Origin: Candidatus Bathyarchaeota archaeon
Lineage (GTDB): Archaea; Thermoproteota; Bathyarchaeia; Bathyarchaeales; Bathycorpusculaceae
Reading direction: 5' to 3'
Length of the DNA: 64,000 nucleotides
Assembly: GCA_026014685.1 (NCBI GenBank)
Contig: JAOZHW010000008.1
Coordinates: forward strand, 124,001-188,000
Part shown: positions 1-64,000 of the stretch, one piece after another
Position numbering within the stretch: the stretch's first letter is position 1
Layout of the letters: every line of letters begins with the position of its first letter
Position numbers and translations under genes: made by a program
The notes under the pieces: generated by a model
The model's database searches: none
What the model saw: the letters and a program-made list of their open reading frames with translations, nothing else
What the model was told of the DNA's origin: nothing

Positions 1-18
1 TTTCTCGGCTGTCTCCAT
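1..18 (-). CDS. 5' end of an unidentified gene leaving the left edge
   Basis: Six codons (METAEK) are visible on the minus strand before the window ends. The start is set by an ATG preceded at ideal spacing by a strong ribosome binding site, GGAGGTG, at 24-30. The gene lies downstream of repeat copy 1 and its micro-ORF (50-214), whose TATA box could supply the promoter. Nothing can be said about function. Confidence 0.6.
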
Positions 19-49
19 TGATTCACCTCCTAAAGAACGCAGAATTTAG

Positions 50-214
50 CTACCTATGTGGTGGCGGGTGCTGGTTTAAACGTGAGTGGCTGTTCAGATG
101 CAACAACAAGAAGAAGCGACGCCAAGTTTGCTGCTCTGCGGTGACTAGACCCCCATTATTTAGTGGCGCATACGAATCCGTATCCGCAAATACGGGAATC
201 ACGCGACGTCTCAC
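50..214 (-). CDS. Micro-ORF of the dispersed repeat element, copy 1 (54 aa)
   Basis: A GTG start lies directly after the conserved polypurine tract and about 22 bp from the centre of the TATA box of repeat copy 1. The peptide begins MRRRVIPVFADTDSYA. The same stretch in copy 2 reads LRRRVTPAGPDTETYA, so the two share an N-terminus in frame with mostly conservative changes, and then diverge completely. The frame ends 31 bp before the next start codon at 18. It could be a small protein, a leader peptide, or coding only by coincidence within a structured promoter element. No family is recognised. Confidence 0.3.
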   Translation of the reverse strand: MRRRVIPVFADTDSYAPLNNGGLVTAEQQTWRRFFLLLHLNSHSRLNQHPPPHR

Positions 215-240
215 AGTGTACCTCCCCTCCCTTATATAAA
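167..240 (-). repeat. Dispersed promoter-like element, copy 1
   Basis: On the minus strand the element starts with a TATA box fused to a polypurine tract (TTTATATAAGGGAGGGG then AGGT). It continues with GAGACGTCGCGTGA and ends in a short inverted repeat, ATACG-N4-CGTAT, with loop AATC on the plus strand. Near-identical copies occur at 27039-27112 and 58899-58973, and the first 21 bp recur at 49668-49688. This copy begins 36 bp beyond the end of hemD and points toward the gene at the left edge. A second overlapping hairpin (CCGTAT/ATACGG) is specific to this copy. Confidence 0.8.
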
Positions 241-276
241 GGCGGATTGGTTTGTGGTCCTAAAGTGTAGGCGGTT

Positions 277-1098
277 TTATTGGTTCCAGTGTTTGGCTAA
301 CGCGTCAAGTGCGCTGTCGAAGAGGTAATCGTCTGGCACCACATCGACTTTCACTTTGAGTTCTCTGAGAGCTTGGGCTGTGGTGGGTCCGATGGCGACG
401 ACTGTAACTTTCTCGGCGAGGATACTGCGCAGTTCCTCCATTGGGGCTTTTTCTGTTAGCATCTTGAAGATGTTTTTGGCGCTTAACCCGCTGCCGAACA
501 GAACTGCGTTTATGCGTCCGCTGGTCAAGTCGTCGTAGAATTTGGTTTTTAGTGCTTCATCCACAGGTAAGCCTGACTCGTACACGTAGATTTCCTCCAC
601 ATCCGCGCCCATTTGCCTCAGTTGGTTGGTCAATGTTGGGGTTGCGTTGCTGGTTCTGGGGATGCGGATTTTTTTGCCCGCAACGTTTCGGTCTTGGAAC
701 GCTTCGAGTAAGCCTTCGCTGCTGTACTTCTGCGGAACCAAATCTACCCGCACGCCTGCGTCTTTTAGGGCTTCAGCGGTTTTTGGTCCAACACCGATGA
801 CAAAGGACTTCGCTAAGCCCTCGCAAAGTTTGCGGTTTTGTCCAACCTCTTGGGCTGATTCGAAGAGGTATTTGACGCCGTTGGTGCTCATCAAAATCAC
901 GTAGTCCACTGTGCCTGCTTGGAGTTCTGCGATGAATTTCTTCATGGGTTCGGGGTTGCTGAGCGGTTTGATTTCTATGGCGGGGATGTAGTAGGGTACA
1001 CCGCCTTTTGCCCGAATCAGCGCGCCTGCTTCTTCTGCTTGTCCAGTGGGGCGGGTGATGGCTACGACGCGGCCTTTTAGAGGGGTTGTTTGAACCAT
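277..1098 (-). CDS. hemD: Uroporphyrinogen-III synthase
   Basis: This enzyme inverts ring D and cyclises hydroxymethylbilane to uroporphyrinogen III, the branch point to heme, siroheme and cobalamin. The 273-residue protein has the usual two-domain length. The N-terminus contains the family signature VAITRPTGQAEEAGALI, mid-protein VIGVGPKTAEAL, and the C-terminal domain VVAIGPTTAQALRELKVKVDVVP. It is the last gene of the leftward operon and its ATG overlaps the end of cobA by 22 bp, implying translational coupling. Sequence conservation in HemD is low in general, so the call rests on these motifs plus the position beside hemC and cobA. Confidence 0.93.
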   Translation of the reverse strand: MVQTTPLKGRVVAITRPTGQAEEAGALIRAKGGVPYYIPAIEIKPLSNPEPMKKFIAELQAGTVDYVILMSTNGVKYLFESAQEVGQNRKLCEGLAKSFVIGVGPKTAEALKDAGVRVDLVPQKYSSEGLLEAFQDRNVAGKKIRIPRTSNATPTLTNQLRQMGADVEEIYVYESGLPVDEALKTKFYDDLTSGRINAVLFGSGLSAKNIFKMLTEKAPMEELRSILAEKVTVVAIGPTTAQALRELKVKVDVVPDDYLFDSALDALAKHWNQ

Positions 1099-1832
1099 GC
1101 GAGTTTCCTGCCTAAGGTTGCGACTTCTCCGATGAGGATGACTGAGGGCGGCTTGATTTGCTGCTTTTGGGCTTCTGCGACGATTGTGCCTAATGTGGCT
1201 ATGAGTGTGCGTTGCTGGGGGAGAGTGCCTGATTCAATCATGGCGACGGGTTTCTGTGGGTTAATGCCGCCTGCCAGCAGTTTGCTGACGATGCCCTCTA
1301 AGGATTCGACGCCCATCAAGATGACCATGGTGTCGACGGCGTTGGCGATTTTTACCCAGTCTACGGGTTTTTCTGCGTCGCCCGCTCGGTGCCCCGTGAT
1401 AATGGCGACTGAAGCTGCATAGTCACGATGAGTTAAGGGAATGCCTGCATACATTGGAGCCGCAACGGAGGAACTAACACCTGGCACGATTTCGAATTCG
1501 ATACCTTCCGCCACTAGCGCTTCGGCTTCTTCGCCTCCTCTGCCGAAGATGAAGGGGTCGCCGCCTTTGAGCCGCACCACTTTGCCGCCTTCTTTGGCTT
1601 TCTCGATTATGATGTTTGTGATTTGGTCTTGTGGTACCTCATGGAGACCTGTGCGTTTGCCTACAAAAATCCGCTCAGCTTTTTGAGGTGCCATGTTGAG
1701 CACTTCTTCGCTGACGCCTAAACGGTCATAGATGACTACGTCGGCTTGTTTGAGTACTTCAACAGCTTTAACCGTGAGCAGTTTGGGGTCGCCTGGACCA
1801 GCACCGACGAGGAAGACTTTACCATACACCAT
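1077..1832 (-). CDS. cobA: Uroporphyrinogen-III C-methyltransferase (SUMT)
   Basis: The enzyme transfers two methyl groups from SAM to C2 and C7 of uroporphyrinogen III to give precorrin-2. The tetrapyrrole methylase fold is clear: an N-terminal VFLVGAGPGDPKLLT loop, the YDRL motif, LKGGDPFIFGRGGEE, and EIVPGVSSSVAAPMYAGIPLTHR. The ATG at 1832 was chosen over an upstream in-frame ATG because it follows GGAGAG at good spacing and begins directly before the conserved first strand. That start overlaps hemC by 14 bp. No SirC domain is fused to it; the dehydrogenase is separate at 5026-5682. Confidence 0.95.
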   Translation of the reverse strand: MVYGKVFLVGAGPGDPKLLTVKAVEVLKQADVVIYDRLGVSEEVLNMAPQKAERIFVGKRTGLHEVPQDQITNIIIEKAKEGGKVVRLKGGDPFIFGRGGEEAEALVAEGIEFEIVPGVSSSVAAPMYAGIPLTHRDYAASVAIITGHRAGDAEKPVDWVKIANAVDTMVILMGVESLEGIVSKLLAGGINPQKPVAMIESGTLPQQRTLIATLGTIVAEAQKQQIKPPSVILIGEVATLGRKLAWFKQPL

Positions 1833-2754
1833 ATTTTTCTCTCCATTCCTTCTCGAAGTCTTTTGCACCCTGAGCTATGAGGTCTTCGCCGACTTTTGCT
1901 CCGAGTTTCTCAGCCTCTGCGAGGGTGCCTTTTGCTGATGCACTGATTTTTTTGCGGTCGTTTAGCGAGAAGATGCTGCCGTAAAGCGTGAGGTTGTCGC
2001 CGTCTGCTTTGGCAACTGCGCCGATGGGAACACGGCAACCGCCCTCCAACTTCAAAACGAGGCTACGCTCCGCGGTAATCTCAGCCCGTGCCGCCTTGTC
2101 CTCGACAGACTGCAGAATTTTGATGACTTCGCTGTTGCCTTCTTTTGTGACCACTGCAATCGCGCCTTGCCCTGCAGCTGAAGGGAACTGGTCGAGTGAG
2201 AGGCGTTCGGTCATTTCGCCAGTTATATCCATGCGTTCTAGACCTGCTTCGGCGAGAACTATTCCTGCGAGTTCGCCTCTGCGCACCTTGCCGATTCGGG
2301 TGTCGATGTTGCCGCGGATGGGTTCCACTTGAAGGTCAGGGCGGAGGTATTTGATTTCTGCTAGGCGTCGGAGGCTGCCTGTTCCGACAACCGCGCCTTT
2401 GGGTAATTCGGCAAGTTTTATTTGGTTCTTGGATATGAAAACGTCACAGGGCGAATCCCTCTTTGGAATAGCTGCTAAAACGGTGCCTGCTTGCTGCTCC
2501 ACGATGGGTACGTCTTTGAGGCTGTGAACGGCTAAATCGACTTCTCCGCTGACGACTTGCTGATCGATTTCTTTCTCAAAGATGCCTTTGCAGTCGATGC
2601 TGAACAGGGGTTTGCCGTGTTCTTTGTCGCCGATGGTGTGGATGATTTTCACTTCGAAATCAACATCTGGGTTTTTGGCTTTTATCCACTCCAAGGTGCG
2701 GTTTGTCTGTGCAAGGGCGAGTTTGCTGCCTCGGGTGCCGACTGTTAGCTTCAT
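1819..2754 (-). CDS. hemC: Porphobilinogen deaminase (hydroxymethylbilane synthase)
   Basis: The enzyme polymerises four porphobilinogens into hydroxymethylbilane on a dipyrromethane cofactor. The 311-residue protein begins with the family N-terminus VGTRGSKLALAQT. It carries VHSLKDVP, the Arg-rich GTGSLRR and RGNIDTRIGKV segments, SAAGQGAIAV, and the cofactor-attachment cysteine in EGGCRVPIGA. Its start overlaps the hemL stop by 4 bp and its end overlaps cobA, so it sits inside the single leftward operon. All expected active-site elements are visible. Confidence 0.96.
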   Translation of the reverse strand: MKLTVGTRGSKLALAQTNRTLEWIKAKNPDVDFEVKIIHTIGDKEHGKPLFSIDCKGIFEKEIDQQVVSGEVDLAVHSLKDVPIVEQQAGTVLAAIPKRDSPCDVFISKNQIKLAELPKGAVVGTGSLRRLAEIKYLRPDLQVEPIRGNIDTRIGKVRRGELAGIVLAEAGLERMDITGEMTERLSLDQFPSAAGQGAIAVVTKEGNSEVIKILQSVEDKAARAEITAERSLVLKLEGGCRVPIGAVAKADGDNLTLYGSIFSLNDRKKISASAKGTLAEAEKLGAKVGEDLIAQGAKDFEKEWREKYGVW

Positions 2755-4067
2755 GGGGTTTTCCTCGTTTTCGCAGCCGCAAAAAGCGCTTTGTCGAAGG
2801 CGTTTATGGTTGATTTGAGGTCGTCTTCGGTGTGGGCGGCGGATAGGAAGCAGGTCTCGTACTGTGATGGCGGAATAAACACGCCCTCCTTAAGCAAAGT
2901 TTGGAAGTAAGCGTTGAACATGGCGGGGTCGCTGTGTTTGGCGCAGGCGTAGTCGGTTACGGTGTCTTTGGTGAAGAAGATTTGGTAGAGTGAGGCGATG
3001 CTGTAGACCTGTGCGGGGAGCTTGTGTTGGGTGGATAGGTCGGTTAGGGCTGCTTTGAGTGTGGCGGCGTGTTTTTCGAGTTTGGGATAGATTTGGTTTT
3101 TGTTCTTGTTTAGGTAAGTGAGAATTGCCATTCCTGCTGTTGCTGAGATGGGGTTGCCGCTGAAAGTGCCTGCTTGGTAGACTTTGCCGACTGGAGAGAT
3201 GTTTTGCATGATTTCTTTTTTGCCGCCAAACGCCGCCAACGGGAACCCGCCGCCCAAAACTTTGCCCAATGTGGTCATGTCGGGTTTAACGCCGAAGTAC
3301 TCCTGTGCCCCGCCCAAGGCCAATCTGAACCCTGTGATGATTTCATCAAAAATCAAAACCGCACCGTTTTTAGCGGTGATTTTTCTTAGACTTTGCAGGT
3401 AATTTTTTTTGGGCAAAATTAAGCCGACGTTGCCCATTACTGGTTCTACGATAACTGCAGCGATCTGGTTTCCTTCACTCTTAAACGTCGCCTCTAAGGC
3501 TTCCACGTCGTTGTAGGGCAAAACAATCGTGTTTTGGGTGGTTTCTTCGGGAACTCCAAGCGAGTTCGGAGCCCCAAAAGTCGCAGCACCTGACCCTGCC
3601 TTAACCAAGACGTTGTCGTGGCTGCCGTGGAAGCATCCGTCGAATTTGATGAGTTTTTTGCGGTTTGTGTATCCGCGTGCGGCTCGGACGGCGTGCATGG
3701 TGGCTTCGGTGCCTGTGCTGACTAGGCGCATCATTTCCATGCAGGGCGAGGCTTTGCTGATTTGCTCGGCAAATTGGACTTCCAACTCGGTTGGTGCACC
3801 GTAGAGTGTGCCTTTTGACAGTTGCGTTTTAACTGCGTCTAGGATTTCTGGGTGTGCATGACCTAACAGCAATGCGCCGTACGCCATGCAGTAGTCTATA
3901 TATTTTTTGCCGTCGGCGTCGTAGAGTTTAGAGCCCTGAGCGCACTCGACAAAGAAGGGGTATGGTTCGAAGGCGCGAACGGGGCTGTTTACGCCGCCAG
4001 GCAGGGTTTTTTTAGCTCGCTCAAAGAGCGTTTTAGATTTGGATTCGGTCAAGGTTGGGTCAACCAT
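2751..4067 (-). CDS. hemL: Glutamate-1-semialdehyde 2,1-aminomutase
   Basis: This PLP enzyme converts glutamate-1-semialdehyde, the product of HemA, to 5-aminolevulinate. The 438 residues match the family length. Visible motifs are PGGVNSPVRAF near the N-terminus, STGTEATMHAVRAARG, KFDGCFHGSHD, LIFDEIITGFR, and the PLP lysine in TLGKVLGGGFP. It overlaps hemB by 19 bp and hemC by 4 bp. With hemA on the other strand, it shows the organism uses the C5 route from glutamyl-tRNA. Confidence 0.96.
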   Translation of the reverse strand: MVDPTLTESKSKTLFERAKKTLPGGVNSPVRAFEPYPFFVECAQGSKLYDADGKKYIDYCMAYGALLLGHAHPEILDAVKTQLSKGTLYGAPTELEVQFAEQISKASPCMEMMRLVSTGTEATMHAVRAARGYTNRKKLIKFDGCFHGSHDNVLVKAGSGAATFGAPNSLGVPEETTQNTIVLPYNDVEALEATFKSEGNQIAAVIVEPVMGNVGLILPKKNYLQSLRKITAKNGAVLIFDEIITGFRLALGGAQEYFGVKPDMTTLGKVLGGGFPLAAFGGKKEIMQNISPVGKVYQAGTFSGNPISATAGMAILTYLNKNKNQIYPKLEKHAATLKAALTDLSTQHKLPAQVYSIASLYQIFFTKDTVTDYACAKHSDPAMFNAYFQTLLKEGVFIPPSQYETCFLSAAHTEDDLKSTINAFDKALFAAAKTRKTP

Positions 4068-5029
4068 GTTTTTGCGTCTTTAGCGTGGTAAGTGATGATG
4101 AGGTCTGCGCCTGCGCGTTTCATGCTGGTGAGGATTTCACGGATGATGGTTTTTTCGTCTATCCAGCCGTTGGCTGCGGCGGCTTTTATCATGCTGTATT
4201 CGCCGCTGACGTTGTAGGCCACGATAGGCACGTTAAAATTAGCCTTCGCCAACGCGATGATGTCGAGGTAAGCCAAGGCGGGTTTAACCATAATCATATC
4301 AGCGCCTTCGGCGATGTCAAGCTCCATCTCACGCAGCGCTTCCTGAGGGCTGCTCGGGCTCATCTGGTAGCTGCGACGGTTCCCGAATTTAGGTGTGGAT
4401 TCAGCTGCTTCGCGGAATGGTCCATAGAAACCTGAGGCATACTTCGCCGCGTAAGCCATGATTGGGATTTGGTCGTAACCTGCTTCGTCAAGGGCTTCTC
4501 GGATTGCAGCGATTTGACCATCCATCATTGCAGATGGCGCCACGATGTCCACGCCTGCCTCGGCATAGCTCACTGCGATTCTGCCCAAAAGCTCCAGCGT
4601 GGGGTCATTTTGGACTTCACCGTCTTTGACGACACCGCAATGTCCATGGCTCATGTACTCACAGAGACAAACGTCACCGATGACGACTAGTTCGTCTCCG
4701 CAGGCCTTTTTTAGTTCGCGGATGGCTTTTTGGACGATGCCGTCTTTGGCGTAGGCGCTGGTGCCTTCTTCGTCTTTTTTAGCTGGGATACCGAAGAGCA
4801 GCACACCTTTGACGCCTTGAGCTTGGGCAGCTTTGCCTTCGGCGGTGACCTGAGAAAGCGGCAACCGCGCGTAGCCAGGCATAGAGCTGATGGGTGCGGG
4901 TTTTTTGATGCCTTCTTCTACGAAGATTGGGTAGATTAGGTTGCTTGGGTGGAGGTGGATTTGGTTTAGCATTTCACGCATCGCTTGGGTTCTGCGTAGT
5001 CGTCTCATTCGTACGGTTGGAAAACTCAT
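4049..5029 (-). CDS. hemB: Delta-aminolevulinic acid dehydratase (porphobilinogen synthase)
   Basis: The enzyme condenses two 5-aminolevulinates to porphobilinogen. The 326-residue protein has the cysteine-rich metal site DVCLCEYMSHGHCG, which indicates a zinc-dependent form, and the Schiff-base lysine motif ADMIMVKPAL. The Arg-rich N-terminal segment RMRRLRRTQAMR leads into the barrel. Its ATG overlaps the sirC stop by 4 bp and its end overlaps hemL, consistent with one operon transcribed from about 7250. Confidence 0.96.
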   Translation of the reverse strand: MSFPTVRMRRLRRTQAMREMLNQIHLHPSNLIYPIFVEEGIKKPAPISSMPGYARLPLSQVTAEGKAAQAQGVKGVLLFGIPAKKDEEGTSAYAKDGIVQKAIRELKKACGDELVVIGDVCLCEYMSHGHCGVVKDGEVQNDPTLELLGRIAVSYAEAGVDIVAPSAMMDGQIAAIREALDEAGYDQIPIMAYAAKYASGFYGPFREAAESTPKFGNRRSYQMSPSSPQEALREMELDIAEGADMIMVKPALAYLDIIALAKANFNVPIVAYNVSGEYSMIKAAAANGWIDEKTIIREILTSMKRAGADLIITYHAKDAKTWLTQP

Positions 5030-5682
5030 GTTTGGTTGGCTCCTTTTTCTATTAATTGGATTGCGAGTTCTTCTGCCTCTGCAGTTTTGCCTTCAGAGAG
5101 GGCTTTTTTTATGCCTTCGCTGTTGAGTATTTCGTAGAGTATTTTGCTTCTTTCTTTTTGGTCCAAAACTTTGCCCTTCAAGGCGGCGCGGGCTTTCTCT
5201 TGCAGCTGAATCGCCAAAAGGTCCTGGGGTGTAACCATTTTTTCAACCCGTTCCCGCAGCACATGAGCCATAGCGGGGCTTTTGCCGCCCGTGGAAACTG
5301 CGATCTTCACGTCTCCCACATGCGCCACCGCAGGCAAAATGAAGTCGTTTAACTCGGGGTTATCTATTGCGTAAACTATGCAGCCGTAATTTTTGGCGGC
5401 TTTGACCAGTTCAAGGTTGAGGGCAGGGTTGTTTGTGGCTGCCAAGAGCACATACGGTTTGGGGCTGAGGCTGTCTACGAAAACCTGTGCGTCTTTGATG
5501 CCTGTTTTGAGCAGGGCAACCCGTTTTTCTTCGCCTAGCTTTTGAAGTTCACTTGTAAAGTCTCGGCTTATCACCCAAATCTTCGCTTCCGACTCTAAGA
5601 AACTCTGGATTTTTCGGGTTGCTTCTACGCCTCCGCCGATTACCATGACGGTTTTGCCAGTGAGTCTGAGGTCGATTAACAC
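5026..5682 (-). CDS. sirC: Precorrin-2 dehydrogenase (siroheme synthase N-terminal type)
   Basis: It oxidises precorrin-2 to sirohydrochlorin with NAD+, preparing the ring for cobalt insertion. The 218-residue protein starts at GTG with MLIDLRLTGKTVMVIGGGVEATRK, a Rossmann GxGxxxxxK motif. NDFILPAVAHVGDVKIAVSTGGKSPAMA follows, the hallmark of the Met8/CysG dimerisation region. A helical tail ends the protein. It overlaps the upstream amidotransferase by 7 bp and hemB by 4 bp. A ferrochelatase activity cannot be excluded, but a dedicated CbiX is present in the divergent operon. Confidence 0.92.
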   Translation of the reverse strand: MLIDLRLTGKTVMVIGGGVEATRKIQSFLESEAKIWVISRDFTSELQKLGEEKRVALLKTGIKDAQVFVDSLSPKPYVLLAATNNPALNLELVKAAKNYGCIVYAIDNPELNDFILPAVAHVGDVKIAVSTGGKSPAMAHVLRERVEKMVTPQDLLAIQLQEKARAALKGKVLDQKERSKILYEILNSEGIKKALSEGKTAEAEELAIQLIEKGANQT

Positions 5683-7241
5683 GTTTGTTGGTTGCCACCT
5701 TGTGAAGCGTTATGGCTGTAGTGGGTTATGAGGTTTTTGAATTTGGCAGTTAGGGCGTTGTAGTCGATTTTGGCGGGTTTGGGGGGTGCAGCGACTTTTG
5801 TGATGAGGTCTATGTTGAGGTTTTTTTCGGCTGCGGCTATGGCTTGGGCGCAGAAGTCTTCGTAGCGGATTTCTATTTCAGGAATCATGCCGCGGTGCTC
5901 CAGATTCAACCGTGGAACCATACCCAGTAACTGCACGCCGAGTTTTGCGAACGCCTGCTGCATCATGGAGACGGTTTCTTTAGTCATGTAGCTAACATGC
6001 AGCTTGTTTAATATGACGCCTGTCGTGTTTACGCCTAAACTCTGCAGCACGACGATGTTGTTTAGGGTGTCTATTAGGGCGCCTTCTAAGCCTTCTTGGT
6101 CGCAGGCAACCACCAGAACCGTGGAGGCCCCCAACGCTGCAGCTACCTCGACCGTGGACATGGGGCGCTTGTATTTTTCGTTGAGTAAGCCTGTGAACGC
6201 GTTCATGGCGCCTTCGACGAGTAAGAAGTTGTAGTCTTTGCTGGCTTCGCTGATGGCTTGTTCAGGGGGCATCCAGCCGCTTTGCCCCACCGCTATAGAA
6301 GAGTATTCCCTCATTGGTTCTTTGATTAGGTAGAGGGATGGGACGGCATCTCGTATGTCTCCGCCGACTTTGATTACGCCGACTTTGTAGCCGCGTTTTT
6401 TGAGGGCTCCCGCGATGCCTGTTATGACAAAGGTTTTTCCTGAACCGCTGCCCAAAGCGGTAACCAAAAGGAGCTTGGTTTGTTTCTCTTTGATTGAAGG
6501 CTGCTGACGTATACCTGTGGATATGCCGACTTCGCCTCTTATGTTCTCTAACAGTTTGGCGTTGGCTGCTTTGACGGCATCAAGGTCAGCTTGGTTCATG
6601 TCGAGGGATTGCATGATGCTCTGGGTGATTGTGGGGTTGTTGTCCAATAAGCCGTGGATGAAGACTCCGACTACGTTGCCGCTTTTGTTCGCAACGCCAG
6701 AGATGAGGTCTTTACCCTTCCCGAAATAGTTAACCCGTTGAGCATGGGTGATTAGGATGGTTTTGGAATCACTGTGAAGATGGATTTCGCCGTAGGTGTG
6801 ACAGTGAAAACCAGTGACTTGTTTGCCCACTTCCGACGTTAGAAAGCTTTTGTCTACTACGTCGGCCGTTACGCGGTCAGTGCAGATAAGCGGCTTGAAC
6901 TCTGCGTCAAGCAACCCTAAGCCTTCACGTTTAACGGGGATGGTTGAGAGGCGTCCGACGTCGGTTTCTTTGGCAAGCACCTGAAACCCTGAACAGATGC
7001 CAAGCACGTATTTGCCTGAGTCTGCCATCTTGAGGATTTCGCGGGTTACCGTGGGGTTGACGCTTTGGGATTCGACGAGGCTGCCTCCGGGGATGATTAG
7101 CATGTCTAAAACTTCGCTTGCAGGTTTACCGTCTACTTTTGCGTCGCCGCACACCAAGTCCGTGGGCAGGTTTCCGAAGTTTTCGAAGCAGGGAAGTGCA
7201 CCTGGGAGGTAAATTAAGCCGATTCTGTGGTGGAGAGTCAT
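5676..7241 (-). CDS. Domain-swapped CbiA/CbiP-like amidotransferase
   Basis: Two domains are evident. Residues 1-240 resemble a class I-like glutaminase of the cobyrinate amidase type, with PGGS, the nucleophile C83 in GICSGFQVLAKE, CHTYGEIH and H196 in VFIHGLLDN. Residues 255-500 form a dethiobiotin-synthetase/CbiA-like NTPase with Walker A GSGSGKT (264-270), KVGGD, LVEGAMNAFTG and GVILNK. In CbiA, CbiP and CfbB the ATPase normally comes first, so the order here is reversed. As the first gene of the leftward corrinoid operon it most likely amidates a corrinoid or sirohydrochlorin, but which carboxylates cannot be told. The ATG at 7241 lies just downstream of a shared bidirectional promoter. 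Confidence 0.8.
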   Translation of the reverse strand: MTLHHRIGLIYLPGALPCFENFGNLPTDLVCGDAKVDGKPASEVLDMLIIPGGSLVESQSVNPTVTREILKMADSGKYVLGICSGFQVLAKETDVGRLSTIPVKREGLGLLDAEFKPLICTDRVTADVVDKSFLTSEVGKQVTGFHCHTYGEIHLHSDSKTILITHAQRVNYFGKGKDLISGVANKSGNVVGVFIHGLLDNNPTITQSIMQSLDMNQADLDAVKAANAKLLENIRGEVGISTGIRQQPSIKEKQTKLLLVTALGSGSGKTFVITGIAGALKKRGYKVGVIKVGGDIRDAVPSLYLIKEPMREYSSIAVGQSGWMPPEQAISEASKDYNFLLVEGAMNAFTGLLNEKYKRPMSTVEVAAALGASTVLVVACDQEGLEGALIDTLNNIVVLQSLGVNTTGVILNKLHVSYMTKETVSMMQQAFAKLGVQLLGMVPRLNLEHRGMIPEIEIRYEDFCAQAIAAAEKNLNIDLITKVAAPPKPAKIDYNALTAKFKNLITHYSHNASQGGNQQTC

Positions 7242-7261
7242 CCGTGGGCCCCGTCGGGTAG

Positions 7262-7304
7262 TTTACCGTAAATGTTATATTTAAGCTGGTCGGTTTATCC
7301 ATCC
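7262..7304. promoter_or_regulatory. Divergent promoter of the two tetrapyrrole operons
   Basis: The TATA-like TTATATTTA at about 7274-7283 is nearly symmetric and could serve both directions. It is 26 bp from the hemA ATG at 7305, so the hemA mRNA is probably leaderless, and about 33 bp from the amidotransferase start at 7241. GGTCGGTTTATCCATCC at 7288-7304 overlaps the predicted hemA transcription start. It matches a sequence before btuF (23052-23068) at 15 of 17 positions. Confidence 0.6.
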
Positions 7305-8591
7305 ATGCATTCATCAGCGAAGGTAGACCACGTCCTCAACGTCAGAATCACACACAAAACAGCGCACGTACCGCTGATGGAAGCAGTCGCTTTTAAAGAC
7401 AAAACCCAAGCCCTCACCGAATTACAGGCAATCGAAGGCGTAGAAGAATGCATCTACCTCCAAACGTGCAACCGCATCGAAGTCTACCTCGTCGCCGAAG
7501 AAGCACAAAACACCCTCACAGTTGCCAGCGACCTTCTAGCGAAGAGAGCAGGCGAACAAATGGAGGAAGCAAAAAAAGCCATAGAAACCAGCGTCGACAA
7601 CGCTGCATTTGAGCATTTACTGCGAGTCACCTCAGGTATGGAATCCATGGTCATAGGCGAAGACCAAATCCTAAACCAAACTTGGGACGCCTACCTCGAA
7701 GCTGACAAAGCCAAAACACTCGGCCCCATCCTAAAACACCTCTTCAACCGCGCCGTAATCGTCGGCAGACGCGTCCGCAACGAAACAGGCATCAACAAAG
7801 GCGCAGTGTCGATTGGGTCAGCCGCCGTAGAATTAGCAGGCAAACTCCTTGGGAACTTGGAGGACAAAAAAATCTTGGTTATGGGCGCGGGTGAAATGGG
7901 CACGTTGGTTGCAAAAGCCCTTGCTCGGCGTTGTTTAAGCCCCATTTTCATCGCCAATCGGACCTACGACCGCGCAGTTAAGCTTGCGCAGGACCTGTCA
8001 GGTCAAGCAGTCAAGTTCGACAGGTTCGACGAGGTCATGGTGGACGCTGATGTGGTTATCTGCTCAACCTCAGCACCCCACAACTTACTCACAAAAGAAA
8101 TCGTCACCCGTTTGATGGCTAAACGTCAAAACGTCAACCCGCTTGTAGTCATCGACATCTCCAACCCCCGCAACGTAGAAAAAACCGTCACCGAAGTCTC
8201 AGGCGTCAAACTCTACAACATCGACGACCTGCAAATGATTGCCGAAAAAAACAGGGCTCAGCGGGAGGCAGCCATCGAGAAAGCCGCCGAACTCCTCAAA
8301 AAAGAGCTACTTATTTTGGAGGAGGAGATGAAAAGCTTCAGTGTGCGCTTGATAATCTCAGAAATTCTCTCACAAGCTGAAGAAACCCGTCAAAGAGAGC
8401 TCGCAACGGCGCTGAATATGCTGGGGGAATTGGATGAACGCCAAAAACGGGTCATTAACGATTTAACGTCCATTCTGCTTAAACAAACTTTTATTCCAAT
8501 CGTAGAAAACTTGAGGTCAGCCGCCAAAAACGGCGACAAACAAGCCATAGAAACAGCCATAAAATTGTTTGAGAAAACGGAGAAAAAATAA
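7305..8591 (+). CDS. hemA: Glutamyl-tRNA reductase
   Basis: The enzyme reduces glutamyl-tRNA to glutamate-1-semialdehyde with NADPH, the first committed step of the pathway. The 428-residue protein has the catalytic cysteine C55 in YLQTCNRIEVY and SGMESMVIGEDQIL. A GAGEMG Rossmann motif, ANRTYDRA and a C-terminal helical dimerisation domain follow. The ATG at 7305 was chosen over an upstream in-frame codon because the TATA box lies 26 bp before it. It leads the rightward operon, so the first enzyme of the pathway is transcribed with the corrin-ring genes rather than with hemBLCD. Confidence 0.96.
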   Translation: MHSSAKVDHVLNVRITHKTAHVPLMEAVAFKDKTQALTELQAIEGVEECIYLQTCNRIEVYLVAEEAQNTLTVASDLLAKRAGEQMEEAKKAIETSVDNAAFEHLLRVTSGMESMVIGEDQILNQTWDAYLEADKAKTLGPILKHLFNRAVIVGRRVRNETGINKGAVSIGSAAVELAGKLLGNLEDKKILVMGAGEMGTLVAKALARRCLSPIFIANRTYDRAVKLAQDLSGQAVKFDRFDEVMVDADVVICSTSAPHNLLTKEIVTRLMAKRQNVNPLVVIDISNPRNVEKTVTEVSGVKLYNIDDLQMIAEKNRAQREAAIEKAAELLKKELLILEEEMKSFSVRLIISEILSQAEETRQRELATALNMLGELDERQKRVINDLTSILLKQTFIPIVENLRSAAKNGDKQAIETAIKLFEKTEKK

Positions 8592-8592
8592 C

Positions 8593-9672
8593 TTGCAAAA
8601 ACCCACCCACGACAACGTCGGTTTAATCTTAATCGGCCACGGAAGCAAACTGCCACACAACAGAGAAAACCTCGAAAAGCTAGCGCAGATTATGAGGGAA
8701 CGCTCCAGCTTCAAAACCGTTGAAATCTCTTTTATGGTTCGGAATTCACCGACGATTCCCGAAGCCATAGACACCATCGCCAAGCGGGGCGTCAACAAAA
8801 TCGTTTTGGTTCCAGCCTTCCTTGCGCCTGGCGTGCATACAACACAAGAAATTCCTGAACTCATCGGCGTCAAAGACAAAGAATCCCAACTCTCACAGCG
8901 GGGAATTGAACTTATCTACGGTGAACCCATCGGCGCAGACGAATGCATCGCAGTCATCCTAGAAGAAAAAGCCCTCAAAGCGTTAGGTGAAGATTGGGAA
9001 CACCACCATGCACCCTTCAAAGCAAACGCCCCCATCGCTTTGCCTGCGGCGTCAACAAAAATTTTTGATAAAAGCATGACCCTTATCCGACCAGAAATCC
9101 AAGACGTCCTCGCTAAGGCACCAAAGAATCAGGCAGCCATAATCGAGCGGGTTGTACACACGACTGCTGACCCCGAATTCGCCAAACTGCTCGTCATCAG
9201 CGACCAAGCCGTTGACGCAGGCGTCGCCGCGATTCGATCGGGCGCAAAAATCGTCACTGATGTCAAGATGATTAAGGCAGGCATCAACGAATCCCGGGTG
9301 CACAGATTCGGGTGCAAAGTCCTCACCTACATCGATGACGCACGCGCCACAAAGATGGCTGCCGAAGAAGGCATCACACGCTCCACTGCCGCCATGCGTC
9401 TCGCAGTAGCCGACGGAGCAGACGGAGCCATCTTTTTAATCGGCAACGCACCAACCGCAGCCTTCGAGTTAGCCGAACAAGTCCGAAAGGGCAATGTTAA
9501 GCCTGCTTTGATTGTTGCGGTGCCAGTAGGCTACGTTGGTGCAGCGGAATCCAAAGAAGAAATCGCCAAACTCCCAACCCCCCACATAATCACAAAGGGA
9601 CGCAAGGGCAGCAGCACCATCGCAGTAGCCGTCTTCAACGCTCTGCTTGCCATGGCTGAAGCTCAACAGTAA
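8593..9672 (+). CDS. cbiXC: CbiX-CbiC fusion: cobaltochelatase and cobalt-precorrin-8 methylmutase
   Basis: The N-terminal part (about 120 residues) is a small-type sirohydrochlorin cobaltochelatase with GLILIGHGSKLPHN and VPAFLAPGVHTTQEIP, including the metal-binding histidines. The C-terminal 200 residues are CbiC, which moves the C11 methyl to C12 to give cobyrinic acid. Its markers are VVHTTADPEFAK, the catalytic histidine in ESRVHRFGC, and VPVGYVGAAESKE. The enzymes act at opposite ends of corrin-ring synthesis. TTG at 8593 is the likely start, with GGAG about 10 bp upstream; an ATG at 8569 inside hemA is possible. Confidence 0.9.
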   Translation: MQKPTHDNVGLILIGHGSKLPHNRENLEKLAQIMRERSSFKTVEISFMVRNSPTIPEAIDTIAKRGVNKIVLVPAFLAPGVHTTQEIPELIGVKDKESQLSQRGIELIYGEPIGADECIAVILEEKALKALGEDWEHHHAPFKANAPIALPAASTKIFDKSMTLIRPEIQDVLAKAPKNQAAIIERVVHTTADPEFAKLLVISDQAVDAGVAAIRSGAKIVTDVKMIKAGINESRVHRFGCKVLTYIDDARATKMAAEEGITRSTAAMRLAVADGADGAIFLIGNAPTAAFELAEQVRKGNVKPALIVAVPVGYVGAAESKEEIAKLPTPHIITKGRKGSSTIAVAVFNALLAMAEAQQ

Positions 9673-9684
9673 GGAAGCGAAAGC

Positions 9685-10785
9685 ATGGCGCGGTTTCTCA
9701 AATACGGCATCACGACTGGCGCAACAGCCGCGGCAGCAGCCAAAGCCGCAACGATTGCAGCCGTCAAAGAGCCTGTGGACCGCGTCGTCATTCCAACGCC
9801 GATTGGATTACGTTTTGAAGTTCCAGTCAAATCCAGCAGAAGAATCTCTGCTGATACCGCCGAAGCAGTCACAGTTAAAGACGCAGGACAAGACATAGAC
9901 GCAACCGACAAAATGGAAATCACCGCCACCGTCAAACTCACAAGCGACGGCAAAATCACCGTCAAAAGCGGCGCTGGCATTGGCACAGTCACCAAAGCAG
10001 GTTTACAAGTGCCTATCGGCGAAGGCGCCATTAACCCCACCCCAAAAGCCATGATAATCGAAGCCGTAAAAGAAGCCCTCCCACAGGGCAGGGGCGCAGA
10101 AGTCACAATCAGCGCACCTGAAGGGGCAAACATCGCCAAAAAAACCACCAACGCCAAACTCGGCATAAAAGGCGGCATCTCAATCTTGGGCACAACAGGC
10201 GTGGTCAAGCCGCTCTCGCTGGAAGCATGTAGACGTTCATTGGTGCCGCAAATCGACGTTGCCATCGCTCGTGGCTATAAGCGCATTCTCTATGTGCCAG
10301 GCAACATTGGCGAACGAATCGCTAAAGAAAAATTCGGCGTTCCTGAAGATGCCATCGTGCAGACAGGTGACTTCGTCGGTTACATGCTTGACAAAGCTGT
10401 CGAGAAAGGCATCAAAGAAATCATCGTCCTCGGACACTCAGGCAAACTGGTTAAGGTTGCTGCTAGACTCTTTAACACGCATCACAAAGTCGGCGACGCA
10501 AGAAACGAAGTTGTCGCAGCCTACGCAGGCGCAGCAGGAGCCAACCAGAAAACCATCAAGGCACTCCTCGAAGCAAACACAACTGATGAAGCCACAGAAA
10601 TCCTGCGCCAAGCCAACCTAATCGAAGCTACCTACGACCTCATAGCCGAACGGGTACACAAACAAGTTAGTGATCGAGTAGAAAATAAAATCAAAATCAG
10701 CGTCGTAATCGTAGCTATGGACGGCAGAGTCCTTGGCATGGACAAAAATGCACGGAGCAACAAACCTTGGCAAAACTTAACATAG
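9685..10785 (+). CDS. cbiD: Cobalt-precorrin-5B C1-methyltransferase
   Basis: CbiD methylates C1 of the ring during the anaerobic pathway. The 366-residue length and the N-terminal YGITTGATAAAAAKAA signature are typical. Further motifs are KDAGQDIDAT, VPIGEGAINPTP, GTTGVVKPLS and YVPGNIGE. It starts 12 bp after the cbiXC stop with a purine-rich ribosome binding site (aaggaagcg) and overlaps cbiE by 19 bp. The call is firm because CbiD has no close paralogues in other pathways. Confidence 0.95.
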   Translation: MARFLKYGITTGATAAAAAKAATIAAVKEPVDRVVIPTPIGLRFEVPVKSSRRISADTAEAVTVKDAGQDIDATDKMEITATVKLTSDGKITVKSGAGIGTVTKAGLQVPIGEGAINPTPKAMIIEAVKEALPQGRGAEVTISAPEGANIAKKTTNAKLGIKGGISILGTTGVVKPLSLEACRRSLVPQIDVAIARGYKRILYVPGNIGERIAKEKFGVPEDAIVQTGDFVGYMLDKAVEKGIKEIIVLGHSGKLVKVAARLFNTHHKVGDARNEVVAAYAGAAGANQKTIKALLEANTTDEATEILRQANLIEATYDLIAERVHKQVSDRVENKIKISVVIVAMDGRVLGMDKNARSNKPWQNLT

Positions 10786-11432
10786 TCGGCGTCGGACCAG
10801 GCTCACCAGATTACGTTACGCCCGCCTCAAAAAAAGCGGTTGCAAAAGCTGAGCTTGTTATTGGAGCACAGCGGAGTTTAGCGCTTTTCACAGGCGAAAT
10901 CAAAGGCGAAAAAGCTGTTTTAACCGCCAAAAACCTACAGGCGCTACTGATAAGGGCGGCAGAAGCAGTTAAAGCGGGTAAAGAGGTGGCTTTGCTTTCG
11001 ACAGGTGACCCAGGCTTCTCAGGGTTGCTGCACACTGCACTTGAAAGCGGCCTTTTCGCACCAGAAGACATCACAGTTGTGCCAGGCGTTAGCGCCATCC
11101 AAGCTTGCGCAGCCCGCTTAGGCATTAGCTGGGACAACGCAAGCTTATTCACCTTCCACGAAGGCAACGTCTCCGACGACGAAAAAAGCAAACTCGTCTC
11201 TGCCTACCAATGCGGGCGCACAATCATGCTGCTCCCTGCACCCAAGGGTTTCACACCCAAAGACATCGGGGCGTTGCTGCTTGAAACAGGTGCAGACCCC
11301 AAAACAGAAGTGTACATCTGCGAAAACGTCACTTTGGAAGACGAGAAAATCACCCAAACCACTCTGGAAAAGACAGCAGACCAGAGTTTTGGTTCCCTAT
11401 GTGTTATGGTTATCAAGCAAACAATTAGTTAA
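10767..11432 (+). CDS. cbiE: Cobalt-precorrin-7 C5-methyltransferase
   Basis: This tetrapyrrole methylase adds the C5 methyl. It opens with LNIVGVGPGSPDYVTPAS, contains LSTGDPGFSGL and VVPGVSAIQACAARLGISWDNA, and has the relatively short 221-residue length expected of CbiE separated from CbiT. TTG is the start codon, overlapping the last codons of cbiD. CbiE and CbiT are adjacent separate proteins here, as in archaea and Salmonella, not fused as in CobL. Confidence 0.92.
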   Translation: MAKLNIVGVGPGSPDYVTPASKKAVAKAELVIGAQRSLALFTGEIKGEKAVLTAKNLQALLIRAAEAVKAGKEVALLSTGDPGFSGLLHTALESGLFAPEDITVVPGVSAIQACAARLGISWDNASLFTFHEGNVSDDEKSKLVSAYQCGRTIMLLPAPKGFTPKDIGALLLETGADPKTEVYICENVTLEDEKITQTTLEKTADQSFGSLCVMVIKQTIS

Positions 11433-11451
11433 CAGAAAAGTGAACATAACA

Positions 11452-12072
11452 ATGACGAAAAATTGGCCTTACAAAACCCCCGGTATACCAGACGAATGCT
11501 TTAACCAAAGCGAAGCTGTTCCGGGTCCAACTAAAGAAGAAATCCGAGTAATCACCATAGCCAAAGCCAGACTAAACGAGGGACAAATAGTCATCGACGT
11601 GGGCTGCGGCACAGGCGGCTTAACCGTAGAGGCAGCACTACAAGTTGGTGCAAAGGGAAGGGTTTATGCTTTTGACGAGGATGAAGCCGCAGTTGCATTA
11701 ACCAAGAGTAACCTGCAGAAATTCGGCGCAGAGGGCAACGTTTCACTCGCAAAGGGCAAAGCTCCCGAAGCGCTCATCGCGCTGCCGAATGCAGACGCCG
11801 TTTTTATAGGGGGAGGGGGGGTTTCTCTGAGAGCAATCATCCAGACAGCACACTACAAACTCAAACCCAACGGCAGAATCGTCATAAACGCCATCCAACT
11901 GGAAACCGCAACCACGGCGATTTCTGAACTTAAAGCGTTAGGCTACAGAGACATCGACGTCACAAGCATCTCTGTCGCAAAGGGAAAAACCACCATCAGT
12001 GGAACCATGATGATCGCCAAAAACCCCATCACGATAGTTTCTGCAACAAGACCCGCGGGAGGACAACCATAG
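11452..12072 (+). CDS. cbiT: Cobalt-precorrin-6B C15-methyltransferase (decarboxylating)
   Basis: CbiT methylates C15 and removes the C12 acetate carboxylate. It is a class I Rossmann methyltransferase, unlike the other methylases of the operon. Markers are GIPDECFNQSEAVPGPTKEEIRV, the SAM motif VIDVGCGTGGLTVEAA, an acidic YAFDEDEAAV and the loop ADAVFIGGGG. The ATG at 11452 was used because residues upstream of it in the open frame are cbiE read out of frame. It abuts cbiL directly. Confidence 0.95.
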   Translation: MTKNWPYKTPGIPDECFNQSEAVPGPTKEEIRVITIAKARLNEGQIVIDVGCGTGGLTVEAALQVGAKGRVYAFDEDEAAVALTKSNLQKFGAEGNVSLAKGKAPEALIALPNADAVFIGGGGVSLRAIIQTAHYKLKPNGRIVINAIQLETATTAISELKALGYRDIDVTSISVAKGKTTISGTMMIAKNPITIVSATRPAGGQP

Positions 12073-12843
12073 ATGGGTGTATTCATCGGAATCGGCGTCG
12101 GACCAGGCGACCCCGAATTACTCACACTCAAAGCCGCAAAAGCCCTCAAAGATGCAGACGTCATCTGCATACCGAAGTCGCATGCTAACAAACCCAGCAT
12201 GGCGCTGGATATGGTAAAAGGCATCCTTAGCGAGCGCAAAAAACCCGCTGAAATGCTTGAGCTTGTTTTCCCCATGACCAAAGACGACCTTAACAACCGC
12301 AAACTCTGGGTAGAAAACGCAGCCATAGTCGCAGCCAAAGCCAAAAAAGGCAACGTTGCCTTCATCACACTCGGCGACCCCATGCTCTACAGCACTTTTC
12401 TCTACCTCTACGAATGCGTCAAAGAAACCTACCCCGACATCGAGTTAGAAATCATTCCAGGCGTAACCTCCGTTACCGCTGTTGCAGCAAGCTCCAAGTT
12501 GCCGCTCGCAGAAAAAGAAGAAGTAGTCACCATCATCCCCTCAGACCTTGACCCAGCAAAAATTGAAGAAGCCGCCAAACACGCCGACAATGTAGTCTTT
12601 ATGAAATGCGCTTTCCGCATCAAACAGTTACTCCCCATCCTGCTTAAGTCAGGCTTCACAGAAAACTCTACCGTCGCCTTGGTGAAACGGTGTACTCTTT
12701 CGAGGGAGAAGGTGATGGTGGGCAAGCTTGGCGAAGTCAGCGGCTGGGACGTGACAGAGGATTACTTTTCAGTAGCCATCGTCAAAAAAAGTCAGGTTCC
12801 TATTCATTGGAAACAGAACGGAAACGGAGGCTGCAGGGCATGA
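12073..12843 (+). CDS. cbiL: Cobalt-precorrin-2 C20-methyltransferase
   Basis: CbiL performs the first peripheral methylation after cobalt insertion. The 256-residue protein begins FIGIGVGPGDPELLTLKAAKAL and continues VICIPKS, VFPMTKD, VAFITLGDPMLYSTFLYLY and EIIPGVTSVTAVAA, a pattern characteristic of CbiL/CobI rather than of other ring methylases. It starts immediately after the cbiT stop and ends in an ATGA overlap with cbiF. Confidence 0.93.
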   Translation: MGVFIGIGVGPGDPELLTLKAAKALKDADVICIPKSHANKPSMALDMVKGILSERKKPAEMLELVFPMTKDDLNNRKLWVENAAIVAAKAKKGNVAFITLGDPMLYSTFLYLYECVKETYPDIELEIIPGVTSVTAVAASSKLPLAEKEEVVTIIPSDLDPAKIEEAAKHADNVVFMKCAFRIKQLLPILLKSGFTENSTVALVKRCTLSREKVMVGKLGEVSGWDVTEDYFSVAIVKKSQVPIHWKQNGNGGCRA

Positions 12844-13604
12844 ATAAAGTTGTTTTTATCGGTGCAGGATCAGGCGACCCCGAACTCATTACGCTGAAGG
12901 GTAAAAAGTGGCTGGAGCAGGCGGATATAGTAGTCTACACAGGGAGCTTGCTTAACCCCGAATACCTCAAATACTGCAAAAAAGGCGCAGAACTCCACGA
13001 TAGCGCAAAGATGGGGCTGCCTGAAATGCTCAAAATCATGGTTGAAGGCGTCAAAGCAGGCAAACAAGTCGTCCGCCTCCACGACGGCGACCCAAGCTTC
13101 TACGGCGCCATCCAAGAAGTGATGACTGCACTCGACAAAGAAGGCATAGAGTACTTCCGCATCCCAGGCATCAGTTGCCTACTGGGCGGCGCCGCAGCAC
13201 TCAACCGCGAATTAACCTTGCCAAACATCTCTCAAACCGTTATCATTACCCGCCCCGAAGGCAGAACCCCTGTGCCAGAAAAAGAAAGCATCCAAAAACT
13301 TGCGGCACACCAAGCCACCATGGTCATCTTCTTGGGCACGCCCCACATCGCCCGCGTAGTTGAGGACCTCCAGAAAGGCGGCTACGCCAAAGATACCCCT
13401 TGCCAAGTCGTCTACAAAGCCACTTGGCCTGAACAGAAAATCGTTAAAGGCACCCTCGCGGACATCGTGGCAAAAGTCAAAGCTGAGGGCATCACGGAGA
13501 CTGCGCTGATTTTTGTGGGCCGAGTTCTTGACCCAGAAGCCTACGATTTATCTAAACTCTACGACCCCAAATTCACCACAGCATTCCGCAAAGGCGAAAC
13601 ATAA
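12840..13604 (+). CDS. cbiF: Cobalt-precorrin-4 C11-methyltransferase
   Basis: CbiF methylates C11. Identifying stretches are VVFIGAGSGDPELITLKGKKWL, VVYTGSLLNPEYL, RLHDGDPSFYGAIQE, IPGISCLLGGAAALNRELTLP and QTVIITRPEGRTPVPE, which separate CbiF/CobM from its paralogues. The start is the ATG of an ATGA overlap with cbiL; the open frame extending upstream is spurious. Length is 254 residues. Confidence 0.94.
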   Translation: MNKVVFIGAGSGDPELITLKGKKWLEQADIVVYTGSLLNPEYLKYCKKGAELHDSAKMGLPEMLKIMVEGVKAGKQVVRLHDGDPSFYGAIQEVMTALDKEGIEYFRIPGISCLLGGAAALNRELTLPNISQTVIITRPEGRTPVPEKESIQKLAAHQATMVIFLGTPHIARVVEDLQKGGYAKDTPCQVVYKATWPEQKIVKGTLADIVAKVKAEGITETALIFVGRVLDPEAYDLSKLYDPKFTTAFRKGET

Positions 13605-13605
13605 C

Positions 13606-14691
13606 ATGTACGACAGGGGCATAGCAATCGTTGCAGTAACAAGGCGCGGCGTAGAAACCGCCCTAAAAATCAAATGTGCCCTTGAAAAGGCAGGTTTGGG
13701 CAGCGTGGTTTATGCCCCAGAAAAATACAGCCAAAAAGCTGTAACAGCTCTCAAAGGAAACATCGTAGATTTTTTCAAGAACACCTACAGCCAAGTAGAC
13801 GCCCTAGTTGGAGTGATGGCTACAGGAATAATAATCCGAGCAGTGGCGCCTCTGCTTGAAAGCAAACTCACAGACCCAGCCGTTATAGGTGTGGATGTTT
13901 CAGGCAGATTCGTCATAAGCCTACTAAGCGGGCATTTGGGCGGCGCAAACGAATTAACCCGCATCATCGCCGAAGGCATCAGCGCCACGCCAGTCATAAC
14001 CACAGCATCAGATAGCATGGGCAAACTGAGCGCAGATGAACTCGCCCGAACCCTGCATTTGTCGATTCAAAACCCAAACAGCCTCGTGGCGGTGAACTCT
14101 GCTATTGTGAACGAGGGGCACGTTGTAGTTGTTTTAGTGGGCGAAGTTGAAATCCCCTTGGAAGCAGCAGGTTGTTTTGAAGTCAAAAAGGCTCAAAACA
14201 TAAAAGAAGCACGCGAAATAATCAACGCCTACGATGCAGGCATTATAATCACAGATGAAACCGTTACCGCCCAAAAAATCGGCAAACCCGTTACCATACT
14301 AAAACCCAAACGCATCACCGTTGGGTTGGGGGCACGCAGAGACACCCCCGCCGAAGCCATAGTCACGGCGGTTGATTCGGCGTTGGAACGTGTGCATGTA
14401 CCACTTTCAAGAGTTCACCGCTTCGCAACGGTTGACATAAAACGCAATTCAAAACCCATGCTTGACGCCATGGAAAAGTTAGGTGCACCGTTTGAATTTT
14501 TAAGTGTTGAGGCACTTGGCTCAGTAGTTTATGATGACCTGTCGCCTGATTCAGCGATGGTACAAAACAAAATCGGTATTGGAGGAGTATGCGAACGAGC
14601 AGCACTAAAAATAGCAGGACCAAACGCAAAGTTGATTCTAAAAAAGACCAAACAAAACGGAGTAACAGTCGCAGTAGCCGAGGCAGAGTAA
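13606..14691 (+). CDS. cbiG: Cobalt-precorrin-5A hydrolase
   Basis: CbiG opens the delta-lactone and releases acetaldehyde during anaerobic ring contraction. The 361-residue protein has the N-terminal domain with VGVMATGIIIRAVAPLLESK, the central VVSGRFVISLLSGHLGGANELT region (read as VDVSGRFVISLLSGHLGG) and PVITTASD. The C-terminal CobE/GbiG domain contains ITVGLGARRDTPAEAI. It begins 1 bp after the cbiF stop. Its last 103 bp overlap the cbiH reading frame. Confidence 0.94.
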   Translation: MYDRGIAIVAVTRRGVETALKIKCALEKAGLGSVVYAPEKYSQKAVTALKGNIVDFFKNTYSQVDALVGVMATGIIIRAVAPLLESKLTDPAVIGVDVSGRFVISLLSGHLGGANELTRIIAEGISATPVITTASDSMGKLSADELARTLHLSIQNPNSLVAVNSAIVNEGHVVVVLVGEVEIPLEAAGCFEVKKAQNIKEAREIINAYDAGIIITDETVTAQKIGKPVTILKPKRITVGLGARRDTPAEAIVTAVDSALERVHVPLSRVHRFATVDIKRNSKPMLDAMEKLGAPFEFLSVEALGSVVYDDLSPDSAMVQNKIGIGGVCERAALKIAGPNAKLILKKTKQNGVTVAVAEAE

Positions 14692-15419
14692 GCGTCGTCG
14701 GCATCGGACCCGGCAGCGCAGAGCACATGACGCCGAAAGCCCAAAGCGAAATCGAAAACGCAGACGTAGTCGTAGGTTACGGCACCTACATCAAACTCAT
14801 CCAAAACATCATCAAAAAAGGAGCAGAAGTCATCTCAGGCACCATGGGCAAAGAAGTGGAACGCGCCAAAATCGCAGTTGACAAAGCTAAGGAGGGCAAA
14901 GCGGTGGTTATGGTTTCCAGCGGCGACCCAGGCGTGTACGGAATGGCAGGCGTCGTCCTCGAAGTAGCCGCACAAGAAAAAAACACCGTACCCGTCGAGA
15001 TTGTTCCAGGGGTGACCGCAGCCACAGCCGCATCTGCCATCCTCGGCGCCCCACTCATCAGCGACTTCGCAGTTATCAGCCTCAGCGACCTATTGACGCC
15101 GTTGGAGAAAATTGAGCGCCGACTCGAAGCCGCCTCACAAGCCGACATGTCGATTGTGCTCTACAACCCCCAGAGTCAAGGACGCATCGAGCCGCTGATG
15201 AAGGCTTATGAGATAATGATGAAGCATATTGATCCTAAAACGCCTGTGGGCATCGTCAGGAATGCGGGGCGCGAAGGGCAAACCTACACCTTAACAACCC
15301 TTAAGGATATGTTGAACTGCGAAATAGACATGGTCACCACGTTAGTAGTCGGAAACTCAGCTACAAAAGTCGTTAACGGCAAAATGGTCACAGCAAGAGG
15401 CTATGACTTAACACAATAA
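14589..15419 (+). CDS. cbiH: Cobalt-precorrin-3 C17-methyltransferase with basic N-terminal extension
   Basis: CbiH methylates C17 and drives ring contraction. The methylase core starts at residue 34 with VSVVGIGPGSAEHMTPKAQ, followed by VVGYGTYIKLI, VSSGDPGVYGMAG, VEIVPGVTAATAASAILGAPL and SDFAVISLSDLLTP. Between the ATG at 14589 and the core lie 33 Lys/Arg/Ser-rich residues, and no alternative ATG, GTG or TTG occurs in that stretch. The gene therefore overlaps cbiG by 103 bp in another frame. GGAGGAG sits immediately before the ATG. It is the last gene of the rightward operon. Confidence 0.9.
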   Translation: MRTSSTKNSRTKRKVDSKKDQTKRSNSRSSRGRVSVVGIGPGSAEHMTPKAQSEIENADVVVGYGTYIKLIQNIIKKGAEVISGTMGKEVERAKIAVDKAKEGKAVVMVSSGDPGVYGMAGVVLEVAAQEKNTVPVEIVPGVTAATAASAILGAPLISDFAVISLSDLLTPLEKIERRLEAASQADMSIVLYNPQSQGRIEPLMKAYEIMMKHIDPKTPVGIVRNAGREGQTYTLTTLKDMLNCEIDMVTTLVVGNSATKVVNGKMVTARGYDLTQ

Positions 15420-15430
15420 TTTTTTTTATC
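15416..15430 (+). terminator. T-tract after the cobalamin operon
   Basis: The cbiH stop codon is followed at once by a run of eight T residues. Archaeal transcription commonly stops at such tracts without a hairpin. The position between convergent cbiH and vapC fits a termination site. Confidence 0.5.
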
Positions 15431-15435
15431 GTTTT

Positions 15436-15870
15436 CTAATGAGTTGATTGCTTGTTTGGGTATTCAATCAGCCCACGGTATTTTGTGTTTTCGAATTTCT
15501 GTGCCAGTTTAAGGTCAAGAGTAAGCAATCGAATATCTAAATTATCCGCAAGCGACAGAAAAGAAGCATCATAAACAGCAATATTATATTTCAACGCTAA
15601 TGCAATAGCGTCAACGATAACCTCGCCAAAACTGTGCACACCAAAAAGGTTCATGATTTCAAGGGCTTTGGTGAACGCTTTTTCAGCCCCTTTAGCGGTC
15701 AGTTCAGTCGATGCTTTACATTTTATGGCGTTGGCAACTTCATAATAACTAAAATCCAAAATGTGAAGAAAAGTGTGCTCTGAAATTTTTTTTAGAGCCC
15801 AATCAGAATGTTCCTCGGGGATAACTAGAGCTATGATAACTGATGAATCCACGACTACTTCAGTGACCAT
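15436..15870 (-). CDS. vapC: VapC-type PIN-domain toxin (ribonuclease)
   Basis: The 144-residue protein has the PIN-domain acidic quartet: D8 in VVVDSSVII, the glutamate in SYYEVANAI, the aspartate in AVYDASFLSLA and that in LLTLDLKLA. These coordinate the metal for RNA cleavage. It overlaps the antitoxin gene upstream by 11 bp, the standard VapBC arrangement. The RNA target cannot be read from the sequence. It separates the corrin operon from the metal transporter genes and may simply be an insertion there. Confidence 0.9.
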   Translation of the reverse strand: MVTEVVVDSSVIIALVIPEEHSDWALKKISEHTFLHILDFSYYEVANAIKCKASTELTAKGAEKAFTKALEIMNLFGVHSFGEVIVDAIALALKYNIAVYDASFLSLADNLDIRLLTLDLKLAQKFENTKYRGLIEYPNKQSTH

Positions 15871-16093
15871 GGTCGCGGTCTTCCCTGATTATATCGGCAG
15901 AAGGTGTTGTGTTACCGATTTTTTTGTATAACTCTTGCCTAAACACAGTAACTTCAGCTAGTACTTTGGCTAGTTTTTTCCTTTTTACCATTTGTTCCAG
16001 ATACGCCCGCACATCCTCTGCGTAGTCGGGGTTGAGTTGTTGAAGTTCCTTTTTTAGTTCTTTTGGAACTCTTATCGCAATTACATCGCTCAT
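15860..16093 (-). CDS. vapB: VapB-type antitoxin
   Basis: A 77-residue basic protein with the N-terminal ribbon-helix-helix-like segment MSDVIAIRVPKELKKELQQL and a C-terminal tail that would neutralise VapC. The start is supported by a TATA-like TTTATATC on the minus strand about 26 bp upstream, implying a leaderless mRNA. Three copies of the octamer TGTAAACA surround this promoter, as expected for autorepression by the VapBC complex. Confidence 0.88.
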   Translation of the reverse strand: MSDVIAIRVPKELKKELQQLNPDYAEDVRAYLEQMVKRKKLAKVLAEVTVFRQELYKKIGNTTPSADIIREDRDHGH

Positions 16094-16137
16094 GTAAACA
16101 ATTTATGTAAACAGTAGATATAAACATGTTGTAAACA
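16093..16137. promoter_or_regulatory. vapBC promoter with three TGTAAACA operator repeats
   Basis: TGTAAACA occurs at 16093-16100, 16106-16113 and 16130-16137, all in the same orientation. The TATA box (minus strand, about 16114-16123) lies between the second and third. Bound VapBC would block TBP. The first two repeats are 13 bp apart and the second and third 24 bp apart. Confidence 0.6.
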
Positions 16138-16154
16138 TTTTGTTAACAAAAACG

Positions 16155-16862
16155 TTACAGGACACCGAGAAGCAGAGCGACCGCCATAACCACAAGCACC
16201 ACTCCGCTGACTTTTGGTATGTACTTCTCGTAGCGGCTGATGCGGTCTTTAACACGCTCATACATCTTCATACCCAGCAACGTAACGCCTATAAGGCCCA
16301 CAGCCACCGCCAACCCATAAGCCACCATCAACAACAACGGACTAACACCACCCACCGCCAAAGCCAACAGGGCAAACTCCTCCTCATGCGCAAAGCCCAA
16401 AACAAAGGCGCAGCTCGCAAGCTTCCAAAGCGACATGTTTAGACGTTTAGGGTGCAGGTGCTCATGATTATGTAAGCCAACCTCTGCGTGTTCGTGTTCA
16501 TGCGTGTGGGTTAAATCGCAGGCGTTGTCGTGGAAGTGTCCATGCTGCTCCGCCAAGTCCGAGTGTACTTTTTCGGTAAACAATTTAATTGCTAAAATTA
16601 TCAGTACAGCGGCCGCGATGTAAGTTAAAATCGGGCTTGAAAAATCGTAGAACACACTAACTACTACGTAGATTAAAACCACCGCGATAGAAGAGGCGAA
16701 ATGAGCCAGCGAAAGTATGCCTGAACTCACAAACGCGTAGAACATCGGTCGGGTGGTTTTTGCAGAGTAAAGCAACGCTAAAGGCCAGCCGTGCCCCGGC
16801 TCCAACCCATGTAGCAACCCGATGACGATTACGCCGATTATGGAAGCCTCAATTGCAGTCAT
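16155..16862 (-). CDS. NicO-family nickel/cobalt transporter
   Basis: A 235-residue integral membrane protein with about six hydrophobic segments. The first carries GLLHGLEPGHGWPLALL, a histidine motif found in NiCoT/NicO/RcnA transporters. The central hydrophilic loop is packed with histidine, aspartate and glutamate (HGHFHDNACDLTHTHEHEHAE), typical of metal-binding loops. FAHEEEFALLAL follows in a later helix. It lies directly downstream of cbiMNQO, with 8 bp between, so it is probably cotranscribed and handles cobalt or nickel. Import and efflux cannot be distinguished from sequence. Confidence 0.82.
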   Translation of the reverse strand: MTAIEASIIGVIVIGLLHGLEPGHGWPLALLYSAKTTRPMFYAFVSSGILSLAHFASSIAVVLIYVVVSVFYDFSSPILTYIAAAVLIILAIKLFTEKVHSDLAEQHGHFHDNACDLTHTHEHEHAEVGLHNHEHLHPKRLNMSLWKLASCAFVLGFAHEEEFALLALAVGGVSPLLLMVAYGLAVAVGLIGVTLLGMKMYERVKDRISRYEKYIPKVSGVVLVVMAVALLLGVL

Positions 16863-16870
16863 TGCTCAAC

Positions 16871-17725
16871 CTACTTTTCAGATTTTGTTGTTCCCAAGAG
16901 CTGGAGAATTTCTTTTCTTGCTTCCCCGATTGTTAGGGGTAGTTTCTCGTCGATGGGCAAGTTGTCTTCTTTCTTTAGGACCTCAAAGAGGTGTGTTAAT
17001 CGTGGGGCACGCAGATTCACTTTACGTATCAGTTCTGCATCGGAGAAGAGGTCTTTAGGTGCACCTTCGGAGACGAGTTTTCCTTTGCTGAGGATGTAGA
17101 GTTTGTTGGCGAACAGTGGCACCATGTCAACGTCATGCGTGGCCAGCAAAAGTGTGATTCGTTTTTCTTTGTTAAGACGTAAAAGTAAGTGCAGAATGTC
17201 GCTTGTGGCTCGTGGGTCAAGGTTAGATGTGGGCTCATCCATAATTATGACTTCAGGCTCCATCGCAAGCACACCAGCTAATGCAACACGTTTTTTTTGG
17301 CCCAAACTGAGAAAATGCGGAGGCTTCTCCTTAAACTCCAACATACCAACAGTTTCCAGCGCATCATCAACGACTTTTTTAACCTGCTCAGGGGGTTGCC
17401 CAAGGTTTAAGGGACCAAAAGCAACGTCCTGTTTTACGGTTGGAGCAAAGAGTTGATCGTTTGGGTCCTGAAAGACAAAACCCACTCTTCTTCTGAGTTG
17501 AAGCAACGATTTGGAGTCGTATTTTAAGGGTTGATCTTGATAGTAAATTTGCCCAGAAGTGGGTTTTAGGATGCCGTTTAGGTGGTTTAGGAGCGTGGTT
17601 TTTCCTGAGCCGTTGGTTCCTAAAAGGGCAATCCTGTCGCCAGTCTCGAAACTGAGCGAAACATTGTCTAAGGCGATTGTACCATCTGAGTATTGATGCA
17701 CGAGGTTTTCGAGGCGAAACAGCAT
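16871..17725 (-). CDS. cbiO: Cobalt ECF transporter ATPase
   Basis: The 284-residue ABC ATPase has Walker A LLGTNGSGKTT, the Q-loop region VGFVFQDPNDQLFAPTVKQDVAFGP that is diagnostic for ECF/CbiO ATPases, a signature loop read as FLSLGQKKRVALAG, Walker B VIIMDEPTSNLD, and the switch histidine in LLLATHDVDM. The signature is LSLGQ instead of LSGGQ. It starts 5 bp after cbiQ and energises CbiMNQ. Confidence 0.95.
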   Translation of the reverse strand: MLFRLENLVHQYSDGTIALDNVSLSFETGDRIALLGTNGSGKTTLLNHLNGILKPTSGQIYYQDQPLKYDSKSLLQLRRRVGFVFQDPNDQLFAPTVKQDVAFGPLNLGQPPEQVKKVVDDALETVGMLEFKEKPPHFLSLGQKKRVALAGVLAMEPEVIIMDEPTSNLDPRATSDILHLLLRLNKEKRITLLLATHDVDMVPLFANKLYILSKGKLVSEGAPKDLFSDAELIRKVNLRAPRLTHLFEVLKKEDNLPIDEKLPLTIGEARKEILQLLGTTKSEK

Positions 17726-17730
17726 TTCAA

Positions 17731-18531
17731 CTATACAACTCCAAAGTAGAGCAATAAAAAGATTACAACTGCAAATACAACATCAAACAAAACTATGGCT
17801 ATGATGGCTGATTTTTTTGGGCTGGGAAGCTCTTCAAGTAACCTGATGTTACCGTCGTAGCCTCTGGCGCTCATTGCGGTAAACGTTCGTTCACCTTGTT
17901 CTAGAGTTCGGATGAAAAGGTTGCCCGCAAGTAGAGCTAGTGAGCGGATTCGCCTCATAGCGCTGGAGTGCCCCAGTCTAAGGCTTTGAGCAGTGTTCAT
18001 TTTAGAGGAAACTTCCATGAAGACAAAGATGTAACGGTAGATGAGCAAAGAAAGTTCTATGACCACTTTGGGGATTTTGATTTTTCTCAAAGTTACAAAG
18101 AGGTCAGTCATTGATGTAGTTAAAACTAAAAAGAAAGTGCAGGTTATGGCCCCTTCAACTCTGAAGAAAGTGGTGATCGCCATTGTTATGCCGTTTTGGT
18201 AGATGCTCCAAGTAAACCAAGGGAGAGAAATCTGGGCAATCGTTTCCCCGAAGCCAAAAAACAAGGCGATAATTAAAACACTTAAAATCACAGCTAAAGT
18301 GGGATATTCAAGCAAGTGAAAATAAAACTTGGCTGGAATTTTTGCTATAGACAAAAGCAAAATGGTGTTAATTATGAAAATTATTATGGGGATTATCGGG
18401 GTCGGAGATGAAACGCTTATAATCAGTGACGAGAGTGCAAAGAAGATTTTTGTTGTTGGGCTATTCTTCGCTATTCCATTCGTGTAAGCGTACCTGTCAA
18501 TTTCTCCAGATAGATCGTGCTGGTGACTCAA
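17731..18531 (-). CDS. cbiQ: Cobalt ECF transporter transmembrane component
   Basis: The 266-residue membrane protein carries about five hydrophobic segments and the two cytoplasmic coupling motifs of the EcfT family: AQSLRLGHSSAMRRIRSLALLAGNLFIRTLEQGERTFTAMSARGYDG includes both an Ala-Arg-Gly box (SARGYDG) and the preceding coupling helix. The N-terminus SGEIDRYAYTNG resembles CbiQ. TTG is the start codon. It connects the CbiO ATPase to the CbiMN substrate unit. Confidence 0.92.
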   Translation of the reverse strand: MSHQHDLSGEIDRYAYTNGIAKNSPTTKIFFALSSLIISVSSPTPIIPIIIFIINTILLLSIAKIPAKFYFHLLEYPTLAVILSVLIIALFFGFGETIAQISLPWFTWSIYQNGITMAITTFFRVEGAITCTFFLVLTTSMTDLFVTLRKIKIPKVVIELSLLIYRYIFVFMEVSSKMNTAQSLRLGHSSAMRRIRSLALLAGNLFIRTLEQGERTFTAMSARGYDGNIRLLEELPSPKKSAIIAIVLFDVVFAVVIFLLLYFGVV

Positions 18532-18544
18532 CTGCTCAAGTTTC

Positions 18545-18838
18545 CTATGGTGCCGGGTTCTGCTGTTTTAGTTTTGCTCTTTTTCCCCGCTCATAACCAA
18601 TAAAGTACCCAATAATAAGGGCACCTATAGCAGCCTGTAAAGAGAAAAGCAGGGTCTCGATTTCACCGCTGGGAGGCTCCCAAATCGATGTAAACCAAGG
18701 TTCGTAGCCTTGGTCAGAAATTGCGTTTTCAGCTGAGCTGTCGGCACCGCCGAATTCAGCGTTGGGTAAGATTATCAGGGGTATCGCGAAGAGAATCACA
18801 ACGGCGACTATTAGGACGATGTAGTATTTTGAGTTCAT
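18545..18838 (-). CDS. cbiN: CbiN-like cobalt transport accessory protein
   Basis: A 97-residue protein with a helix at each end and an extracytoplasmic loop between them. The loop contains [32 protein letters not shown], in which the YEPWF/W.PPSGEIE pattern is typical of CbiN. The second helix is [23 protein letters not shown]. Its ATG overlaps the cbiM stop by 4 bp. CbiN activates metal loading by CbiM. Confidence 0.92.
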
Positions 18839-19530
18839 TGCGTTTTTTCCTCCTGATTGCGCTTTATTGTGGGTAGTTTGATTACTTTCATGGCTGCTAA
18901 GAGTTGTCCTTTGTATTTGGCCAAGAAGTCAAACATTATGACTGCCAGTATACCTTCGCCGATGGCTAGTGGGATTTGGGTTATCGCGAAGATACCGCCG
19001 AACTTGATGAATGCATCCATGAAGCCTACTGCGGTGGGGAAAGCAAGGGCAAGTTGGGCAGAAGTAATGACGTAGGTAAACAAGTCACCTAAGAAGGCTG
19101 CGAGAAAAATTCCTACTGAAGAAGGAAGGTTTGTCCTCTTTGCAACTTTCCATATTCCATAAGCTAAAAATGGCCCAGCTATACCCATTGAAAAAACGTT
19201 AGCTCCAAGAGTGGTCAAACCGCCATGAGCCAGCAGTAAAGCTTGGAAAATCAATACGATTACTGAAAGTACGGAAGTGATCCATGGGCCAACAATTACG
19301 GCGGCTAAACCTGTTCCAGTGGGATGTGAGGTGCTGCCCGTTACGGAGGGTAGTTTCAGCGATGATAACACGAAGATGAAGGCTCCCATTAGCGCCAGAA
19401 GCGGCTTTGCTTCGGGGATTTGTTTTGCGATTTTTGTGAGTTTATATATGCCAAAGGCAACAAACGGGATTGCTATTGCGAACCAGATTTCCCACCATGG
19501 ATGGGGGAGGAAGCCTTCCATTATGTGCAT
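18835..19530 (-). CDS. cbiM: Cobalt ECF transporter substrate-binding component
   Basis: The 231-residue protein starts [16 protein letters not shown]; the His residue near the N-terminus is part of the metal-binding loop of CbiM/Nik[20 protein letters not shown] and [20 protein letters not shown] are hallmark CbiM motifs, and about seven helices follow. It is the first gene of the metal-transport operon cbiMNQO-nicO. Confidence 0.96.
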
Positions 19531-19630
19531 TGTTTAACCTCTATTTGTTGGATAATCCAGCCAACTGGCGTATAAATCTTCGTTCAACCAAAGTTAACAA
19601 GAGGTTGAATAGGCAGATTTCAACATGAAA
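19531..19630 (-). promoter_or_regulatory. cbiM promoter with candidate operator dyads
   Basis: A minus-strand TATA box (rc of TATAAATC, 19571-19578) lies about 45 bp before the cbiM ATG. Two dyads flank it. GTTGG-N9-CCAAC at 19548-19566 contains the palindrome TGGATAATCCA and is on the transcription-start side. TTCAACC/GGTTGAA at 19583-19589 and 19603-19609 is upstream. The former shares ATCCAGCC with the btuF upstream region. Confidence 0.45.
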
Positions 19631-20941
19631 TCAGCTGTCTTTCACGTGCCCAGTAAGAGCAGTATGCTCAAGCAAACCAGCCAACTTATCCTTCGAAACA
19701 TTAAGCAAAGAAGGCAAATCGGAGGGGTGCTTAACAAAAACTGCGCCGCCCACCTTCAAATCCCGCATAAGCGCCGTCGCACGTCCTCCCGTAAAATCGC
19801 GGCTTTCGATAGGAACCTCATCGATAACATAAACAGGTATGCCGCGTTGGAGCGCTTCTTTTGCTGCATCCAAATTCCGCAAGTTCCCCAAACCAAACGG
19901 AACCGAAGTCAAAACCACCATACTCGCGTTGCATATCATTTCCAAGTTTGCAAAATACGTCTCATCATTTATAGCTGAAAACGGTGCTTCCGCTACGACT
20001 GGGATTTTAAGCATTTCACAGGCTTCAAAGTCTGAATCCAGCTGGTTCAAGACACCCGCAGTAACCGAGTAACCCTCATCAACAAGCGTCTTCATCAGCA
20101 TCGTTCCGGTACCTGCTCCGCAAATCAGGTGGATAGCGCATTTCTTGTCTGCAGAGGCCTTCTTGGGTGAAAGGGGAATAATGTTGAGTGAGTTAGTTAC
20201 AAGGTTTTTTCGCACGATTGCATCCACGGAGAAGACGCTGCGAATGTTTTCGCTAGTTAAGACTTTTTCTACTTCGCCTGCTGCAAAGATTGTGCCGTTT
20301 TTAAGCATCAAAACAGTGTTGCAGTAGCGGGCAGCCATGTTTAGGTCATGAATTACCGCCAAGACTGCTAAGCCGTTTTGGACACAGAGACTTTTGACGA
20401 GGTCCATGACTTCGAGTTGGTTAATTATGTCAAGGTGACTCATGGGTTCGTCTAAGAGCAGAATTTTGGGCTCCTGCGCCAACGCACGAGCTATGATAAC
20501 TCGTTGGCGTTCGCCGCCGCTGAGTTCATGAATGGATCTACCTGCCAAGTGCCAAGTGTTGGTTAACTCCATGGCTTTGCGGGCTATTTCAACATCTTTT
20601 GGTGACTCCATCTGAAAAGCACCCAAATGCGGGTTGCGACCCATCAAAACCACATCCATAACAGAAAAGTTGAATCCAACGGTACTGTCCTGTGGAACCA
20701 CAGCCATCTTTTTGGCGACGTCGATGGGTTTTAGGGCGTAGATGTCGTCTTTATCGATTAGTATTGAGCCGCCGTGTGGTTTGAGCACTCGGCTGATGCT
20801 TTTGAGCAGGGTAGTTTTTCCCGAGCCGTTTGGTCCCAGAATGCCGACGAAATCGCCCGGTTTGACTTCTAGACTTATGTCTGAGAGTATCTTTGTGGAG
20901 CCGTAACGGCATTCTACTCCATTCACGTTTAAGGTAACCAT
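19631..20941 (-). CDS. btuD: Corrinoid ABC transporter ATPase with extra C-terminal domain
   Basis: Residues 1-255 form a FecE/BtuD-type ABC ATPase: Walker A GILGPNGSGKTT, MAVVPQDSTVGFNFSVMDVVLMGR, signature HELSGGERQRV, Walker B ILLLDEPMSHLD and HDLNMAARYC. Residues from about 265 to 436 form a second domain with a Gly-rich CAIHLICGAGTGTMLMKTL and a central VVVLTSVPFGLGNLRNLDAAKEAL. It looks like a nucleotide- or ligand-binding Rossmann fold and is absent from E. coli BtuD. It follows btuC by 11 bp. The extra domain may sense corrinoid or nucleotide status; that is inference. Confidence 0.85.
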   Translation of the reverse strand: MVTLNVNGVECRYGSTKILSDISLEVKPGDFVGILGPNGSGKTTLLKSISRVLKPHGGSILIDKDDIYALKPIDVAKKMAVVPQDSTVGFNFSVMDVVLMGRNPHLGAFQMESPKDVEIARKAMELTNTWHLAGRSIHELSGGERQRVIIARALAQEPKILLLDEPMSHLDIINQLEVMDLVKSLCVQNGLAVLAVIHDLNMAARYCNTVLMLKNGTIFAAGEVEKVLTSENIRSVFSVDAIVRKNLVTNSLNIIPLSPKKASADKKCAIHLICGAGTGTMLMKTLVDEGYSVTAGVLNQLDSDFEACEMLKIPVVAEAPFSAINDETYFANLEMICNASMVVLTSVPFGLGNLRNLDAAKEALQRGIPVYVIDEVPIESRDFTGGRATALMRDLKVGGAVFVKHPSDLPSLLNVSKDKLAGLLEHTALTGHVKDS

Positions 20942-20952
20942 AGCAGTTTCAC

Positions 20953-22029
20953 TTACATGCGGTAGCTTAGTTTCTTTCTGCGCAGCAAGAAGATAAAAAA
21001 TGGTCCTCCTGCCATGGCAGTTATCACGCCGACGGGTAACTCTGCGGCGCCAGTTGCTACTCTTGCCAGAGAATCACAAAGGACAAGGAAGATTGCACCG
21101 ACAATCACTGAAGCAGGCAGAAGAATGCGGTGATCGGGTCCAATTATGAGACGCGTTATGTGTGGAATCATCAGCCCAACAAAACCAATCAGGCCACTTA
21201 TAGATACTGCTGCAGCGGTCATCATCGAACCTAATGCAAGCAGAATTTTTTTTGTCCTCTCGGTGTTGACACCTAAATGCTGCGCCGTGTCCTCACCCAA
21301 CGCGATCATGTTTAAGTCGCGAGCAAAGAAGTAAGACAAAATTATGCCGATTAAGATGAATGGGAAAATTGACCACCAAGCACTCCAAGTAACGTTTGTT
21401 ATGCCACCGATGAGCCAGTAAACTAGGGCGTGAAGTTGACTGCTGGGGGCTATAACCTGCAACAGGTGGAATACGGCTGAGAGGAAAATTGTGATAGCGA
21501 TACCTGAAAGAAGCAAGGTCATTTCTGGAACCCGCGTACCGACTCTGGAAATGTTGTAGACAACAAAAATCGTAATCAATGCTGCGATGAAAGCTGCTGT
21601 TGGAACAATCGGGAAGCCAACAAAGCTTAAGCCAGCGCCAAACACTATAGCTAATCCAGCGCCCAAAGAAGCGCCCGCAGAAACGCCTAACACATATGGG
21701 TCAGCCATGGGATTTTTAAAAACTCCCTGATAGAGAACACCTGAGGCTGCTAAACCAGCACCTATTATCACACCTGCCAGTATACGTGGGAGGCGAATAT
21801 CGATGATGATGGCTTGATTAATGGGTGTAAATGAGTTGGGGTCTATGCCTCCGTTTATTAAAGGAATCTGATTACCTAACACTGCGAGGATTTCTGAGAA
21901 GGATATCGGAGCGTAACCGATGTTTAATGAAAGAATAACCGTGACAAACAACGCGAGAACTAAAGTTGTTAGGGTTAGTTTCCACCGTTTGGACCGCTTC
22001 TCGTATGATGTTTCGACTTTGTTTGTCAC
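20953..22029 (-). CDS. btuC: Corrinoid ABC transporter permease
   Basis: A 358-residue FecCD/BtuC family permease with about ten helices. Family motifs visible are RLPRILAGVIIGAGLAASGVLYQGVFKNPMADPYVLGVSAGASLGA near the N-terminus, LGVNTERTK, and GLIGFVGLMIPHITRLIIGPDHR, the coupling region that contacts the ATPase. GTG is the start. Context between btuF and btuD in a cobalamin island favours corrinoids over siderophores or heme, which the same family also carries. Confidence 0.9.
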   Translation of the reverse strand: MTNKVETSYEKRSKRWKLTLTTLVLALFVTVILSLNIGYAPISFSEILAVLGNQIPLINGGIDPNSFTPINQAIIIDIRLPRILAGVIIGAGLAASGVLYQGVFKNPMADPYVLGVSAGASLGAGLAIVFGAGLSFVGFPIVPTAAFIAALITIFVVYNISRVGTRVPEMTLLLSGIAITIFLSAVFHLLQVIAPSSQLHALVYWLIGGITNVTWSAWWSIFPFILIGIILSYFFARDLNMIALGEDTAQHLGVNTERTKKILLALGSMMTAAAVSISGLIGFVGLMIPHITRLIIGPDHRILLPASVIVGAIFLVLCDSLARVATGAAELPVGVITAMAGGPFFIFLLRRKKLSYRM

Positions 22030-22051
22030 GATAGTGTCACTTTAAAAAAAT

Positions 22052-23020
22052 TTAGGGGGAAGTGAAGAGTTGTGGGTAGAGACATTTGGCGACTATTTCA
22101 ACTTGGTCAGCAACTCTCATACCTGGCTCACTGAATAGGTCTTGGTCTATGACGTATAGGCGGTCGTTTTTGATGCCGTTTATGGCGCTCCAGCCAGGAC
22201 GGGCTTTAACTTCTGCTACGCTGCCATAGAATGGTGTACCAGTGCCCATACCTGTCGGCAAGAGTACAACGTCTGGGTTCTTTTGGACTATGACTTCTGA
22301 GCTTGTTGTTGGGTATTCTTGGGTTTCGTTAGCGAAGATGTTTATTCCGCCTGCTTTGTTAATGACATCGTTTATCCACGAAGATGCACCTGCACTCATA
22401 ACACCCGAGGAATCGTACCAGACTTCATAGTAAACAGTGGGTTTGTCCGTTATTTGGGCTGCAGCTATTTTTGATTCTATGCCGCTGATTTTCGTCTTCA
22501 AAGAATCAACCAATGAAGCGGCACTTGCTTCTGCCCCTGTGGCTTTACCGATTAGATTGATAGTTTTGTAGATGCCTTCTATGCTGGTGGGACCCACCAC
22601 GACTACTTTGTAGCCGAGTTGCCGCATGTTGGGAATGGATGCTTCGTTTACGTTTGTTGTAAAGATGATGTCGGGGTTTACTGAGGCAATTGCTTCCATG
22701 CTTGGTGTAGAGAAACCGCCGACTTTAGTCATGTTGCCTGCTTCGAACCATGCTGTAAAGTTGTATGGGTAGTCATCGTATTCTGTTAAGCCGACAACTT
22801 TGTCGCCTACTCCAATTTCATAGAGGATTGGCGTAACGCTTGGAGCTAATGAGACTATTCGCTGGGGAACAGCAGGTAGGATGATTTCGGTTCCTTGATC
22901 GTCAACTATGGTTATTTGTCCTGTTTGCTGGTTTGAATTTTGGGTTGAGTAATAAATGTAAACTATTGATACTGCTAGTATGGCGATTATCGCTGTTGCC
23001 AATATTGCTTTTGTTTTCAC
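22052..23020 (-). CDS. btuF: Corrinoid-binding lipoprotein-like periplasmic protein
   Basis: The 322-residue protein starts at GTG 23020, preceded by GGGAG; the longer open frame is not needed. A single N-terminal anchor (AILATAIIAILAVSIVYIYY) is followed by a helical-backbone binding protein with RIVSLAPSVTPILYEIGVGDKVVGLTEYDDYP, ASVNPDIIFT and KPTVYYEVWYD. This is the BtuF/FhuD pattern. It would capture corrinoids outside the cell for BtuCD. The three genes read leftward in order F-C-D. Confidence 0.9.
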   Translation of the reverse strand: MKTKAILATAIIAILAVSIVYIYYSTQNSNQQTGQITIVDDQGTEIILPAVPQRIVSLAPSVTPILYEIGVGDKVVGLTEYDDYPYNFTAWFEAGNMTKVGGFSTPSMEAIASVNPDIIFTTNVNEASIPNMRQLGYKVVVVGPTSIEGIYKTINLIGKATGAEASAASLVDSLKTKISGIESKIAAAQITDKPTVYYEVWYDSSGVMSAGASSWINDVINKAGGINIFANETQEYPTTSSEVIVQKNPDVVLLPTGMGTGTPFYGSVAEVKARPGWSAINGIKNDRLYVIDQDLFSEPGMRVADQVEIVAKCLYPQLFTSP

Positions 23021-23113
23021 TTTTTTCTCCCTCGTTTTTCCCTTATTTTGTGGTTGGTTTATCCAGCCCAAACCTTATTAAGTTTTGTTTTATACACACA
23101 CCACTTGGTAGCC
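23021..23113. promoter_or_regulatory. Divergent btuF / regulator promoter with dyad
   Basis: GGTTGGTTTATCCAGCC at 23052-23068 is an imperfect dyad (GGTTGG-N5-CCAGCC) and matches the hemA upstream sequence at 15 of 17 positions. A TATA-like TTTTATAC at 23088-23095 is about 22 bp before the regulator ATG, so that gene is probably leaderless. CTTAATAAGG on the minus strand near 23074-23083 could serve btuF. Confidence 0.5.
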
Positions 23114-23947
23114 ATGACAAAAACACCAAAACGACTAATTTTCCAAGACAAAGGCGAATTCACCAAATTCCAAATCCTCCTCGAAGTCATGCGCAACCAA
23201 CCCCACATCAAACAAAAAGACATAAGCGAAAAACTCGGCATAACCATCCAAGCCATCTCCAAATACTTCAAAAAACTGTCCAAAGAAGGCCTCCTCGAAG
23301 CAGGCTCTGAACGCGCAGACTACCACCTAACACCAAAAGGCGTAAGCAAACTACGAGAAGACATGCGCAACATAGAAAACTATGTCTCAGAAATCAAACA
23401 GGACCTAAAAATTGAACGGGCATGGCCAGCCATAGCCACTCAACCAGTTAAAGCAGGGCAAGAAGTTGGCCTCATCATGAAAGAAGGCGTCATCTACACC
23501 ATACCCACCGACAGCCCGCTTGCTCAAGCAAAAGGCACCGCACTGAGTGACGCCAAAGTCGGCGAAGACCTGGGCTTAAAAGACTTACATGGCAAAATGC
23601 ATGTGAAACAGGGTAAAATCCTCATAGTTAAACTTCCGAGCATACGCAAAGGCGGCTCTCACGCAACCGACATGACAAAAGTCAAAGCGTTCTACGACGA
23701 ATTCAAACCCGACCGCATCGGCGTCATGGGTGCAGTCGGTAGAGCTGTGCTTGCCAAGTTAGGTAAGGAGACGGATATTGAGTTTGGTATTAGCCGCTCC
23801 GCAGCCATAGCCGCCTCACGAGGACTCAACGTGTTTGTTTTGGTTGTGGGCAGGATGGTTAACCGCATGATCCAGGAAATCGACCAGATAAACATGAAGT
23901 CAGGCAGCAACATAATCTACGAAGTTAAAGATGCCCAGAAAACTTAG
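23114..23947 (+). CDS. Winged-helix transcriptional regulator, possibly of the corrinoid genes
   Basis: The 277-residue protein has an N-terminal winged helix (about residues 15-85: FQILLEVMRNQPHIKQKDISEKLGITIQAISKYFKKLSKEGLLEAG, then YHLTPKGVSKL). A long C-terminal domain contains VKAGQEVGLIMKEGVIYTIPTD and RIGVMGAVGRAVLAKLG...FGISRSAAIAASRGLNVFVLVVG. That second domain looks like a ligand-sensing module, but I do not recognise the ligand. The ATG at 23114 lies about 22 bp from a TATA box. Divergent orientation from btuFCD suggests it controls them; a shared dyad near hemA and cbiM would extend that regulon. Confidence 0.75.
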   Translation: MTKTPKRLIFQDKGEFTKFQILLEVMRNQPHIKQKDISEKLGITIQAISKYFKKLSKEGLLEAGSERADYHLTPKGVSKLREDMRNIENYVSEIKQDLKIERAWPAIATQPVKAGQEVGLIMKEGVIYTIPTDSPLAQAKGTALSDAKVGEDLGLKDLHGKMHVKQGKILIVKLPSIRKGGSHATDMTKVKAFYDEFKPDRIGVMGAVGRAVLAKLGKETDIEFGISRSAAIAASRGLNVFVLVVGRMVNRMIQEIDQINMKSGSNIIYEVKDAQKT

Positions 23948-24020
23948 GTTCAAGATACAGAAAAAATTCAAAAAAAGGAGAAGAGGTTGGTTAGGAAGGA
24001 ACCAACAGTTTTGCGGATGT

Positions 24021-24548
24021 TTAGCTTGTTTTGAACACTGAATCGGCGATTGTTGGGTTAACTGCGATGCAGTAAACTTTGTTTGTAGTGCCGTTTTCAG
24101 TGTAGGTGTAGTCAGCGTTTGTGTCTCCGTTTGCGATTAGCTTGTCAACTATGTTGTGGAAGGGTGTGACATAGTTGGTGCAATCGTCAGCGAAGTTTGT
24201 TGCTGTCCAAGTTGCGCCGCCATCCATTGAAGCGTAGGATTTCTGTGCACCCAAGTCGATGATGTAGGAATAATTCCCTTCGGCTAGACACATATCTACA
24301 CGCAGAATTTCGTCTGAGGCGTTAAAGTTCTTGCATGTGTATGTGTAGCCAACTAAGACATTGTTTGTTGTTTGATCTACGCTGAACTGCAGTGCGGTAG
24401 CTTCTGAAACCGCGACCGGTGTTGGTGTGGGGGTTGGAGTGGTGGTTCCACCATTTCCGCCCTGATTGAGCAGCATAACTCCTGCGACGCCGACAACAAT
24501 CACGACAACTAAAACCGCGACAACAATGTAAATCATTTTTTTGTCCAT
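24021..24548 (-). CDS. Membrane-anchored extracytoplasmic protein, unknown function
   Basis: The 175-residue protein has an N-terminal transmembrane anchor (IYIVVAVLVVVIVVGVAGVMLL), a Gly/Thr/Pro linker ([15 protein letters not shown]) and an exported domain of about 125 residues with three cysteines. The architecture is shared with other surface proteins in this window (31804-32373, 29562-30983). No catalytic motif is seen. Coding is supported by its clear domain organisation and ATG start. Confidence 0.75.
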   Translation of the reverse strand: MDKKMIYIVVAVLVVVIVVGVAGVMLLNQGGNGGTTTPTPTPTPVAVSEATALQFSVDQTTNNVLVGYTYTCKNFNASDEILRVDMCLAEGNYSYIIDLGAQKSYASMDGGATWTATNFADDCTNYVTPFHNIVDKLIANGDTNADYTYTENGTTNKVYCIAVNPTIADSVFKTS

Positions 24549-24739
24549 TGTCTCACCAATTTTTAGGCAGGACTGTGTTTAACTCTAATTTTATATAAGC
24601 TTTTCCAAACTCTAAAAAGTTTGACCGAAAAACAGGCAATCAAGCCAACTTTTTCACTTCAAATGACCCCTCCACTGCCAAAAAAACACCTTTATTCGCT
24701 GATTTTAAATACACCCACCAACACATCAACCTAAAAGCT

Positions 24740-25825
24740 GTGAAAAACATGTCAGAAGACACCGACAAACAACCTGAAGTTCAAGAAACTCAAGATAACA
24801 CCCAGGTGGAAGAAAAAAGTGAACAGATGCTACGGATGGAAGAGAACAAGAAAAAATACGAGTTCATAGAAGACCTCCCCGGAGTGGGCCCAGCAACAGC
24901 AAGCAAACTCCGTGAACTCGGCTACCACACCGTCGAATCCTTAGCTATGGCAACCAGCCGCGAACTTGAACCCGTCGGAGTCAGCGAGAAAAAAGCCTTC
25001 CAAATAATCGAAGCAGCCCGTTCATCCATCGGCATCGCGTTTATCCGCGCAGACGAATTGTACAAGATGCGCAAAAGTGTACTGCGCCTCACCTCAGGCA
25101 GTAAAGCCCTCGACAAAATTCTCGCCGGCGGCTTAGAAACTCAAACCATAACTGAATTCTACGGTGAATACGGCAGCGGTAAAAGCCAGATGTGTCATCA
25201 ACTATGCGTCAACGTCCAGCTTCCCCCTGAGCGGGGCGGATTAAATGGGGGTGTTCTCTACATTGACACTGAAAACACGTTTAGGCTGGAGCGCATCGTG
25301 CAGATGGCGAAGTTTTTAGGCTTAGACCCAGAACAGGCAGTTAAAAACATCATTTACGCTGAGGCGTACACAAGCGACCATCAAATGTTTCTGCTTGAAA
25401 ACGCTGACGAAATAATCAAAGCAAACAACATCAAACTAATCATAATCGACTCCTTAACCGCTCATTTCCGAAGCGAATACATCGGCAGAGAAATGCTGGC
25501 TTCCCGACAGCAAAAACTCAACAAACACATGCATAAACTCGTCTCCTTGGCCCGTGCATTCAACGCAGTTGCCGTTGTAACCAACCAGGTTATGGCTAAA
25601 CCAGATCAGTTCTTCGGCGACGCTATTCACCCCATCGGAGGAAACATAGTTGGCCACACAAGCCACACCCGCGTCTATCTGCGTCGTGCTTCGCATGGCC
25701 CAATACGCATCGCTAGATTGGTTTCTAGTCCGTATTTGCCTGAAGGTGAAGAAATCATCAAAGTAACTGAGAACGGCATTGAGGATGTCTCTGAAGAGGA
25801 GAAAGCCACAAAATCCCGACGTTAA
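24740..25825 (+). CDS. radA: DNA repair and recombination protein RadA
   Basis: RadA is the archaeal RecA/Rad51 recombinase that forms filaments on single-stranded DNA and catalyses strand exchange. Visible are an acidic N-terminal tail, a helix-hairpin-helix domain (EDLPGVGPATASKLRELGYHTVESLA), the polymerisation-linker region, Walker A GEYGSGKSQ (142-150), Walker B KLIIIDSLTAHFRSEY, and the L2 loop region NQVMAKPDQFFGD. The end is DVSEEEK. GTG 24740 and ATG 24749 are both possible starts. Its stop codon lies inside a terminator-like hairpin. Confidence 0.97.
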   Translation: MKNMSEDTDKQPEVQETQDNTQVEEKSEQMLRMEENKKKYEFIEDLPGVGPATASKLRELGYHTVESLAMATSRELEPVGVSEKKAFQIIEAARSSIGIAFIRADELYKMRKSVLRLTSGSKALDKILAGGLETQTITEFYGEYGSGKSQMCHQLCVNVQLPPERGGLNGGVLYIDTENTFRLERIVQMAKFLGLDPEQAVKNIIYAEAYTSDHQMFLLENADEIIKANNIKLIIIDSLTAHFRSEYIGREMLASRQQKLNKHMHKLVSLARAFNAVAVVTNQVMAKPDQFFGDAIHPIGGNIVGHTSHTRVYLRRASHGPIRIARLVSSPYLPEGEEIIKVTENGIEDVSEEEKATKSRR

Positions 25826-25841
25826 AAAACGTCGTTTTTTT
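25817..25841 (+). terminator. Hairpin and T-tract overlapping the radA stop codon
   Basis: CGACGTT (25817-25823) pairs perfectly with AACGTCG (25828-25834) across an AAAA loop and is followed by seven T residues. This looks like a bacterial intrinsic terminator. The TAA stop codon of radA occupies 25823-25825, so the last codons and stop form part of the stem. Confidence 0.7.
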
Positions 25842-25952
25842 AACCTGTATGGTAACTCAGCAGGGGCGGGAGGCGCCATCAGGTATTTATTTATCCTAAA
25901 CCGATATTGCCGTGTTTACCCCAAAGTGTGCCCCAGAGGATGAAAATTAACT

Positions 25953-26414
25953 ATGCCGATCGCACAAGCCTTAGTAACCCGCTATTTCCAGCTCCTAGTT
26001 GCCCGCCAATTCACAGAAGCTGAACGCGAGTTGGAGCGGGTTAAGCAGAAAATGCAGAAAACCGAGTGGAACAGAGGCTACTTCCGTGCACTCTACGGCA
26101 TGTACCTTACCCGGAAAAACGCATCTGACGACTACGCATTCTTCTCCAAACTGGATTTCAGTGACAAAGTAGCCCTCAACGATAACCGAAAAGAGTTCCT
26201 TGCCCACATGGGCAACGGTTTGCATGGAGACTTTGACCGCGGGTACTTTTCTGCGTGGGCGGATTGTATGCGTATCATTTCAAGGATGAACATTGCGCCG
26301 CCGCCATCTGAAAAAGCGGCAGAGGAAGAGAAAATTGAGACGTTGCGCACGGATAAAAGTCAAGCTACCATTGCTAATTTCTTAAAAGAAACTAAGAAGG
26401 AAGAAAAACAGTAG
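25953..26414 (+). CDS. Small helical protein with a C-terminal PIP-box-like motif
   Basis: A 153-residue, mostly helical protein of unrecognised family. The N-terminal part (VTRYFQLLVARQFTEAERELERVKQKM) looks like a TPR-type or coiled helical hairpin. The charged C-terminal tail contains QATIANFL at residues 137-144, which fits the PCNA-interacting peptide pattern Q-x-x-hydrophobic-x-x-F-[FL]. The gene follows radA in the same direction after 127 bp. A role in DNA repair or replication at the clamp is a testable inference. Confidence 0.75.
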   Translation: MPIAQALVTRYFQLLVARQFTEAERELERVKQKMQKTEWNRGYFRALYGMYLTRKNASDDYAFFSKLDFSDKVALNDNRKEFLAHMGNGLHGDFDRGYFSAWADCMRIISRMNIAPPPSEKAAEEEKIETLRTDKSQATIANFLKETKKEEKQ

Positions 26415-26426
26415 TAAACACTCTTT

Positions 26427-26735
26427 TTATGCTGCTGTGCTTGTGACTACTTGGATAACTGTGTAGAAGAGCACGAAGAACATTAGCCAGCTGAAGAAGT
26501 ACATGCCGATGCCTGTGCTGAGAATTTTGGATTGCTTCTCTATCTTGTTCTTGTAGACGGCTTTTAGGATGTAGTATGTGATGAAGTAGAAGAGCAACGC
26601 GACGGTGATGCTGTTGATTAGGGGGGTGTAGTCGATTGCGGCTCCGAACACATATTTGGCGATGACCGCTGTGATTGCGCCTGCAGTTATGCCTAATGCA
26701 ACTCTTAACCAGTAAAGCTGAACGATTGGAGTCAT
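26427..26735 (-). CDS. Small integral membrane protein, unknown function
   Basis: The 102-residue protein has three hydrophobic helices (about 8-32, 38-62 and 74-97) linked by a short basic segment (KAVYKNKIEKQSK). It is convergent with the PIP-box protein gene. No conserved functional motif is recognised. The length, ATG start and consistent helix pattern support it as a real gene. Confidence 0.7.
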   Translation of the reverse strand: MTPIVQLYWLRVALGITAGAITAVIAKYVFGAAIDYTPLINSITVALLFYFITYYILKAVYKNKIEKQSKILSTGIGMYFFSWLMFFVLFYTVIQVVTSTAA

Positions 26736-26855
26736 ACGTAAACCTGTTCCTTGGCTTGATATATTTGGTTCTTACTTAAAAAAGATGCCCAAGTATTAAT
26801 GGTTTCCATCGCTCGGCGCTGGCGTTAGCGGTTTTTTTGGGTTGTTTTTCTTTGG

Positions 26856-26874
26856 TAGTTGTTGCAGAAAACCC
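26856..26874 (-). repeat. 19-bp sequence shared with 62001-62019
   Basis: On the minus strand this reads GGGTTTTCTGCAACAACTA and is identical to the plus strand at 62001-62019. Here it lies just downstream of a minus-strand TATA-like GTATAAATG (26876-26884), i.e. between the TATA box and the expected transcription start. No gene is seen immediately downstream on that strand before 26735. Confidence 0.5.
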
Positions 26875-26897
26875 CCATTTATACAACAACCAGTAGA

Positions 26898-27086
26898 CTA
26901 CAAAAAAGGTTGCTTCAACGGTTCAGGATTGCCATTGAATTGAGGCCTGGTTGTGGCGACTTCCACAAGCACTTCATTTTCGCGAAGCTTGAGGCGGAGG
27001 CCAGCTGCGATTTTTTCTCTAGTCCGCTTATATAAATCTGCATACGTTTCCGTATCCGGACCTGCTGGAGTCACGCGACGTCTCAA
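26898..27086 (-). CDS. Micro-ORF of the dispersed repeat element, copy 2 (62 aa)
   Basis: TTG at 27086 corresponds in position to the GTG start in copy 1. The peptide starts LRRRVTPAGPDTETYA and continues with a basic, helical segment (DLYKRTREKIAAGLRLKLRENEVLVEV). An upstream ATG (27116) is also in frame, but it lies in the TATA box. Of the copies, this one has the longest and most protein-like frame. No family is recognised. It would be expressed from the TATA box of the repeat. Confidence 0.4.
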   Translation of the reverse strand: MRRRVTPAGPDTETYADLYKRTREKIAAGLRLKLRENEVLVEVATTRPQFNGNPEPLKQPFL

Positions 27087-27112
27087 AGCGGACCTCCCCT
27101 CCCTTATATAAA
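27039..27112 (-). repeat. Dispersed promoter-like element, copy 2
   Basis: This shares the TATA/polypurine core, the GAGACGTCGCGTGA block and the ATACG-N4-CGTAT stem with copies 1 and 3; the loop here is TTTC on the plus strand. A second TTTATATAAG occurs at 27027-27036 within the following micro-ORF. The region between 26736 and 27262 otherwise holds only this element, the shared 19-mer and the rqcH promoter. Confidence 0.8.
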
Positions 27113-27262
27113 GCACGACTTGGTTCCACTGCTAAAAACTTGTCGCCCATCGTAATAGTAAAACAAAAAACACCAACCCTGTCCATAACTCAACAAAAAA
27201 GAGCAAGCCTGTGCAAACGGTTATTTTATAGACAGCACAATATAGCCAAGACTGGTGGATGC

Positions 27263-29317
27263 ATGAAGAAAAAAGAGTTCTCAAGCTTCGACATAGCCGC
27301 CGCAATAAAAGAACTCCAAACCACGATACCCGATTCAAGAGTGAACAACATCTACCAGTTCGGCGAAAAAACCATCATATTCAAACTGCACAAAACCGAC
27401 CGACCCCCAATCCGCCTCGTAGTGGAAGCAGGCAGACGCCTCCACTCCACCAGCTACGCCGAGGAAAGCCCATCTGAACCCCCGCCATTTTGCATGATGC
27501 TCCGTAAGTACCTTCGAGACTCGTGGCTTCGCAGTATCGTGCAGTACGAGTTCGAAAGAATCGTCACCATAACCTTCGAAACCAAGACTGGGCTGCTCAA
27601 GTTTGTTGTGGAACTCTTCGGCGACGGCAACATCATACTAACCAACCCCCAAAACATCATCATCCAAGCCTTAGCCTTCAAAAAAATGCGTGACCGCGAC
27701 ATCGTCAGAGGCGTCGAGTTGATGTTTCCGCCCGCGTTGGGCAAGAACCCCTTTAAAGTTACCCAGCCTGAACTCGAAGATATACTCAAGGCAGGCGAGG
27801 GGGAAGTGGTGCGCACGTTGGCGCGGTCTTTGGGCATCGGCGGAGTATACGCTGAAGAGGCACTGCTTAGAGTGGGGATCGAGAAGAGTAAACCCTGCAA
27901 AGATCTATCTGCAGAGGAAACGTCCGCGATTTTTGGGGCGCTCCAAACCTTACTCACCCCAGTGCAAGAAGGCAAGTTTGAGCCCAGCATCATCCAAGAT
28001 GCAGAAGGCAGCTACCTCGATGTTGTGCCTTTAACTCTTAGACGCTATGAGGGCTACCCAACGCAAAAGTTCGAGTCCTTCAACGCTGCACTCGACGAGT
28101 TTTTCCTACGCGTAACTGCAGTTGAGAAAGCAGCGGGCAGTGTAGAGGTGGACAAATTAAAGCAGGAAGCGCAGCGACTCAAGCGCATCGTGGAGGAACA
28201 AGAGAAATCCATCGCTGAAGACGAAAAAAGAACCATACGAGACAAGCAAATCGGCGACACCATCTACGCACATTTCCAAGAATTGCAAACCTTCCAAGAG
28301 CAACTACTAAAAGCTAACCAGCAGGGATACGAATGGAAGGATATCATCGCGCAGGTTATGGTTGCTAAAAAAGCAGGCAAAGCTCCCATGAGCTACGTGG
28401 AGTCGTTTGACGGAAAAAACCTCGCCGTGAACTTGGGCATCGACGGCTACCACTTCAGCCTCAGTTTACGTATGTCACTTTTTGATATTGCCAACGAGTA
28501 CTACGAGCGCGGGAAACGGGCGAAAGAGAAAGCTCAAGGTGCCCAAACCGCACTCAATGAGACAAAGAAGAAACTCGCAGAAATAGAAGAAGAACTCAAG
28601 CGCGCCGAGGAGCTGAAAAGTCTCAAACCTGCCCAAATCGTAGAAGCCCTAGCCAAACGCAAAGAGGAAATGGCTAACAAGCAGTGGTTTGAAAAATTCC
28701 GCCACTTCACCACATCCGACGGTTTCTTGGTAGTTGCGGGTAAGGACACGGTGAGCAACGAGGTCCTCATCAAAAAGTACACTAAAGAAGAGGATGTGGT
28801 CTTTCACGCTGAAATCACGGGTTCACCCTTCGTAGTTATAAAAACCGAAGGCAAACAGGTCAGCGAATCCGCGCTCAAAGAGGCGGCGGAGGCGGCGGCA
28901 TCCTATTCCCGAGCGTGGCGCGAGAACGCAGGCACAGCAGACGTTTACTGGGTTAAAGTTGACCAACTCAGCAAGAGCGGCCCAAGCGGCGAATCCATCC
29001 CTCATGGAGCTTTTTTTGTGGTTGGCAAACGCAATTGGTACAAGAATACGCCGCTTCGGGTGGCCGTGGGCGTTGTGCTTGGTGAAGAGGTCTCCTTCGT
29101 CGGTGGCCCCGTCGACTCAGTGAAAGCTAAAACTAAAAGTTATGTTGTTATCCAACCCGGAGACTATCAGGGCAAAGAGTTACTGCAGATGATTATGCGT
29201 ACGTTGACTTCGAAGCTTTCAAAAGAGCAACGGGAAAAAGCAGGCAAAACTAGCATCGAGCAAGTGCGGGAGTTTGTGCCCTACACTAAAGGCGCCATTA
29301 ACCTCAAAGCGACATAG
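27263..29317 (+). CDS. rqcH: NEMF/RqcH-family ribosome quality-control protein
   Basis: The family binds 60S/50S subunits that carry stalled peptidyl-tRNA and, in many organisms, recruits Ala-tRNA to add C-terminal tails. The 684-residue protein begins MKKKEFSSFDIAAAIKEL. It has the NFACT-N domain with FVVELFGDGNIILTN and KKMRDRDIVRG, a helix-hairpin-helix segment, long coiled coils (about residues 285-350 and 420-470), and the NFACT-R domain with VVAGKDTVSNEVLIKKYTKEEDVVFHAEI. The ATG at 27263 was chosen because upstream residues do not resemble the family. Bacterial homologues are often mislabelled fibronectin-binding proteins. Confidence 0.95.
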   Translation: MKKKEFSSFDIAAAIKELQTTIPDSRVNNIYQFGEKTIIFKLHKTDRPPIRLVVEAGRRLHSTSYAEESPSEPPPFCMMLRKYLRDSWLRSIVQYEFERIVTITFETKTGLLKFVVELFGDGNIILTNPQNIIIQALAFKKMRDRDIVRGVELMFPPALGKNPFKVTQPELEDILKAGEGEVVRTLARSLGIGGVYAEEALLRVGIEKSKPCKDLSAEETSAIFGALQTLLTPVQEGKFEPSIIQDAEGSYLDVVPLTLRRYEGYPTQKFESFNAALDEFFLRVTAVEKAAGSVEVDKLKQEAQRLKRIVEEQEKSIAEDEKRTIRDKQIGDTIYAHFQELQTFQEQLLKANQQGYEWKDIIAQVMVAKKAGKAPMSYVESFDGKNLAVNLGIDGYHFSLSLRMSLFDIANEYYERGKRAKEKAQGAQTALNETKKKLAEIEEELKRAEELKSLKPAQIVEALAKRKEEMANKQWFEKFRHFTTSDGFLVVAGKDTVSNEVLIKKYTKEEDVVFHAEITGSPFVVIKTEGKQVSESALKEAAEAAASYSRAWRENAGTADVYWVKVDQLSKSGPSGESIPHGAFFVVGKRNWYKNTPLRVAVGVVLGEEVSFVGGPVDSVKAKTKSYVVIQPGDYQGKELLQMIMRTLTSKLSKEQREKAGKTSIEQVREFVPYTKGAINLKAT

Positions 29318-29352
29318 AAAAAGTTAAACCACAAAAGAGGTAACGTTTGTTA

Positions 29353-29541
29353 ATGAAGAGAAATCGAAAGCTCGGTTTGGTTTTCTTGGCGCTCAGTCTT
29401 GTTCCGTTAGGGTTCCTTACTTACACTCTTCTCAACATAGAGGCACTAAACATCCCGATAACACATCCCAGAGTGATCATTGAAGGCTCATCGTTTGTTG
29501 CACTTTTGGTTGTTAGTTTCTGGCTAAGCAAAAAGAAGTAA
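29353..29541 (+). CDS. Two-helix membrane peptide, unknown function
   Basis: The ATG at 29353 follows GAGGT by 12 bp. The 62-residue product has two hydrophobic helices (GLVFLALSLVPLGFLTYTLL and GSSFVALLVVSFWL), with basic residues at both ends, suggesting both termini face the cytoplasm. It starts 36 bp after rqcH and may be cotranscribed with it. Function unknown. Confidence 0.6.
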   Translation: MKRNRKLGLVFLALSLVPLGFLTYTLLNIEALNIPITHPRVIIEGSSFVALLVVSFWLSKKK

Positions 29542-29561
29542 ACGTAAAAAATCCAGAGACG

Positions 29562-30983
29562 CTATCCAACTGAGATATACAGTAAATCAGCGTTGTTGGA
29601 GTCATGGTAACCTATGTGTGGGTTGCCGTTGGAATCCAAGGCAAGCGAGGAATAGCTGCCTACCGCTGGCGATGAATCGATTGTGGCTATTGTCCATTCT
29701 GAGCCTGTCCAGTATGCGTATTTTAAGTGGGCACCAGTTGTTTCATAGTAACTTATGCAGGGGTTACCGTTAGCATCCAATGCCATCGAAGAATACCAAC
29801 CGACAAAGTTTTCTGAATCAACCGTTTGCGTGCTCCATGTTGAACCAGAGAGTTTGGCGAGTTTTAGGTCGCCATTTGTGTTATCCAGATAGCTTATGTA
29901 GGGATTTCCAGAGTGGTCAAGCGCCAAAGAGGAAGAGATACCGACGTCGCCTGCTGTGTCAACTGTTTGTATGTTCCAGTTTGTTCCAGTCCATTTGGCA
30001 TATTTGAGGTCGGCGTTTGTCTTGTCGTAGTAACTTATGTGGGGGTTATTGTCTGCGTCTATGGCAAGAGAGGAGTAGACACCTACATCAAAGGCTGAAT
30101 CCACTGTTTCGATGCTCCAAGATGAACCCGTCCACTTTGCAAGTTTGAGGTGCCCATTAGTTTCGTCATAGTAGCTTATGTAGGGGTTATCGTTGGAGTC
30201 TAAAGCCAGCGAGGAGTAGCTTCCAACATCACCATCGGAATCGACAACAGTAATTTCCCACTCTGTTCCTGTCCAGTTAGCGAACTTCAAGTAATGATTT
30301 GTTGAATCATAGTAACTTATGCAGGGATTACCGTTGGAAGCTATTGCTAAAGATGAGAAGCAACCAACGTTGCCATCGGAATCCACGGTCTCTAGATGCC
30401 ATTCACTGCCCGTCCATTTGGCAAATTTTAGGTCCATGTTGGTTGAGTCGTAATAACTTATGCAGGGAGTGTCGTTTGGATATATGGCTAGTGATAGGTA
30501 GATTCCGACTTCTCCTGATTCATCAACTATTTGGCTAGTCCAAGTTAATGGGGTGGGTGTCGGTGATGGCGTTGGGGAGGGTGTCTCCGTTGGAGATGGA
30601 GAGGGGGTTGGGGTGGCCGTTGGAGTTGGGGTTGGGGAGGGTGTCACTGTTGGTTCAGGTGTTGGTGTTGGCGTCGAGGTTGGAGTGGGTGTCGCGTCTT
30701 GTGTTGTGTCGGAAGAGGATTCATTTGTGTTGTCGGTTTGTGTTGGGTTTGCTGTTGGGGTTGGGGTGGGTTCTGTTGGGTTTATGTTTGAGGTGGGACC
30801 AGGCGTGGGTGTGGGTGTTGTTGTTTGGGTGTTTGGGTTCATTAGCAAGCCTGCTACGGAGATGGTTGCCACTGTAATGACTATGAGCATAATGGAGACT
30901 ATGATAATGCGGGTTTTTGAGGAAGAGGGGCGGGGTGTGGGCTCTTTGGGTTCTTCCTTTTGGGCGTTTTCGGGGTTTATCAT
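29562..30983 (-). CDS. Membrane-anchored surface protein with seven propeller-like repeats
   Basis: The 473-residue protein has a cytoplasmic tail, one transmembrane helix (about 25-46) and a Thr/Pro-rich spacer (53-147). Seven tandem repeats of about 45 residues follow. Each repeat carries variants of [30 protein letters not shown], a pattern that suggests a seven-bladed beta-propeller exposed outside the cell. The repeats are also visible at DNA level (29562-30540, period about 132 bp). A minus-strand TATA box about 25 bp upstream points to a leaderless mRNA. Its binding partner or substrate is unknown. Confidence 0.85.
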
Positions 30984-31199
30984 GTTGACTACTTGAACCA
31001 GCCAAAACTAATATAATAAGTCTTACTACATAATGCATCGTTTAGTATAAGTGTACAACACAAAAACAGCTACACAAAATGAAACTCACGTCGCACCCCA
31101 ACCCAAATAAGGGAAAAAGCAGACAGCCATCAGCCTGAACCTGCAAAAGCAAAATTTTTTATCTCCAAAAAACAAGAAACCAATGGAGCCACAACAGTT

Positions 31200-31802
31200 T
31201 TGGACAAAATTGACCTGAAGAAAGAATTCAAACAACTCTACAACCCCTCAGCCAAAGAGGTCTCATTTATAGAAGTTCCCGACATGAATTTCATTTTGAT
31301 AGACGGTCAAGGCGCGCCATCTTCAAAGGAGTATATTGATGCAGTGCAAACCCTCTACCCCCTCGCGTACGCCCTGAAGTTTATTGTTAAAAAAGCCAAA
31401 GGCGTCGATTACGGCGTGATGCCCCTTGAAGGCTTATGGTGGATGGATGACATGACCCAGTTCAGTGTGGAGCGTAAAGATGAGTGGAAATGGACGGCTA
31501 TGATTATGCAACCCAAATACGTCACCCAAGACGACTTCAAGCTGGCGCTGGAGCAGGTGAAAAAGAAGAATCTGCCCGCGATTGGCAAGGTGCGGTTTGA
31601 ACTGTTCCATGAGGGCAAGGCGGCGCAGATAATGCACATCGGACCCTACTCAGCCGAAGCGGCAAACATCCAGAAAATCCACGCAGCCATCAAGGCATCA
31701 GGGCACCAGCTAAGCGGCAAACACCACGAAATCTACCTCGGCGACCCCAGAAAAACAGCGCCAGAAAAACTCAAAACCGTACTTCGACAACCAATGAAGT
31801 AG
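31200..31802 (+). CDS. GyrI-like small-molecule-binding domain protein
   Basis: A stand-alone 200-residue GyrI-like (SOUL/BRE-C-type) domain. It starts MDKIDLKKEFKQLYNPSAKEVSFIEVPDMNFILIDGQGAP, and includes TLYPLAYALKFIVKK, YGVMPLEGLWW and HEGKAAQIMHIGPYSAEAANIQKIHAAI, all standard for the family. The domain binds hydrophobic ligands or acts as a hydrolase or sensor. No DNA-binding domain is attached. The start is TTG, with GGAG about 12 bp upstream. Confidence 0.88.
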   Translation: MDKIDLKKEFKQLYNPSAKEVSFIEVPDMNFILIDGQGAPSSKEYIDAVQTLYPLAYALKFIVKKAKGVDYGVMPLEGLWWMDDMTQFSVERKDEWKWTAMIMQPKYVTQDDFKLALEQVKKKNLPAIGKVRFELFHEGKAAQIMHIGPYSAEAANIQKIHAAIKASGHQLSGKHHEIYLGDPRKTAPEKLKTVLRQPMK

Positions 31803-31803
31803 G

Positions 31804-32373
31804 TTATATGAAAGTTTTGCTCCAGCGGGTGCTTCCATCTTTGAAAGCTGCATAAGCAGTTTCGAGTTCATAGAGGCATCCGTTAAAGTATGTGTAGGTT
31901 GCCTTTGTGTAGCCTGTTTGCTCATTGAAATCAACGCTTACAAAAGCCTCAACCCGAAAGTAATAGGACGCCAGCGAACCCTGAGTGTTTTCTGGATATG
32001 CCCCGCATCTTGAAATTCTCTCAATGTAGTTTTCACGCCATGATAAGCTACTATTGTAGATGCCGTAATTTTTCAGCCAATCTTTATTGTTGATGTTTTC
32101 TGGTTTTAGAGTCCATTCGTATACTACGTACTTGTAGGGGCTTTCGGTTGCCGCTGGAGAAGCTGCAGGTGTAGTGGCTGCTTTTGGTGTAGGCGTGGGG
32201 TAGGCTTCGGTTGCTGGTTGTGTGGGGTTAGTTTTGGGTGGATTGATTAAATCGATTTCACTCTGCAAGTAAGCAAATCCAGCAAGAACCACGACTACGT
32301 TGATTAGCAACAAAGCAAGTATGGCGTAACCGACTTTGTTATCCAAACTATTCGCCTTGTTAAAATTAACCAA
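31804..32373 (-). CDS. Membrane-anchored extracytoplasmic protein, unknown function
   Basis: The 189-residue protein has an N-terminal anchor (VGYAILALLLINVVVVLAGFAYL), a Thr/Pro/Ala linker and an exported domain of about 110 residues with two cysteines that could form a disulfide. It resembles 24021-24548 in layout but not obviously in sequence. TTG is the predicted start. It ends immediately beside the convergent GyrI-like gene. Confidence 0.7.
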   Translation of the reverse strand: MVNFNKANSLDNKVGYAILALLLINVVVVLAGFAYLQSEIDLINPPKTNPTQPATEAYPTPTPKAATTPAASPAATESPYKYVVYEWTLKPENINNKDWLKNYGIYNSSLSWRENYIERISRCGAYPENTQGSLASYYFRVEAFVSVDFNEQTGYTKATYTYFNGCLYELETAYAAFKDGSTRWSKTFI

Positions 32374-32391
32374 TTTTAGGCGATATTAAAT

Positions 32392-32883
32392 TTACGAGAT
32401 TTTCCTAGATAACTCGGCAATTTGATCTCTAAACCTCTGGCGCATCTTGGTGAAGCGCATGGCAGCGGAGGGATGAATAATCTCTACATACTCTATTCCT
32501 TCGAGGCGGGGGGTTTCCTTGGCAGATGCGCCCAGCAGCACGATTATTTTTGGTTTAATGATGCCGATCTGCTCAACTAGGTAGGGCAGGCACGCTTCGA
32601 CTTCGTCGGGGTAGGGTTTGCGGTTCTGCGGCGACGTATGCTTAACGATGTTGGTTATGTAGACTTCTTCGCGTTTTATGCCGAATTCCGCGAGGGTTTT
32701 AGTTAGGTATTTGCCAGCTCTGCCTACGAAGGGTCTGCCCTGTTCGTCTTCCTCTGCGCCGGGGTTCTGCCCCACAAACATCACCCTCGCATCTAGCGGC
32801 CCCTCGCCTGTGACGCCGTGTTTTGCGGCTTGCCAGAGGCGGCATTTTCTGCAACTTTGGACTTGGCGGTTTATTTCTTCCAT
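32392..32883 (-). CDS. Family-4-type uracil-DNA glycosylase with one altered cluster ligand
   Basis: The enzyme removes uracil from deaminated DNA. The 163-residue protein shows the cluster cysteines CRKC at the N-terminus, the catalytic-loop motif FVGQNPGAEEDEQGRPFVGRAGKYL, and EIIHPSAAMR near the C-terminus. In typical family-4 enzymes the third cluster cysteine lies in VVKCRPPGNR; here the segment reads IVKHTSPQNR, so histidine replaces it, while the fourth cysteine (EACLPYL) is kept. The ATG at 32883 was chosen because it begins just before the first cysteine pair. UdgX-type activity is an alternative. Confidence 0.88.
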   Translation of the reverse strand: MEEINRQVQSCRKCRLWQAAKHGVTGEGPLDARVMFVGQNPGAEEDEQGRPFVGRAGKYLTKTLAEFGIKREEVYITNIVKHTSPQNRKPYPDEVEACLPYLVEQIGIIKPKIIVLLGASAKETPRLEGIEYVEIIHPSAAMRFTKMRQRFRDQIAELSRKIS

Positions 32884-33005
32884 GCTCAAAGGTTTCGCCT
32901 TTGCTGTTGGAATGTTACAGCAACACAACCTTAAAAAATTCCCTCCCTCTTCTAGTCTCAAGCCTCTGCCGCAAAGATAGCAGGCAAGGGCGCTGGCGTG
33001 GTTTT

Positions 33006-33305
33006 ATGGTTACTGAATCGGTTTCGCAATCGCTCATCTCGAGTACTGTTCGGGTTCTACTCAAGGTAGCGTTTGCTTTTGAACCCCTCGCGCCCACAGC
33101 CATAACTGTGCTTATGAATCAGCAGTTGCGCCGCTACAAAGAAGCAGGCATAGTCTGCAACTACAAAACCCGAACCAAACGCCTCGGCAGGTACCATTAC
33201 CGCGTCGTGATGGATTTGGATTTAACGGGTAAGCAGGCAGTTCACTTGATAGGCAACATTTTTCCCAAACAGTTAAGCCGTTATGGGAGGTGGTTCCATG
33301 ACTGA
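33006..33305 (+). CDS. Unknown 99-residue protein paired with 33298-33447
   Basis: The ATG at 33006 gives a compact protein with a mixed helical N-terminus and a basic central part (MNQQLRRYKEAGIVCNYKTRTKRLGRYHYRVVMDLDL). It is divergent from the uracil-DNA glycosylase gene. Its stop overlaps the next start by 8 bp, within an arrangement that places GGGAGGT before the downstream ATG. That coupling supports translation of both. I do not recognise the family. Confidence 0.55.
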   Translation: MVTESVSQSLISSTVRVLLKVAFAFEPLAPTAITVLMNQQLRRYKEAGIVCNYKTRTKRLGRYHYRVVMDLDLTGKQAVHLIGNIFPKQLSRYGRWFHD

Positions 33306-33447
33306 AGAAAAGAAAGGACGCCTCAAACTCACCTTAGAAGTGGAAGTTAATGAGGAATTGATGGATGTCGTTAAAGAAGCCATGTCTAAGGCGTCAAGCA
33401 GAATCCCCGACATGATGCGCAAAAGCGGCGAAAACAAACAGCAATAA
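33298..33447 (+). CDS. Unknown 49-residue charged protein
   Basis: The ATG at 33298 has a textbook ribosome binding site, GGGAGGT, 8 bp upstream. The product (MTEEKKGRLKLTLEVEVNEE then LMDVVKEAMSKASS) is highly charged, with a predicted strand followed by a helix. It overlaps the preceding 99-residue gene by 8 bp, implying a two-gene unit. Function unknown. Confidence 0.6.
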   Translation: MTEEKKGRLKLTLEVEVNEELMDVVKEAMSKASSRIPDMMRKSGENKQQ

Positions 33448-33451
33448 GCAT

Positions 33452-33685
33452 CTAAACTTCGCAGGCTTTCTGCAAAACCTTAGCGGTTAAGTCGTCACGG
33501 ACGCGTTCCGCTTCCAATTCAGCCTCCTTTTTGGGCAACAGCAGTTTTTTGATGTGCCTCTGGGCGTGGGCTTCTATGGCGCGGCTCATTTGTTTAACGT
33601 TTGGGACAAGCAGGATTTTTTCTCCGCAGAAACATTCAACCAAGGGCAACTGGATGGCGCTATCGGTATTCTTTTTTTGAGGCAA
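33452..33685 (-). CDS. Small protein with a possible C-x-C/H-x3-H metal site
   Basis: A 77-residue protein starting at TTG. The N-terminal half contains ECFCGEKILLVPN and AIEAHAQRH, giving two cysteines and two histidines that could bind zinc. The C-terminal half is a charged helix (KKEAELEAERVRDDLTAKVLQKA). It lies convergent to and 4 bp from the 49-residue gene. The family name is not known to me. Confidence 0.65.
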   Translation of the reverse strand: MPQKKNTDSAIQLPLVECFCGEKILLVPNVKQMSRAIEAHAQRHIKKLLLPKKEAELEAERVRDDLTAKVLQKACEV

Positions 33686-33836
33686 GGCACTATCCCCCGA
33701 ATCTAGGGTCTAACGAGTTTGTGGTGTTATAAACCTTTACAGGACAAGACGCTTGCACGGTTTTGTAGAACACTTATGCTTAGCCACTAAGAAAGCCCTT
33801 TTATACCATACCGTGATGCTCTATTGAGGGATCAAG

Positions 33837-34148
33837 ATGAAGTTTTTAGTCATACAAAAAGTAAAACGCGACATCCCACTTGACCGTTGGTCAAAGCTTT
33901 TACCTTTGCAATTCAAGTACTTTGAAAAACTGGAAAAAGAAAAAACATTAGAACTCTACTACCACCTCATCGGACAACAAGGCAGCATGTTAATCGTCAA
34001 CGTTGAATCCGACGAGAAACTCAGCCGAGTCATCGGACAAGACCCAATGTTCTTCGAATGCGAACGCGAAATCTACCCCCTAACCACCCGCCAAACCCAT
34101 GAGAAACAAATCCGAGAACTATTCGGCACACCACCCAAAGGCGCATAG
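33837..34148 (+). CDS. Muconolactone-isomerase-like ferredoxin-fold protein
   Basis: The 103-residue protein (MKFLVIQKVKRDIPLDRWSKLL ... LYYHLIGQQGSMLIVNVESDEKLSRVIGQDPMFFECEREIYPLTT) fits the dimeric alpha/beta-barrel, muconolactone-isomerase-like family. The catalytic residues of true muconolactone isomerase cannot be assigned, so the substrate is open. It is followed after 1 bp by a SAM methyltransferase, with which it is very probably cotranscribed. Confidence 0.7.
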   Translation: MKFLVIQKVKRDIPLDRWSKLLPLQFKYFEKLEKEKTLELYYHLIGQQGSMLIVNVESDEKLSRVIGQDPMFFECEREIYPLTTRQTHEKQIRELFGTPPKGA

Positions 34149-34149
34149 T

Positions 34150-34707
34150 ATGGCTTGTCATGGCGGATTTAGCTTGGATGAACAAACTCGACGTTCATGG
34201 TACAACCCCGAAGCGGTACTCGACGGGCTTAAAAAGGGGATGACTTTTGTGGATGTGGGCTGCGGTGAAGGCTTCTTCAGCATTTTGGCAGCCAAAAAAG
34301 TCGGCTCAGAGGGCAAAGTTTACGCTGTAGACATAGACCCCACAAGGGTGGCGAAACTGCAAAACAAAGCCGCTATCGAGAGATTAACTAACATCGAAGC
34401 TACCGTGGGTCGCGCGGAGGACGCGGTTTTCTGTCGGGGATGCGTAGACTTCGTGCTCTACAGCATGGACCTACACGACTTTGACGACCCCCAAAAAGTC
34501 CTCGAAAACGCCCACGCCATGCTGAAGCCTTCAGGGGTGCTGGTGGATTTGGATTGGAAGAAACAGCCGATGGAGTTCGGTCCGCCTGAACGCATACGAT
34601 TCAGCGAAGCAAGGGTGGCGGAGATGCTTATGCTGGCAGATTTCCGCGTGCAGTCCACAACGGAAGCAGGCCCCTACCATTACCTCATAGTGGCAAAACC
34701 CAAGTAG
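34150..34707 (+). CDS. SAM-dependent methyltransferase
   Basis: A class I methyltransferase of 185 residues with motif I VDVGCGEGFFSILAAKKVG, the acidic ribose-binding VYAVDIDPTRVAKLQ, and CVDFVLYSMDLHDFDDPQKVL. It belongs to the broad UbiE/COQ5-like group. The N-terminus MACHGGFSLDEQTRRSWYNPEAVL is typical of small archaeal methyltransferases of unknown substrate. The ATG at 34150 lies 1 bp after the stop of the upstream isomerase-like gene. Confidence 0.85.
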   Translation: MACHGGFSLDEQTRRSWYNPEAVLDGLKKGMTFVDVGCGEGFFSILAAKKVGSEGKVYAVDIDPTRVAKLQNKAAIERLTNIEATVGRAEDAVFCRGCVDFVLYSMDLHDFDDPQKVLENAHAMLKPSGVLVDLDWKKQPMEFGPPERIRFSEARVAEMLMLADFRVQSTTEAGPYHYLIVAKPK

Positions 34708-34710
34708 CCT

Positions 34711-35334
34711 CTACTCTGCGTTTGCGTACAGTTCGAGCAGGTCACGTTTGAACCATTCAGGTTGATCCTGATACGCCGAGTGTGCCGCGCCGTTGTAGAC
34801 GAGCATTTTCGCGTTAGGCAACGTATCAGCTAAGGTGCGCATTTCTTCGCCTGAAATGATGCTGTCATGTGTACCCCACACTATACGGACGGGAAACTTG
34901 AAACCCTTGTAAGCTGCCACAAGCTCGTCGTTGTCAAACGCGTGGGCTGGGGCGATTAGGAAGAGACCTTTGACGGGATGTGTTGCGGCGTAGTTGAGGG
35001 CTATGTAGCCGCCTAGGCTGGCGCCGACTACGACTGGGGCTTGGTTGCCGAAGACCGCTTTAATTGCTTCTGCTGCGAAGGTTATGTTGGTTTTGAGGTC
35101 GCGGGTTTTGGGTTGGCAGTTGCTTTTTAAGCCGTAAGGCATGTCCAAGGCAAGGAAAGGCACTTTTTTCTCCACAAGATGCTCGGTGACGCCTATGCGT
35201 TCCCAGATGTGGATGGTGTAGGATAAGCCGTGGAAAAACACCACCGGAACACCCTCTGATTTGTGGATGAGGGCTTGGCATTTGCAGCCGCCAACATTAA
35301 GCGTTTTTTCTTCCAACGTAGCTTCACTGTCCAC
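34711..35334 (-). CDS. Alpha/beta hydrolase
   Basis: The 207-residue protein has the oxyanion-hole motif VVFFHGLSYTIHIWERIG, the nucleophile elbow VVVGASLGGYIAL, the acid in RIVWGTHDSII and the histidine in VYNGAAHSAYQDQPEWF, completing a Ser-Asp-His triad. GTG is the start. It resembles small esterase or lipase-type hydrolases; no specific substrate is indicated. It is convergent with the methyltransferase gene. Confidence 0.88.
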   Translation of the reverse strand: MDSEATLEEKTLNVGGCKCQALIHKSEGVPVVFFHGLSYTIHIWERIGVTEHLVEKKVPFLALDMPYGLKSNCQPKTRDLKTNITFAAEAIKAVFGNQAPVVVGASLGGYIALNYAATHPVKGLFLIAPAHAFDNDELVAAYKGFKFPVRIVWGTHDSIISGEEMRTLADTLPNAKMLVYNGAAHSAYQDQPEWFKRDLLELYANAE

Positions 35335-35408
35335 TGCTAACTACGTAGAGGTTTATAATATTTCGGCGGAATTAGAAAAACATAATAGCCATCCCACGCC
35401 ACTGTGTT

Positions 35409-35897
35409 GTGGTGAATTTTTTGACTGTTAAAGTTGGCGATAAAGCCCCAGACTTCACTTTACCCAGCCAGCTGGGTGACAACGTAACCCTAAGCGAGTA
35501 CTTTGGCAAAAAGAACATAGTGCTTTACTTCTACCCCAAAGACGAAACGCCTGGCTGCATCAAAGAAGCCTGCAGCTTCCGCGACAGCTACCAACAGCTG
35601 ACGGATTTAGGCGCCGAAGTCTTAGGCGTATCTGGGCAGAGTGTGGAGTCGCATAAGTCGTTTGCTACGCATTATGGGTTGCCGTTTATTTTGCTGGCAG
35701 ATGAAGGCAACAAAGTGCGTGAACTCTACGATGTACCCAAAAGCATGGGCGTAATGCCTGGTCGAGTCACCTACATCATCGACAAAAAAGGCGTCGTCCG
35801 CCACATCTTCAACTCCCAAACCCAAGCCCAACGGCACGTGGAAGAAGCCAAACAAACCCTTGAAATGATAGACAAAGAAGAAAAAGCCACCGTCTAA
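35409..35897 (+). CDS. bcp: PrxQ/Bcp-type thiol peroxidase
   Basis: The enzyme reduces hydroperoxides. Residues VKVGDKAPDFTLPSQLGDNVTLSEYFGKKNIVLYFYPKDETPGCIKEACSFRD contain the peroxidatic and resolving cysteines in the C-x4-C spacing of alpha2-type PrxQ. GTG 35409 and 35412 and TTG 35421 are all possible starts, with TTG giving the most typical N-terminus. The next gene, a CysRS-like enzyme, begins 9 bp downstream on the same strand. Confidence 0.93.
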   Translation: MVNFLTVKVGDKAPDFTLPSQLGDNVTLSEYFGKKNIVLYFYPKDETPGCIKEACSFRDSYQQLTDLGAEVLGVSGQSVESHKSFATHYGLPFILLADEGNKVRELYDVPKSMGVMPGRVTYIIDKKGVVRHIFNSQTQAQRHVEEAKQTLEMIDKEEKATV

Positions 35898-35906
35898 CTG
35901 GTCGCC

Positions 35907-37142
35907 ATGCTGCGCCTCCACAACACTCTTACCCAAAAAAAGGAGCCCTTCCAACCCGCCCAAGCCCCAAACGTCAAAATGTTCACCTGCGGCCCCTCCA
36001 CCTACCAACGCGCCCACATCGGCAACTACCGCACGTTCCTCTTCGAAGACATCTTGCAGCGGTACTTGGAGTATTTGGGTTACAGGGTTACGCGGGCGAT
36101 GGCGCTGACTGATGTGGAGGATAAGGCGATTTTGCAGGCTAAAAAGGAGGGGCTCTCGGTTGAGGAGTTGTCTGGGCGGAATGAGGCGGTTTTCTTTGGG
36201 GACTTCGAGTTGTTGGGTATCAAAAAACCCGATTATTCAGTGAGAGCGTCGGATGCTGTTGACCAAGCCGCAGGTTTAATCGCTAAACTCCTCGAATCAG
36301 GTTACGCCTACAGGCACAAATATTTGGGTACAGAAAACATCTATTTTCGTCCCCTAAAATTCGATGGCTTCGGCAAACTATCCCATCTGGATATGTCTAA
36401 GTGGCCTAAGAAGCCGCGGCGATTCCACAAAGACACCTATCCTGGCACGCCTTGGAACATGGGAGACTTCATCATCTGGCATGGCTGCGCTTTGGAGGGC
36501 GTCTGCTACGAAACCCCCATCGGCAACGGTCGCCCCGCATGGAACATCCAAGACGCCGCAATTGCCACCAAAACCCTTGGCTTCACAATCGACATCGCAT
36601 GTGGAGGCATAGACAACTTGGTCCGCCACCACGACTACACCTTGGCGATTGCCGAGTCGGTTTCGGGAACGCAGTTCGCCCGTTTCTGGCTGCACGGCGG
36701 CCACCTCTACGTGAACGGGAAAAAGATGTCTAAGAGCCTCGGCAACGTCTACTACACGACCGATGTGCTGGCCAAGGGTTTTAGTGGAGTACAACTGCGG
36801 TTTTTTTTAATCTACGCGCCGTACCGTGAGCGACTTAATTTCACTTTTGAAAGGCTGCTGGATGTGAGCCGAAAACTCGATGCCGTCCGCGGCATGGTTG
36901 CGGATTTGCAGAACACCAAGCCCGCGAGTCAAAGCAGAGGCGACCCCAAAATGGGTGCAGAATTAGCTGCTGACTTCGAAAATCACATGAACGACGACTT
37001 AAACGTGAAGGGCGCCTTCGACGGCTTCAGCCAAAACTTAGCATTGATCCACCAGAAACGCTACACCTTGGCTGCGGGGGAATTAAAAAATGTGTTAGAC
37101 GGCTTACGTCGAATCGACACTGTGCTGCGGTGCTTATTCTAG
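35907..37142 (+). CDS. Divergent cysteinyl-tRNA-synthetase-like enzyme
   Basis: The class I catalytic core is clear: C28 in FTCGPSTYQRAHIGN (HIGH-type motif 37-40) and KMSKS at 273-277. However, two of the four zinc ligands of bacterial CysRS are replaced. The C209 position reads D216 (WNIQD instead of WHIEC) and the E238 position reads T245 (HHDYT instead of HHENE). At 411 residues it is shorter than usual, with a DALR-like helical tail but little beyond it. It could be a genuine but diverged CysRS or a paralogue that ligates cysteine to another acceptor, as MshC does. It is coupled to the peroxiredoxin gene. Confidence 0.8.
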   Translation: MLRLHNTLTQKKEPFQPAQAPNVKMFTCGPSTYQRAHIGNYRTFLFEDILQRYLEYLGYRVTRAMALTDVEDKAILQAKKEGLSVEELSGRNEAVFFGDFELLGIKKPDYSVRASDAVDQAAGLIAKLLESGYAYRHKYLGTENIYFRPLKFDGFGKLSHLDMSKWPKKPRRFHKDTYPGTPWNMGDFIIWHGCALEGVCYETPIGNGRPAWNIQDAAIATKTLGFTIDIACGGIDNLVRHHDYTLAIAESVSGTQFARFWLHGGHLYVNGKKMSKSLGNVYYTTDVLAKGFSGVQLRFFLIYAPYRERLNFTFERLLDVSRKLDAVRGMVADLQNTKPASQSRGDPKMGAELAADFENHMNDDLNVKGAFDGFSQNLALIHQKRYTLAAGELKNVLDGLRRIDTVLRCLF

Positions 37143-37382
37143 TTCGCCGACGAGTTTAACGCGGCTAAAGTTTTCGTCGCGGTGCGGCGCCATCTCTAAA
37201 TCTTCGGTGAGGTCTTTGCCTGCGCTGTGCATGCCCATGTGTTCGCCTTCCATCCAGAAGCTGCTGTCCGACACGTCGTAGACTTTGCCTTGGTAGGCTA
37301 TCCAGGCGGGTTTACCGTTTTTGCCGTCGTTTGTTATGAGTTCTTCTTGTGTGACTTTTTTTGTTTGAGCCAAAAATTTCAC
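37134..37382 (-). CDS. Cytochrome b5-like heme-binding domain protein
   Basis: An 82-residue single-domain protein with KVYDVSDSSFWMEGEHMGMHSAGKDLTEDLEMAPH, the archaeal and bacterial variant of the b5 fold in which the conserved histidine after the strand-helix turn and the downstream APH histidine could ligate heme. The start is GTG. Its last 9 bp overlap the convergent CysRS-like gene. The redox partner is unknown. Confidence 0.85.
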   Translation of the reverse strand: MKFLAQTKKVTQEELITNDGKNGKPAWIAYQGKVYDVSDSSFWMEGEHMGMHSAGKDLTEDLEMAPHRDENFSRVKLVGELE

Positions 37383-37436
37383 CTATAATCTCTATTGGGT
37401 TTGAAGGGGGCAATAAAGGTTTAGATGCTTGCCTGT

Positions 37437-38510
37437 TTAGTGGGCGATGGTTTGGGTTTTGTAGTTTGCGTTTATGTAGATGCTTCCGATGCCGGTGACG
37501 CGGTTGTTGATTTCGATGTTGCTTGCTGCGGGGTAGTTGGCGGATTGCAGGGGGGATTTGCTGCCTGTAAAGTTGTTGAGGTTGGTGTTTATGTCGCCAA
37601 ACGCGTTTGTGTCGGAGGTGATTTTTGCGCCTACGCCGCCGTCGATGGTTAAGCCTACGTTTATGGAGCCCGTGACGGTTTCGGCTTCTACCTCCAAGTT
37701 GCCCTGTAGGGTTCTGGTTTGGGTTATATCCATGGTAACTGAACCCGTGGTGGACTGCAAGTTTAGGCTGCAGTTGCCGACGACGTTGGTTTCAGCCATG
37801 CGGTAATTCACTGCACCCGTCGTAGTGGAAAGGGATAGGTTTCCTGCGACGGTGACGTTGCTCTGCAGGTGTGCTTCCACTTCGCCCGTCGTGGCGCGCA
37901 GGGTTAGGCTTTGGATGGTTGTGGGTTTGTCGGCGGAGAAACTAACTTGCCCCGTGGTCGAAGTCACATTCAAATTCAAGTTTAGGGCGGGGTCCACGTA
38001 GATTTGGCAAACCACATTCGCAGTTCCCGACAAAGCATCCTCCACCGACATCTTCACATCCACGAATAACTCGTTGCCTGCGGTCTGGTTTGTAAATGTG
38101 ACGCTTAGGGGGTTTTCTCCCCCGCTGATGCCGCGTGAACCGTTGCCTTGGATGAAGATGCCGATGTTGTTGTCGCCGATTTTGCTGGTGAAAACCGTTA
38201 CGCGTCCGACGTCGGTGTCGAAGTTGAGGTTGAGGGTTTTTATGCCTTCGGTGCTGTCGGCAAAGGAGCTGCTGGTGCTCCACGTCGCGAATGGCGCAAC
38301 AAACACCGCTGCAATAACCACTGCAATCACCAAAATCGCAACCAAAGCCACCGCGCCAATCACGAAGGGGTCTTTGCTTAGGGGCGGCAGAGGCTTAGAA
38401 GGGGCGGGGGCATCTGGTGGGGGGTTGTAGGTGATGGCGGGGGTGCCGCATTTGTGACAGAAACGCGCATCCTCCACTAGTTGGGTTCCACATCGACGAC
38501 AATAAGGCAA
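37437..38510 (-). CDS. Zinc-ribbon membrane protein with DUF4097-like beta-helix domain
   Basis: The 357-residue protein begins with a cytoplasmic zinc ribbon (YCRRCGTQLVEDARFCHKCG), a Pro-rich linker and one transmembrane helix (about 48-73). The exported part contains repeating TTG-motifs (VTSTTGQVSFSA, LRATTGEVEAHL, LSTTTGAVNYRM, LQSTTGSVTMDI), the pattern of DUF4097-type right-handed beta-helices. TTG is the start codon. A sensor or adhesive role is possible; no function is established by sequence. Confidence 0.8.
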   Translation of the reverse strand: MPYCRRCGTQLVEDARFCHKCGTPAITYNPPPDAPAPSKPLPPLSKDPFVIGAVALVAILVIAVVIAAVFVAPFATWSTSSSFADSTEGIKTLNLNFDTDVGRVTVFTSKIGDNNIGIFIQGNGSRGISGGENPLSVTFTNQTAGNELFVDVKMSVEDALSGTANVVCQIYVDPALNLNLNVTSTTGQVSFSADKPTTIQSLTLRATTGEVEAHLQSNVTVAGNLSLSTTTGAVNYRMAETNVVGNCSLNLQSTTGSVTMDITQTRTLQGNLEVEAETVTGSINVGLTIDGGVGAKITSDTNAFGDINTNLNNFTGSKSPLQSANYPAASNIEINNRVTGIGSIYINANYKTQTIAH

Positions 38511-38550
38511 CTATTTCTCCTCAGAGAAGGGGTTATGGTTGAGACGTAAT

Positions 38551-38775
38551 TTAAGCCTTACCAAACGGCATAGCTTCACATCGCTTGCGAAATAGCAGCC
38601 AGCCTATTGAGACAGAAATGGCAACCAAAACGGCACAGACAACTACCATTAGAACAGGGAACGAATCTGTTGTGGGAATGGCTACTGTGAAGGCGACTGT
38701 TTTAGGCAGAGCTTCAACTCCAGCTAAACTGGTTGCGTATATGACTAGTGTGTGGTTGCCGTTTGAGCAGACTAA
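38551..38775 (-). pseudogene. C-terminal remnant of a surface protein
   Basis: On the minus strand a frame of 74 residues reads SNGNHTLVIYATSLAGVEAL then a linker, a hydrophobic helix (VLMVVVCAVLVAISVSIGWLLF), and a basic tail ending at TAA. GNHTLVIYA is the end of an Ig-like repeat seen in archaeal surface proteins. A stop codon (38776-38778) closes the frame upstream and no start codon with a ribosome binding site is seen, so this is a truncated fragment. Confidence 0.6.
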
Positions 38776-38802
38776 TTAGTAGCCCACCGGCTTTTCCCGT
38801 TT

Positions 38803-39531
38803 CTATTCAGCCACCACAGTACTGTTTTGTGTTGGTTTTTTTCGCAGAGCAAAAACTGCAATCAAAGGCACAGCTAGCAATAGCGGAATAAGTGCAAAGG
38901 TAGGTAGTTCGGGTACGGAGGGGGAAGGTGTGGTTTGGGGGATGGTTATGGTTTGGGTGTTGCTCCACTCGCTTGTTTGACCTTCAAAAATCCATGGGAA
39001 CATCAGCAGAGGGTCTGTTTGGCTACCATTTTGGATTCGGTGAACGGCGCCTATCAGCGCCTGAACTTGAAAATCAACCTGACCACCGCTCTGGTTTATG
39101 TTATCCCAGAACGGGAATTCATTATCATCAAGGGAATAAGACACGACGGTATATTCAGAGCCCGACTGAGTTAAAAATCCCCTGCTAGGACTATATATTT
39201 GAATCCACTCTTTTGCATAAGATCCTTTTGTTCGGATGTTTAAGTAGAAATCGATTATCTGTCCGTTGCTTTGATATTTAGTGAAGGGCTGATTTCTAAT
39301 GCTGACCTCAATGGTTCTGTTTTGCACATGATAACCTGAGTGTTCCACTGTTGCTCCTGTGTAAGGGTCCATTGAATATGTTGTTGGCACATCGTAAGAT
39401 GCATCTACGAACTTGAGAGTGAATTGTGGAACAGCCGGTTTAGATATTGACTGAGCAGAGGCAGATTCAACCAGCATCAAACCCGAAGCAAATAAGACGA
39501 TTATGAGGGCTAAAGTGGAGGTTTTTTTCAT
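38803..39531 (-). CDS. Secreted protein with CTERM-like sorting tail
   Basis: The 242-residue protein has a signal peptide (LALIIVLFASGLMLVESASAQS), an extracellular beta-rich domain, and a C-terminus SVPELPTFALIPLLLAVPLIAVFALRKK. This tripartite tail (short Pro-Glu motif, hydrophobic helix, basic end) resembles PEF-CTERM-type signals processed by archaeosortases. No archaeosortase gene is seen in the window. The function of the extracellular domain is unknown. Confidence 0.75.
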   Translation of the reverse strand: MKKTSTLALIIVLFASGLMLVESASAQSISKPAVPQFTLKFVDASYDVPTTYSMDPYTGATVEHSGYHVQNRTIEVSIRNQPFTKYQSNGQIIDFYLNIRTKGSYAKEWIQIYSPSRGFLTQSGSEYTVVSYSLDDNEFPFWDNINQSGGQVDFQVQALIGAVHRIQNGSQTDPLLMFPWIFEGQTSEWSNTQTITIPQTTPSPSVPELPTFALIPLLLAVPLIAVFALRKKPTQNSTVVAE

Positions 39532-39696
39532 CTAAACCACAAATAGGCTTGAGGCGGGTTTAGCTTTAAGGCTTCTTGTACAGGTTTCTTGACTACGGGT
39601 TGTCAAGGTTTCTGGACTAAACCTGTCGAAGCGTGTGCGGTACTGTTTTTATATTCGGAGTTGCCCATTAATTTTGGTAGAGTTTTAGGAAGTTTG

Positions 39697-40374
39697 ATGG
39701 GTGTGACTGTTTTTATTGACCGCGTCGATGCAGGCAAACGCTTAGCCGCAGCGCTCAAAAAAGAATTTGCCAGCAGAAACGGGGTGGTTTTGGCGATTCC
39801 CCGCGGCGGCGTAGTCGTCGGCTACCAAATCGCGGAATCGCTGGATATGCCGCTGGACGTGATTGTTCCCCGCAAGTTGGGTGCACCGTACAATCCCGAG
39901 TTGGCGATTGGTGCAGTTGCGGAGGATGGTTCAGTGGTGCTGGATAGCAACCTCGTCGCCTACCTCGATGTCAACCGAGAATATATTGCTGAGGAGAGTG
40001 AGCGGCAGAGGCGGGAGATTGATCGGCGGCAGAGTGTGTACCGTCAGGGCATGGAGCCTCGCGAGATAGCGGGCAAAGATGTTATCGTAGTGGACGACGG
40101 CATTGCCACTGGCTCTACGATGAAGGCGGCTTTGGCTTCGGTGAAAAACCAAGGAGCCAAAAGCGTAACCGTCGCTATACCCGTGGGACCGCCCTCCACG
40201 ATTGAAGAACTAAAGACAAGGGCTGACCGCGTCGTGTGCCTCTACACGCCCGAGTACTTCCAAGCCATCGGGGAATTCTACCAAGACTTCTCTCAGACCA
40301 CAGATGAAGAAGTTATTGACCTCCTTAAGAAATGCAGACAGAACGCCGCCAAACAAGGAGCCACCGTGCCATGA
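39697..40374 (+). CDS. Phosphoribosyltransferase
   Basis: A 225-residue type I phosphoribosyltransferase with the PRPP-binding motif DVIVVDDGIATGSTMKAAL and the upstream AIPRGGVVVGYQIAESLDMPLDVIVPRKLG. The subgroup is often annotated as a ComF- or GPRT-like protein of unknown base specificity. The ATG at 39697 starts at the conserved VFIDRVDAGKRLA. An ATGA overlap couples it to the following hydrolase, a pairing also seen, sometimes as a fusion, in bacteria. Confidence 0.88.
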   Translation: MGVTVFIDRVDAGKRLAAALKKEFASRNGVVLAIPRGGVVVGYQIAESLDMPLDVIVPRKLGAPYNPELAIGAVAEDGSVVLDSNLVAYLDVNREYIAEESERQRREIDRRQSVYRQGMEPREIAGKDVIVVDDGIATGSTMKAALASVKNQGAKSVTVAIPVGPPSTIEELKTRADRVVCLYTPEYFQAIGEFYQDFSQTTDEEVIDLLKKCRQNAAKQGATVP

Positions 40375-41024
40375 CCCACACCCAGATGGAACTCAAAATT
40401 CCCGTCGGCAACGCCCAAGTTGTCGAAGGCAATCTCTATTTGCCCTCTGAAGTCCATGGATTGGTGGTGTTTGTGCATGGCAGCGGAAGCAGCCGCTTTA
40501 GCCCCCGCAACCAGTTCGTTGCCAAAAACTTCAACAAAGCCGCCTTGGGTACGTTGCTGTTTGATTTGTTGACGCCAGAGGAGGAAGAAGAGGACGAGTT
40601 AACGGCGCATTACCGCTTCAACATAGATTTGCTCTCTGAACGGTTGGTGGGCGTTACCGAGTGGCTTAGAAAGGATGCTTCTACACGGAACCTGAAACTG
40701 GGCTATTTCGGAGCAAGCACAGGCGCGGCTGCGGCACTGATTGCGGCGGCTCGGATGCCTGAGGCGGTAGCTGCAGTGGTTTCGCGCGGTGGACGCCCCG
40801 ACTTAGCAGACAAATATCTGCCGCTGGTGAAGGCGCCGACGTTACTTTTGGTGGGCGGCTGGGATGAGCAGGTCATAGAACTAAACCGACAAGCACAGAG
40901 CCAAATGCGCAACCAAAACAAACTAGTCATCATCCCAGAAGCCACTCACCTCTTTGAGGAACCTGGCAAGCTCGAAGAAGTCGCCAAACACTCGACGGAG
41001 TGGTTTCTGCGTTTTCTGGTTTGA
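40371..41024 (+). CDS. Dienelactone-hydrolase-family alpha/beta hydrolase
   Basis: The 217-residue protein has LVVFVHGSGSSRFSPRN (oxyanion hole), the nucleophile elbow LGYFGASTGAAAAL, an acid in LLVGGWDEQVIELN and the histidine in IPEATHLFEEPG. It starts in an ATGA overlap with the phosphoribosyltransferase gene. The substrate is unknown; the coupled gene suggests a shared pathway or stress role. Confidence 0.87.
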   Translation: MTHTQMELKIPVGNAQVVEGNLYLPSEVHGLVVFVHGSGSSRFSPRNQFVAKNFNKAALGTLLFDLLTPEEEEEDELTAHYRFNIDLLSERLVGVTEWLRKDASTRNLKLGYFGASTGAAAALIAAARMPEAVAAVVSRGGRPDLADKYLPLVKAPTLLLVGGWDEQVIELNRQAQSQMRNQNKLVIIPEATHLFEEPGKLEEVAKHSTEWFLRFLV

Positions 41025-41054
41025 AAAGAAAGAAAAAGTTGTGGGTTTCGTCGT

Positions 41055-41390
41055 TTATTGTGGTGGGGGTGGCGGGGGAGAGTTGCTGCCTGGCATGTTA
41101 TTGTTGACTGTGACGTTGACGTTTACGTTGTTTTTCTTTTCTTTCTTGCCGAACAGCATCATTAGTATGGTGAAGATGAGCCATGCGATAAAGCCGTAGA
41201 TGACTCCGTTGAAGACTGCGATGATGGCGGTGACTGCGTCGACTTGGCCTCCGACGAGGTAGCCTGCGGCTGCTTCAGTGCCTGGCAGTACCGCTTGGTA
41301 GATGGCTTTGCCTGGGGGTATATCCACGTTGCCCAAAGTCAAAACGACGAGTATAACGAACACTAATAGAAATACTATTGCGCCCTTCAT
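41055..41390 (-). CDS. Small membrane protein with Asn/Pro-rich tail
   Basis: The 111-residue protein has an N-terminal hydrophobic helix and a second hydrophobic region (AIIAVFNGVIYGFIAWLIFTILMMLFG). A basic Asn-rich stretch follows, then SPPPPPPQ. It could be cytoplasm-facing at its C-terminus. No family is recognised. It is convergent with the hydrolase gene. Confidence 0.65.
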   Translation of the reverse strand: MKGAIVFLLVFVILVVLTLGNVDIPPGKAIYQAVLPGTEAAAGYLVGGQVDAVTAIIAVFNGVIYGFIAWLIFTILMMLFGKKEKKNNVNVNVTVNNNMPGSNSPPPPPPQ

Positions 41391-41504
41391 ACTCCATGCC
41401 CTAAATAGCGCTTATTCAGTTACTGAGCATATAAGCTTTATTTCAAACCGCCAAACCCATACATGCCCAAAACAAAGAAAAAGAGAAAAAAGCCGCAGAA
41501 ACGG

Positions 41505-42344
41505 CTAAAGTTTAATGTTAACGGTTTTAGAGAAGTAGCCAAACGGCATCTTGACGCGGTCACCGTACGCTCGCTTTAGGATGTCAGTTAACTCGCTGTT
41601 TTCGTTGAAGCGGTACTTGTAGGTGCCCTGTGTGCTTTTGATTTCGGCCTCGAACTCGCGTGGACCATCGTTTTGGTGTTGCCCTTTTAGGTGGACTTTG
41701 ATCTCGCTTATGGTGTTGTTTAGGAGGGCGAAGTTGCCTGGTGTTTCGTTAAGAATCGCCTCTGGGGGCATAGTGAGGTATCGGTTGGTGAAGCCAAAGG
41801 TGTTTCTAAGTTGATCTGCCCACTGCCCAAAGAAGCCTTTGCCTTCCGCTTTGGCTTGGTCACGCGCTTGCTGAGCCGCCGCAGAGATCATCTCGGAGGT
41901 TAACTGCGCAAAAATCATGCGTTGGTTGGTCACAACCGCTGCGAACGCGTCGTAACGACCCAATGACTTCATGCGTCGGAAGGGGACGACGCCGATGGTG
42001 ACTTCGCCGCTTTGTTGCATCGGTGCCGCTGTAGATGCGGGTTGGGGCTGAATTGGAGTTTGCTGATATACGGGTGGAGCTTGGTACACCGGTGAAGGTT
42101 GTACCTGTCGGGGTGGAGCCTGATAGGCAGGGGGCTTGGCGCCTGCGATTGGCAAAGGTGCGGAGGTGACGTAGCGGGGGTCGGGCGGTGAGTAATAGTT
42201 GAGACGTTCTCGCTTCGGCGTAGACGAGGGTTTGTTTGGGGGTTGCGACTGGTTTTGGGTTGGTTGGGTTCGGGCGGTGCCGCAGTTGCCGCAGAACTTC
42301 GCGGTTGGACTGACTTGGGATCCACAACTCTCACAGTAAGGCAT
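41505..42344 (-). CDS. Zinc-ribbon protein with PH-like C-terminal domain
   Basis: It starts at the second in-frame ATG (MPYCESCG). An N-terminal zinc ribbon (YCESCGSQVSPTAKFCGNCG) is followed by a Pro/Gln-rich disordered linker of about 90 residues. The C-terminal domain begins EVTIGVVPFRRMKSLGRYDAFAAVVTNQRMIFAQL. The wording VVTNQRMIFA resembles PH-like or bPH domains that respond to membranes or partner proteins. No transmembrane helix is seen. Function unknown. Confidence 0.75.
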   Translation of the reverse strand: MPYCESCGSQVSPTAKFCGNCGTARTQPTQNQSQPPNKPSSTPKRERLNYYSPPDPRYVTSAPLPIAGAKPPAYQAPPRQVQPSPVYQAPPVYQQTPIQPQPASTAAPMQQSGEVTIGVVPFRRMKSLGRYDAFAAVVTNQRMIFAQLTSEMISAAAQQARDQAKAEGKGFFGQWADQLRNTFGFTNRYLTMPPEAILNETPGNFALLNNTISEIKVHLKGQHQNDGPREFEAEIKSTQGTYKYRFNENSELTDILKRAYGDRVKMPFGYFSKTVNIKL

Positions 42345-42442
42345 AAACAATCATCGAATCTACTGAGCGGTTTAACTTAATAAATTTAGGGCTGACATGT
42401 CGCTGTATATAAAATTGAAGAAAAAAGGCAGATTTTTGTGCC

Positions 42443-43396
42443 TTACACTATGCTGGATAGTACTTGTAGTATGGTGTTTGAGGTCACTGCGAATCCGAGT
42501 CCGTCTGAGCCGCTGACGATGGCGGTTGTGATGCCGATGACTTCCCCATTGTAGGTTAACAAGGGGCCGCCTGAGTTGCCTGAGTTGATTGGTGCGCTGG
42601 TCTGGATTAAGCCGTTTATGTCGTAGCTGCCTCCTGTGTCGCCGCTGACGGTTATGGTGCGGTCTAATGCGCTTACTATGCCTGAGGTCATGGTGCCTGC
42701 TAAACCGTATGGGCTACCGATGGCTACTACAGCGTCGCCTACGCGGACTTGGCTGCTGCTGGCGATTGTCAGTGGCTGGTATTGACTGGTGGGAGCGTTG
42801 GTGGATAGGACTGCAAGGTCGTTTGAGGGGTCGGTGCCTAAGACGGTGGCGGTGTAGCTGTTGCCGTCGGCGAAGGTGACAGTGATGCTAGATGCGTCTT
42901 CGATGACGTGGTTGTTTGTGACTATGACCATTTTGCCGTTGTATTGGGTGACGAAGCCTGAGCCTTGCGCTGTCGAGGTGACGGTGCTTTGTCTACCCCA
43001 CGGACTCGCATAGGTGTAGGTTATCTTGCACTCTATCGTAACGACGGAGTCTTTGACTGCGGCGTAGAGCGCTGAGAGCGAGGTTTGGGTGTTGGAGACG
43101 GCTGTGGTGCCGACGCTGCTTTGGACGGTTGCGGCTAAGCTGGACAGCTGGTTTTGCAGAGCGGTGACTTCTGCGGTGAGGTTGTAGACGCTATAGAGAG
43201 CTGCGGCGCTGACTAGGCTGGTAACTAAGAGGACGGCAATGAGGGCTGCGGTTAGACCGTGGCGGGAGCTGGTTTTGGTGTGATGAGCTGGCGGGGTCTG
43301 GATGGTTGGAGTGGGTTCTGGGGGTGGCGGAGTTGGTGGGGCTTCGAATGCGGGTGGGTTTTCGGTTTGGGTTTCTGTTTGTGGGTTTGCTTCCAA
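42443..43396 (-). CDS. Membrane-anchored HtrA-like serine protease without PDZ domain
   Basis: The TTG at 43396 was chosen because GGGAGGTG lies just upstream; the upstream ATG overlaps that ribosome binding site. A Pro-rich cytoplasmic segment, one transmembrane helix (about 48-71) and a short coiled coil precede a trypsin-like domain. The triad is H163 in VTNNHVIED, D193 in DPSNDLAVL and S275 in NSGNSGGPL. The protein ends right after the protease domain, so no PDZ domain is present. It likely degrades or processes extracytoplasmic proteins. Confidence 0.9.
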   Translation of the reverse strand: MEANPQTETQTENPPAFEAPPTPPPPEPTPTIQTPPAHHTKTSSRHGLTAALIAVLLVTSLVSAAALYSVYNLTAEVTALQNQLSSLAATVQSSVGTTAVSNTQTSLSALYAAVKDSVVTIECKITYTYASPWGRQSTVTSTAQGSGFVTQYNGKMVIVTNNHVIEDASSITVTFADGNSYTATVLGTDPSNDLAVLSTNAPTSQYQPLTIASSSQVRVGDAVVAIGSPYGLAGTMTSGIVSALDRTITVSGDTGGSYDINGLIQTSAPINSGNSGGPLLTYNGEVIGITTAIVSGSDGLGFAVTSNTILQVLSSIV

Positions 43397-43644
43397 ATTT
43401 ACACCTCCCAACACGTGGGTTCTATCAAAAGCGTCTTGGGCGATTTGTAATTAAGGGATTTTCCAACATTGAACCCAAAACATACCCAAATCTCAACATT
43501 GGCCTAAAACTCACGTTGAGTAATAGCATTTTTTCTTCAAAACCGTTTCTTTTACACCTCGTGAGAAACAAAATTTTTTATGTAAAGGGGCATTAACACA
43601 TTTATTTCCCGTTTACTATTCTTAGGTGTCGAGGCGAACCTTTC

Positions 43645-44145
43645 TTGAAAGACACTCAACTTAGAATCCTAAAAACCATGAACGAAGCCACTAGCAGAAT
43701 CGACTTTACCACTTTCTCCCACAATGTAGACCTAACCCCCAACCAAGCCATAGTAGAAATGCAGCAGCTTGCAGCGGAAGGTTTCTTGCATAAAGTCGGG
43801 GCAGGATTCTCGATAACTGAGAAGGGAAAAAACGCTCTAAAAATCCTCGACACCGTGCCAGAAGAGAAAAAGTTTCGGTTCTTCGTAGCGGTGGATAAAC
43901 CGCTGGGTTTCAGTGCACACTCTATAGAAGAATTCTACCGATTGATTCGGCAGGTTGTCTCCGACTCGCTTGACTTTCACGTGTACCGCGGAGACTTCGA
44001 GAACTGGCTTCGCGACGTAGTACACGATGAGGTTTTGGCTGCTGAGGTTGAGAAAATCAGGGCATACGACTTAGAAGGCGAGGAGCTTCGCAAAGCCCTG
44101 CTTAAAGCCATCGATGAGCGCTACGGCGTCGGCGAATTGCTTTAG
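43645..44145 (+). CDS. Winged-helix protein with DUF5752-like domain
   Basis: The 166-residue protein starts at TTG. Residues 1-65 form a winged helix (LRILKTMNEATSRIDFTTFSHNVDLTPNQAIVEMQQLAAEGFLHKVGAGFSITEKG). The C-terminal part has SLDFHVYRGDFENWLRDVVHDEVLAAEVEKI, the pattern of DUF5752. It probably acts as a DNA-binding regulator; its targets are not apparent. It is divergent from the HtrA-like protease gene, sharing a 248-bp intergenic region. Confidence 0.72.
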   Translation: MKDTQLRILKTMNEATSRIDFTTFSHNVDLTPNQAIVEMQQLAAEGFLHKVGAGFSITEKGKNALKILDTVPEEKKFRFFVAVDKPLGFSAHSIEEFYRLIRQVVSDSLDFHVYRGDFENWLRDVVHDEVLAAEVEKIRAYDLEGEELRKALLKAIDERYGVGELL

Positions 44146-44585
44146 GTTTCGTAGAGTTTACGCCACCAAACGGGTGCATGGGCGTTTTGGGGCGCTTCCC
44201 ATGGGTCGTAGGGCTTAATGTCTAAAACAGGCGTCCCGTCAAACGCATCTAAGCCTCGAACAGTCAAAACGTTTCCTTCAACTTTTAGGATTTCAACGAT
44301 GGTTAAGCCGATGGGGTTAGGGCGCATCATGGTTCGGGTAGCGAATATTCCTGTGAGGGGCAGGTCGGTTCGGCGTTTGGGATGAATTTTAAGCGGCATC
44401 GCAGAGTCTTTGGCGACTTGGTTTAGATGAAACAGCACAAAGATATGGGAAAACTGCGCTAAGCCTTCTAAGCCTTCGACGAGTTCAGGCAGCAGTACAA
44501 TCTGAGAAATTACTGCGTCATCTTTGACTTGGTCGCCGACGGCTTCAGTTTTTACGTATCCGATGGGGGAGAAAACAATTTCCAA
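44142..44585 (-). CDS. trmO: tRNA t6A37 N6-methyltransferase TrmO family
   Basis: A 147-residue TsaA/TrmO domain protein. Markers are FSPIGYVKTEA at the N-terminus, LEGLAQFSHIFVLFHL, GIFATRTMMRPNPIGLTIVEIL, and GLDAFDGTPVLDIKPYDPWEAP. In E. coli the enzyme methylates t6A at position 37 of threonine tRNAs. TTG is the start. It overlaps the convergent regulator gene by 4 bp. Confidence 0.9.
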   Translation of the reverse strand: MEIVFSPIGYVKTEAVGDQVKDDAVISQIVLLPELVEGLEGLAQFSHIFVLFHLNQVAKDSAMPLKIHPKRRTDLPLTGIFATRTMMRPNPIGLTIVEILKVEGNVLTVRGLDAFDGTPVLDIKPYDPWEAPQNAHAPVWWRKLYET

Positions 44586-44783
44586 AACACCACACTCAAA
44601 CCCAGTGGAGCAGCAGACTATTTAAGGCTTAGACGGCACGCGGATTGGTACGTTTGTTTACGAATACAGCTAAAAATCCAGTCACGTAAACGCACTCTGG
44701 ATGGCGTTGAGTTTGAAGCGTGTGGTATGAATTACTGTCTTAATGGCGGCCAGTTTTAATTCCACCATAGCCATCTCTTTGTC

Positions 44784-45425
44784 ATGCCTAAGCTGTACCT
44801 CATCGGCGGCGAAAACGTCCACCACCGAAGCGCCCAACACATCAACGCCCAAGCCTTCACAGATGCAGGCAAAAACCCAACTGTTTTGGTGCTTCCTTGG
44901 GCAAACGCAGGTTTTGACCGCAACTACCAAAAACGTAAACTCCTAACCGACTACTTCAGAAGTTTAGGTGCAGAAAAAGTCGAGTTCGCCGAGTACGACC
45001 ACCTTGAAGACCCAGCTAAAAAAATCTCCACCGCCGACCTTGTTTACTTGACGGGTGGACAAACCACCGCTTTGATTGAACGAATTAAAAAAGCGGCGCT
45101 TGAGGGGCAGCTTCAAGGTTACCGCGGCGTCATAGTTGGGCGCAGTGCGGGGGCTCTGGCGTTGTGCAGTAAATGCCTAACGACTTGTCGAAGCAACCAA
45201 AAACCCAAAATCGTAACAGGCCTCGGACTCGTCGACATAGCTATGAAAGCACACTATCGAAGCAGCAGAGACGACGTGCTTAGGCGTTTCTCTTTTGTAG
45301 AACCTGTTTTTGCGGTGCCCTCCAAATCTGCGTTAGTCAGCGCAAACGGCGAACTCTACGCCATCGGTACAGTCTACGTTTTCCAAAACGGCCAACGCCG
45401 AACCTTTACCAGCTGTCACTTATGA
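44784..45425 (+). CDS. Peptidase E-like protein (S51 family)
   Basis: The 213-residue protein contains LYLIGGENVHH at the N-terminus, DLVYLTGGQTTALIERI, and the nucleophile serine in VIVGRSAGALALC. These match the S51 dipeptidase E / cyanophycinase group. AMKAHYRSSRDDVLRRF contributes the expected histidine. The family cleaves Asp-X dipeptides or related amide bonds. A TATA-like sequence around 44620 would serve as promoter, leaving a long leader. Confidence 0.88.
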   Translation: MPKLYLIGGENVHHRSAQHINAQAFTDAGKNPTVLVLPWANAGFDRNYQKRKLLTDYFRSLGAEKVEFAEYDHLEDPAKKISTADLVYLTGGQTTALIERIKKAALEGQLQGYRGVIVGRSAGALALCSKCLTTCRSNQKPKIVTGLGLVDIAMKAHYRSSRDDVLRRFSFVEPVFAVPSKSALVSANGELYAIGTVYVFQNGQRRTFTSCHL

Positions 45426-45462
45426 GCAGTATCTGCGAACGCCAAAAGTAAAACGCCGAACC

Positions 45463-45723
45463 CTAACGGCGGCGCCTGTATCCAACGAGGGTTAGAGGCG
45501 GCTTAAGTTTCTCCCTGAGCATATTCACCAGTTGCTCTTTGTCTCGCTCTACGGAGTTCCAAAATTCTCTTATTTCATTATCCATCGCCGAATCGCTCTT
45601 GTAGTTCCTCTTAATTCGCCAAAGGCTTTTGCTTTCAACCGAGAGTTGCTCCATCAAATTGTAGGTGTTGTTATCAAGCATAGGCTTCTGTAAAGTGAGG
45701 ACGCCGACGCTTTCTTCACTCAA
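45463..45723 (-). CDS. Small charged protein, unknown function
   Basis: The 86-residue protein starts at TTG with an extended ribosome binding site (GGAGGTGATC) upstream. It is helical and highly charged, ending in GYRRRR. No family is recognised. Upstream, TAGGCAACAA is repeated at 45757-45766 and 45796-45805, and GTTGC-TAG-GCAAC forms a hairpin at 45752-45764, suggesting regulation. Confidence 0.6.
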   Translation of the reverse strand: MSEESVGVLTLQKPMLDNNTYNLMEQLSVESKSLWRIKRNYKSDSAMDNEIREFWNSVERDKEQLVNMLREKLKPPLTLVGYRRRR

Positions 45724-45751
45724 AAGATCACCTCCCCCGATGTGTCAAATA

Positions 45752-45805
45752 GTTGCTAGGCAACAAATGAACTTAAGCATATGTGACTGCAAAAGTAGGC
45801 AACAA
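45752..45805. promoter_or_regulatory. Direct and inverted repeats upstream of the 86-residue gene
   Basis: TAGGCAACAA appears twice, 39 bp apart (45757 and 45796), and the first copy is part of the dyad GTTGC-TAG-GCAAC. The sites lie 30-80 bp upstream of the 45723 start and 70-120 bp upstream of the DUF1697 start at 45872. Either gene could be controlled. Confidence 0.35.
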
Positions 45806-45871
45806 CTCGCAACTCTTTCTCCATTTGACTTTGCGAAAATTTTAATTCTGTCACCTTTTGACTCATCTAAC

Positions 45872-46400
45872 ATGAAATACGTTGTGCTTTTACGCGGAAT
45901 AAACGTTGGAAAAGGACATTAGAGTTGAGATGAAGCGGCTTGTCGGGGTTTTTGTGTCTTTGGGGTACTCAAATCCGTCGACTTATATTAACTCTGGAAA
46001 TATCCTCTTTGAGTCAGATAAAAAACCGAGAGAGATTCGGGAAGAAATCGAGTTTAGCTTGAAAAAAGAATTTGGTTTTGTCATACCCACGCTTGTAAAG
46101 ACTGAGCAGGAAATGCGGGAGATCGCTAAAGCCATACCAAGCGGATGGCAGAATGACTCAAAGCAGAGGTCGGATGTTGCGTATCTCTTTGAGGAGGTTG
46201 ATAATGAAAAGATTATCGAGGAACTTCCCGTTAAAAAAGAGTACATAGATGTCCGTTATGTAAAAGGGGCTGTAATTTGGAATCTCGACCGAGAAAACTA
46301 CAATAAAAGTCACCTAAACAAAATCATCAGCCACAAATCCTATCAATCCATGACTTTGCGTAATGTTAACACAGCAAGATTTCTTGCAGACTGTAAATAA
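45872..46400 (+). pseudogene. DUF1697-family gene with a one-base frameshift
   Basis: Translation from ATG 45872 gives MKYVVLLRGINVGKGH and then a stop, while the frame from 45906 continues EKDIRVEMKRLVGVFVSLGYSNPSTYINSGNILFES. Joined by one inserted base near the A-run at 45909-45912, they match the continuous DUF1697 N-terminus (LLRGINVGGK...). The remainder runs intact to residue 164 of the second frame. The break is a true mutation, a sequencing or assembly error in the A-run, or less likely programmed slippage. Confidence 0.8.
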
Positions 46401-46405
46401 TTGAT

Positions 46406-46639
46406 TTAGCTTTTTCTTTTGACGACTGCAAGAACGACTCCGACGAAGATGAGCACCAGCAGGGCCGCGCCCAGAACCGTCAAAGCCAACCTTACGATGG
46501 GGTCAGAGTGGAAAACTGTGGTTTGCGGCACCACGAATAAGCCGCCTATGTACGCGGCTAGGAATATGCCTACGAACGCTGCGCCGACGCCTTCTACGGC
46601 GAACAAAAACTTTGTCAAGCCCCGATTAGTTGTCTCCAA
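46406..46639 (-). CDS. Two-helix membrane protein, unknown function
   Basis: The 77-residue protein has hydrophobic helices at about 10-34 (FAVEGVGAAFVGIFLAAYIGGLF) and 49-73 (LALTVLGAALLVLIFVGVVLAVV) and a basic C-terminus. TTG is the predicted start. It is convergent with the DUF1697 gene. No family is recognised. Confidence 0.6.
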   Translation of the reverse strand: METTNRGLTKFLFAVEGVGAAFVGIFLAAYIGGLFVVPQTTVFHSDPIVRLALTVLGAALLVLIFVGVVLAVVKRKS

Positions 46640-46764
46640 ACAAAGCCCTTCTACGTTAGTATTTTAGGCGCTAGGGGTATTTAACAGTAGCCATAGCAAG
46701 TGGGCGTTGAACCGCAAGGATAATATACAGTACAACACGAAATACACTTGAGGCTTGGGCAGTT

Positions 46765-47697
46765 TTGTCAGAACAAAAATTTGTGACCCCGTTAAAAGTA
46801 GGCTTACTCATAGTAGCAATCACATACTTCCTCTTTACCTTACATCAAACATTCATGTTCCAATGGATCGGCGAATGGGAATACATCGGAGCAAACAACC
46901 CACAGACCGCCACCTGGGTATTCATAACCGACGTCCAAGCCTACGTTTTCCTGCTCTTCCGCTTCGCTGCCGGAATCCTTGCAGTTTCAGGAGTTACGCT
47001 CTATTTTGTCAAAAAAGGGCTACCCCAAGCCACAACCTACAAGCTGCTACGAGGAGTGATCGTCTTAGAGGGCATATATTGGCTTGGATTGTTAACTTCA
47101 GGCATCTGGGGCATGCTGCCTACTGCTCGCGGCTTCAACGTTGTCTTCATGTTATCCACAGGCATCCCCTGCTTGGTTGGGTCTATAGGTATACCCATAG
47201 CGATGTTTATGCTCGCCTACAAGCTAAGCCCTCACAAACCCGCTAAACCAGCCATAAAATGGGCACTAATCGCAGGCATATTCTACGTTTTAACCCTGTG
47301 GTTGAATAACACTGGAATGTGGATAACTACAGTTATGGGTAAAGGAACAGAGTGGTTGCTTACCTCGCCAGAGAGCATGGTAAGCTTTGCATCAGCTGTG
47401 TTTGGATTGTTGGCGTTAGCTATCTACACCGCGTATTTTGCTAAGAAATCAATTGCGGCTTCCGAATGGGCACAGCTTAACCTCAGAGCCGTCGGCGGCA
47501 TAGTTACCGCCCTCGGACTGTTTTTCCTCTGGAACTACCTTACATGGATATTCTTCGGCGGATGGAACGAATGGTATGCTTGGATTCTGGGCCACAACTT
47601 GGACCTCTGGATGCTCTCATTGCCTCTTGTTGGTTTACCGTTGCTCTTTTCCAACACAAATAGCCATTCACAAAACTACGCAGACCCACAGCAGTAA
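46765..47697 (+). CDS. Multi-pass membrane protein, unknown function
   Basis: The 310-residue protein has about eight hydrophobic helices with aromatic-rich loops (FMFQWIGEWEYIG, FFGGWNEWYAWILGHNLDLWML). It carries no transport or enzyme motif that I can identify. TTG is the predicted start. It is convergent with the radical SAM gene at 47709, with 11 bp between. Confidence 0.75.
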   Translation: MSEQKFVTPLKVGLLIVAITYFLFTLHQTFMFQWIGEWEYIGANNPQTATWVFITDVQAYVFLLFRFAAGILAVSGVTLYFVKKGLPQATTYKLLRGVIVLEGIYWLGLLTSGIWGMLPTARGFNVVFMLSTGIPCLVGSIGIPIAMFMLAYKLSPHKPAKPAIKWALIAGIFYVLTLWLNNTGMWITTVMGKGTEWLLTSPESMVSFASAVFGLLALAIYTAYFAKKSIAASEWAQLNLRAVGGIVTALGLFFLWNYLTWIFFGGWNEWYAWILGHNLDLWMLSLPLVGLPLLFSNTNSHSQNYADPQQ

Positions 47698-47708
47698 AAC
47701 CGCTTCGA

Positions 47709-49556
47709 CTACTTTGCGTTTCGTGGGATAATGGAAATTAGGAACTCCGAGCCCACAGCCACAAAAAGCCTAAACGTACTCCAAAGTTTCTTGACGCTCA
47801 TATTGTTCTTGAACAAATACTTAGGCGTCTTTAGCAGGTTCAGATTTGAAGGCTCAAGAAGCCAGTTGAGGTCTACATCCAAATTTATCGTAGAATCATC
47901 CACTCTTCCATGAGTTACTCGTATGTACTCAACACTTTCATGAGTGGTTTTGAAAATGAAACTGACTTGGGTTTCATCAAGGTTTAGGGTGCATTGAAGT
48001 TTTTGTGGACCCATAAGCCGAAGAACTCTTGAAACCTCCAGCACCTCATGGACTTCCACTGAGCGGGTGTAGGCTTCTACACGTGGGTCTACATATGCTT
48101 CTAGGAACGTCTTTACATGTTGGTGGAAGTTGTCTTTTTGCAATTCGTTGCCGTTGTTCGACATGAACCCTAGATTTAGGGAACGTTCTTTAACAAAATC
48201 CACAATAGGCTTCTTTTTCTGAGTTCTTTTTTGATACACAAATTCATGATCAATAAACGTGTCTAAGTTCCAGAATTTAGCCATACAGTAGGTGGCTAAC
48301 TCTTCAATCTCTTTTTTAGTTAAGTGTTTAGCTTTGAAGACGTTGTGCATCTCGTCAAAGTTATCCCAGTTAGTCTCAAAAATCAACCCTTGCGCATCGA
48401 GTTCAGCGTAGAATTCTGTGCCCGGAAAAGGTGTCGCGATGCCAAACGCAGCCGCAGTTAAACCGATTTCTTTAGCGTACACAGGGAACGTTTTGATTTC
48501 TTCCGCGGTTTGATCAGGGAGACCTATGACGAAGGTGCCACCTGCTCTGCCGCCGTTTTCACGAATGTTTTTCACTGCCTGCTTGTGGAATTTGGTGGCT
48601 ACACCCTTTTTAGTGGAAGCTAAATCCTTCGCGTTGGGGCTTTCTATACCCATTTCGAATTTAACTATGCCCGCTTGGCACATCTTTTTTACTAATCGGG
48701 GGTTGTTTGCCATCATGTCCGCTCTGACTAATGCCCCGAATTCTATGTTTAAGTCATGCTCCATCAAGAGATCGCAGAGACGATCAACCTGCCGCGCGTT
48801 ACCTATGAAGTTGGGGTCAGCAAACATCACGCTTACAGGTTTATTGTCGTGGAATTGGGCCATCTCAAGGATTTCTTTCATGACGTTTTCGGGCGAGCGG
48901 CACCGTGAACATCCATCACTCATGCTGGGTTCACAGCAGAAACTGCACAAGCCATGACAACCCCTCGCCATTATTAGGACGTCGCAGTCGGTTGTGCGGT
49001 CGGCGCTCTTGTAAGGATAGAGCCGCAGATGACGCGCAGGAAAGGGGATACTGTCCAAGTTTTCAATTCGGGGTCTATCAGCATTGTGAATTACCCGCTC
49101 ACCCTGCCTGTAAGAAACACCTAAAACCTCTTGGGCAGAACCCTTCGCTACAAGTTCTCGCATGGTTTGTTCGCCTTCGCCGCGGACAACAACGTCGATT
49201 TGTCGATGGGAAAGCATCAGGTCAGGGACACTTGTGGGGTGATATCCTCCTACGACGGTGGTTGCACCATAATTTTTAGCTGCTTTTGCTAAGCGGAGCG
49301 TTTGGTTATGTTCAGTTGCAGATAACGAAATGCCCACTAAGTCAGGATTGTAAAAACTGAGGCATTCTTGGAAGCTTCTTGTATCCAACTCCAAATCCAC
49401 GATGTGGACTTCCTCAACCACGTCTTGGATGGATGAGGCTATGTACTCTAAACCTAGAGGTATAAGGTCAAAAGCGAAACTAAGGCCTTTTCGACCAGAG
49501 GGTTTAACAAGCAAGATTCGTTTGAACGCCAGTTTGAAACACCAAAGACACCCCAA
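47709..49556 (-). CDS. B12-binding radical SAM protein with extra C-terminal domain
   Basis: Residues 10-150 resemble a cobalamin-binding domain (RILLVKPSGRKG, LIPLGLEYIASSIQD, PDLVGISLSA, TTVVGGYHPTSVPD, VVVRGEGEQT). The radical SAM cluster is C200-x3-C204-x2-C207 (CHGLCSFCC). Residues from about 450 to 615 form a further domain of unknown type. Enzymes of this class often methylate unreactive carbon or remodel tetrapyrroles or lipids; the substrate is not evident. TTG 49556 is supported by a minus-strand TATA-like sequence about 22 bp upstream. It would use the cobalamin made by the 0.3-24 kb island. Confidence 0.85.
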   Translation of the reverse strand: MGCLWCFKLAFKRILLVKPSGRKGLSFAFDLIPLGLEYIASSIQDVVEEVHIVDLELDTRSFQECLSFYNPDLVGISLSATEHNQTLRLAKAAKNYGATTVVGGYHPTSVPDLMLSHRQIDVVVRGEGEQTMRELVAKGSAQEVLGVSYRQGERVIHNADRPRIENLDSIPFPARHLRLYPYKSADRTTDCDVLIMARGCHGLCSFCCEPSMSDGCSRCRSPENVMKEILEMAQFHDNKPVSVMFADPNFIGNARQVDRLCDLLMEHDLNIEFGALVRADMMANNPRLVKKMCQAGIVKFEMGIESPNAKDLASTKKGVATKFHKQAVKNIRENGGRAGGTFVIGLPDQTAEEIKTFPVYAKEIGLTAAAFGIATPFPGTEFYAELDAQGLIFETNWDNFDEMHNVFKAKHLTKKEIEELATYCMAKFWNLDTFIDHEFVYQKRTQKKKPIVDFVKERSLNLGFMSNNGNELQKDNFHQHVKTFLEAYVDPRVEAYTRSVEVHEVLEVSRVLRLMGPQKLQCTLNLDETQVSFIFKTTHESVEYIRVTHGRVDDSTINLDVDLNWLLEPSNLNLLKTPKYLFKNNMSVKKLWSTFRLFVAVGSEFLISIIPRNAK

Positions 49557-49667
49557 CAGCTAAACGTAAACATAAAAACCAATCGCATGATGATCGCGCA
49601 ATAGCATGGAACAAACCTTAACTCAAACGGTTTTAAATACGCCACCAGTTCAACCTGCACTTGAATC

Positions 49668-49688
49668 TTTATATAAGGGAGGGGAGGT
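49668..49688 (+). repeat. Core of the dispersed promoter-like element, fourth occurrence
   Basis: This 21-bp core (TATA box plus polypurine tract) is identical to that of the three longer copies; downstream sequence diverges except for a short AGG.GGCGTG resemblance. It points toward the GH5 gene, whose start is 230 bp downstream. The 361-bp gap from 49557 to 49917 holds this core and a 63-codon open frame (49606-49797) that runs through it but shows no protein family. Confidence 0.75.
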
Positions 49689-49917
49689 AGCGCAAGAGAG
49701 GCGGCGTGCCGTTAGTTGGGCAGTTAGGCTTGCGTTTCCATGCTTGCTCCAACCAATCCTACACCTCTTTTTCGGTAAGAGGGGCTGTCTTTGTTGAGGC
49801 TTGTTAACTCTACTTTGCAGAGCACTCATCCAACTTGACAAGATAGCGTATTGCTGTTTTCAAAAAACAATAAAATAGATCGTGCGTATGCAGGGTTGAA
49901 TTCAGGAAGAGAGAGAA

Positions 49918-51696
49918 ATGGAGATAAGAAATCTCAGAAAAGCAGTGCAAACTCTGAATAGAAAAACCGCAAAACCCCTCGTGATAGCTCTAAGCGCCCT
50001 GTTCATCGTCAGCATGTTCTCAGCGACATTAACTCAGCCAACGCAGGCAGCAACCACACTCGCACTCCACACACAAGGCGCCTACATTCTGGACTCCAAC
50101 GGAAACGTCGTGTACCTCCGCGGAGTCGGAATCGCAGGCTTTACCCCTAACTTGATTTTGTGGGGGCAAGGACAAGGAGACGCATGGGCAAACCAATGGA
50201 ACTACAACCCAACCACAGTAATGGACCAAACTTTCTCCGCGTTGCAGAATCAATGGCACGTCAACATGATCCGCGTCTTTATCTACCCCAGCTGGTGGTA
50301 CAGAGACAACATCGCTCCCTCACAAGAAAGCTCCAGCTACGCCTCGTCAACCACGCCGATTAGCACAAAAGCATACCTAAAAACCCTCTGCACAGAAGCA
50401 GCAAAATACGGAATATACGTCAACATAGTTCCCTACATGCTTACGCCTTCCACAAGCTCCTTTGACAAAGACCCATACGCAACAACAAACTCTGTCGGAG
50501 CACAAGGATTGCCGATGAGCGGCTGGGACAGCGCAGCCCAAAGATTCCTCCAAGATGCGGGCTATGGCAACAACGAGTTAGGCTTCTGGAACTGGTTCTG
50601 GGCAGACATGGCAACCACCCTAAAAGATCAACCCAACGCCATCTTTGAAGCATGGAACGAACCGCAACCAGGCGCAGACAACGCCCCCATAACCTCAGGC
50701 TATATGCAGTACCTTACAACAATGTATAACGCAATTAGAGGAACAGGCTCAAACCACCTCATCATGATGCAGTGGCATATGGGTTGGTTCCCTAACGGTT
50801 ACGGCAACGACCTCAGCTGGTGCAAACAAATCGCCACCGCCATCCCAACAGCAACCAACCTCGTCTACACCACCCACCTCTACTACCACGCCCCAAGCGA
50901 CCTGTCATCGTACTGGAAACTAGACTATGCTGGTCTTAAAGCGCAACTGCAAGCAGGCATCGCAACCATGGGCGTCACCGCACCCTTAGTCATCAACGAA
51001 GAAGGCTCATGCCTTGGAGCAGTCGCCAACAAACAAAACGACTACACATGGTGGCAAAACGTGTTGTTGGCACAACGTGACTTGGGTATCGGTGCATGCG
51101 CTTACTACTGGTTAAGCGATGCAGGTTTAGGCCCTGTTTACTCAGGTGAAACTATCCTGAGCAACGGCAACGGCTATGTTCCCAACACGATGGGGCAAGC
51201 CTTCATCAATGCATACAATGGAGCCTCGACACCCACACCGACGCCATCTCCAACTGCGACACCTACACCCTCACCGACAGCCACATCGACGCCAACTCCA
51301 GCACCCACAGCTACACCCACCCCTACCGCAACTCCAACCCCAACACCCACAACAGCTCCCACTCCAACACCAACACAATCGCCAACCCCAACCTTGACGC
51401 CGACACCGACCCCCGAACCAACCGCAACACCTGACCAAACAACAATAACCCCCCAAAACCCACAAACATCAACCCCGACAACGCCAACCCCCACCCAAAA
51501 ACCTACACCCCCCCCTTCACCAACAACAAAACCCACGCCAACCGCAACCCCCAACAGTCCCACACAAAACCCAAGCCCAACCTCAAACCCCTCGGCACCA
51601 GCACCGCAGGCGTTTACGTTCCGATACCTCTTTTGGCAGTACTGGCCAACTCTGAGGTTGCCAATCTTTAACGTGTGGTTCTTCTACATCCGATAA
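49918..51696 (+). CDS. Secreted GH5-family glycoside hydrolase (cellulase-like)
   Basis: The 592-residue protein has a signal peptide or anchor at residues 20-45 ([23 protein letters not shown]) and a GH5 TIM barrel with the N-terminal substrate segment [24 protein letters not shown], and the acid/base E248 in FEAWNEP. H320 is in YTTHLYYH and the nucleophile is E361 or E362 in VINEEG. A Thr/Pro spacer follows (435-565), then an aromatic-rich tail ([25 protein letters not shown] is the last 25 or so residues in part). It would cleave beta-linked glucans or mannans outside the cell. AGGAAGAG precedes the ATG. Confidence 0.9.
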
Positions 51697-51784
51697 ACCA
51701 CCACCCCTCCCCTTTTTGTTAAACATCTTTTTTTAGGTAAAACATAAAGCAAGCCAGTAAGACATACGTAACACGGTACCAGAC

Positions 51785-52714
51785 ATGGACATCATTAACG
51801 TACGCTTACCCGACAAAGTCATCTCAGACGTAGACAAACTTGCAAAAAAACATGAACTCACCCGCTCAGAAGTCATGCGCCAAGCACTCACAATCTACCT
51901 ACACTTAACCGAAAACGTAGGCACCATGCTTCGCCCCATCGTCTTCCAAGTAAAACCCGCCCAAATCACCTACACACGACGAGGTGACGTTTCAGTCCTA
52001 AAGATGCCCACAGGACACGCCATCGTTGCGGGTTCCACCTCAAGCGGCGCCGTTGGACCCAAAGAGTGGGATCAGGTTAAGGTTGACGGGCGTGTACTTG
52101 GGAAATTTTTGGCCCGCGTTGCTCTTATGGATGTAACCGCCACAGGCGCATTCCCCTTGCTGCTTTCAGTGACTTTGGGCGTTGAGAAAGAACCCACAGG
52201 GAACGAGATAGTGGAAGGCATAAAACGTGAAGCCCGAACCATCGGATTAGACCCAAATCAGGTGCTCATGGAGAACACTGAGGACAATTTCCAAACCAAA
52301 CAAACAGGTGCAGGCTTAACAGTGGTCGGCTTAGCAAACGAAAACGAACTGCGACTAGGAAAAACTATGCCTGGTGACTTAGTTGTGGCGATTGGCAGAC
52401 CCAAAGTCGGACAGGAAGTCATAGCCGCAGAAGCCCGAGGCGAAATCGCTGATTTACGCAATGTAACCCAGCTTACCCAACGCAAATACGTACATGACAT
52501 TGCACCTGTAGGCGGGTTCGGCATCGCGGCGGAAGCTAAAATGATGGCTTACGGTGTGGGCAGGCAAATGAAGCTTTTTGAGGTGCAGGGGTTAGATTTG
52601 AATAAAACTGCGGGTCCAGCAAGTGTGGTTTTGGTTACAATCGACCGTGATCGCCTCGAAGATTTAACAGCACTCATTCCCAAACCCATCAACGTCGTAG
52701 GCGAAATTATCTAA
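51785..52714 (+). CDS. Ribbon-helix-helix domain fused to AIR-synthase/CblS-like domain
   Basis: Residues 1-45 form a ribbon-helix-helix (MDIINVRLPDKVISDVDKLAKKHELTRSEVMRQAL). The rest resembles the PurM/AIR-synthase-like group, in particular the alpha-ribazole kinase-like proteins: SSGAVGPKEWDQVKVDGRVLGKFLARVALMDV, GVEKEPTGNEIVEGI, TEDNFQTKQTGAGLTVVG, and MPGDLVVAIGRPKVG. An intact kinase site cannot be verified here. It could be a regulator that binds a nucleotide-like ligand, or an enzyme controlling its own gene. It is convergent with coaD, overlapping by 4 bp. Confidence 0.7.
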   Translation: MDIINVRLPDKVISDVDKLAKKHELTRSEVMRQALTIYLHLTENVGTMLRPIVFQVKPAQITYTRRGDVSVLKMPTGHAIVAGSTSSGAVGPKEWDQVKVDGRVLGKFLARVALMDVTATGAFPLLLSVTLGVEKEPTGNEIVEGIKREARTIGLDPNQVLMENTEDNFQTKQTGAGLTVVGLANENELRLGKTMPGDLVVAIGRPKVGQEVIAAEARGEIADLRNVTQLTQRKYVHDIAPVGGFGIAAEAKMMAYGVGRQMKLFEVQGLDLNKTAGPASVVLVTIDRDRLEDLTALIPKPINVVGEII

Positions 52715-53190
52715 GCAGAATGTTTGATCATGCGTCCGTTGCGGTCGATTTCGCCCCGTCGGATTCTTGTGGTAGAGATAGGATGATGATTTTCAGCGGG
52801 AACCAAATCCACAACCACAATTTGCAGCGGCTCAAGCCCCGCTTTTTGGCGTTTCTCGTTTATGACGCAACCAATCTTTAGGGTATCTTGGCTGACTACC
52901 AACGCGTCAAAACCCTGCCCAGAAATGGTTAAGCCATATGCATCGTTTAGTGGCACGATTTCAGCGCAACCAGAACATCCTTGCTCTGACAAGTACGCTT
53001 CAAGTTCCCTGCGGCGTTCATCATACGATGCGGTTTTATGAGGTTTACCCATCTTAGCAACAAAGCTATCAGAGGTTAAGCCGATAACAACTTTTTCTCC
53101 CACTTCAAAAGCTTTCCCAAGAAGTGCTCTGTGCCCCTTGTGCAGTTTGTCAAAGGTTCCGCCGACCGCCACTTTCTTAAATTGCCTCAT
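52711..53190 (-). CDS. coaD: Phosphopantetheine adenylyltransferase, archaeal type
   Basis: The 159-residue nucleotidyltransferase has VAVGGTFDKLHKGHRALL, where the T/HxGH motif is KGH, SDSFVAKMGK, SYDERRRELEAYL and ISTTRIRRGEIDRNG. It adds AMP to 4'-phosphopantetheine to form dephospho-CoA. Its start overlaps the pantoate kinase stop by 4 bp, making a CoA operon. The sequence follows the archaeal/eukaryotic COG1019 form, not bacterial CoaD. Confidence 0.93.
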   Translation of the reverse strand: MRQFKKVAVGGTFDKLHKGHRALLGKAFEVGEKVVIGLTSDSFVAKMGKPHKTASYDERRRELEAYLSEQGCSGCAEIVPLNDAYGLTISGQGFDALVVSQDTLKIGCVINEKRQKAGLEPLQIVVVDLVPAENHHPISTTRIRRGEIDRNGRMIKHSA

Positions 53191-54116
53191 TTTATCAGCC
53201 TTGGACCCAGGAAATCGATTTTGCTCACGATCACCTGTTCTTTGGGTAAGGTTTGCTTAAAAGCTTCTGCTACCGCGCAAGCGTTCTCTTCATGCACAAC
53301 AGCGTGCACCGCTTCACCTATCATGTTCTGCGCCGCACCAACTGCACCTGCATTCTTTGCAACCTTGACGAGATGTCGACCGTTTTCAGTTGCAAACCCA
53401 GCTTTTTCCGCAAATTGCCAACATTCATCCAAAAAATTCTCCAAACTGGGCTCAGCCAGGATAGCTTCTAAAGCAGCTTTGCCGTAGCGGTTGATTTCTT
53501 GCTTTTTTTGGGGTGAGGTTAAGATGGATTTTTTGGGAATCTGTGTTGGATAATACCCAACCACAATCATGTATTCTGGGGATAAGGGTATGCGGTCGAT
53601 TTTGCAGAATCCAGGCGCACCTGGCTCAGTTACGAGGATGAGTCCGCCGCCAAACGTTAAGGAGCTAACGGTGCCTAAACCTGTGAGGCACTGGATTTCC
53701 GATATGTGGGCGGTTCGACCGATTTCATTGTAGGTTAACGGTAAACCAATCGCCTCGCATAATGCTAAAGCGGTGGTTAATGCGCCGCCTGCGCTGGTTC
53801 CGAAACCCATGCCGATGGGAACTTCGATTTTATGCTCCACAGTAAGGTGGTATTTTTTGTTTGTTTTTTTGAGGAGCGCCTCGATTACTTGCCGTGTGGT
53901 TTTGGCTTGAGAGGCCACATTGTTAATCAGAATGGAGATGTGGTTTTCTTTTGCTTCTTGCGCGGTTACTGTGGTGTAGCTGCCTTTGTCTAGTCCAAAT
54001 CCGCCGCCGATAGCGCCAACTCGCTCCAAGTCGGAGATTGACGCGCCGTTTTCGGTGTCGTGGATGGCAAAAAAGCTCGATATTGCTCCTGGCGCAAAGG
54101 CTTTGGCACTCTTCAC
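53187..54116 (-). CDS. Pantoate kinase
   Basis: A 309-residue GHMP kinase specific to archaeal CoA synthesis. It phosphorylates pantoate before beta-alanine addition, unlike the bacterial pantothenate kinase step. Motifs are AFAPGAISSFFAIHD, the GHMP loop PIGMGFGTSAGGALTTALAL, SEIQCLTGLGTVSS and the C-terminal KNAGAVGAAQNMIGEAVHAV. Its start overlaps the ECF S-component gene by 4 bp. Confidence 0.92.
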   Translation of the reverse strand: MKSAKAFAPGAISSFFAIHDTENGASISDLERVGAIGGGFGLDKGSYTTVTAQEAKENHISILINNVASQAKTTRQVIEALLKKTNKKYHLTVEHKIEVPIGMGFGTSAGGALTTALALCEAIGLPLTYNEIGRTAHISEIQCLTGLGTVSSLTFGGGLILVTEPGAPGFCKIDRIPLSPEYMIVVGYYPTQIPKKSILTSPQKKQEINRYGKAALEAILAEPSLENFLDECWQFAEKAGFATENGRHLVKVAKNAGAVGAAQNMIGEAVHAVVHEENACAVAEAFKQTLPKEQVIVSKIDFLGPRLIK

Positions 54117-54832
54117 GTAGATTCACTTTGCAAAGTTGGGATATTTTTCTTTTTAAGTGTTGGAAATGCCTTATAAATTGCACCTATTATGGGTGGTCCA
54201 AGAACCAGCATAAAAGGTATTTCTGTTGCAAAAGTCCACGTAAACAGTGCAAGAATCCCTGCAGCGGTTAACGCAGGGTATGCGGTTGAGGTCGGAGCGA
54301 AAAGTACAGCGTACACAGGCACCGTGACGCCTATTATTAGGCTGCCGACTAGTAAACCTACTACGCAGCCGAGTTCGTAGTTAACCCATTTGGATCTGCT
54401 CAGGACTACAGCTAAGTAGACAACGAAGCAGCCAACGATTATTCCCACGTAAATTAGGTTTGTGTAGACAAATGCAACCACTGCGGAAATAGCTGTAAGG
54501 CCACCGTAGATTGCTGTAGATTTTTTGAGCGCAAACTTTTTGTTAGCTATGTAACCAACTAACCAAAAGCCCAAAAAGTTTGAAGTTACCCCTGCCATTA
54601 AGCTTAGGAGTGGACTCCCACCTAACAGTATGTCGCTTATGAATATACCCGTAGCTGCACCTAAGCCGCCGACCCATGGACCGAAAACGGCAGCAAACAC
54701 CGCGGGAACGATTACTTGTGGCCAAAACCTTACGCCTCCGAAATTCAATGGAAGAATAGTTGAAACCAAAATTCCTAAAGCAACGTACAGCGCTGCATTC
54801 AGCGCGAAAGCGGCTACATGTATAGTTTTCAA
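54113..54832 (-). CDS. ECF transporter S-component-like membrane protein
   Basis: The 239-residue protein has about six helices and FGGVRFWPQVIVPAVFAAVFGPWVGGLGAATGIFISDIL, the pattern of vitamin-binding S-components. No dedicated EcfT/EcfA partner adjoins it, so it may share a module, such as a group II system elsewhere. Cotranscription with pantoate kinase and CoaD suggests the substrate is pantothenate, pantoate or a related precursor. TTG is the start. Confidence 0.8.
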   Translation of the reverse strand: MKTIHVAAFALNAALYVALGILVSTILPLNFGGVRFWPQVIVPAVFAAVFGPWVGGLGAATGIFISDILLGGSPLLSLMAGVTSNFLGFWLVGYIANKKFALKKSTAIYGGLTAISAVVAFVYTNLIYVGIIVGCFVVYLAVVLSRSKWVNYELGCVVGLLVGSLIIGVTVPVYAVLFAPTSTAYPALTAAGILALFTWTFATEIPFMLVLGPPIIGAIYKAFPTLKKKNIPTLQSEST

Positions 54833-54897
54833 GATTTATCACAATATTTAAGCTAACCATTTGAATTTGAGTTGCAAATAAGTATTTCGTCTATAAC

Positions 54898-54915
54898 GTT
54901 TAAACAGGTTTAAAC
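54898..54915. promoter_or_regulatory. Tandem GTTTAAACAG sites upstream of the CoA operon
   Basis: GTTTAAAC is an 8-bp palindrome that appears at 54898-54905 and 54908-54915, exactly 10 bp apart, i.e. on one face of the DNA helix. They lie 66-83 bp upstream of the ECF S-component start and could be an operator. No matching site was noticed elsewhere in the window. Confidence 0.4.
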
Positions 54916-54940
54916 AGATAAAACGCCTCCAAATCAGGCT

Positions 54941-55261
54941 CTAAAGCGGACGTTTGTGCTGCCTTTTGGCAAGTTCTTGGTGATCTCGACAGTATTCTTC
55001 CTCAGAATAGCGATAAGGTTTGTTGCTGTTTGGCAGCGGCGAGTTGTGGCGGTAGCCGCGTTTCTGCAATTCTGCCACTTGATCCGCATGCCTATAGTAC
55101 AGTTGCTCAACGCGGTTTTCGAAGCGTCGGGTTTCAGGATGACTGCGGTATGCTTTGTATTTACCCAGCAGTGCACCGACTATACAGTGGAGTTCTGCAT
55201 GTTCGCCAAGTAGGTGTTGGCGGTCAAGTTCGCTAACGGGAACAGCCCATATCCGAACCAT
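54941..55261 (-). CDS. Pyrimidine dimer DNA glycosylase (T4 endonuclease V-like)
   Basis: The 106-residue protein starts VRIWAVPVSELDRQHLLGEHAELHCIVGALLGKY, has the conserved GEH-ELH segment, RYHPETRRF-type HPETRRFENRVEQLYYRH and LQKRGYRHNSPL. This matches the T4 DenV-like family that excises UV-induced cyclobutane dimers. Length is shorter than T4 endonuclease V (138 aa) but similar to archaeal and bacterial relatives. The ATG at 55261 lies about 26 bp from a TATA box (CTATATACC on the minus strand), so the mRNA is probably leaderless. Confidence 0.9.
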   Translation of the reverse strand: MVRIWAVPVSELDRQHLLGEHAELHCIVGALLGKYKAYRSHPETRRFENRVEQLYYRHADQVAELQKRGYRHNSPLPNSNKPYRYSEEEYCRDHQELAKRQHKRPL

Positions 55262-55313
55262 AAGAAAACCGCTAAAGAGGGTATATAGATGAAATAATGG
55301 AAAAGCAGGATAA

Positions 55314-55643
55314 CTATTTTTTGTGCCGCTTAATACGGTCTTGCCGCTGTTCCTTTCTGCGCCAGTCTCTTTTGCGCTGAGTCTGCATGGAAAACCGCTC
55401 TTGACGCGGAACATCTAACTTTCTAAAACGCGAAACATTCCCGTAAAAGGTGCCCATATCGATTTTGTTATCGTAGAGGTCTTTTATGTTTCGGTTCAGT
55501 TCCTCTTTTGCTTGGCTGTCACGTGCGTTGTCGAACGCTTCTTCATAGACAACGTAAGCAGCGTGGAACTGAAAATTCTCAGGGTTATCGATTAAAAGTT
55601 TTTGAGGTTGGGGTTGGTTGTTCTGGTTTGGTTGTTCAGTCAT
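55314..55643 (-). CDS. Basic C-terminal-tail protein, unknown function
   Basis: It starts at the second ATG (MTEQPNQNNQ). A Gln/Asn-rich N-terminus is followed by a helical domain (FQFHAAYVVYEEAFDNARDSQAKEELNRNIKDLYDNKID) and a strongly basic tail (RKRDWRRKEQRQDRIKRHKK) that suggests nucleic-acid or ribosome binding. The family is not recognised. The upstream TATA-like CTATAAAAG near 55690 supports expression. Confidence 0.65.
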   Translation of the reverse strand: MTEQPNQNNQPQPQKLLIDNPENFQFHAAYVVYEEAFDNARDSQAKEELNRNIKDLYDNKIDMGTFYGNVSRFRKLDVPRQERFSMQTQRKRDWRRKEQRQDRIKRHKK

Positions 55644-55738
55644 GTTTATCCGCTTTTGAATAGGCAATGATTGTTTTTCACTCTTTTATAGGTGTGCCTA
55701 TCCGCAGAGGGGTTTATGGTGTTTAACTACTGTTGAGG

Positions 55739-55927
55739 TTAGTTGGGCTGCTGTTTTCTTGCTGCTGTTGTGGCAGGAAATCCGCTAAAACAGCTGTATT
55801 GGGCGAGTTTTTGTGGGCCTTGGATGGATTCGAGGCGGTATGTGGTTTGGTAGTGTTGGTGGAGTTTTGAGAATACTTCTATGGGTTGGTTTGGGTGGTT
55901 ATTTGTGGACCAAAGGCGATTCCCCAT
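55739..55927 (-). CDS. Possible 62-residue protein
   Basis: An ATG at 55927 with GGAG about 10 bp upstream opens a frame reading MGNRLWSTNNHPNQPIEVFS and continuing to a stop at 55739. Composition is protein-like but no family is recognised and no homologue can be checked here. It lies between two better-supported small genes on the same strand. Confidence 0.35.
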   Translation of the reverse strand: MGNRLWSTNNHPNQPIEVFSKLHQHYQTTYRLESIQGPQKLAQYSCFSGFPATTAARKQQPN

Positions 55928-55978
55928 TTGAATCCTGCTCCAGCGACAAGACAAACCTGAAACCAGCAAATTCTATCG

Positions 55979-56134
55979 CTAAGGATTAACATGTACTTTT
56001 GTTCTGAAAACCTTTTTCGATGAGCCTACACCCAAGACTTCACCGGTTGCCCAATCGATTTCAACAAAAATATCGTACTCTTCTAGTCCACGAAGTACTC
56101 TTTTTAGGGATGCCTGTTCTTTAACTTTTGCCAA
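55979..56134 (-). CDS. Unknown 51-residue protein
   Basis: TTG at 56134, with GAGGA about 10 bp upstream, opens MAKVKEQASLKRVLRGLEEY, followed by DIFVEIDWATGEVLGVGSSK and a C-terminal KVHVNP. The composition is a charged helix then alternating strand residues, typical of a real small domain. A TATA-like ATAAATTAA is near 56178. Unknown family. The 355-bp gap to the next gene at 56490 shows only an ACGCATGCGT palindrome at 56328-56337 and AT-rich promoter-like DNA near 56441. Confidence 0.55.
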   Translation of the reverse strand: MAKVKEQASLKRVLRGLEEYDIFVEIDWATGEVLGVGSSKKVFRTKVHVNP

Positions 56135-56489
56135 AGCATGTATCCTCAGGATGTTGAGAGCTTAATTGTTTGAATGTTTAATTTATCTGATTTCTGGATT
56201 TTTTTTATAGAACTCTCAACTTTGATTCTGAACTTGAACAAGTTATTGTGTACATGTTAAAAGAAACAAAGAAAACGAAGGGAAACGTGTGTCAAGCAAG
56301 ATACACAGGCACCCATCACTAACCGTAACGCATGCGTGAGGCATCATCTCATAGCTATGCAACGCTTTCACAGACAGACTAACTCCATAAAGCAACAAAG
56401 CAAACCCGCACTCTACAGTCAGGGTCAATGTTGGTAAACACTTAATAAATCCCTTGTAATTCACACAATAGCGCAGGAGAAAACCAAGT

Positions 56490-57767
56490 TTGATTCTCAC
56501 CGATATAGCACAAATCATCTATGCGCCCAAGAAAGCATTCAAAAACATCGTTACCAACCCCAAGTATCTGGGCGTAATCATAATCTTACTCTTATTCATC
56601 GGCGTCCAAATCGCTTACGAATACAGCCAATTCACAAAAACCGAGTTAGAAACCACTTCCCCCCTGCCCGGTTTAATGCAGCAGAACAACAACGCCACAA
56701 GCTGGATGGCAGGCACAGGCGTAGAGTTAACCAACTACTTCGGAGACTACTACAACAACACCGTGTATGTGGGGCAACTGCAGTATGCACCCAACAATCC
56801 TTTAGGTTACTATCCACTGTTTGGCAACTTTAGCCTCCAAATACAAGCCAATAACACCAAGAACGTTATGGCAGCCTTAACCAACACCTCAAACGTGGAT
56901 TGCAGCCAAACAGGCTTCAAAAACCTCTCCATAACCCTAAAACTCATCGAACCCCAAAGCACACCTCAAACCGCAACTCTGCGGCTGTACTCTTTGGCAG
57001 ATGAGAACTATTACACCTACGATTTAACCAACGCATTAAACAGCGCTTCAGCAGTTAACCAATGGGGCAACCTCACCATCCCAGTCGGGCCAGACGCAAA
57101 AGGTTGGACAGAAAGCGGCAACCCACAGTGGGGCAACATAACCTCGCTCACGCTTGAGTTAACTTACCCCAACAACACAGACGTCACTATACGCATCGGC
57201 GCGTTGTTCTTCCGTGGCCAATTCGTTCAACCTCTCCAGTACGACGCAACAGGTTTCCTGCTCCGCTTCCTACAAGTGTTTTCGCTGCAGTTCCTCTTCA
57301 CATGGCTCATCCTTAGTGCAGTTGTATATTTGATTCTTCGCGGCCTCAAAAGCACCGTGGTCTGGAAACCGTTGTTTGTCGCTTTAGGGTTCGCGTTGAT
57401 GGTTATGGTTATCCGTGGCTTAGTTAACATCGTTGCCACTTTCGCTATGTCCACGGTTTCCTATCCCTACGATGCCTCTTTAGGTGTGGTTTACGACTCG
57501 TTTGCGGCACTTTACTATCCAAGCACCATCGGCGCATTAACTAGCCAAACGGTGGCTGCGTTGGCCAACATCGACGCATCCTTAGCTGTGTTCAGAGGCA
57601 TTCTCACCGCGATGTTCTTTGTCTCCTACGTATGGCTTGGAGCATTAACGGGCTTAGCGGTAAAGGAACTCAAACCAGAACTCTCCTACATGAAATGCAT
57701 AACCGTCGCAGCAGTCAGCGTCGGCACCACCATTCTGGCACTGTGGCTCTTTATCGGCATAATTTAA
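56490..57767 (+). CDS. Yip1-like multi-pass membrane protein with extracytoplasmic insert
   Basis: The 425-residue protein starts at TTG. The first helix follows APKKAFKNIVTNPKYLGVIIILLLFIGV, typical of Yip1-domain proteins. A large extracytoplasmic part (about 50-255) is rich in Asn-x-Thr/Ser sequons and contains beta-sandwich-like text (LSITLKLIEPQSTPQTATLRLYSL). Four or five more helices complete the protein. The role is unknown; Yip1-like proteins act in membrane organisation or export. Confidence 0.75.
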   Translation: MILTDIAQIIYAPKKAFKNIVTNPKYLGVIIILLLFIGVQIAYEYSQFTKTELETTSPLPGLMQQNNNATSWMAGTGVELTNYFGDYYNNTVYVGQLQYAPNNPLGYYPLFGNFSLQIQANNTKNVMAALTNTSNVDCSQTGFKNLSITLKLIEPQSTPQTATLRLYSLADENYYTYDLTNALNSASAVNQWGNLTIPVGPDAKGWTESGNPQWGNITSLTLELTYPNNTDVTIRIGALFFRGQFVQPLQYDATGFLLRFLQVFSLQFLFTWLILSAVVYLILRGLKSTVVWKPLFVALGFALMVMVIRGLVNIVATFAMSTVSYPYDASLGVVYDSFAALYYPSTIGALTSQTVAALANIDASLAVFRGILTAMFFVSYVWLGALTGLAVKELKPELSYMKCITVAAVSVGTTILALWLFIGII

Positions 57768-57879
57768 CCGCCACACCCCCTTTTCTGTTTGGTTTTTTCT
57801 TGTCTTCGGTGTATGTTAGCAAGATTTATATCACTGAAAGAGGAAAAGCGTTTAAGCGAATATTTAGAAGTGAACAGAA

Positions 57880-58173
57880 TTGACAGATATTAAAGACTTA
57901 GCTGATGGAATGAAGCGGGTTAACGTGGAAGGCCAAGTTGTAGAGAAAGGTGACCCGCGTGAAGTTAAATCGCGCTACAAAGATGAAACTTACCGTATCG
58001 TAGATGCTGTGATCGCTGACGAATCTGGCAGCATAAAGTTAACACTTTGGAATGAGCAGATTGAGCAGGTTAACGTGGGTGACAAGGTGAAAATCGAGAA
58101 CGGCTACGTGACCAGCTTTAAGGGTGAAACACAGCTTAACGTCGGTAAATTCGGCAAGTTAACTGTGACTTAA
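57880..58173 (+). CDS. OB-fold single-stranded nucleic-acid-binding protein
   Basis: The 97-residue protein is a single OB fold: VNVEGQVVEKGDPREVKSRYKDETYRIVDAVIADESGSIKLTLWNEQIEQVNVGDKVKIENGYVTSFKGETQLNVGKFGKL. This matches SOSS-B/RPA-like single-domain SSBs found in archaea. It would bind single-stranded DNA or RNA as a monomer or small oligomer. No C-terminal acidic tail is present. TTG is the start. Confidence 0.9.
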   Translation: MTDIKDLADGMKRVNVEGQVVEKGDPREVKSRYKDETYRIVDAVIADESGSIKLTLWNEQIEQVNVGDKVKIENGYVTSFKGETQLNVGKFGKLTVT

Positions 58174-58224
58174 CTTTCTGTCTTCTAGAAACTGTTTTAT
58201 TCTCTTTTCCACTTATTTTACGGT

Positions 58225-58875
58225 ATGTCGCTACGCAAAGAGCTAGCCTTTTTTAGCCTCATCGTGCTGTTTGGGGTCGCCGTCTCCGTCGTTGCCTACA
58301 CTGTGAATTCAAGCAACCCTTGGAGCCTTGCTGTGCGTTTGTTTGCCCTAAACGGTTTCATCGCCCTTAGCATAGCGACCATTATGGCAGCGTTCCTCAA
58401 AGAAGTCACCTTATTCTTCAAAAAACCCTTCACACGCATTCACCACTACTTCGCCGCCGCCGGCTTAGTGCTCATAACCTTGCACCCCATCGCCTTAGCA
58501 ATCCGCTTCCTAAACCCCGCCGTGTTTGTACCCAACTTCAATTCTCTCTACGATTTTTTGTTCTTCGGCGGCAGACCCGCCTTGATTCTGATTTTCGTAG
58601 CGTTTGTTGCGGTTTTGCTCCGCAGAAAAATGGTTCGTTACTGGCGATGGTTCCACGCTTTGATGTATGTGGCGCTGTTTTTGGGTGTGGTGCACGCTAA
58701 TTTGTCAGGCACTGATTTCGCAAACCTTGCGGTTCTGGTTATATTCAACGGGTTGTTTGCGGCGTCAGTTGCAGCGTTTGTTTTAAAGCGGTGGCAGTTT
58801 TACCGCCTAAAAAAGCAGAGAAAAAAAAACGCAGAACGCCAACCAGAAAAACACTTAAAAAACAGTTGCGTTTAG
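58225..58875 (+). CDS. Ferric-reductase-like transmembrane heme protein
   Basis: The 216-residue protein has about six helices. Histidines positioned for heme binding occur in TRIHHYFAAAGLVLITLHPIAL and RWFHALMYVALFLGVVHANL, a pattern of the FRE/MsrQ membrane domain. The C-terminus is highly basic. No flavin domain is attached, so an electron-transfer partner is needed. Redox of metals or methionine sulfoxide repair are options; sequence does not decide. Confidence 0.78.
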   Translation: MSLRKELAFFSLIVLFGVAVSVVAYTVNSSNPWSLAVRLFALNGFIALSIATIMAAFLKEVTLFFKKPFTRIHHYFAAAGLVLITLHPIALAIRFLNPAVFVPNFNSLYDFLFFGGRPALILIFVAFVAVLLRRKMVRYWRWFHALMYVALFLGVVHANLSGTDFANLAVLVIFNGLFAASVAAFVLKRWQFYRLKKQRKKNAERQPEKHLKNSCV

Positions 58876-58898
58876 CCTCAAAAAACCCCTTATTAGGG

Positions 58899-58973
58899 TG
58901 CATACGCTTCCGTATCCGCAAACGACTGGAATCACGCGACGTCTCAGCGTGTACCTCCCCTCCCTTATATAAA
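58899..58973 (-). repeat. Dispersed promoter-like element, copy 3
   Basis: The core, the GAGACGTCGCGTGA block and the ATACG-N4-CGTAT stem (loop CTTC on the plus strand) are all present. One extra base relative to copies 1 and 2 shifts the micro-ORF frame after RRRVIPVV, and the start position carries CTG. The copy points into the 3' end of the ferric-reductase-like gene. The remaining gap from 58974 to 59155 is AT-rich and contains the promoter of the zinc-ribbon gene. Confidence 0.8.
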
Positions 58974-59155
58974 GAACAAAAGGTCGCTTTTAGCTGTCAA
59001 TGAACAGGGTGATTTGTGTTTGTTGGGTTTGTTGAATAAGTTCGGTAACTTGCATATTTAGTAAAATTTATGGTCAATTAAGTGGTTAAAAACAAAAATC
59101 TAGTAGAAATATTTATATTATAAAATATAGTGGAGCGTTGAAACGTTGGTTTAAA

Positions 59156-59287
59156 ATGGTTGAGTGCCCACACTGCCACAGCAATGTTGAAAAACCTGTC
59201 AAGGTATTCCAGAATGCAGACCTCTGGTGCGTCTCAGAATACAATTGTGGCAAATGTAAAAACAGGTTCATAATAAGCAAAGAGTAA
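59156..59287 (+). CDS. 43-residue zinc-ribbon protein
   Basis: ATG 59156 opens MVECPHCHSNVEKPVKVFQN and continues to CGKCKNRFIISKE before TAA. The CPHC ... CGKC arrangement is a two-knuckle zinc ribbon. A strong AT-rich promoter (ATATTTATATTATAAAATATAG, in the 59109-59130 region) lies about 40 bp upstream. The size is too small for enzymes; a nucleic-acid or protein-binding role is likely. Confidence 0.7.
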   Translation: MVECPHCHSNVEKPVKVFQNADLWCVSEYNCGKCKNRFIISKE

Positions 59288-59352
59288 GGAAACAAAACTT
59301 TTAGTGAATGGTCCAGTTTGTTAGGGCAGATTTTGTTTCATTTTAAGAAAGA

Positions 59353-59631
59353 TTAAGCCATTACAGGCATAGTCAACCTAATCATAAACAAAACAAACTG
59401 GAACGTAACAAAAACCGCCCCAACCAACAAACCCACAAAAATAACAGCTTTCCTTCGATTTTTGTTCATAACTAGCTTGACGGCATGATACATACTATAA
59501 AGAATAATGGCCATCAGAGGCAGCATCAGAATCATAGCCCAACTAAAATTCATGTTTGTAAACCAAGTCAAGGGATAAAATAGAAGAACAACGAAGACTG
59601 CTCCAGCGATCAGGGCAATTTCTTTCTTCAT
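59353..59631 (-). CDS. Three-helix membrane protein, unknown function
   Basis: The start is set at MKKEIA (59631), the second in-frame ATG. The 92-residue protein has hydrophobic helices at about 6-24, 30-50 and 63-90 with a basic loop (MNKNRRKA). No family recognised. It is read away from the tRNA gene. Confidence 0.65.
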   Translation of the reverse strand: MKKEIALIAGAVFVVLLFYPLTWFTNMNFSWAMILMLPLMAIILYSMYHAVKLVMNKNRRKAVIFVGLLVGAVFVTFQFVLFMIRLTMPVMA

Positions 59632-59873
59632 AGAGCCCAATCTTTAGATTTTGCATATAAACTTTGGCTAACGCCCCAAAACTTGATTCTTTATGGTTAG
59701 AATTGACAACATTGGGCACTATGTCTCTTGGTCTTCCTGATGAACCTGTTTGCTCTGGGAAAACTTTAATTAAAGTATGCTCTACTGAATTTGCAGAAGC
59801 TGAACAAGACGGGCTCAACCAAAATTGGACACCGGCATCAGCGGAAACAGGCTTAGAATAGATTTGTGTTTGG

Positions 59874-59960
59874 GCGGGATTCCCCAAGCCTGGTATGGGG
59901 CAGGCCTGCTAAGTCTGTGGTCGAAAGGCCGCGTGGGTTCAAACCCCACATCCCGCGCCA
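59874..59960 (+). tRNA. tRNA-Ser (GCT)
   Basis: The acceptor stem GCGGGAT/ATCCCGC closes the gene, with discriminator G and a genomically encoded CCA at 59958-59960. The anticodon stem CAGGC/GTCTG holds the loop CTGCTAA, giving anticodon GCT at 59908-59910 for AGC/AGT codons. The long variable arm (TGGTCGAAAGGCCG region) is diagnostic of a class II tRNA, and the T arm GTGGG-TTCAAAC-CCCAC is intact. No intron is seen. Confidence 0.96.
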
Positions 59961-59980
59961 CATTCACTCAAAATTCTAGT

Positions 59981-60832
59981 TTAGTCGATTTTTCCGAAAG
60001 CCGCCATATATTGCCGCATCATGTAATTTCTGAAGCCTTCTTCGGGCTTATTGAGCGCCTTATAGTATGCCTGTTTTTTGTTGTTTTTAACCACAAACAT
60101 CGGGTACCCATTTTTCCAAAGTATGTAATTCATTAGTAATCTGCCGATTCGACCGTTGCCGTCCCCGAAGGGGTGAATTTTCTCGAATATGTAGTGTGCT
60201 CGTATAGCGGTTTCAGCGGGGTTCATTGAGGATTCATTTACAAAACTCATTAATTGTTTCATTAACTGCTCAATTTTATTGGCGTCTGGAGGCAAATATG
60301 ATCCCACCCTCATAGGCCACGTTCGGAATTTTCCAGCAATATCCTGCTTTGTCTCCTTGAATATTTCGTTGTGCCATTTTAGCAGAAGTTCATTGGAAAT
60401 CTGCTGGGGCGCTTTTAGCATCTCAAGGAAGACTTTTGCGTGTGCTTCGGTTTCTCGGATGTCTTTTAGCGGTTTGTTGGGTGCAATTTGGTCTTCCAGT
60501 ATCGCTCGTGTTTCGTCAAGAGTTATGGTTGAGCCTTCTATTGCGTTTGTGTTATAGGTGAAGACTATGGCGAGTTCTTTCATTTCTCGTTGTTTTGCAG
60601 ATTCAGGGAGGGTTTCCCATTTCTTTTGGAAGGCGTTTCTGATTTTTTCCAGTTTTGCTAAATCTGCTTTTTGGTTTGTTTCTTGTATGAGTTGTTGTTT
60701 TATTTCTTTGATGTTGTCTGGGATTTTTTTGCCTAGGTAGCGTTCTTTGGTGCGGACTTTGCCTTCTTTTCGATAGGAATGTTGTAGATAGTAGTAGGTG
60801 TTGTTGCCTTTTTGTCTTTGAATGATTCGCAC
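59981..60832 (-). CDS. Fic-domain protein (AMP-transferase-like)
   Basis: The 283-residue protein has the full Fic motif HPFGDGNGRIGR at 220-231 and an N-terminal inhibitory helix motif TNAIEGS (95-101), matching (S/T)xxxE(G/N). Enzymes of this class AMPylate proteins and are self-inhibited by that glutamate. An N-terminal segment of about 60 residues (QRQKGNNTYYYLQHSYRKEG) is basic and strand-like, possibly nucleic-acid-binding. GTG at 60832 lies about 26 bp from a TATA box. A perfect inverted repeat flanks that promoter. Confidence 0.93.
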   Translation of the reverse strand: MRIIQRQKGNNTYYYLQHSYRKEGKVRTKERYLGKKIPDNIKEIKQQLIQETNQKADLAKLEKIRNAFQKKWETLPESAKQREMKELAIVFTYNTNAIEGSTITLDETRAILEDQIAPNKPLKDIRETEAHAKVFLEMLKAPQQISNELLLKWHNEIFKETKQDIAGKFRTWPMRVGSYLPPDANKIEQLMKQLMSFVNESSMNPAETAIRAHYIFEKIHPFGDGNGRIGRLLMNYILWKNGYPMFVVKNNKKQAYYKALNKPEEGFRNYMMRQYMAAFGKID

Positions 60833-60841
60833 ACCAAACGA

Positions 60842-60895
60842 TTACCATTACATAGTATAAAAAAATTACTGTTAAAAGATTTTTTGTAATGGTAA
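60842..60895 (-). promoter_or_regulatory. fic promoter bracketed by an 11-bp inverted repeat
   Basis: TTACCATTACA at 60842-60852 and TGTAATGGTAA at 60885-60895 are perfect reverse complements separated by 32 bp. The minus-strand TATA box (TTTTTTATAC, about 60854-60864) lies between them. One arm overlaps the expected transcription start and the other lies upstream, an arrangement suited to repression by a looping or dimeric regulator, perhaps the Fic protein itself. Confidence 0.65.
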
Positions 60896-61022
60896 AAAGG
60901 CGCTGGCGAACACCGGCGGTCAAAAGGGTCTCAAGCCTGCTATTTTATCCCGTTTTTAATCATAAGCCGTATTAAACTTTTAAATATCCATATTCACTAA
61001 CACGTGCATCTGCAGTGAAAGC

Positions 61023-61364
61023 ATGTCAGTAGCATTAGAAATTGTACTCCCCATAGTTATCATATTGATTGTTATTGTCGTTCCAGTTCTTGCAGTCGCA
61101 CTGCTAAATCGCGGAAAACGCCTCAAGTGCCCAGACTGTGGACACGTCTTCAAAGCGCCCCTTATGGATCAGAAGATGCTGGGATTAGGCTGGACTTTTC
61201 CGTATTTTGGGTGTGTAGGCTGCCCCCATTGCCGCGCCGCCCACTCCAGAAGAGATTACACTAAAGTTGAGGCGCATACAAGGAGCGGCAGTAGAGTCAA
61301 AGTCCTAACGGTTGTATCCATCTTTAACCAGCTGGAAAACGGCCTATACATATTTCTGATATAA
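61023..61364 (+). CDS. Membrane-anchored zinc-ribbon protein
   Basis: The 113-residue protein has an N-terminal transmembrane helix (IVLPIVIILIVIVVPVLAVALL), then a zinc ribbon of the form KCPDCGHVF ... GCVGCPHCRAAH. An upstream TATA (TTTTAAATA, about 60977) supports the ATG. No family is assigned. It is divergent from the fic gene. Confidence 0.75.
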   Translation: MSVALEIVLPIVIILIVIVVPVLAVALLNRGKRLKCPDCGHVFKAPLMDQKMLGLGWTFPYFGCVGCPHCRAAHSRRDYTKVEAHTRSGSRVKVLTVVSIFNQLENGLYIFLI

Positions 61365-61447
61365 ACAACCCCTAGAAGTTCCCTCGCACCTTACTCGTTT
61401 AGATTAAGCTTTAAAGACAACAGTACCTCTTAGCATTGAGGCACACC

Positions 61448-61804
61448 ATGAAGTTAAGCAGCTCCAACGACATACCCTTAGCGGTAAACTCGCAGAATCT
61501 CCCTTTCATACTTGAACGTTTAGACGATGAAGGCTTCGATTACGTGGGCGGCTTGACCATTTGGTGCAAGAAGAATTTCAGGGAAATATTGCGGGATTTC
61601 TTTACAAAAAAGATTACTCTGGACTTTGCTAAAACCCGCTGCTGCTCGGAACTAAACTCGCCCCCCTCCTATAGGACAACTTTGGGTTGGCAGCTACGGA
61701 TGCTAAAAGGCGAAATCAGCAAAATCTACACGTTGGGGTACGGTGACTATTTGCTTTCGATCGGTGAAACAGAATGCTATGTGCCCCACAATAACTATGA
61801 CTAA
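61448..61804 (+). CDS. Hypothetical protein, 118 residues
   Basis: The ATG at 61448 follows GAGG at suitable spacing; an in-frame TTG lies at 61436. The protein has a mixed alpha/beta character (NDIPLAVNSQNLPFILERLDDEGFDYVGGLTIW) and two adjacent cysteines (TRCCSEL). No motif is recognised. Confidence 0.55.
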   Translation: MKLSSSNDIPLAVNSQNLPFILERLDDEGFDYVGGLTIWCKKNFREILRDFFTKKITLDFAKTRCCSELNSPPSYRTTLGWQLRMLKGEISKIYTLGYGDYLLSIGETECYVPHNNYD

Positions 61805-62235
61805 AACGTGGATTGCTTAAGGCTTATCGCTGGACGAAAGCACAGGATAGTTGATATTCAATCTAATATTTACCGCAATTACGGATTAAAGGCTCCATTG
61901 TACCCGACAGTTCCCCTACACGTGGACTGCCAACATATAATCACAAAAGTCCCACAACGGCAGTAACGACTTTTTGGTGACAACAAAAACAGGAAATGTA
62001 GGGTTTTCTGCAACAACTATAGAAAAAACCGCTTTTTCTCGGCATTGTCGTTCTAAAAATTGCTTCCATCAGCCGTTTATTGAACGCTTAAGATTTTGGG
62101 CTAACGTGTTTGACTGTTTTTGGGTTAAGGGGTGCAACGCGTTGGTGCCCTAGTTTTTTTAGACAGGGTACACTAGGAAAGTTTATAGCCCTTAGCTTAT
62201 CAATCAATATGAATGATAAGGTTTATTAGTTAGCT
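61805..62235. other. Non-coding region upstream of rpoB
   Basis: This stretch holds no supported gene. It contains the 19-mer shared with 26856-26874 (at 62001-62019) and a TATA-like AGTTTATAG at about 62177-62185, which places the transcription start near 62208. Upstream DNA is AT-rich with no clear structure that I can assign. Confidence 0.5.
62001..62019 (+). repeat. 19-bp sequence shared with 26856-26874
   Basis: GGGTTTTCTGCAACAACTA is identical to the minus strand at 26856-26874. AAAACCGCT follows in both places after different spacing (starting near 62025 here). The context is non-coding in both cases. Confidence 0.5.
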
Positions 62236-62391
62236 ATGCAGCTTCTGTTTGTGCTCTTAGAAAAGTTTGGAGAATCCTTTTTCGACGCCGGACCACCCAG
62301 CATCGGAGGAACTCAAAAATTGAAAAACACCCCACTCACCAAAAATCATAGTAATGATTCTAATTTTAGCCTAAAATTATGGGAGAACTAA
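62236..62391 (+). CDS. Possible 51-codon leader ORF before rpoB
   Basis: ATG 62236 opens a frame (MQLLFVLLEKFGESFFDAGP ...) ending at TAA 62389-62391, 4 bp before the rpoB TTG. The rpoB ribosome binding site GGGAG lies within its last codons, so translation of the two could be coupled. A perfect hairpin AATCAT-AGTA-ATGATT occupies 62344-62359. It could also be an untranslated leader; no family is recognised. Confidence 0.3.
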   Translation: MQLLFVLLEKFGESFFDAGPPSIGGTQKLKNTPLTKNHSNDSNFSLKLWEN

Positions 62392-62395
62392 AAGT

Positions 62396-64000
62396 TTGAC
62401 AACCACACAAAAATTCCAAAAAGACGATGTTCATAATCTCCTCAAAACATTCTTCGCAGAAAAAGGTCTAGTCCGCCAGCACTTAGACAGTTACAACGAA
62501 TTCATCGACCACGGACTCCAAGAAGTCGTCGATGAAGTCGGCGAAATCCCCATCGAAGTACCTGAGAGTCCATACAAAGTTAAACTCGGCCAAATCTGGG
62601 TAATTGACCCACAAAGCCGCATAACTGGCCCATACGCCACAGAAGTAGATGGTACAAAACATGAAATTTACCCCATGGAAGCACGCCTAAGAAACTTGGC
62701 GTACTCTGCACCCATCGCGCTCGAAATGACCCCCATCATAGATGGTCGCGAACAGGACACCGAGCTAGTTTACATCGGTAATATCCCTGTTATGCTGAAG
62801 AGCAAGCTTTGCTTCCTCAGCCAACTCAGCCGCGAGGAACTTATCGCTGCAGGGGAAGACCCAGATGATCCTGGAGGATACTTTGTCGTTAACGGTTCTG
62901 AACGTGTCATCGTAGCTATGGAAGACCTCGCGCCAAACCGCGTCATCGTAGACATAGATGATAAAGGAACCAGCCCTGTTTATCAAGCTAAAATCTTCTC
63001 CACAACAGTAGGCTTCAGAGCCAGAATCGAACTTAAACTCAAATCAGACGACGCAATCTACGTCACCATGCCTGGAGTGCCCACAGAAATTCCATTCGTC
63101 GTCATCATGCGTGCACTCAGCATGGAAAAAGACAAAGACATCGCGGAAGCCGTCAGCCTAGACCCCGATATCCAAAGCCAACTCGGCGCATCATTCGAGA
63201 AAGCCATCGGTGTAGACACCCCACAAGACGCCATCCTATTCATCGGCAACCGCGTTGCACACGGCCAAGTTGAAGAGTACCGTCTCCAGAAAGCCGAAAC
63301 CGCATTAGACAAAAACTTCCTCCCACACCTTGGCAGAAGCGACAAAAACCGCAAAGAAAAAGCCATATTCCTAGGCGAAATGGCATACCGCGTTATCCAA
63401 CTTAAAATGGGCAAACGCACACCAGACGACAAAGACCACTTCAAGAACAAACGTCTTCGCCTCGGTGGTCCACTGCTCGCAGACTTATTCCGCGTTTCAT
63501 TCCGCAACTTAACCCGCGACATCAAGTACCAACTTGAACGCATCGGCGTAAAAGGCCCAATCATCACCGTCTCAGCCGCAGTCCGCCCCGGTATCATCAC
63601 TGAGCGATTCCAGCATGCGTTGGCAACTGGCAACTGGGGCAGAGGCAGAGTCGGCATCACACAACTACTAGACCGAACAAACTACATCTCAACCCTTAGC
63701 CACCTAAGAAGACTCCAATCACCCCTGAGCAGGAGCCAGCCGAACTTCGAAGCCAGAGACTTACACCCAACCCACTGGGGCAGGCTTTGTCCAAACGAAA
63801 CCCCTGAAGGCTCAAACTGCGGTCTCGTAAAGAACCTCGCATTATCCGCCTCCATTGCAGTAGGTGTAAACCCTGACCGCATAAAGCAACTACTCTTTGA
63901 AATGGGCACCGTTCCCGCATATGAAGCCACAAACGAGCTTCGTGTTAACGGCGCCAAAGTTTTCGTTGACGGAAACATAATCGGATACTGCAACAACCCG
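62396..64000 (+). CDS. rpoB: DNA-directed RNA polymerase subunit B, N-terminal part
   Basis: An open frame of 535 codons runs from TTG 62396 (GGGAG 10 bp upstream) to the window edge. It encodes the archaeal/eukaryotic Rpb2-type subunit: VRQHLDSYNEFIDHGLQEVV, MEARLRNLAYSAPIALEM, GYFVVNGSERVIVAMEDLAPNR, the fork-loop region, and RRLQSPLSRSQPNFEARDLHPTHWGRLCPNETPEGSNCGLVKNLAL. These form the protrusion, lobe and the start of the active-centre wall. The end is cut by the window, so whether the gene is split into B' and B'' cannot be judged. Confidence 0.96.
   Translation, partial: MTTTQKFQKDDVHNLLKTFFAEKGLVRQHLDSYNEFIDHGLQEVVDEVGEIPIEVPESPYKVKLGQIWVIDPQSRITGPYATEVDGTKHEIYPMEARLRNLAYSAPIALEMTPIIDGREQDTELVYIGNIPVMLKSKLCFLSQLSREELIAAGEDPDDPGGYFVVNGSERVIVAMEDLAPNRVIVDIDDKGTSPVYQAKIFSTTVGFRARIELKLKSDDAIYVTMPGVPTEIPFVVIMRALSMEKDKDIAEAVSLDPDIQSQLGASFEKAIGVDTPQDAILFIGNRVAHGQVEEYRLQKAETALDKNFLPHLGRSDKNRKEKAIFLGEMAYRVIQLKMGKRTPDDKDHFKNKRLRLGGPLLADLFRVSFRNLTRDIKYQLERIGVKGPIITVSAAVRPGIITERFQHALATGNWGRGRVGITQLLDRTNYISTLSHLRRLQSPLSRSQPNFEARDLHPTHWGRLCPNETPEGSNCGLVKNLALSASIAVGVNPDRIKQLLFEMGTVPAYEATNELRVNGAKVFVDGNIIGYCNNP

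Follow-up and report, generated by a model that had tools for sequence, protein, structure and literature searches.

A short element, found in four copies in the window (the 64,000-nt stretch of Candidatus Bathyarchaeota DNA analysed here; contig JAOZHW010000008.1, positions 124,001 to 188,000), probably represents a lineage-restricted mosaic family of dispersed intergenic repeats that are homogenised by recombination and also serve as its substrate; we put the probability of this reading at about 0.6. According to this reading, a nearly invariant promoter-shaped head, comprising a TATA-like box, GGGAGGGGAGGT, six free bases and GAGACGTCGCGTG, would often be joined to one of several inverted-repeat middles, followed by a second TATA-like box and one of two tails. 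The family has a high copy number, intergenic position, random orientation, a modular build and a species-specific consensus; moreover, its copies coincide with breaks in synteny, and a single reciprocal exchange between two copies was resolved.

Build and distribution of the family

The four copies stand where the preliminary description had placed them, with coordinates agreeing to within 1 bp. The window contains exactly four instances of the 21-bp head TATATAAGGGAGGGGAGGT, whereas shuffled sequence would be expected to yield 0.01. Copy 1, on the minus strand, comprises the head, a TATA-like box plus purine tract (TTTATATAAGGGAGGGGAGGT), at 220-240, six variable bases (ACACTG) at 214-219, the leader TGAGACGTCGCGTGA at 199-213, the palindrome GCGGATACG-GATT-CGTATGC at 168-187, and a decayed second TATA-like box (TAAATAATGGGGG) with a tail of type T1 (TCTAGTCACCGCAGAGCAG) at 131-166. 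Copy 2, also on the minus strand, contains the head (27092-27112), the variable bases CCGCTT (27086-27091), the leader (27071-27085), the palindrome GGATACGGAAACGTATGC (27040-27057) and a second TATA-like box (27024-27036), whose TTTATATAAG core repeats that of the head exactly and in direct orientation at a distance of 76 bp. Its tail of type T2 (CTAGAGAAAAAATCGCAGCTGG...TTGTGGAAGTCGCCACAACC; 26945-27023) extends the copy to about 26945. Copy 3, again on the minus strand, consists of the head (58953-58973), the variable bases ACACGC (58947-58952), the leader (58932-58946), the palindrome GGATACGGAAGCGTATGC (58900-58917) and, after the palindrome, a decayed second TATA-like box (58886-58899). 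The stretch of about 75 bp that these copies had been said to share is real, but the units are longer, with the second TATA-like box and a tail following the palindrome. Copy 4, on the plus strand, had been described as an exact recurrence of the first 21 bp alone. The head does recur exactly (49668-49688), but the match continues at 49689-49708, where the six variable bases, here AGCGCA, are followed by AGAGAGGCGGCGTG, a variant form of the leader that reads TGAGACGTCGCGTG in the other three copies. The neighbours of the copies are unrelated, as had been stated, and include HemD, NFACT/Rqc2-type, B12/radical-SAM and GH5-type cellulase-fold proteins and a ferric-reductase-like protein with a weak match below its cut-off.

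About 80 copies of TTTAWATAAGGGAGGGGAGGT were found in the window genome (G000; 2.3 Mb in 23 contigs). A genome-wide pattern search allowing up to 2 mismatches gave 84 matches, whereas the reversed-pattern control gave 0, which bears out the prediction that many copies would exist. Read on its own strand, the unit runs from TTTAWATAAGGGAGGGGAGGT through six free bases to TGAGACGTCGCGTG, and nearly all TTTAWATAAGGGAGGGGAGGT copies run on into six variable bases and then GAGACGTCGCGTG. The leader was present in most of the 88 head-like sites inspected, and the palindrome GNATACG-N4-CGTATNC together with a second TATA-like box in about 38. In the sister genome (G018, which is about 85% identical at the nucleotide level), the middle that follows the standard head is of at least three inverted-repeat types, and CTTTAAATAAGGGGG with one of two tails comes next. 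The module TTGCGGAAAACGCCACAACC sits inside one tail type (window 26949-26968). It is also dispersed independently of the head, at over 15 places in the sister genome. Additionally, one sister-genome locus (L175, C20:24298) contains a perfect 32-bp palindrome, ACCTCCCCTCCCTTATATAAGGGAGGGGAGGT, formed by two heads back to back with one common TATA.

In the window genome, as far as it was searched, all 10 palindromes lay within elements. In the sister genome, six palindromes accompanied a standard head and seven adjoined variant heads, second boxes or disrupted copies. A role of the palindrome as a regulon operator elsewhere was rejected because, in the sequence searched, it is present only within elements.

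An exact form of the head pattern was detected in 8 of 61 genomes; these all belong to one genus, and the 29 searched genomes that fall outside it all lacked the pattern. The relatives found by the pattern search, in which the unit recurs, are Candidatus Bathyarchaeota and carry species-specific head versions, for example, GGGGAGGGAGGT. No exact match to the element was found in viral contigs, and a viral origin was rejected on this ground.

Relation to genes and the promoter-shaped head

Heads were intergenic in 20 of 22 cases against 13.5% expected. The gene on the downstream side was co-oriented with the element 45 times and opposed 43 times; orientation is thus random relative to genes, so the copies are not promoters of their neighbours, and this explanation was rejected as a class. 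In addition, TATA boxes upstream of genes in the window genome are preceded by AA at -4/-3 and lead into AT-rich DNA, whereas the element TATA is preceded by T-rich sequence and a C, is followed by the G-rich GGGAGGGGAGG and lacks the AA context. The AT-rich, BRE-like surroundings of an archaeal promoter, as found at genes of this genome, are therefore missing from the element. A fusion of promoter and ribosome-binding site, proposed in the preliminary description, did not hold up against the random orientation and this deviating context; moreover, the interval from a TATA box to its transcription start cannot hold a ribosome-binding site. It is likewise highly improbable that the element is a conserved promoter for a regulon of ordinary genes: some head-only copies do sit directly in front of a gene at a position common to both species (L084/L157, L063/L155 and L099/L167), but the 3' ends of genes are faced as often as their starts, and the context differs from that of gene promoters in this genome.

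In the part of the window genome that was searched, 21 of 21 TTTAWATAAGG copies have a GAG 24-33 bases past the box. A GAG also occurs at similar spacing from second boxes of type T1, and the TATA-to-GAG spacing is preserved in relatives even though the sequence between differs. As a sequence feature, this spacing is compatible with a putative transcription start at the GAG, about 28 bases past the box. Each copy might accordingly be read as a stand-alone transcription unit of a small noncoding RNA family, with the head and the second box acting as tandem promoters. The intergenic position and random orientation would suit RNA genes, and the repeated entry of a transposon into the TATA (see below) looks as if the box were occupied. 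Several observations make this reading rather doubtful. The search of Rfam with the element matched no known RNA family, and the presumed promoter is better conserved than the presumed RNA. Unlike gene promoters here, the head lacks the upstream AA and is G-rich where promoters melt. Moreover, six of seven copies folded no better than shuffled sequence (z-scores from -1.1 to 0.4), which lends no support to a stable structured RNA; the remaining one, a type-B copy, reached z = -3.

Synteny breakpoints and turnover of copies

Breakpoints were analysed in 464 kb of the window genome against 800 kb of one sister genome, which gave 29 usable block ends; the sequence sources are fragmented metagenome-assembled genomes with genes from a simple ORF caller, and part of each genome was compared. 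A head of the window genome lay within 400 bp of 9 of the 29 break ends, although such distances cover an expected 4.1% of the sequence (P = 2e-6). When heads or modules of either genome were counted, 13 of 29 break ends had one within 400 bp compared with 0 of 35 spacers within blocks (P = 5e-6), and about 90 kb of collinear blocks contained no head of either genome. The remaining 16 of 29 break ends had no nearby copy, which means that the copies are not the sole route of rearrangement.

When element loci were aligned to the sister genome, the match was typically one-sided and ended at the head. Mappable element spacers were interrupted in 33 of 35 cases, compared with 15 of 28 non-element spacers in the same element-centred loci by a coarse criterion. 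Because those non-element spacers were partly interrupted through the adjoining element, the separate control within blocks was made. In the window, copies 1 and 2 mark the two limits of a 26.5-kb collinear block (273-26826), the copies at 49668 and 58973 terminate collinear blocks, and copy 2 coincides with a 5.7-kb difference in the sister genome, so that all four copies lie at a break or an indel. The region 33787-43588 of the window also shows several synteny breaks, none with a head nearby.

One rearrangement involves two loci of the window genome (L089 and L106), which are both products of an exchange between sister-genome sites C18:80 kb and C17:109 kb, with the element or an element variant on all four junctions of this reciprocal exchange. 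Three further junction swaps were resolved (L010+L015/L153, L087+L095/L141 and L101/L162+L170). Assembly joins at repeats could account for some of the breaks, though the exact shared stretches, about 40-75 bp in most copies, are short for that. Separately, a 5340-bp contig of the window genome (C20, L108) was considered as a transposon, which was rejected because its interior matches ordinary sister-genome chromosome. The ends of this contig carry the same element in inverted orientation, upstream sequence included, which might mean that the segment can invert or that the assembly broke at a longer repeat.

Among 12 corresponding pairs of the two genomes, identity was 96% in the head, 91% in the leader, 64% upstream, 72% in the middle, 77% downstream and 33% in the six bases, and the six-base spacer was no more similar in corresponding pairs than in random pairs (P = 0.91). 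Judged from these alignments, a constant head with a divergent spacer fits a process in which one head is overwritten by that of another family member. Purifying selection, which is not separated from homogenisation here, could add to the constancy of the head and leaves the spacer unexplained.

Alternatively, the head might be the DNA site of a dedicated architectural or site-specific recombination protein, with the enzyme driving rearrangement at the copies. The invariant 21 bp and 14 bp around a free six-base spacer resemble a bipartite protein site, the breakpoints are located in the shared head, and the palindrome is found only within the element. Nevertheless, this explanation is distinctly unlikely: the arms beside the spacer are not inverted repeats, no enzyme was identified, the Y1 (RAYT-type) transposase being absent from both genomes, and the spacer differs at corresponding sites, contrary to the overlap requirement of tyrosine recombinases. 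The six bases were hence rejected as such an overlap. Under the preferred reading of a recombining mosaic family, recombination between copies would move them and keep them alike, ectopic recombination between copies would reshuffle the chromosome, and the head would persist through a bound protein, perhaps a TBP-containing, recombination or nucleoid factor.

Mobility and comparison with known repeat systems

The unit had been suggested to be mobile or selected as a whole. It is indeed dispersed and conserved as a whole, but autonomous mobility was not borne out, and turnover by recombination at the copies appears instead. The three long window copies have no terminal inverted repeats, just TATA direct repeats and short internal inverted repeats. 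The single collinear presence/absence case (L064) showed no clear target duplication. A search for a transposase associated with the element found none, and the Y1 transposase (PF01797) is absent from the window genome, the sister genome and a further genome (G012); a REP/RAYT system was rejected on account of this absence.

A separate family, a MITE with terminal inverted repeats, repeatedly enters the TATA of heads in the sister genome. Its ends are CAGTAGATCAAA, it generates TTAA/ATAA duplications, and it is mostly 171-184 or 273-278 bp long; it was not found in the searched sequence of the window genome. In a loose search of the sister genome, 13 of 51 MITE ends ran into a TATA plus purine head, compared with 0.8% of background ATAA/TTAA/TTAT sites. 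One clean insertion lies at L240:1133-1409 (C3:41133-41409), arranged as TTTAAATAA-[MITE]-ATAAGGGAGGGGAGGT, and further sister-genome sites are C5:33083-33359, C23:53560-53832 and C17:199188-199361. At two loci (L094 and L098), the window genome has the head without the MITE.

The BIME/REP sequences of enterobacteria are short and intergenic, occur in tens to hundreds of copies and combine palindromic modules variously. The element is likewise short, intergenic and multicopy, and forms a mosaic of palindromic modules in intergenic spacers, with several middles and two tails on one head. However, its head is a TATA-plus-purine box, whereas REP is a palindrome with a GTAG/GGAG foot; in addition, the element is archaeal, in genomes without the Y1 transposase. 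Correia and ERIC-type elements are dispersed intergenic units with promoter-like sequences and hairpins, but they are bounded by terminal inverted repeats or are palindromic overall, neither of which applies to the element. Prokaryotic MITEs, including those of Sulfolobus, are small, multicopy, noncoding and mainly intergenic (PMC10969869). The element is also multicopy and mainly intergenic, but no terminal inverted repeats or target duplications were found in it, whereas the separate sister-genome MITE has both. Since one defining feature each of MITEs and REPs was tested and found lacking, membership in either class is not claimed. In bacterial repeat-flanked inversions of >10 kb in E. coli and P. 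aeruginosa, repeat copies lie at both ends (PMC5372343). Here, too, a repeat copy is retained at either end of the rearranged segments, although the repeat measures about 40-190 bp and occurs in an archaeon.

Tentatively, and with rather low confidence, we suggest that the promoter-shaped site, bound by the initiation machinery or a dedicated factor, may be a genome-wide dock for both recombination and the TATA-targeting MITE. If so, chromosome reshuffling in this archaeal genus would be directed to about 80 marked spacers. Bacteria provide the best-known examples of dispersed repeats with an influence on gene order; the element would add an archaeal one that is abundant and has an unusual promoter-like core. 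The host belongs to an important uncultured sediment lineage, and the element makes breakpoint reuse and the targeting of TATA boxes by transposons testable on a concrete archaeal case.

Follow-up and report, generated by a model that had tools for sequence, protein, structure and literature searches.

To our knowledge, little is known about archaeal control of cobamide (vitamin B12-type) supply, and among the matches listed the open-licence literature showed no regulator in which a ribbon-helix-helix (RHH) domain is fused to a domain related to the alpha-ribazole kinase CblS. Several described systems resemble such a fusion in part. NikR, a nickel regulator, consists of an RHH plus an ACT domain, and ThiR, from archaea, is an HTH fused to a thiamine-phosphate-synthase-like domain. 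The window (the whole 64-kb stretch of DNA analysed here) holds a gene at 51785–52714 (+), with an ATG start and supported by ORF, Pfam and structure model, the 309-aa product of which recalls both. As in NikR, an RHH precedes a putative ligand-sensing domain and the predicted operator is palindromic, but the fusion has a SelD/PurM fold and no ACT match, and its operator and targets differ. As in ThiR, an archaeal vitamin regulator would have drawn its sensor from a biosynthetic enzyme domain, but the DNA-binding and sensor folds of the two are unrelated, and ThiR concerns thiamine instead of cobamide.

The second domain of the fusion is homologous to CblS of the CblS/CblT systems of Bacillota, and the stand-alone archaeal relatives mostly occur in the same CblT-CblS order; compared with CblS, the fusion adds the RHH and lacks an Asp and a Glu that do not vary among the CblS rows compared here. 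As regards promoter layout, TrmBL1/Tgr of Thermococcales, which belong to another protein family and answer to a sugar signal, have a palindrome 5′ of BRE/TATA at activated genes and 3′ of it at repressed ones (PMC4158304, in excerpt). Finally, SEPHS1 is a SelD-fold protein found in a complex on DNA, there as one subunit of a eukaryotic complex and without an RHH fusion (going by the title of PDB 9hjt).

Here we propose that the gene product is a one-component transcription factor for lower-ligand genes, with a non-catalytic sensor derived from CblS, a reading to which we give a probability of roughly 0.7. The RHH part would bind GTATTAC-N4-GTAATAC, probably as a dimer of RHH dimers since the half-sites are 11 bp apart; the C-terminal part would be an alpha-ribazole kinase whose predicted metal-ATP site has lost two acids, reused as a sensor; and the regulator would govern how cobamide lower ligands are taken up and activated. 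Architecture, homology, residue changes, the shared motif, its spacing and the neighbouring genes were computed, and from these we infer DNA binding, the ligand, the sign of regulation and the loss of catalysis.

Domain architecture and kinship with CblS

Pfam recognizes RHH_1 at residues 4–39 (51794–51901, +; E 8.2e-7, 29.2 bits against a cut-off of 20.5) and the N-terminal AIRS domain at residues 69–155 (E 4.6e-6, 27.5 bits against a cut-off of 24). The latter falls within a CblS/PurM-fold domain at residues 66–309 (51980–52711, +), the predicted sensor, which is also supported by the model with its PDB matches and by a tree with CblS. The AlphaFold2 model (53 aligned rows; mean pLDDT 91.6, pTM 0.79) has two helices where the RHH is expected, a weakly predicted linker at about residues 41–60, and a SelD/HypE/ThiL/PurM-type fold spanning residues 55–309. 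Its best PDB chain is E. coli SelD (3u0o, Z 21.6, 233 residues aligned, rmsd 3.2), and the best HypE and ThiL chains reach Z 19.6 and Z 18.7. The protein scores below the NCBIfam equivalog cut-offs for selD (19.1 bits of 125) and thiL (16.4 of 184.15) and has no Pfam match to the ACT domain at E ≤ 0.1; sequence searches for a solved CblS structure, with a CblS profile or with the window protein, returned none. The fusion ORF is not a product of chance, because full-length fusions recur in relatives at 62–88% identity (95% for the copy in G018, which is ended by the contig edge). With both Pfam matches above cut-off and a SelD/PurM fold in the model, the joining of a DNA-binding domain to a PurM/CblS-like domain, described in an earlier note on this DNA, is borne out.

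Relatives of the protein were found in 30 of 100 related genomes (in G021 and G029 as fragments only). In the phylum, 31 of 300 genomes gave matches, seven of which had a best E above 1e-5 and were excluded as relatives; a wider scan of named genomes confirmed 123 relatives, the best 79 loci of which were used. Some of the relatives are fusions, and the others consist of the domain by itself, at about 250 aa (the stand-alone form). Among the matches listed, fusions occur in Bathyarchaeota (Bathycorpusculum and relatives) and, at 37–45% identity, in Hecatella, a Nitrososphaeria MAG, and Methanophagales/ANME-1 with related MAGs, while hosts of the stand-alone form, again among the matches listed, comprise archaea, bacteria that are mostly Bacillota, and two Ignavibacteria-type MAGs.

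The fusion is homologous to the archaeal stand-alone form over the whole kinase domain (38–46% identity), and the window protein aligns jointly with four bacterial CblS. A CblT-type gene, identified with an HMM built here, adjoins the stand-alone form in 34 of the 42 loci that hold this form, and the three such genes that were checked all match the ECF S-component family PF12822. In a tblastn search, a stand-alone archaeal relative matched seven of 72,556 plasmid records (best E 6e-29), and all four matches whose surroundings were examined adjoin cobalamin genes: one is the L. plantarum pMF1298-5 gene, in an operon published as CblT-CblS-CobS-CobC (according to an excerpt of that publication), and the other three sit amid cobU, cobS, cobC or ECF-S genes. 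We take the stand-alone form to be CblS and its partner gene to be CblT-like; the CblS kinship proposed in the earlier note was recovered by alignment, by the tree and by these plasmid matches. In the tree (midpoint rooting), the fusions together with L099, a fusion truncated by the end of its contig, form one side of a single branch (support 96/91) next to archaeal CblS. The simplest history would be one fusion event plus loss of catalysis.

Residues were compared over 103 distinct rows, comprising 52 fusions and 51 rows of the stand-alone type, among the latter L099 and also L145, with its first positions missing. At position 85, every readable CblS row (49 of 49) carries Asp and every fusion (52 of 52) Thr or Ser; at position 116, Glu occupies all 50 CblS rows, and 51 of the 52 fusions have Asp or Lys. 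In the window protein these are Thr85 (codon 52037–52039, +) and Asp116 (codon 52130–52132, +), aligned to positions 68 and 91 of E. coli SelD. At position 67, each of the 48 CblS rows that has a residue shows Arg, and 50 of the 52 fusions have Gly or Ala. Asp68, Lys93, Asp96, Arg111, Glu166 and Gly-Pro 277–278 are retained in 51 or 52 of the 52 fusions. All 50 CblS rows have Ser244 and Glu250, but only 10 and 32 of the 52 fusions, respectively, retain them, and the pocket may therefore have changed.

In a weak alignment of profiles (prob 10.7, E 0.0029), positions 68, 85 and 116 fall opposite residues 51, 68 and 91 of E. coli SelD (D68 and D91 among them), which we take to bind metal; a search of the open-licence literature gave nothing on this role. 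The acids of CblS at 85 and 116 are predicted to belong to its metal-ATP site. The loss of CblS ligand residues, which the earlier note held would tell against its proposal, is thus partial: the two acids are replaced and many other CblS-invariant positions are kept, so that binding may remain and catalysis is unlikely. The fusion is probably no kinase. The sole fusion with Glu116 is an outlier from G201 (L069, 1813–3286), a highly divergent RHH-CblS-like fusion (30% identity) on a long branch with its placement flagged as unsure; a CblT-like gene is its divergent neighbour, its position 85 is Thr, and no clear operator copy is seen.

The predicted operator and the genes that it adjoins

The regions upstream of the fusions have a palindrome in common, GTATTAC-N4-GTAATAC, just 5′ of the start codon. 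At least 11 of its 14 positions are matched in 34 of 48 such regions, compared with a mean of 0.47 and a maximum of 10 regions in 299 draws with permuted half-sites; 1.2% of random 150-nt stretches reach this score, and 11 of the 48 regions (L092 and L096 included) score below 10 of 14. The distance from site to start codon is 7–16 nt in 27 of 37 scored fusions (range 1–34). Of the upstream regions of 1472 ORFs that are 150 aa or longer, taken from the examined loci (a redundant set that includes the true sites), 121 reach 11 and 48 reach 12 of 14. The consensus was derived from the fusion upstream regions themselves, only the test on ECF-S-like genes described below being independent; the genomes are related, and neither operator nor neighbour counts are independent events. 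We predict that a conserved palindromic operator at its own and its target promoters is what the regulator binds.

The copy in the window (51757–51774), which is degenerate (11 of 14) and lies 10 nt before the fusion start codon, is the only match with up to three mismatches in the 64 kb. It proves nothing alone, because 1.44 such matches are expected, and at least one was present in 74 of 100 shuffles. A possible TATA-like element (51743–51749, +), seen by eye, starts 14 nt before this copy; the scripted scan called none. The cob promoters of the window have no operator match with up to three mismatches, and no Rfam riboswitch model reached threshold in the window despite its corrin genes. 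Between the corrin and CbiMNQO-like genes lies a PIN-like ORF with a small antitoxin-like ORF (15436–16093, −; VapBC-like by eye).

Searches of genomes with strict operator patterns found no site in five of 11 genomes and in seven of 21 in a second set. A reversed-pattern control also matched (0–2 per genome in the set of 11, 0–5 in the set of 21), and single weak sites therefore mean little. With up to two mismatches, the window's own genome gave as many real matches (3+3) as reversed ones (3+3), and only a perfect site stands out. Additional matches are found at L189 and L196; those at L187 and L199 lie inside ORFs and were taken as chance.

Neighbouring genes were counted at 42 fusion loci (L116 and L121, with no focal ORF, were omitted; L106 and L107 are near copies), with representatives assigned by HMM and the rest by likeness or by an HMM built here. 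A divergent neighbour that is cobamide-linked or recurrent is present at 23 of the 42: CblT(-CblS), the commonest, at nine, CbpAB at five, a CobT-led group at four (L102, L103, L115 and L130, where the CobT-like ORF is short), a TrpD-led group at four, and a NicO-like gene at one (L126, E 7.9e-7). The remaining 19 include 13 from the window's genus and a few others that stop at a contig edge. HMM matches include CobT at L102 (TIGR00303, E 4.6e-118) and L115 (TIGR03160, E 6.7e-135), and CbpB at L118 (TIGR04163, E 8.7e-163), where CbiMNQO, CbiT and CbiL lie directly downstream of the fusion. Predicted targets in relatives include CblT-CblS, CobT and a TrpD/ADH pair. This last pair, a TrpD-like phosphoribosyltransferase and a Zn-dehydrogenase, adjoins the operator at L180 (4617–6678, G001:C54), L115, L122–L125 and L130, with CobT also present at L115 and L130; the TrpD-like gene of G001 is above the cut-off of TIGR01245 (E 2e-74), and the pair possibly carries out a lower-ligand step instead of one in tryptophan synthesis.

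In the window's genome the single perfect operator lies between cbpAB (CbpB E 3.3e-145; CbpA 32.3 bits, just below the cut-off of 35) and a gene for a 209-aa ECF-S-like protein, and these would be the predicted regulon there. By homology the ECF-S-like gene is present in 16 of 61 genomes, all within the genus, and 11 of these orthologues were found by homology alone, not via the motif. A site with 12–14 matches stands 31–67 nt 5′ of the homology match in all 16, whereas permuted draws scored at 12 or more of 14 gave a mean of 0.007 and a maximum of two of 16. The gene occurs in 15 of 19 genus genomes with the fusion (that of G018 truncated) and in one of 13 without it (Fisher p 1.7e-4, uncorrected for kinship or MAG gaps), the other four genus members with the fusion having no match. 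The same family is found 3′ of CobT at L102, L103 and G375, and in G375 a separate operator site lies ahead of CobT.

The ECF-S label comes from an HMM match to PoK-side proteins (best E 2.6e-8) and from the neighbourhood. The window's own PoK-side protein matches Pfam ECF families; the target matches no Pfam family above cut-off, and its model is poor (pLDDT 58.6). Direct homology of the family to CblT was considered and set aside, hhalign giving only a weak 27-column match (prob 6.1). The window's genome has an archaeal CobT (TIGR00303, E 1e-122); a CblT search, run without a positive control, gave no match there, and the fusion is the only CblS-like match, with no separate CblS found.

CbpAB comprises the CbpA precursor and the radical SAM/SPASM maturase CbpB. 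A predicted operator common to CbpAB and the regulator is seen at L178 (5450–6862, G000:C7), L118, L113, L120, L129 and L164, and the link between CbpAB and operator occurs in both the window's genome and ANME-1. Searches of the open-licence literature for CbpA and CbpB gave one paper, PMC2763108, the title and abstract of which deal with different subjects. The shared operator would tie the modified peptide of this orphan system to cobamide or cobalt metabolism.

Sign of control and candidate ligand

A TATA-like hexamer oriented towards the target lies 10–12 nt past the operator in 41 of 43 scored target promoters (those of CblT-CblS, CobT, the ECF-S-like transporter, CbpAB and TrpD/ADH), at offsets of 12 in 28, 11 in eight and 10 in five; one more is at 14, and one promoter fails the pattern. 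The rate of the hexamer at one random position is 0.0043; possession of both a site and a target was the basis for selecting the 43 promoters, many of which are related, and the search covered offsets 7–14. This near-fixed register is seen in both Bathyarchaeia and ANME-1. By eye, a purine-rich BRE-like stretch lies between operator and hexamer, and both divergent sides of the perfect site in the window's genome have the operator-BRE-TATA arrangement. A review of archaeal TrmB regulators associates sites 5′ of BRE/TATA with activation and sites 3′ of it with repression (PMC4158304, in excerpt), and on this rule we propose activation at the targets, where the operator would stand just ahead of the BRE-like stretch and TATA box, and autorepression at the regulator's own gene. 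Activation, perhaps through contact with TFB/TBP, is slightly favoured by this analogy, while the position of the site close before the start codon suggests that the regulator's own gene would be autorepressed. The opposite sign at the lower-ligand genes, with the protein covering the BRE and blocking TFB until ligand releases it, falls somewhat short of even odds in our judgement: the operator ends only a few nucleotides ahead of the purine-rich stretch, and repression could likewise arise from a site in contact with the BRE, but the near-fixed register to the TATA-like element fits protein contact, and sites 5′ of BRE/TATA accompany activation in the TrmB precedent.

As to what is sensed, we lean towards a lower-ligand alpha-riboside (alpha-ribazole type) or its 5′-phosphate. 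A regulator sensing a lower-ligand nucleoside was already suggested in the earlier note, and the idea gains comparative support from the divergent CblT-CblS, CobT and CbpAB genes, the conserved operator, and the operator-preceded ECF-S-like gene. With the same operator and regulon, the ligand might instead be another cobamide or cobalt signal, or simply ATP/ADP, as would accord with CbpAB and a NicO-like transporter among the targets, with the L118 fusion directly 5′ of CbiMNQO-CbiT-CbiL, with the window's genome showing neither a CblT nor a separate CblS match, with the variation at positions 244 and 250, and with nucleotide binding being common in PurM-fold proteins (judging by PDB titles). 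We consider such a ligand unlikely, given that the domain nests beside archaeal CblS in the tree and keeps many CblS-invariant positions, and that CblT-CblS is the commonest divergent neighbour. Much less probable is a bifunctional, self-regulated alpha-ribazole kinase. Its CblS family membership and the lack of any other CblS-like match in the window's genome would suit this role, but the Asp is gone in 52/52 fusions and the Glu changed in 51/52, and several genomes retain, beside the fusion, a separate CblS with both residues; the self-regulated salvage enzyme that the earlier note had offered as an option is accordingly disfavoured. Least probable of all, and largely refuted, is a regulator of CoA synthesis acting through the neighbouring PPAT-PoK-ECF-S operon, although this operon, convergent to the fusion gene, is a conserved neighbour across much of the genus as well as in G273/L108, L104 and L109. 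None of 15 promoters of the CoA-side ECF-S gene reaches 11 of 14 operator matches and the other fusions among the 42 loci are without these CoA neighbours, so we have rejected the CoA genes that the earlier note kept as an alternative context.

The family of the ECF-S-like gene that heads the PoK-PPAT operon (54113–54832, −) is a distant relative of the regulon's transporter, and the gene perhaps encodes a pantoate or pantothenate transporter. Directly 5′ of the regulator is a GH5 cellulase gene (49918–51696, +; Pfam E 1e-15) with a long Pro/Thr-rich C-terminal stretch.

Meaning for archaeal cobamide metabolism

The proposed regulator with its CblS-derived sensor can be extended to an undescribed family of archaeal factors, in Bathyarchaeia, Hecatella, a Nitrososphaeria MAG and ANME-1, in which a dead alpha-ribazole kinase would sense a nucleoside, activate lower-ligand uptake and attachment, and drive CbpAB; in this full form the proposal has, in our view, an even chance of being right. 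If true, it would provide a dedicated archaeal cobamide regulator with a predicted operator, a predicted regulon and a candidate ligand, in hosts that are mostly uncultured lineages important in carbon cycling (Bathyarchaeia, ANME-1). It would also mean that an enzyme of the PurM/SelD fold was made into a gene switch through lost catalysis. Two orphans, the ECF-S-like transporter and the CbpAB peptide system, would gain a handle, and, if the reading of CbpAB holds, its peptide would be placed within cobamide metabolism.
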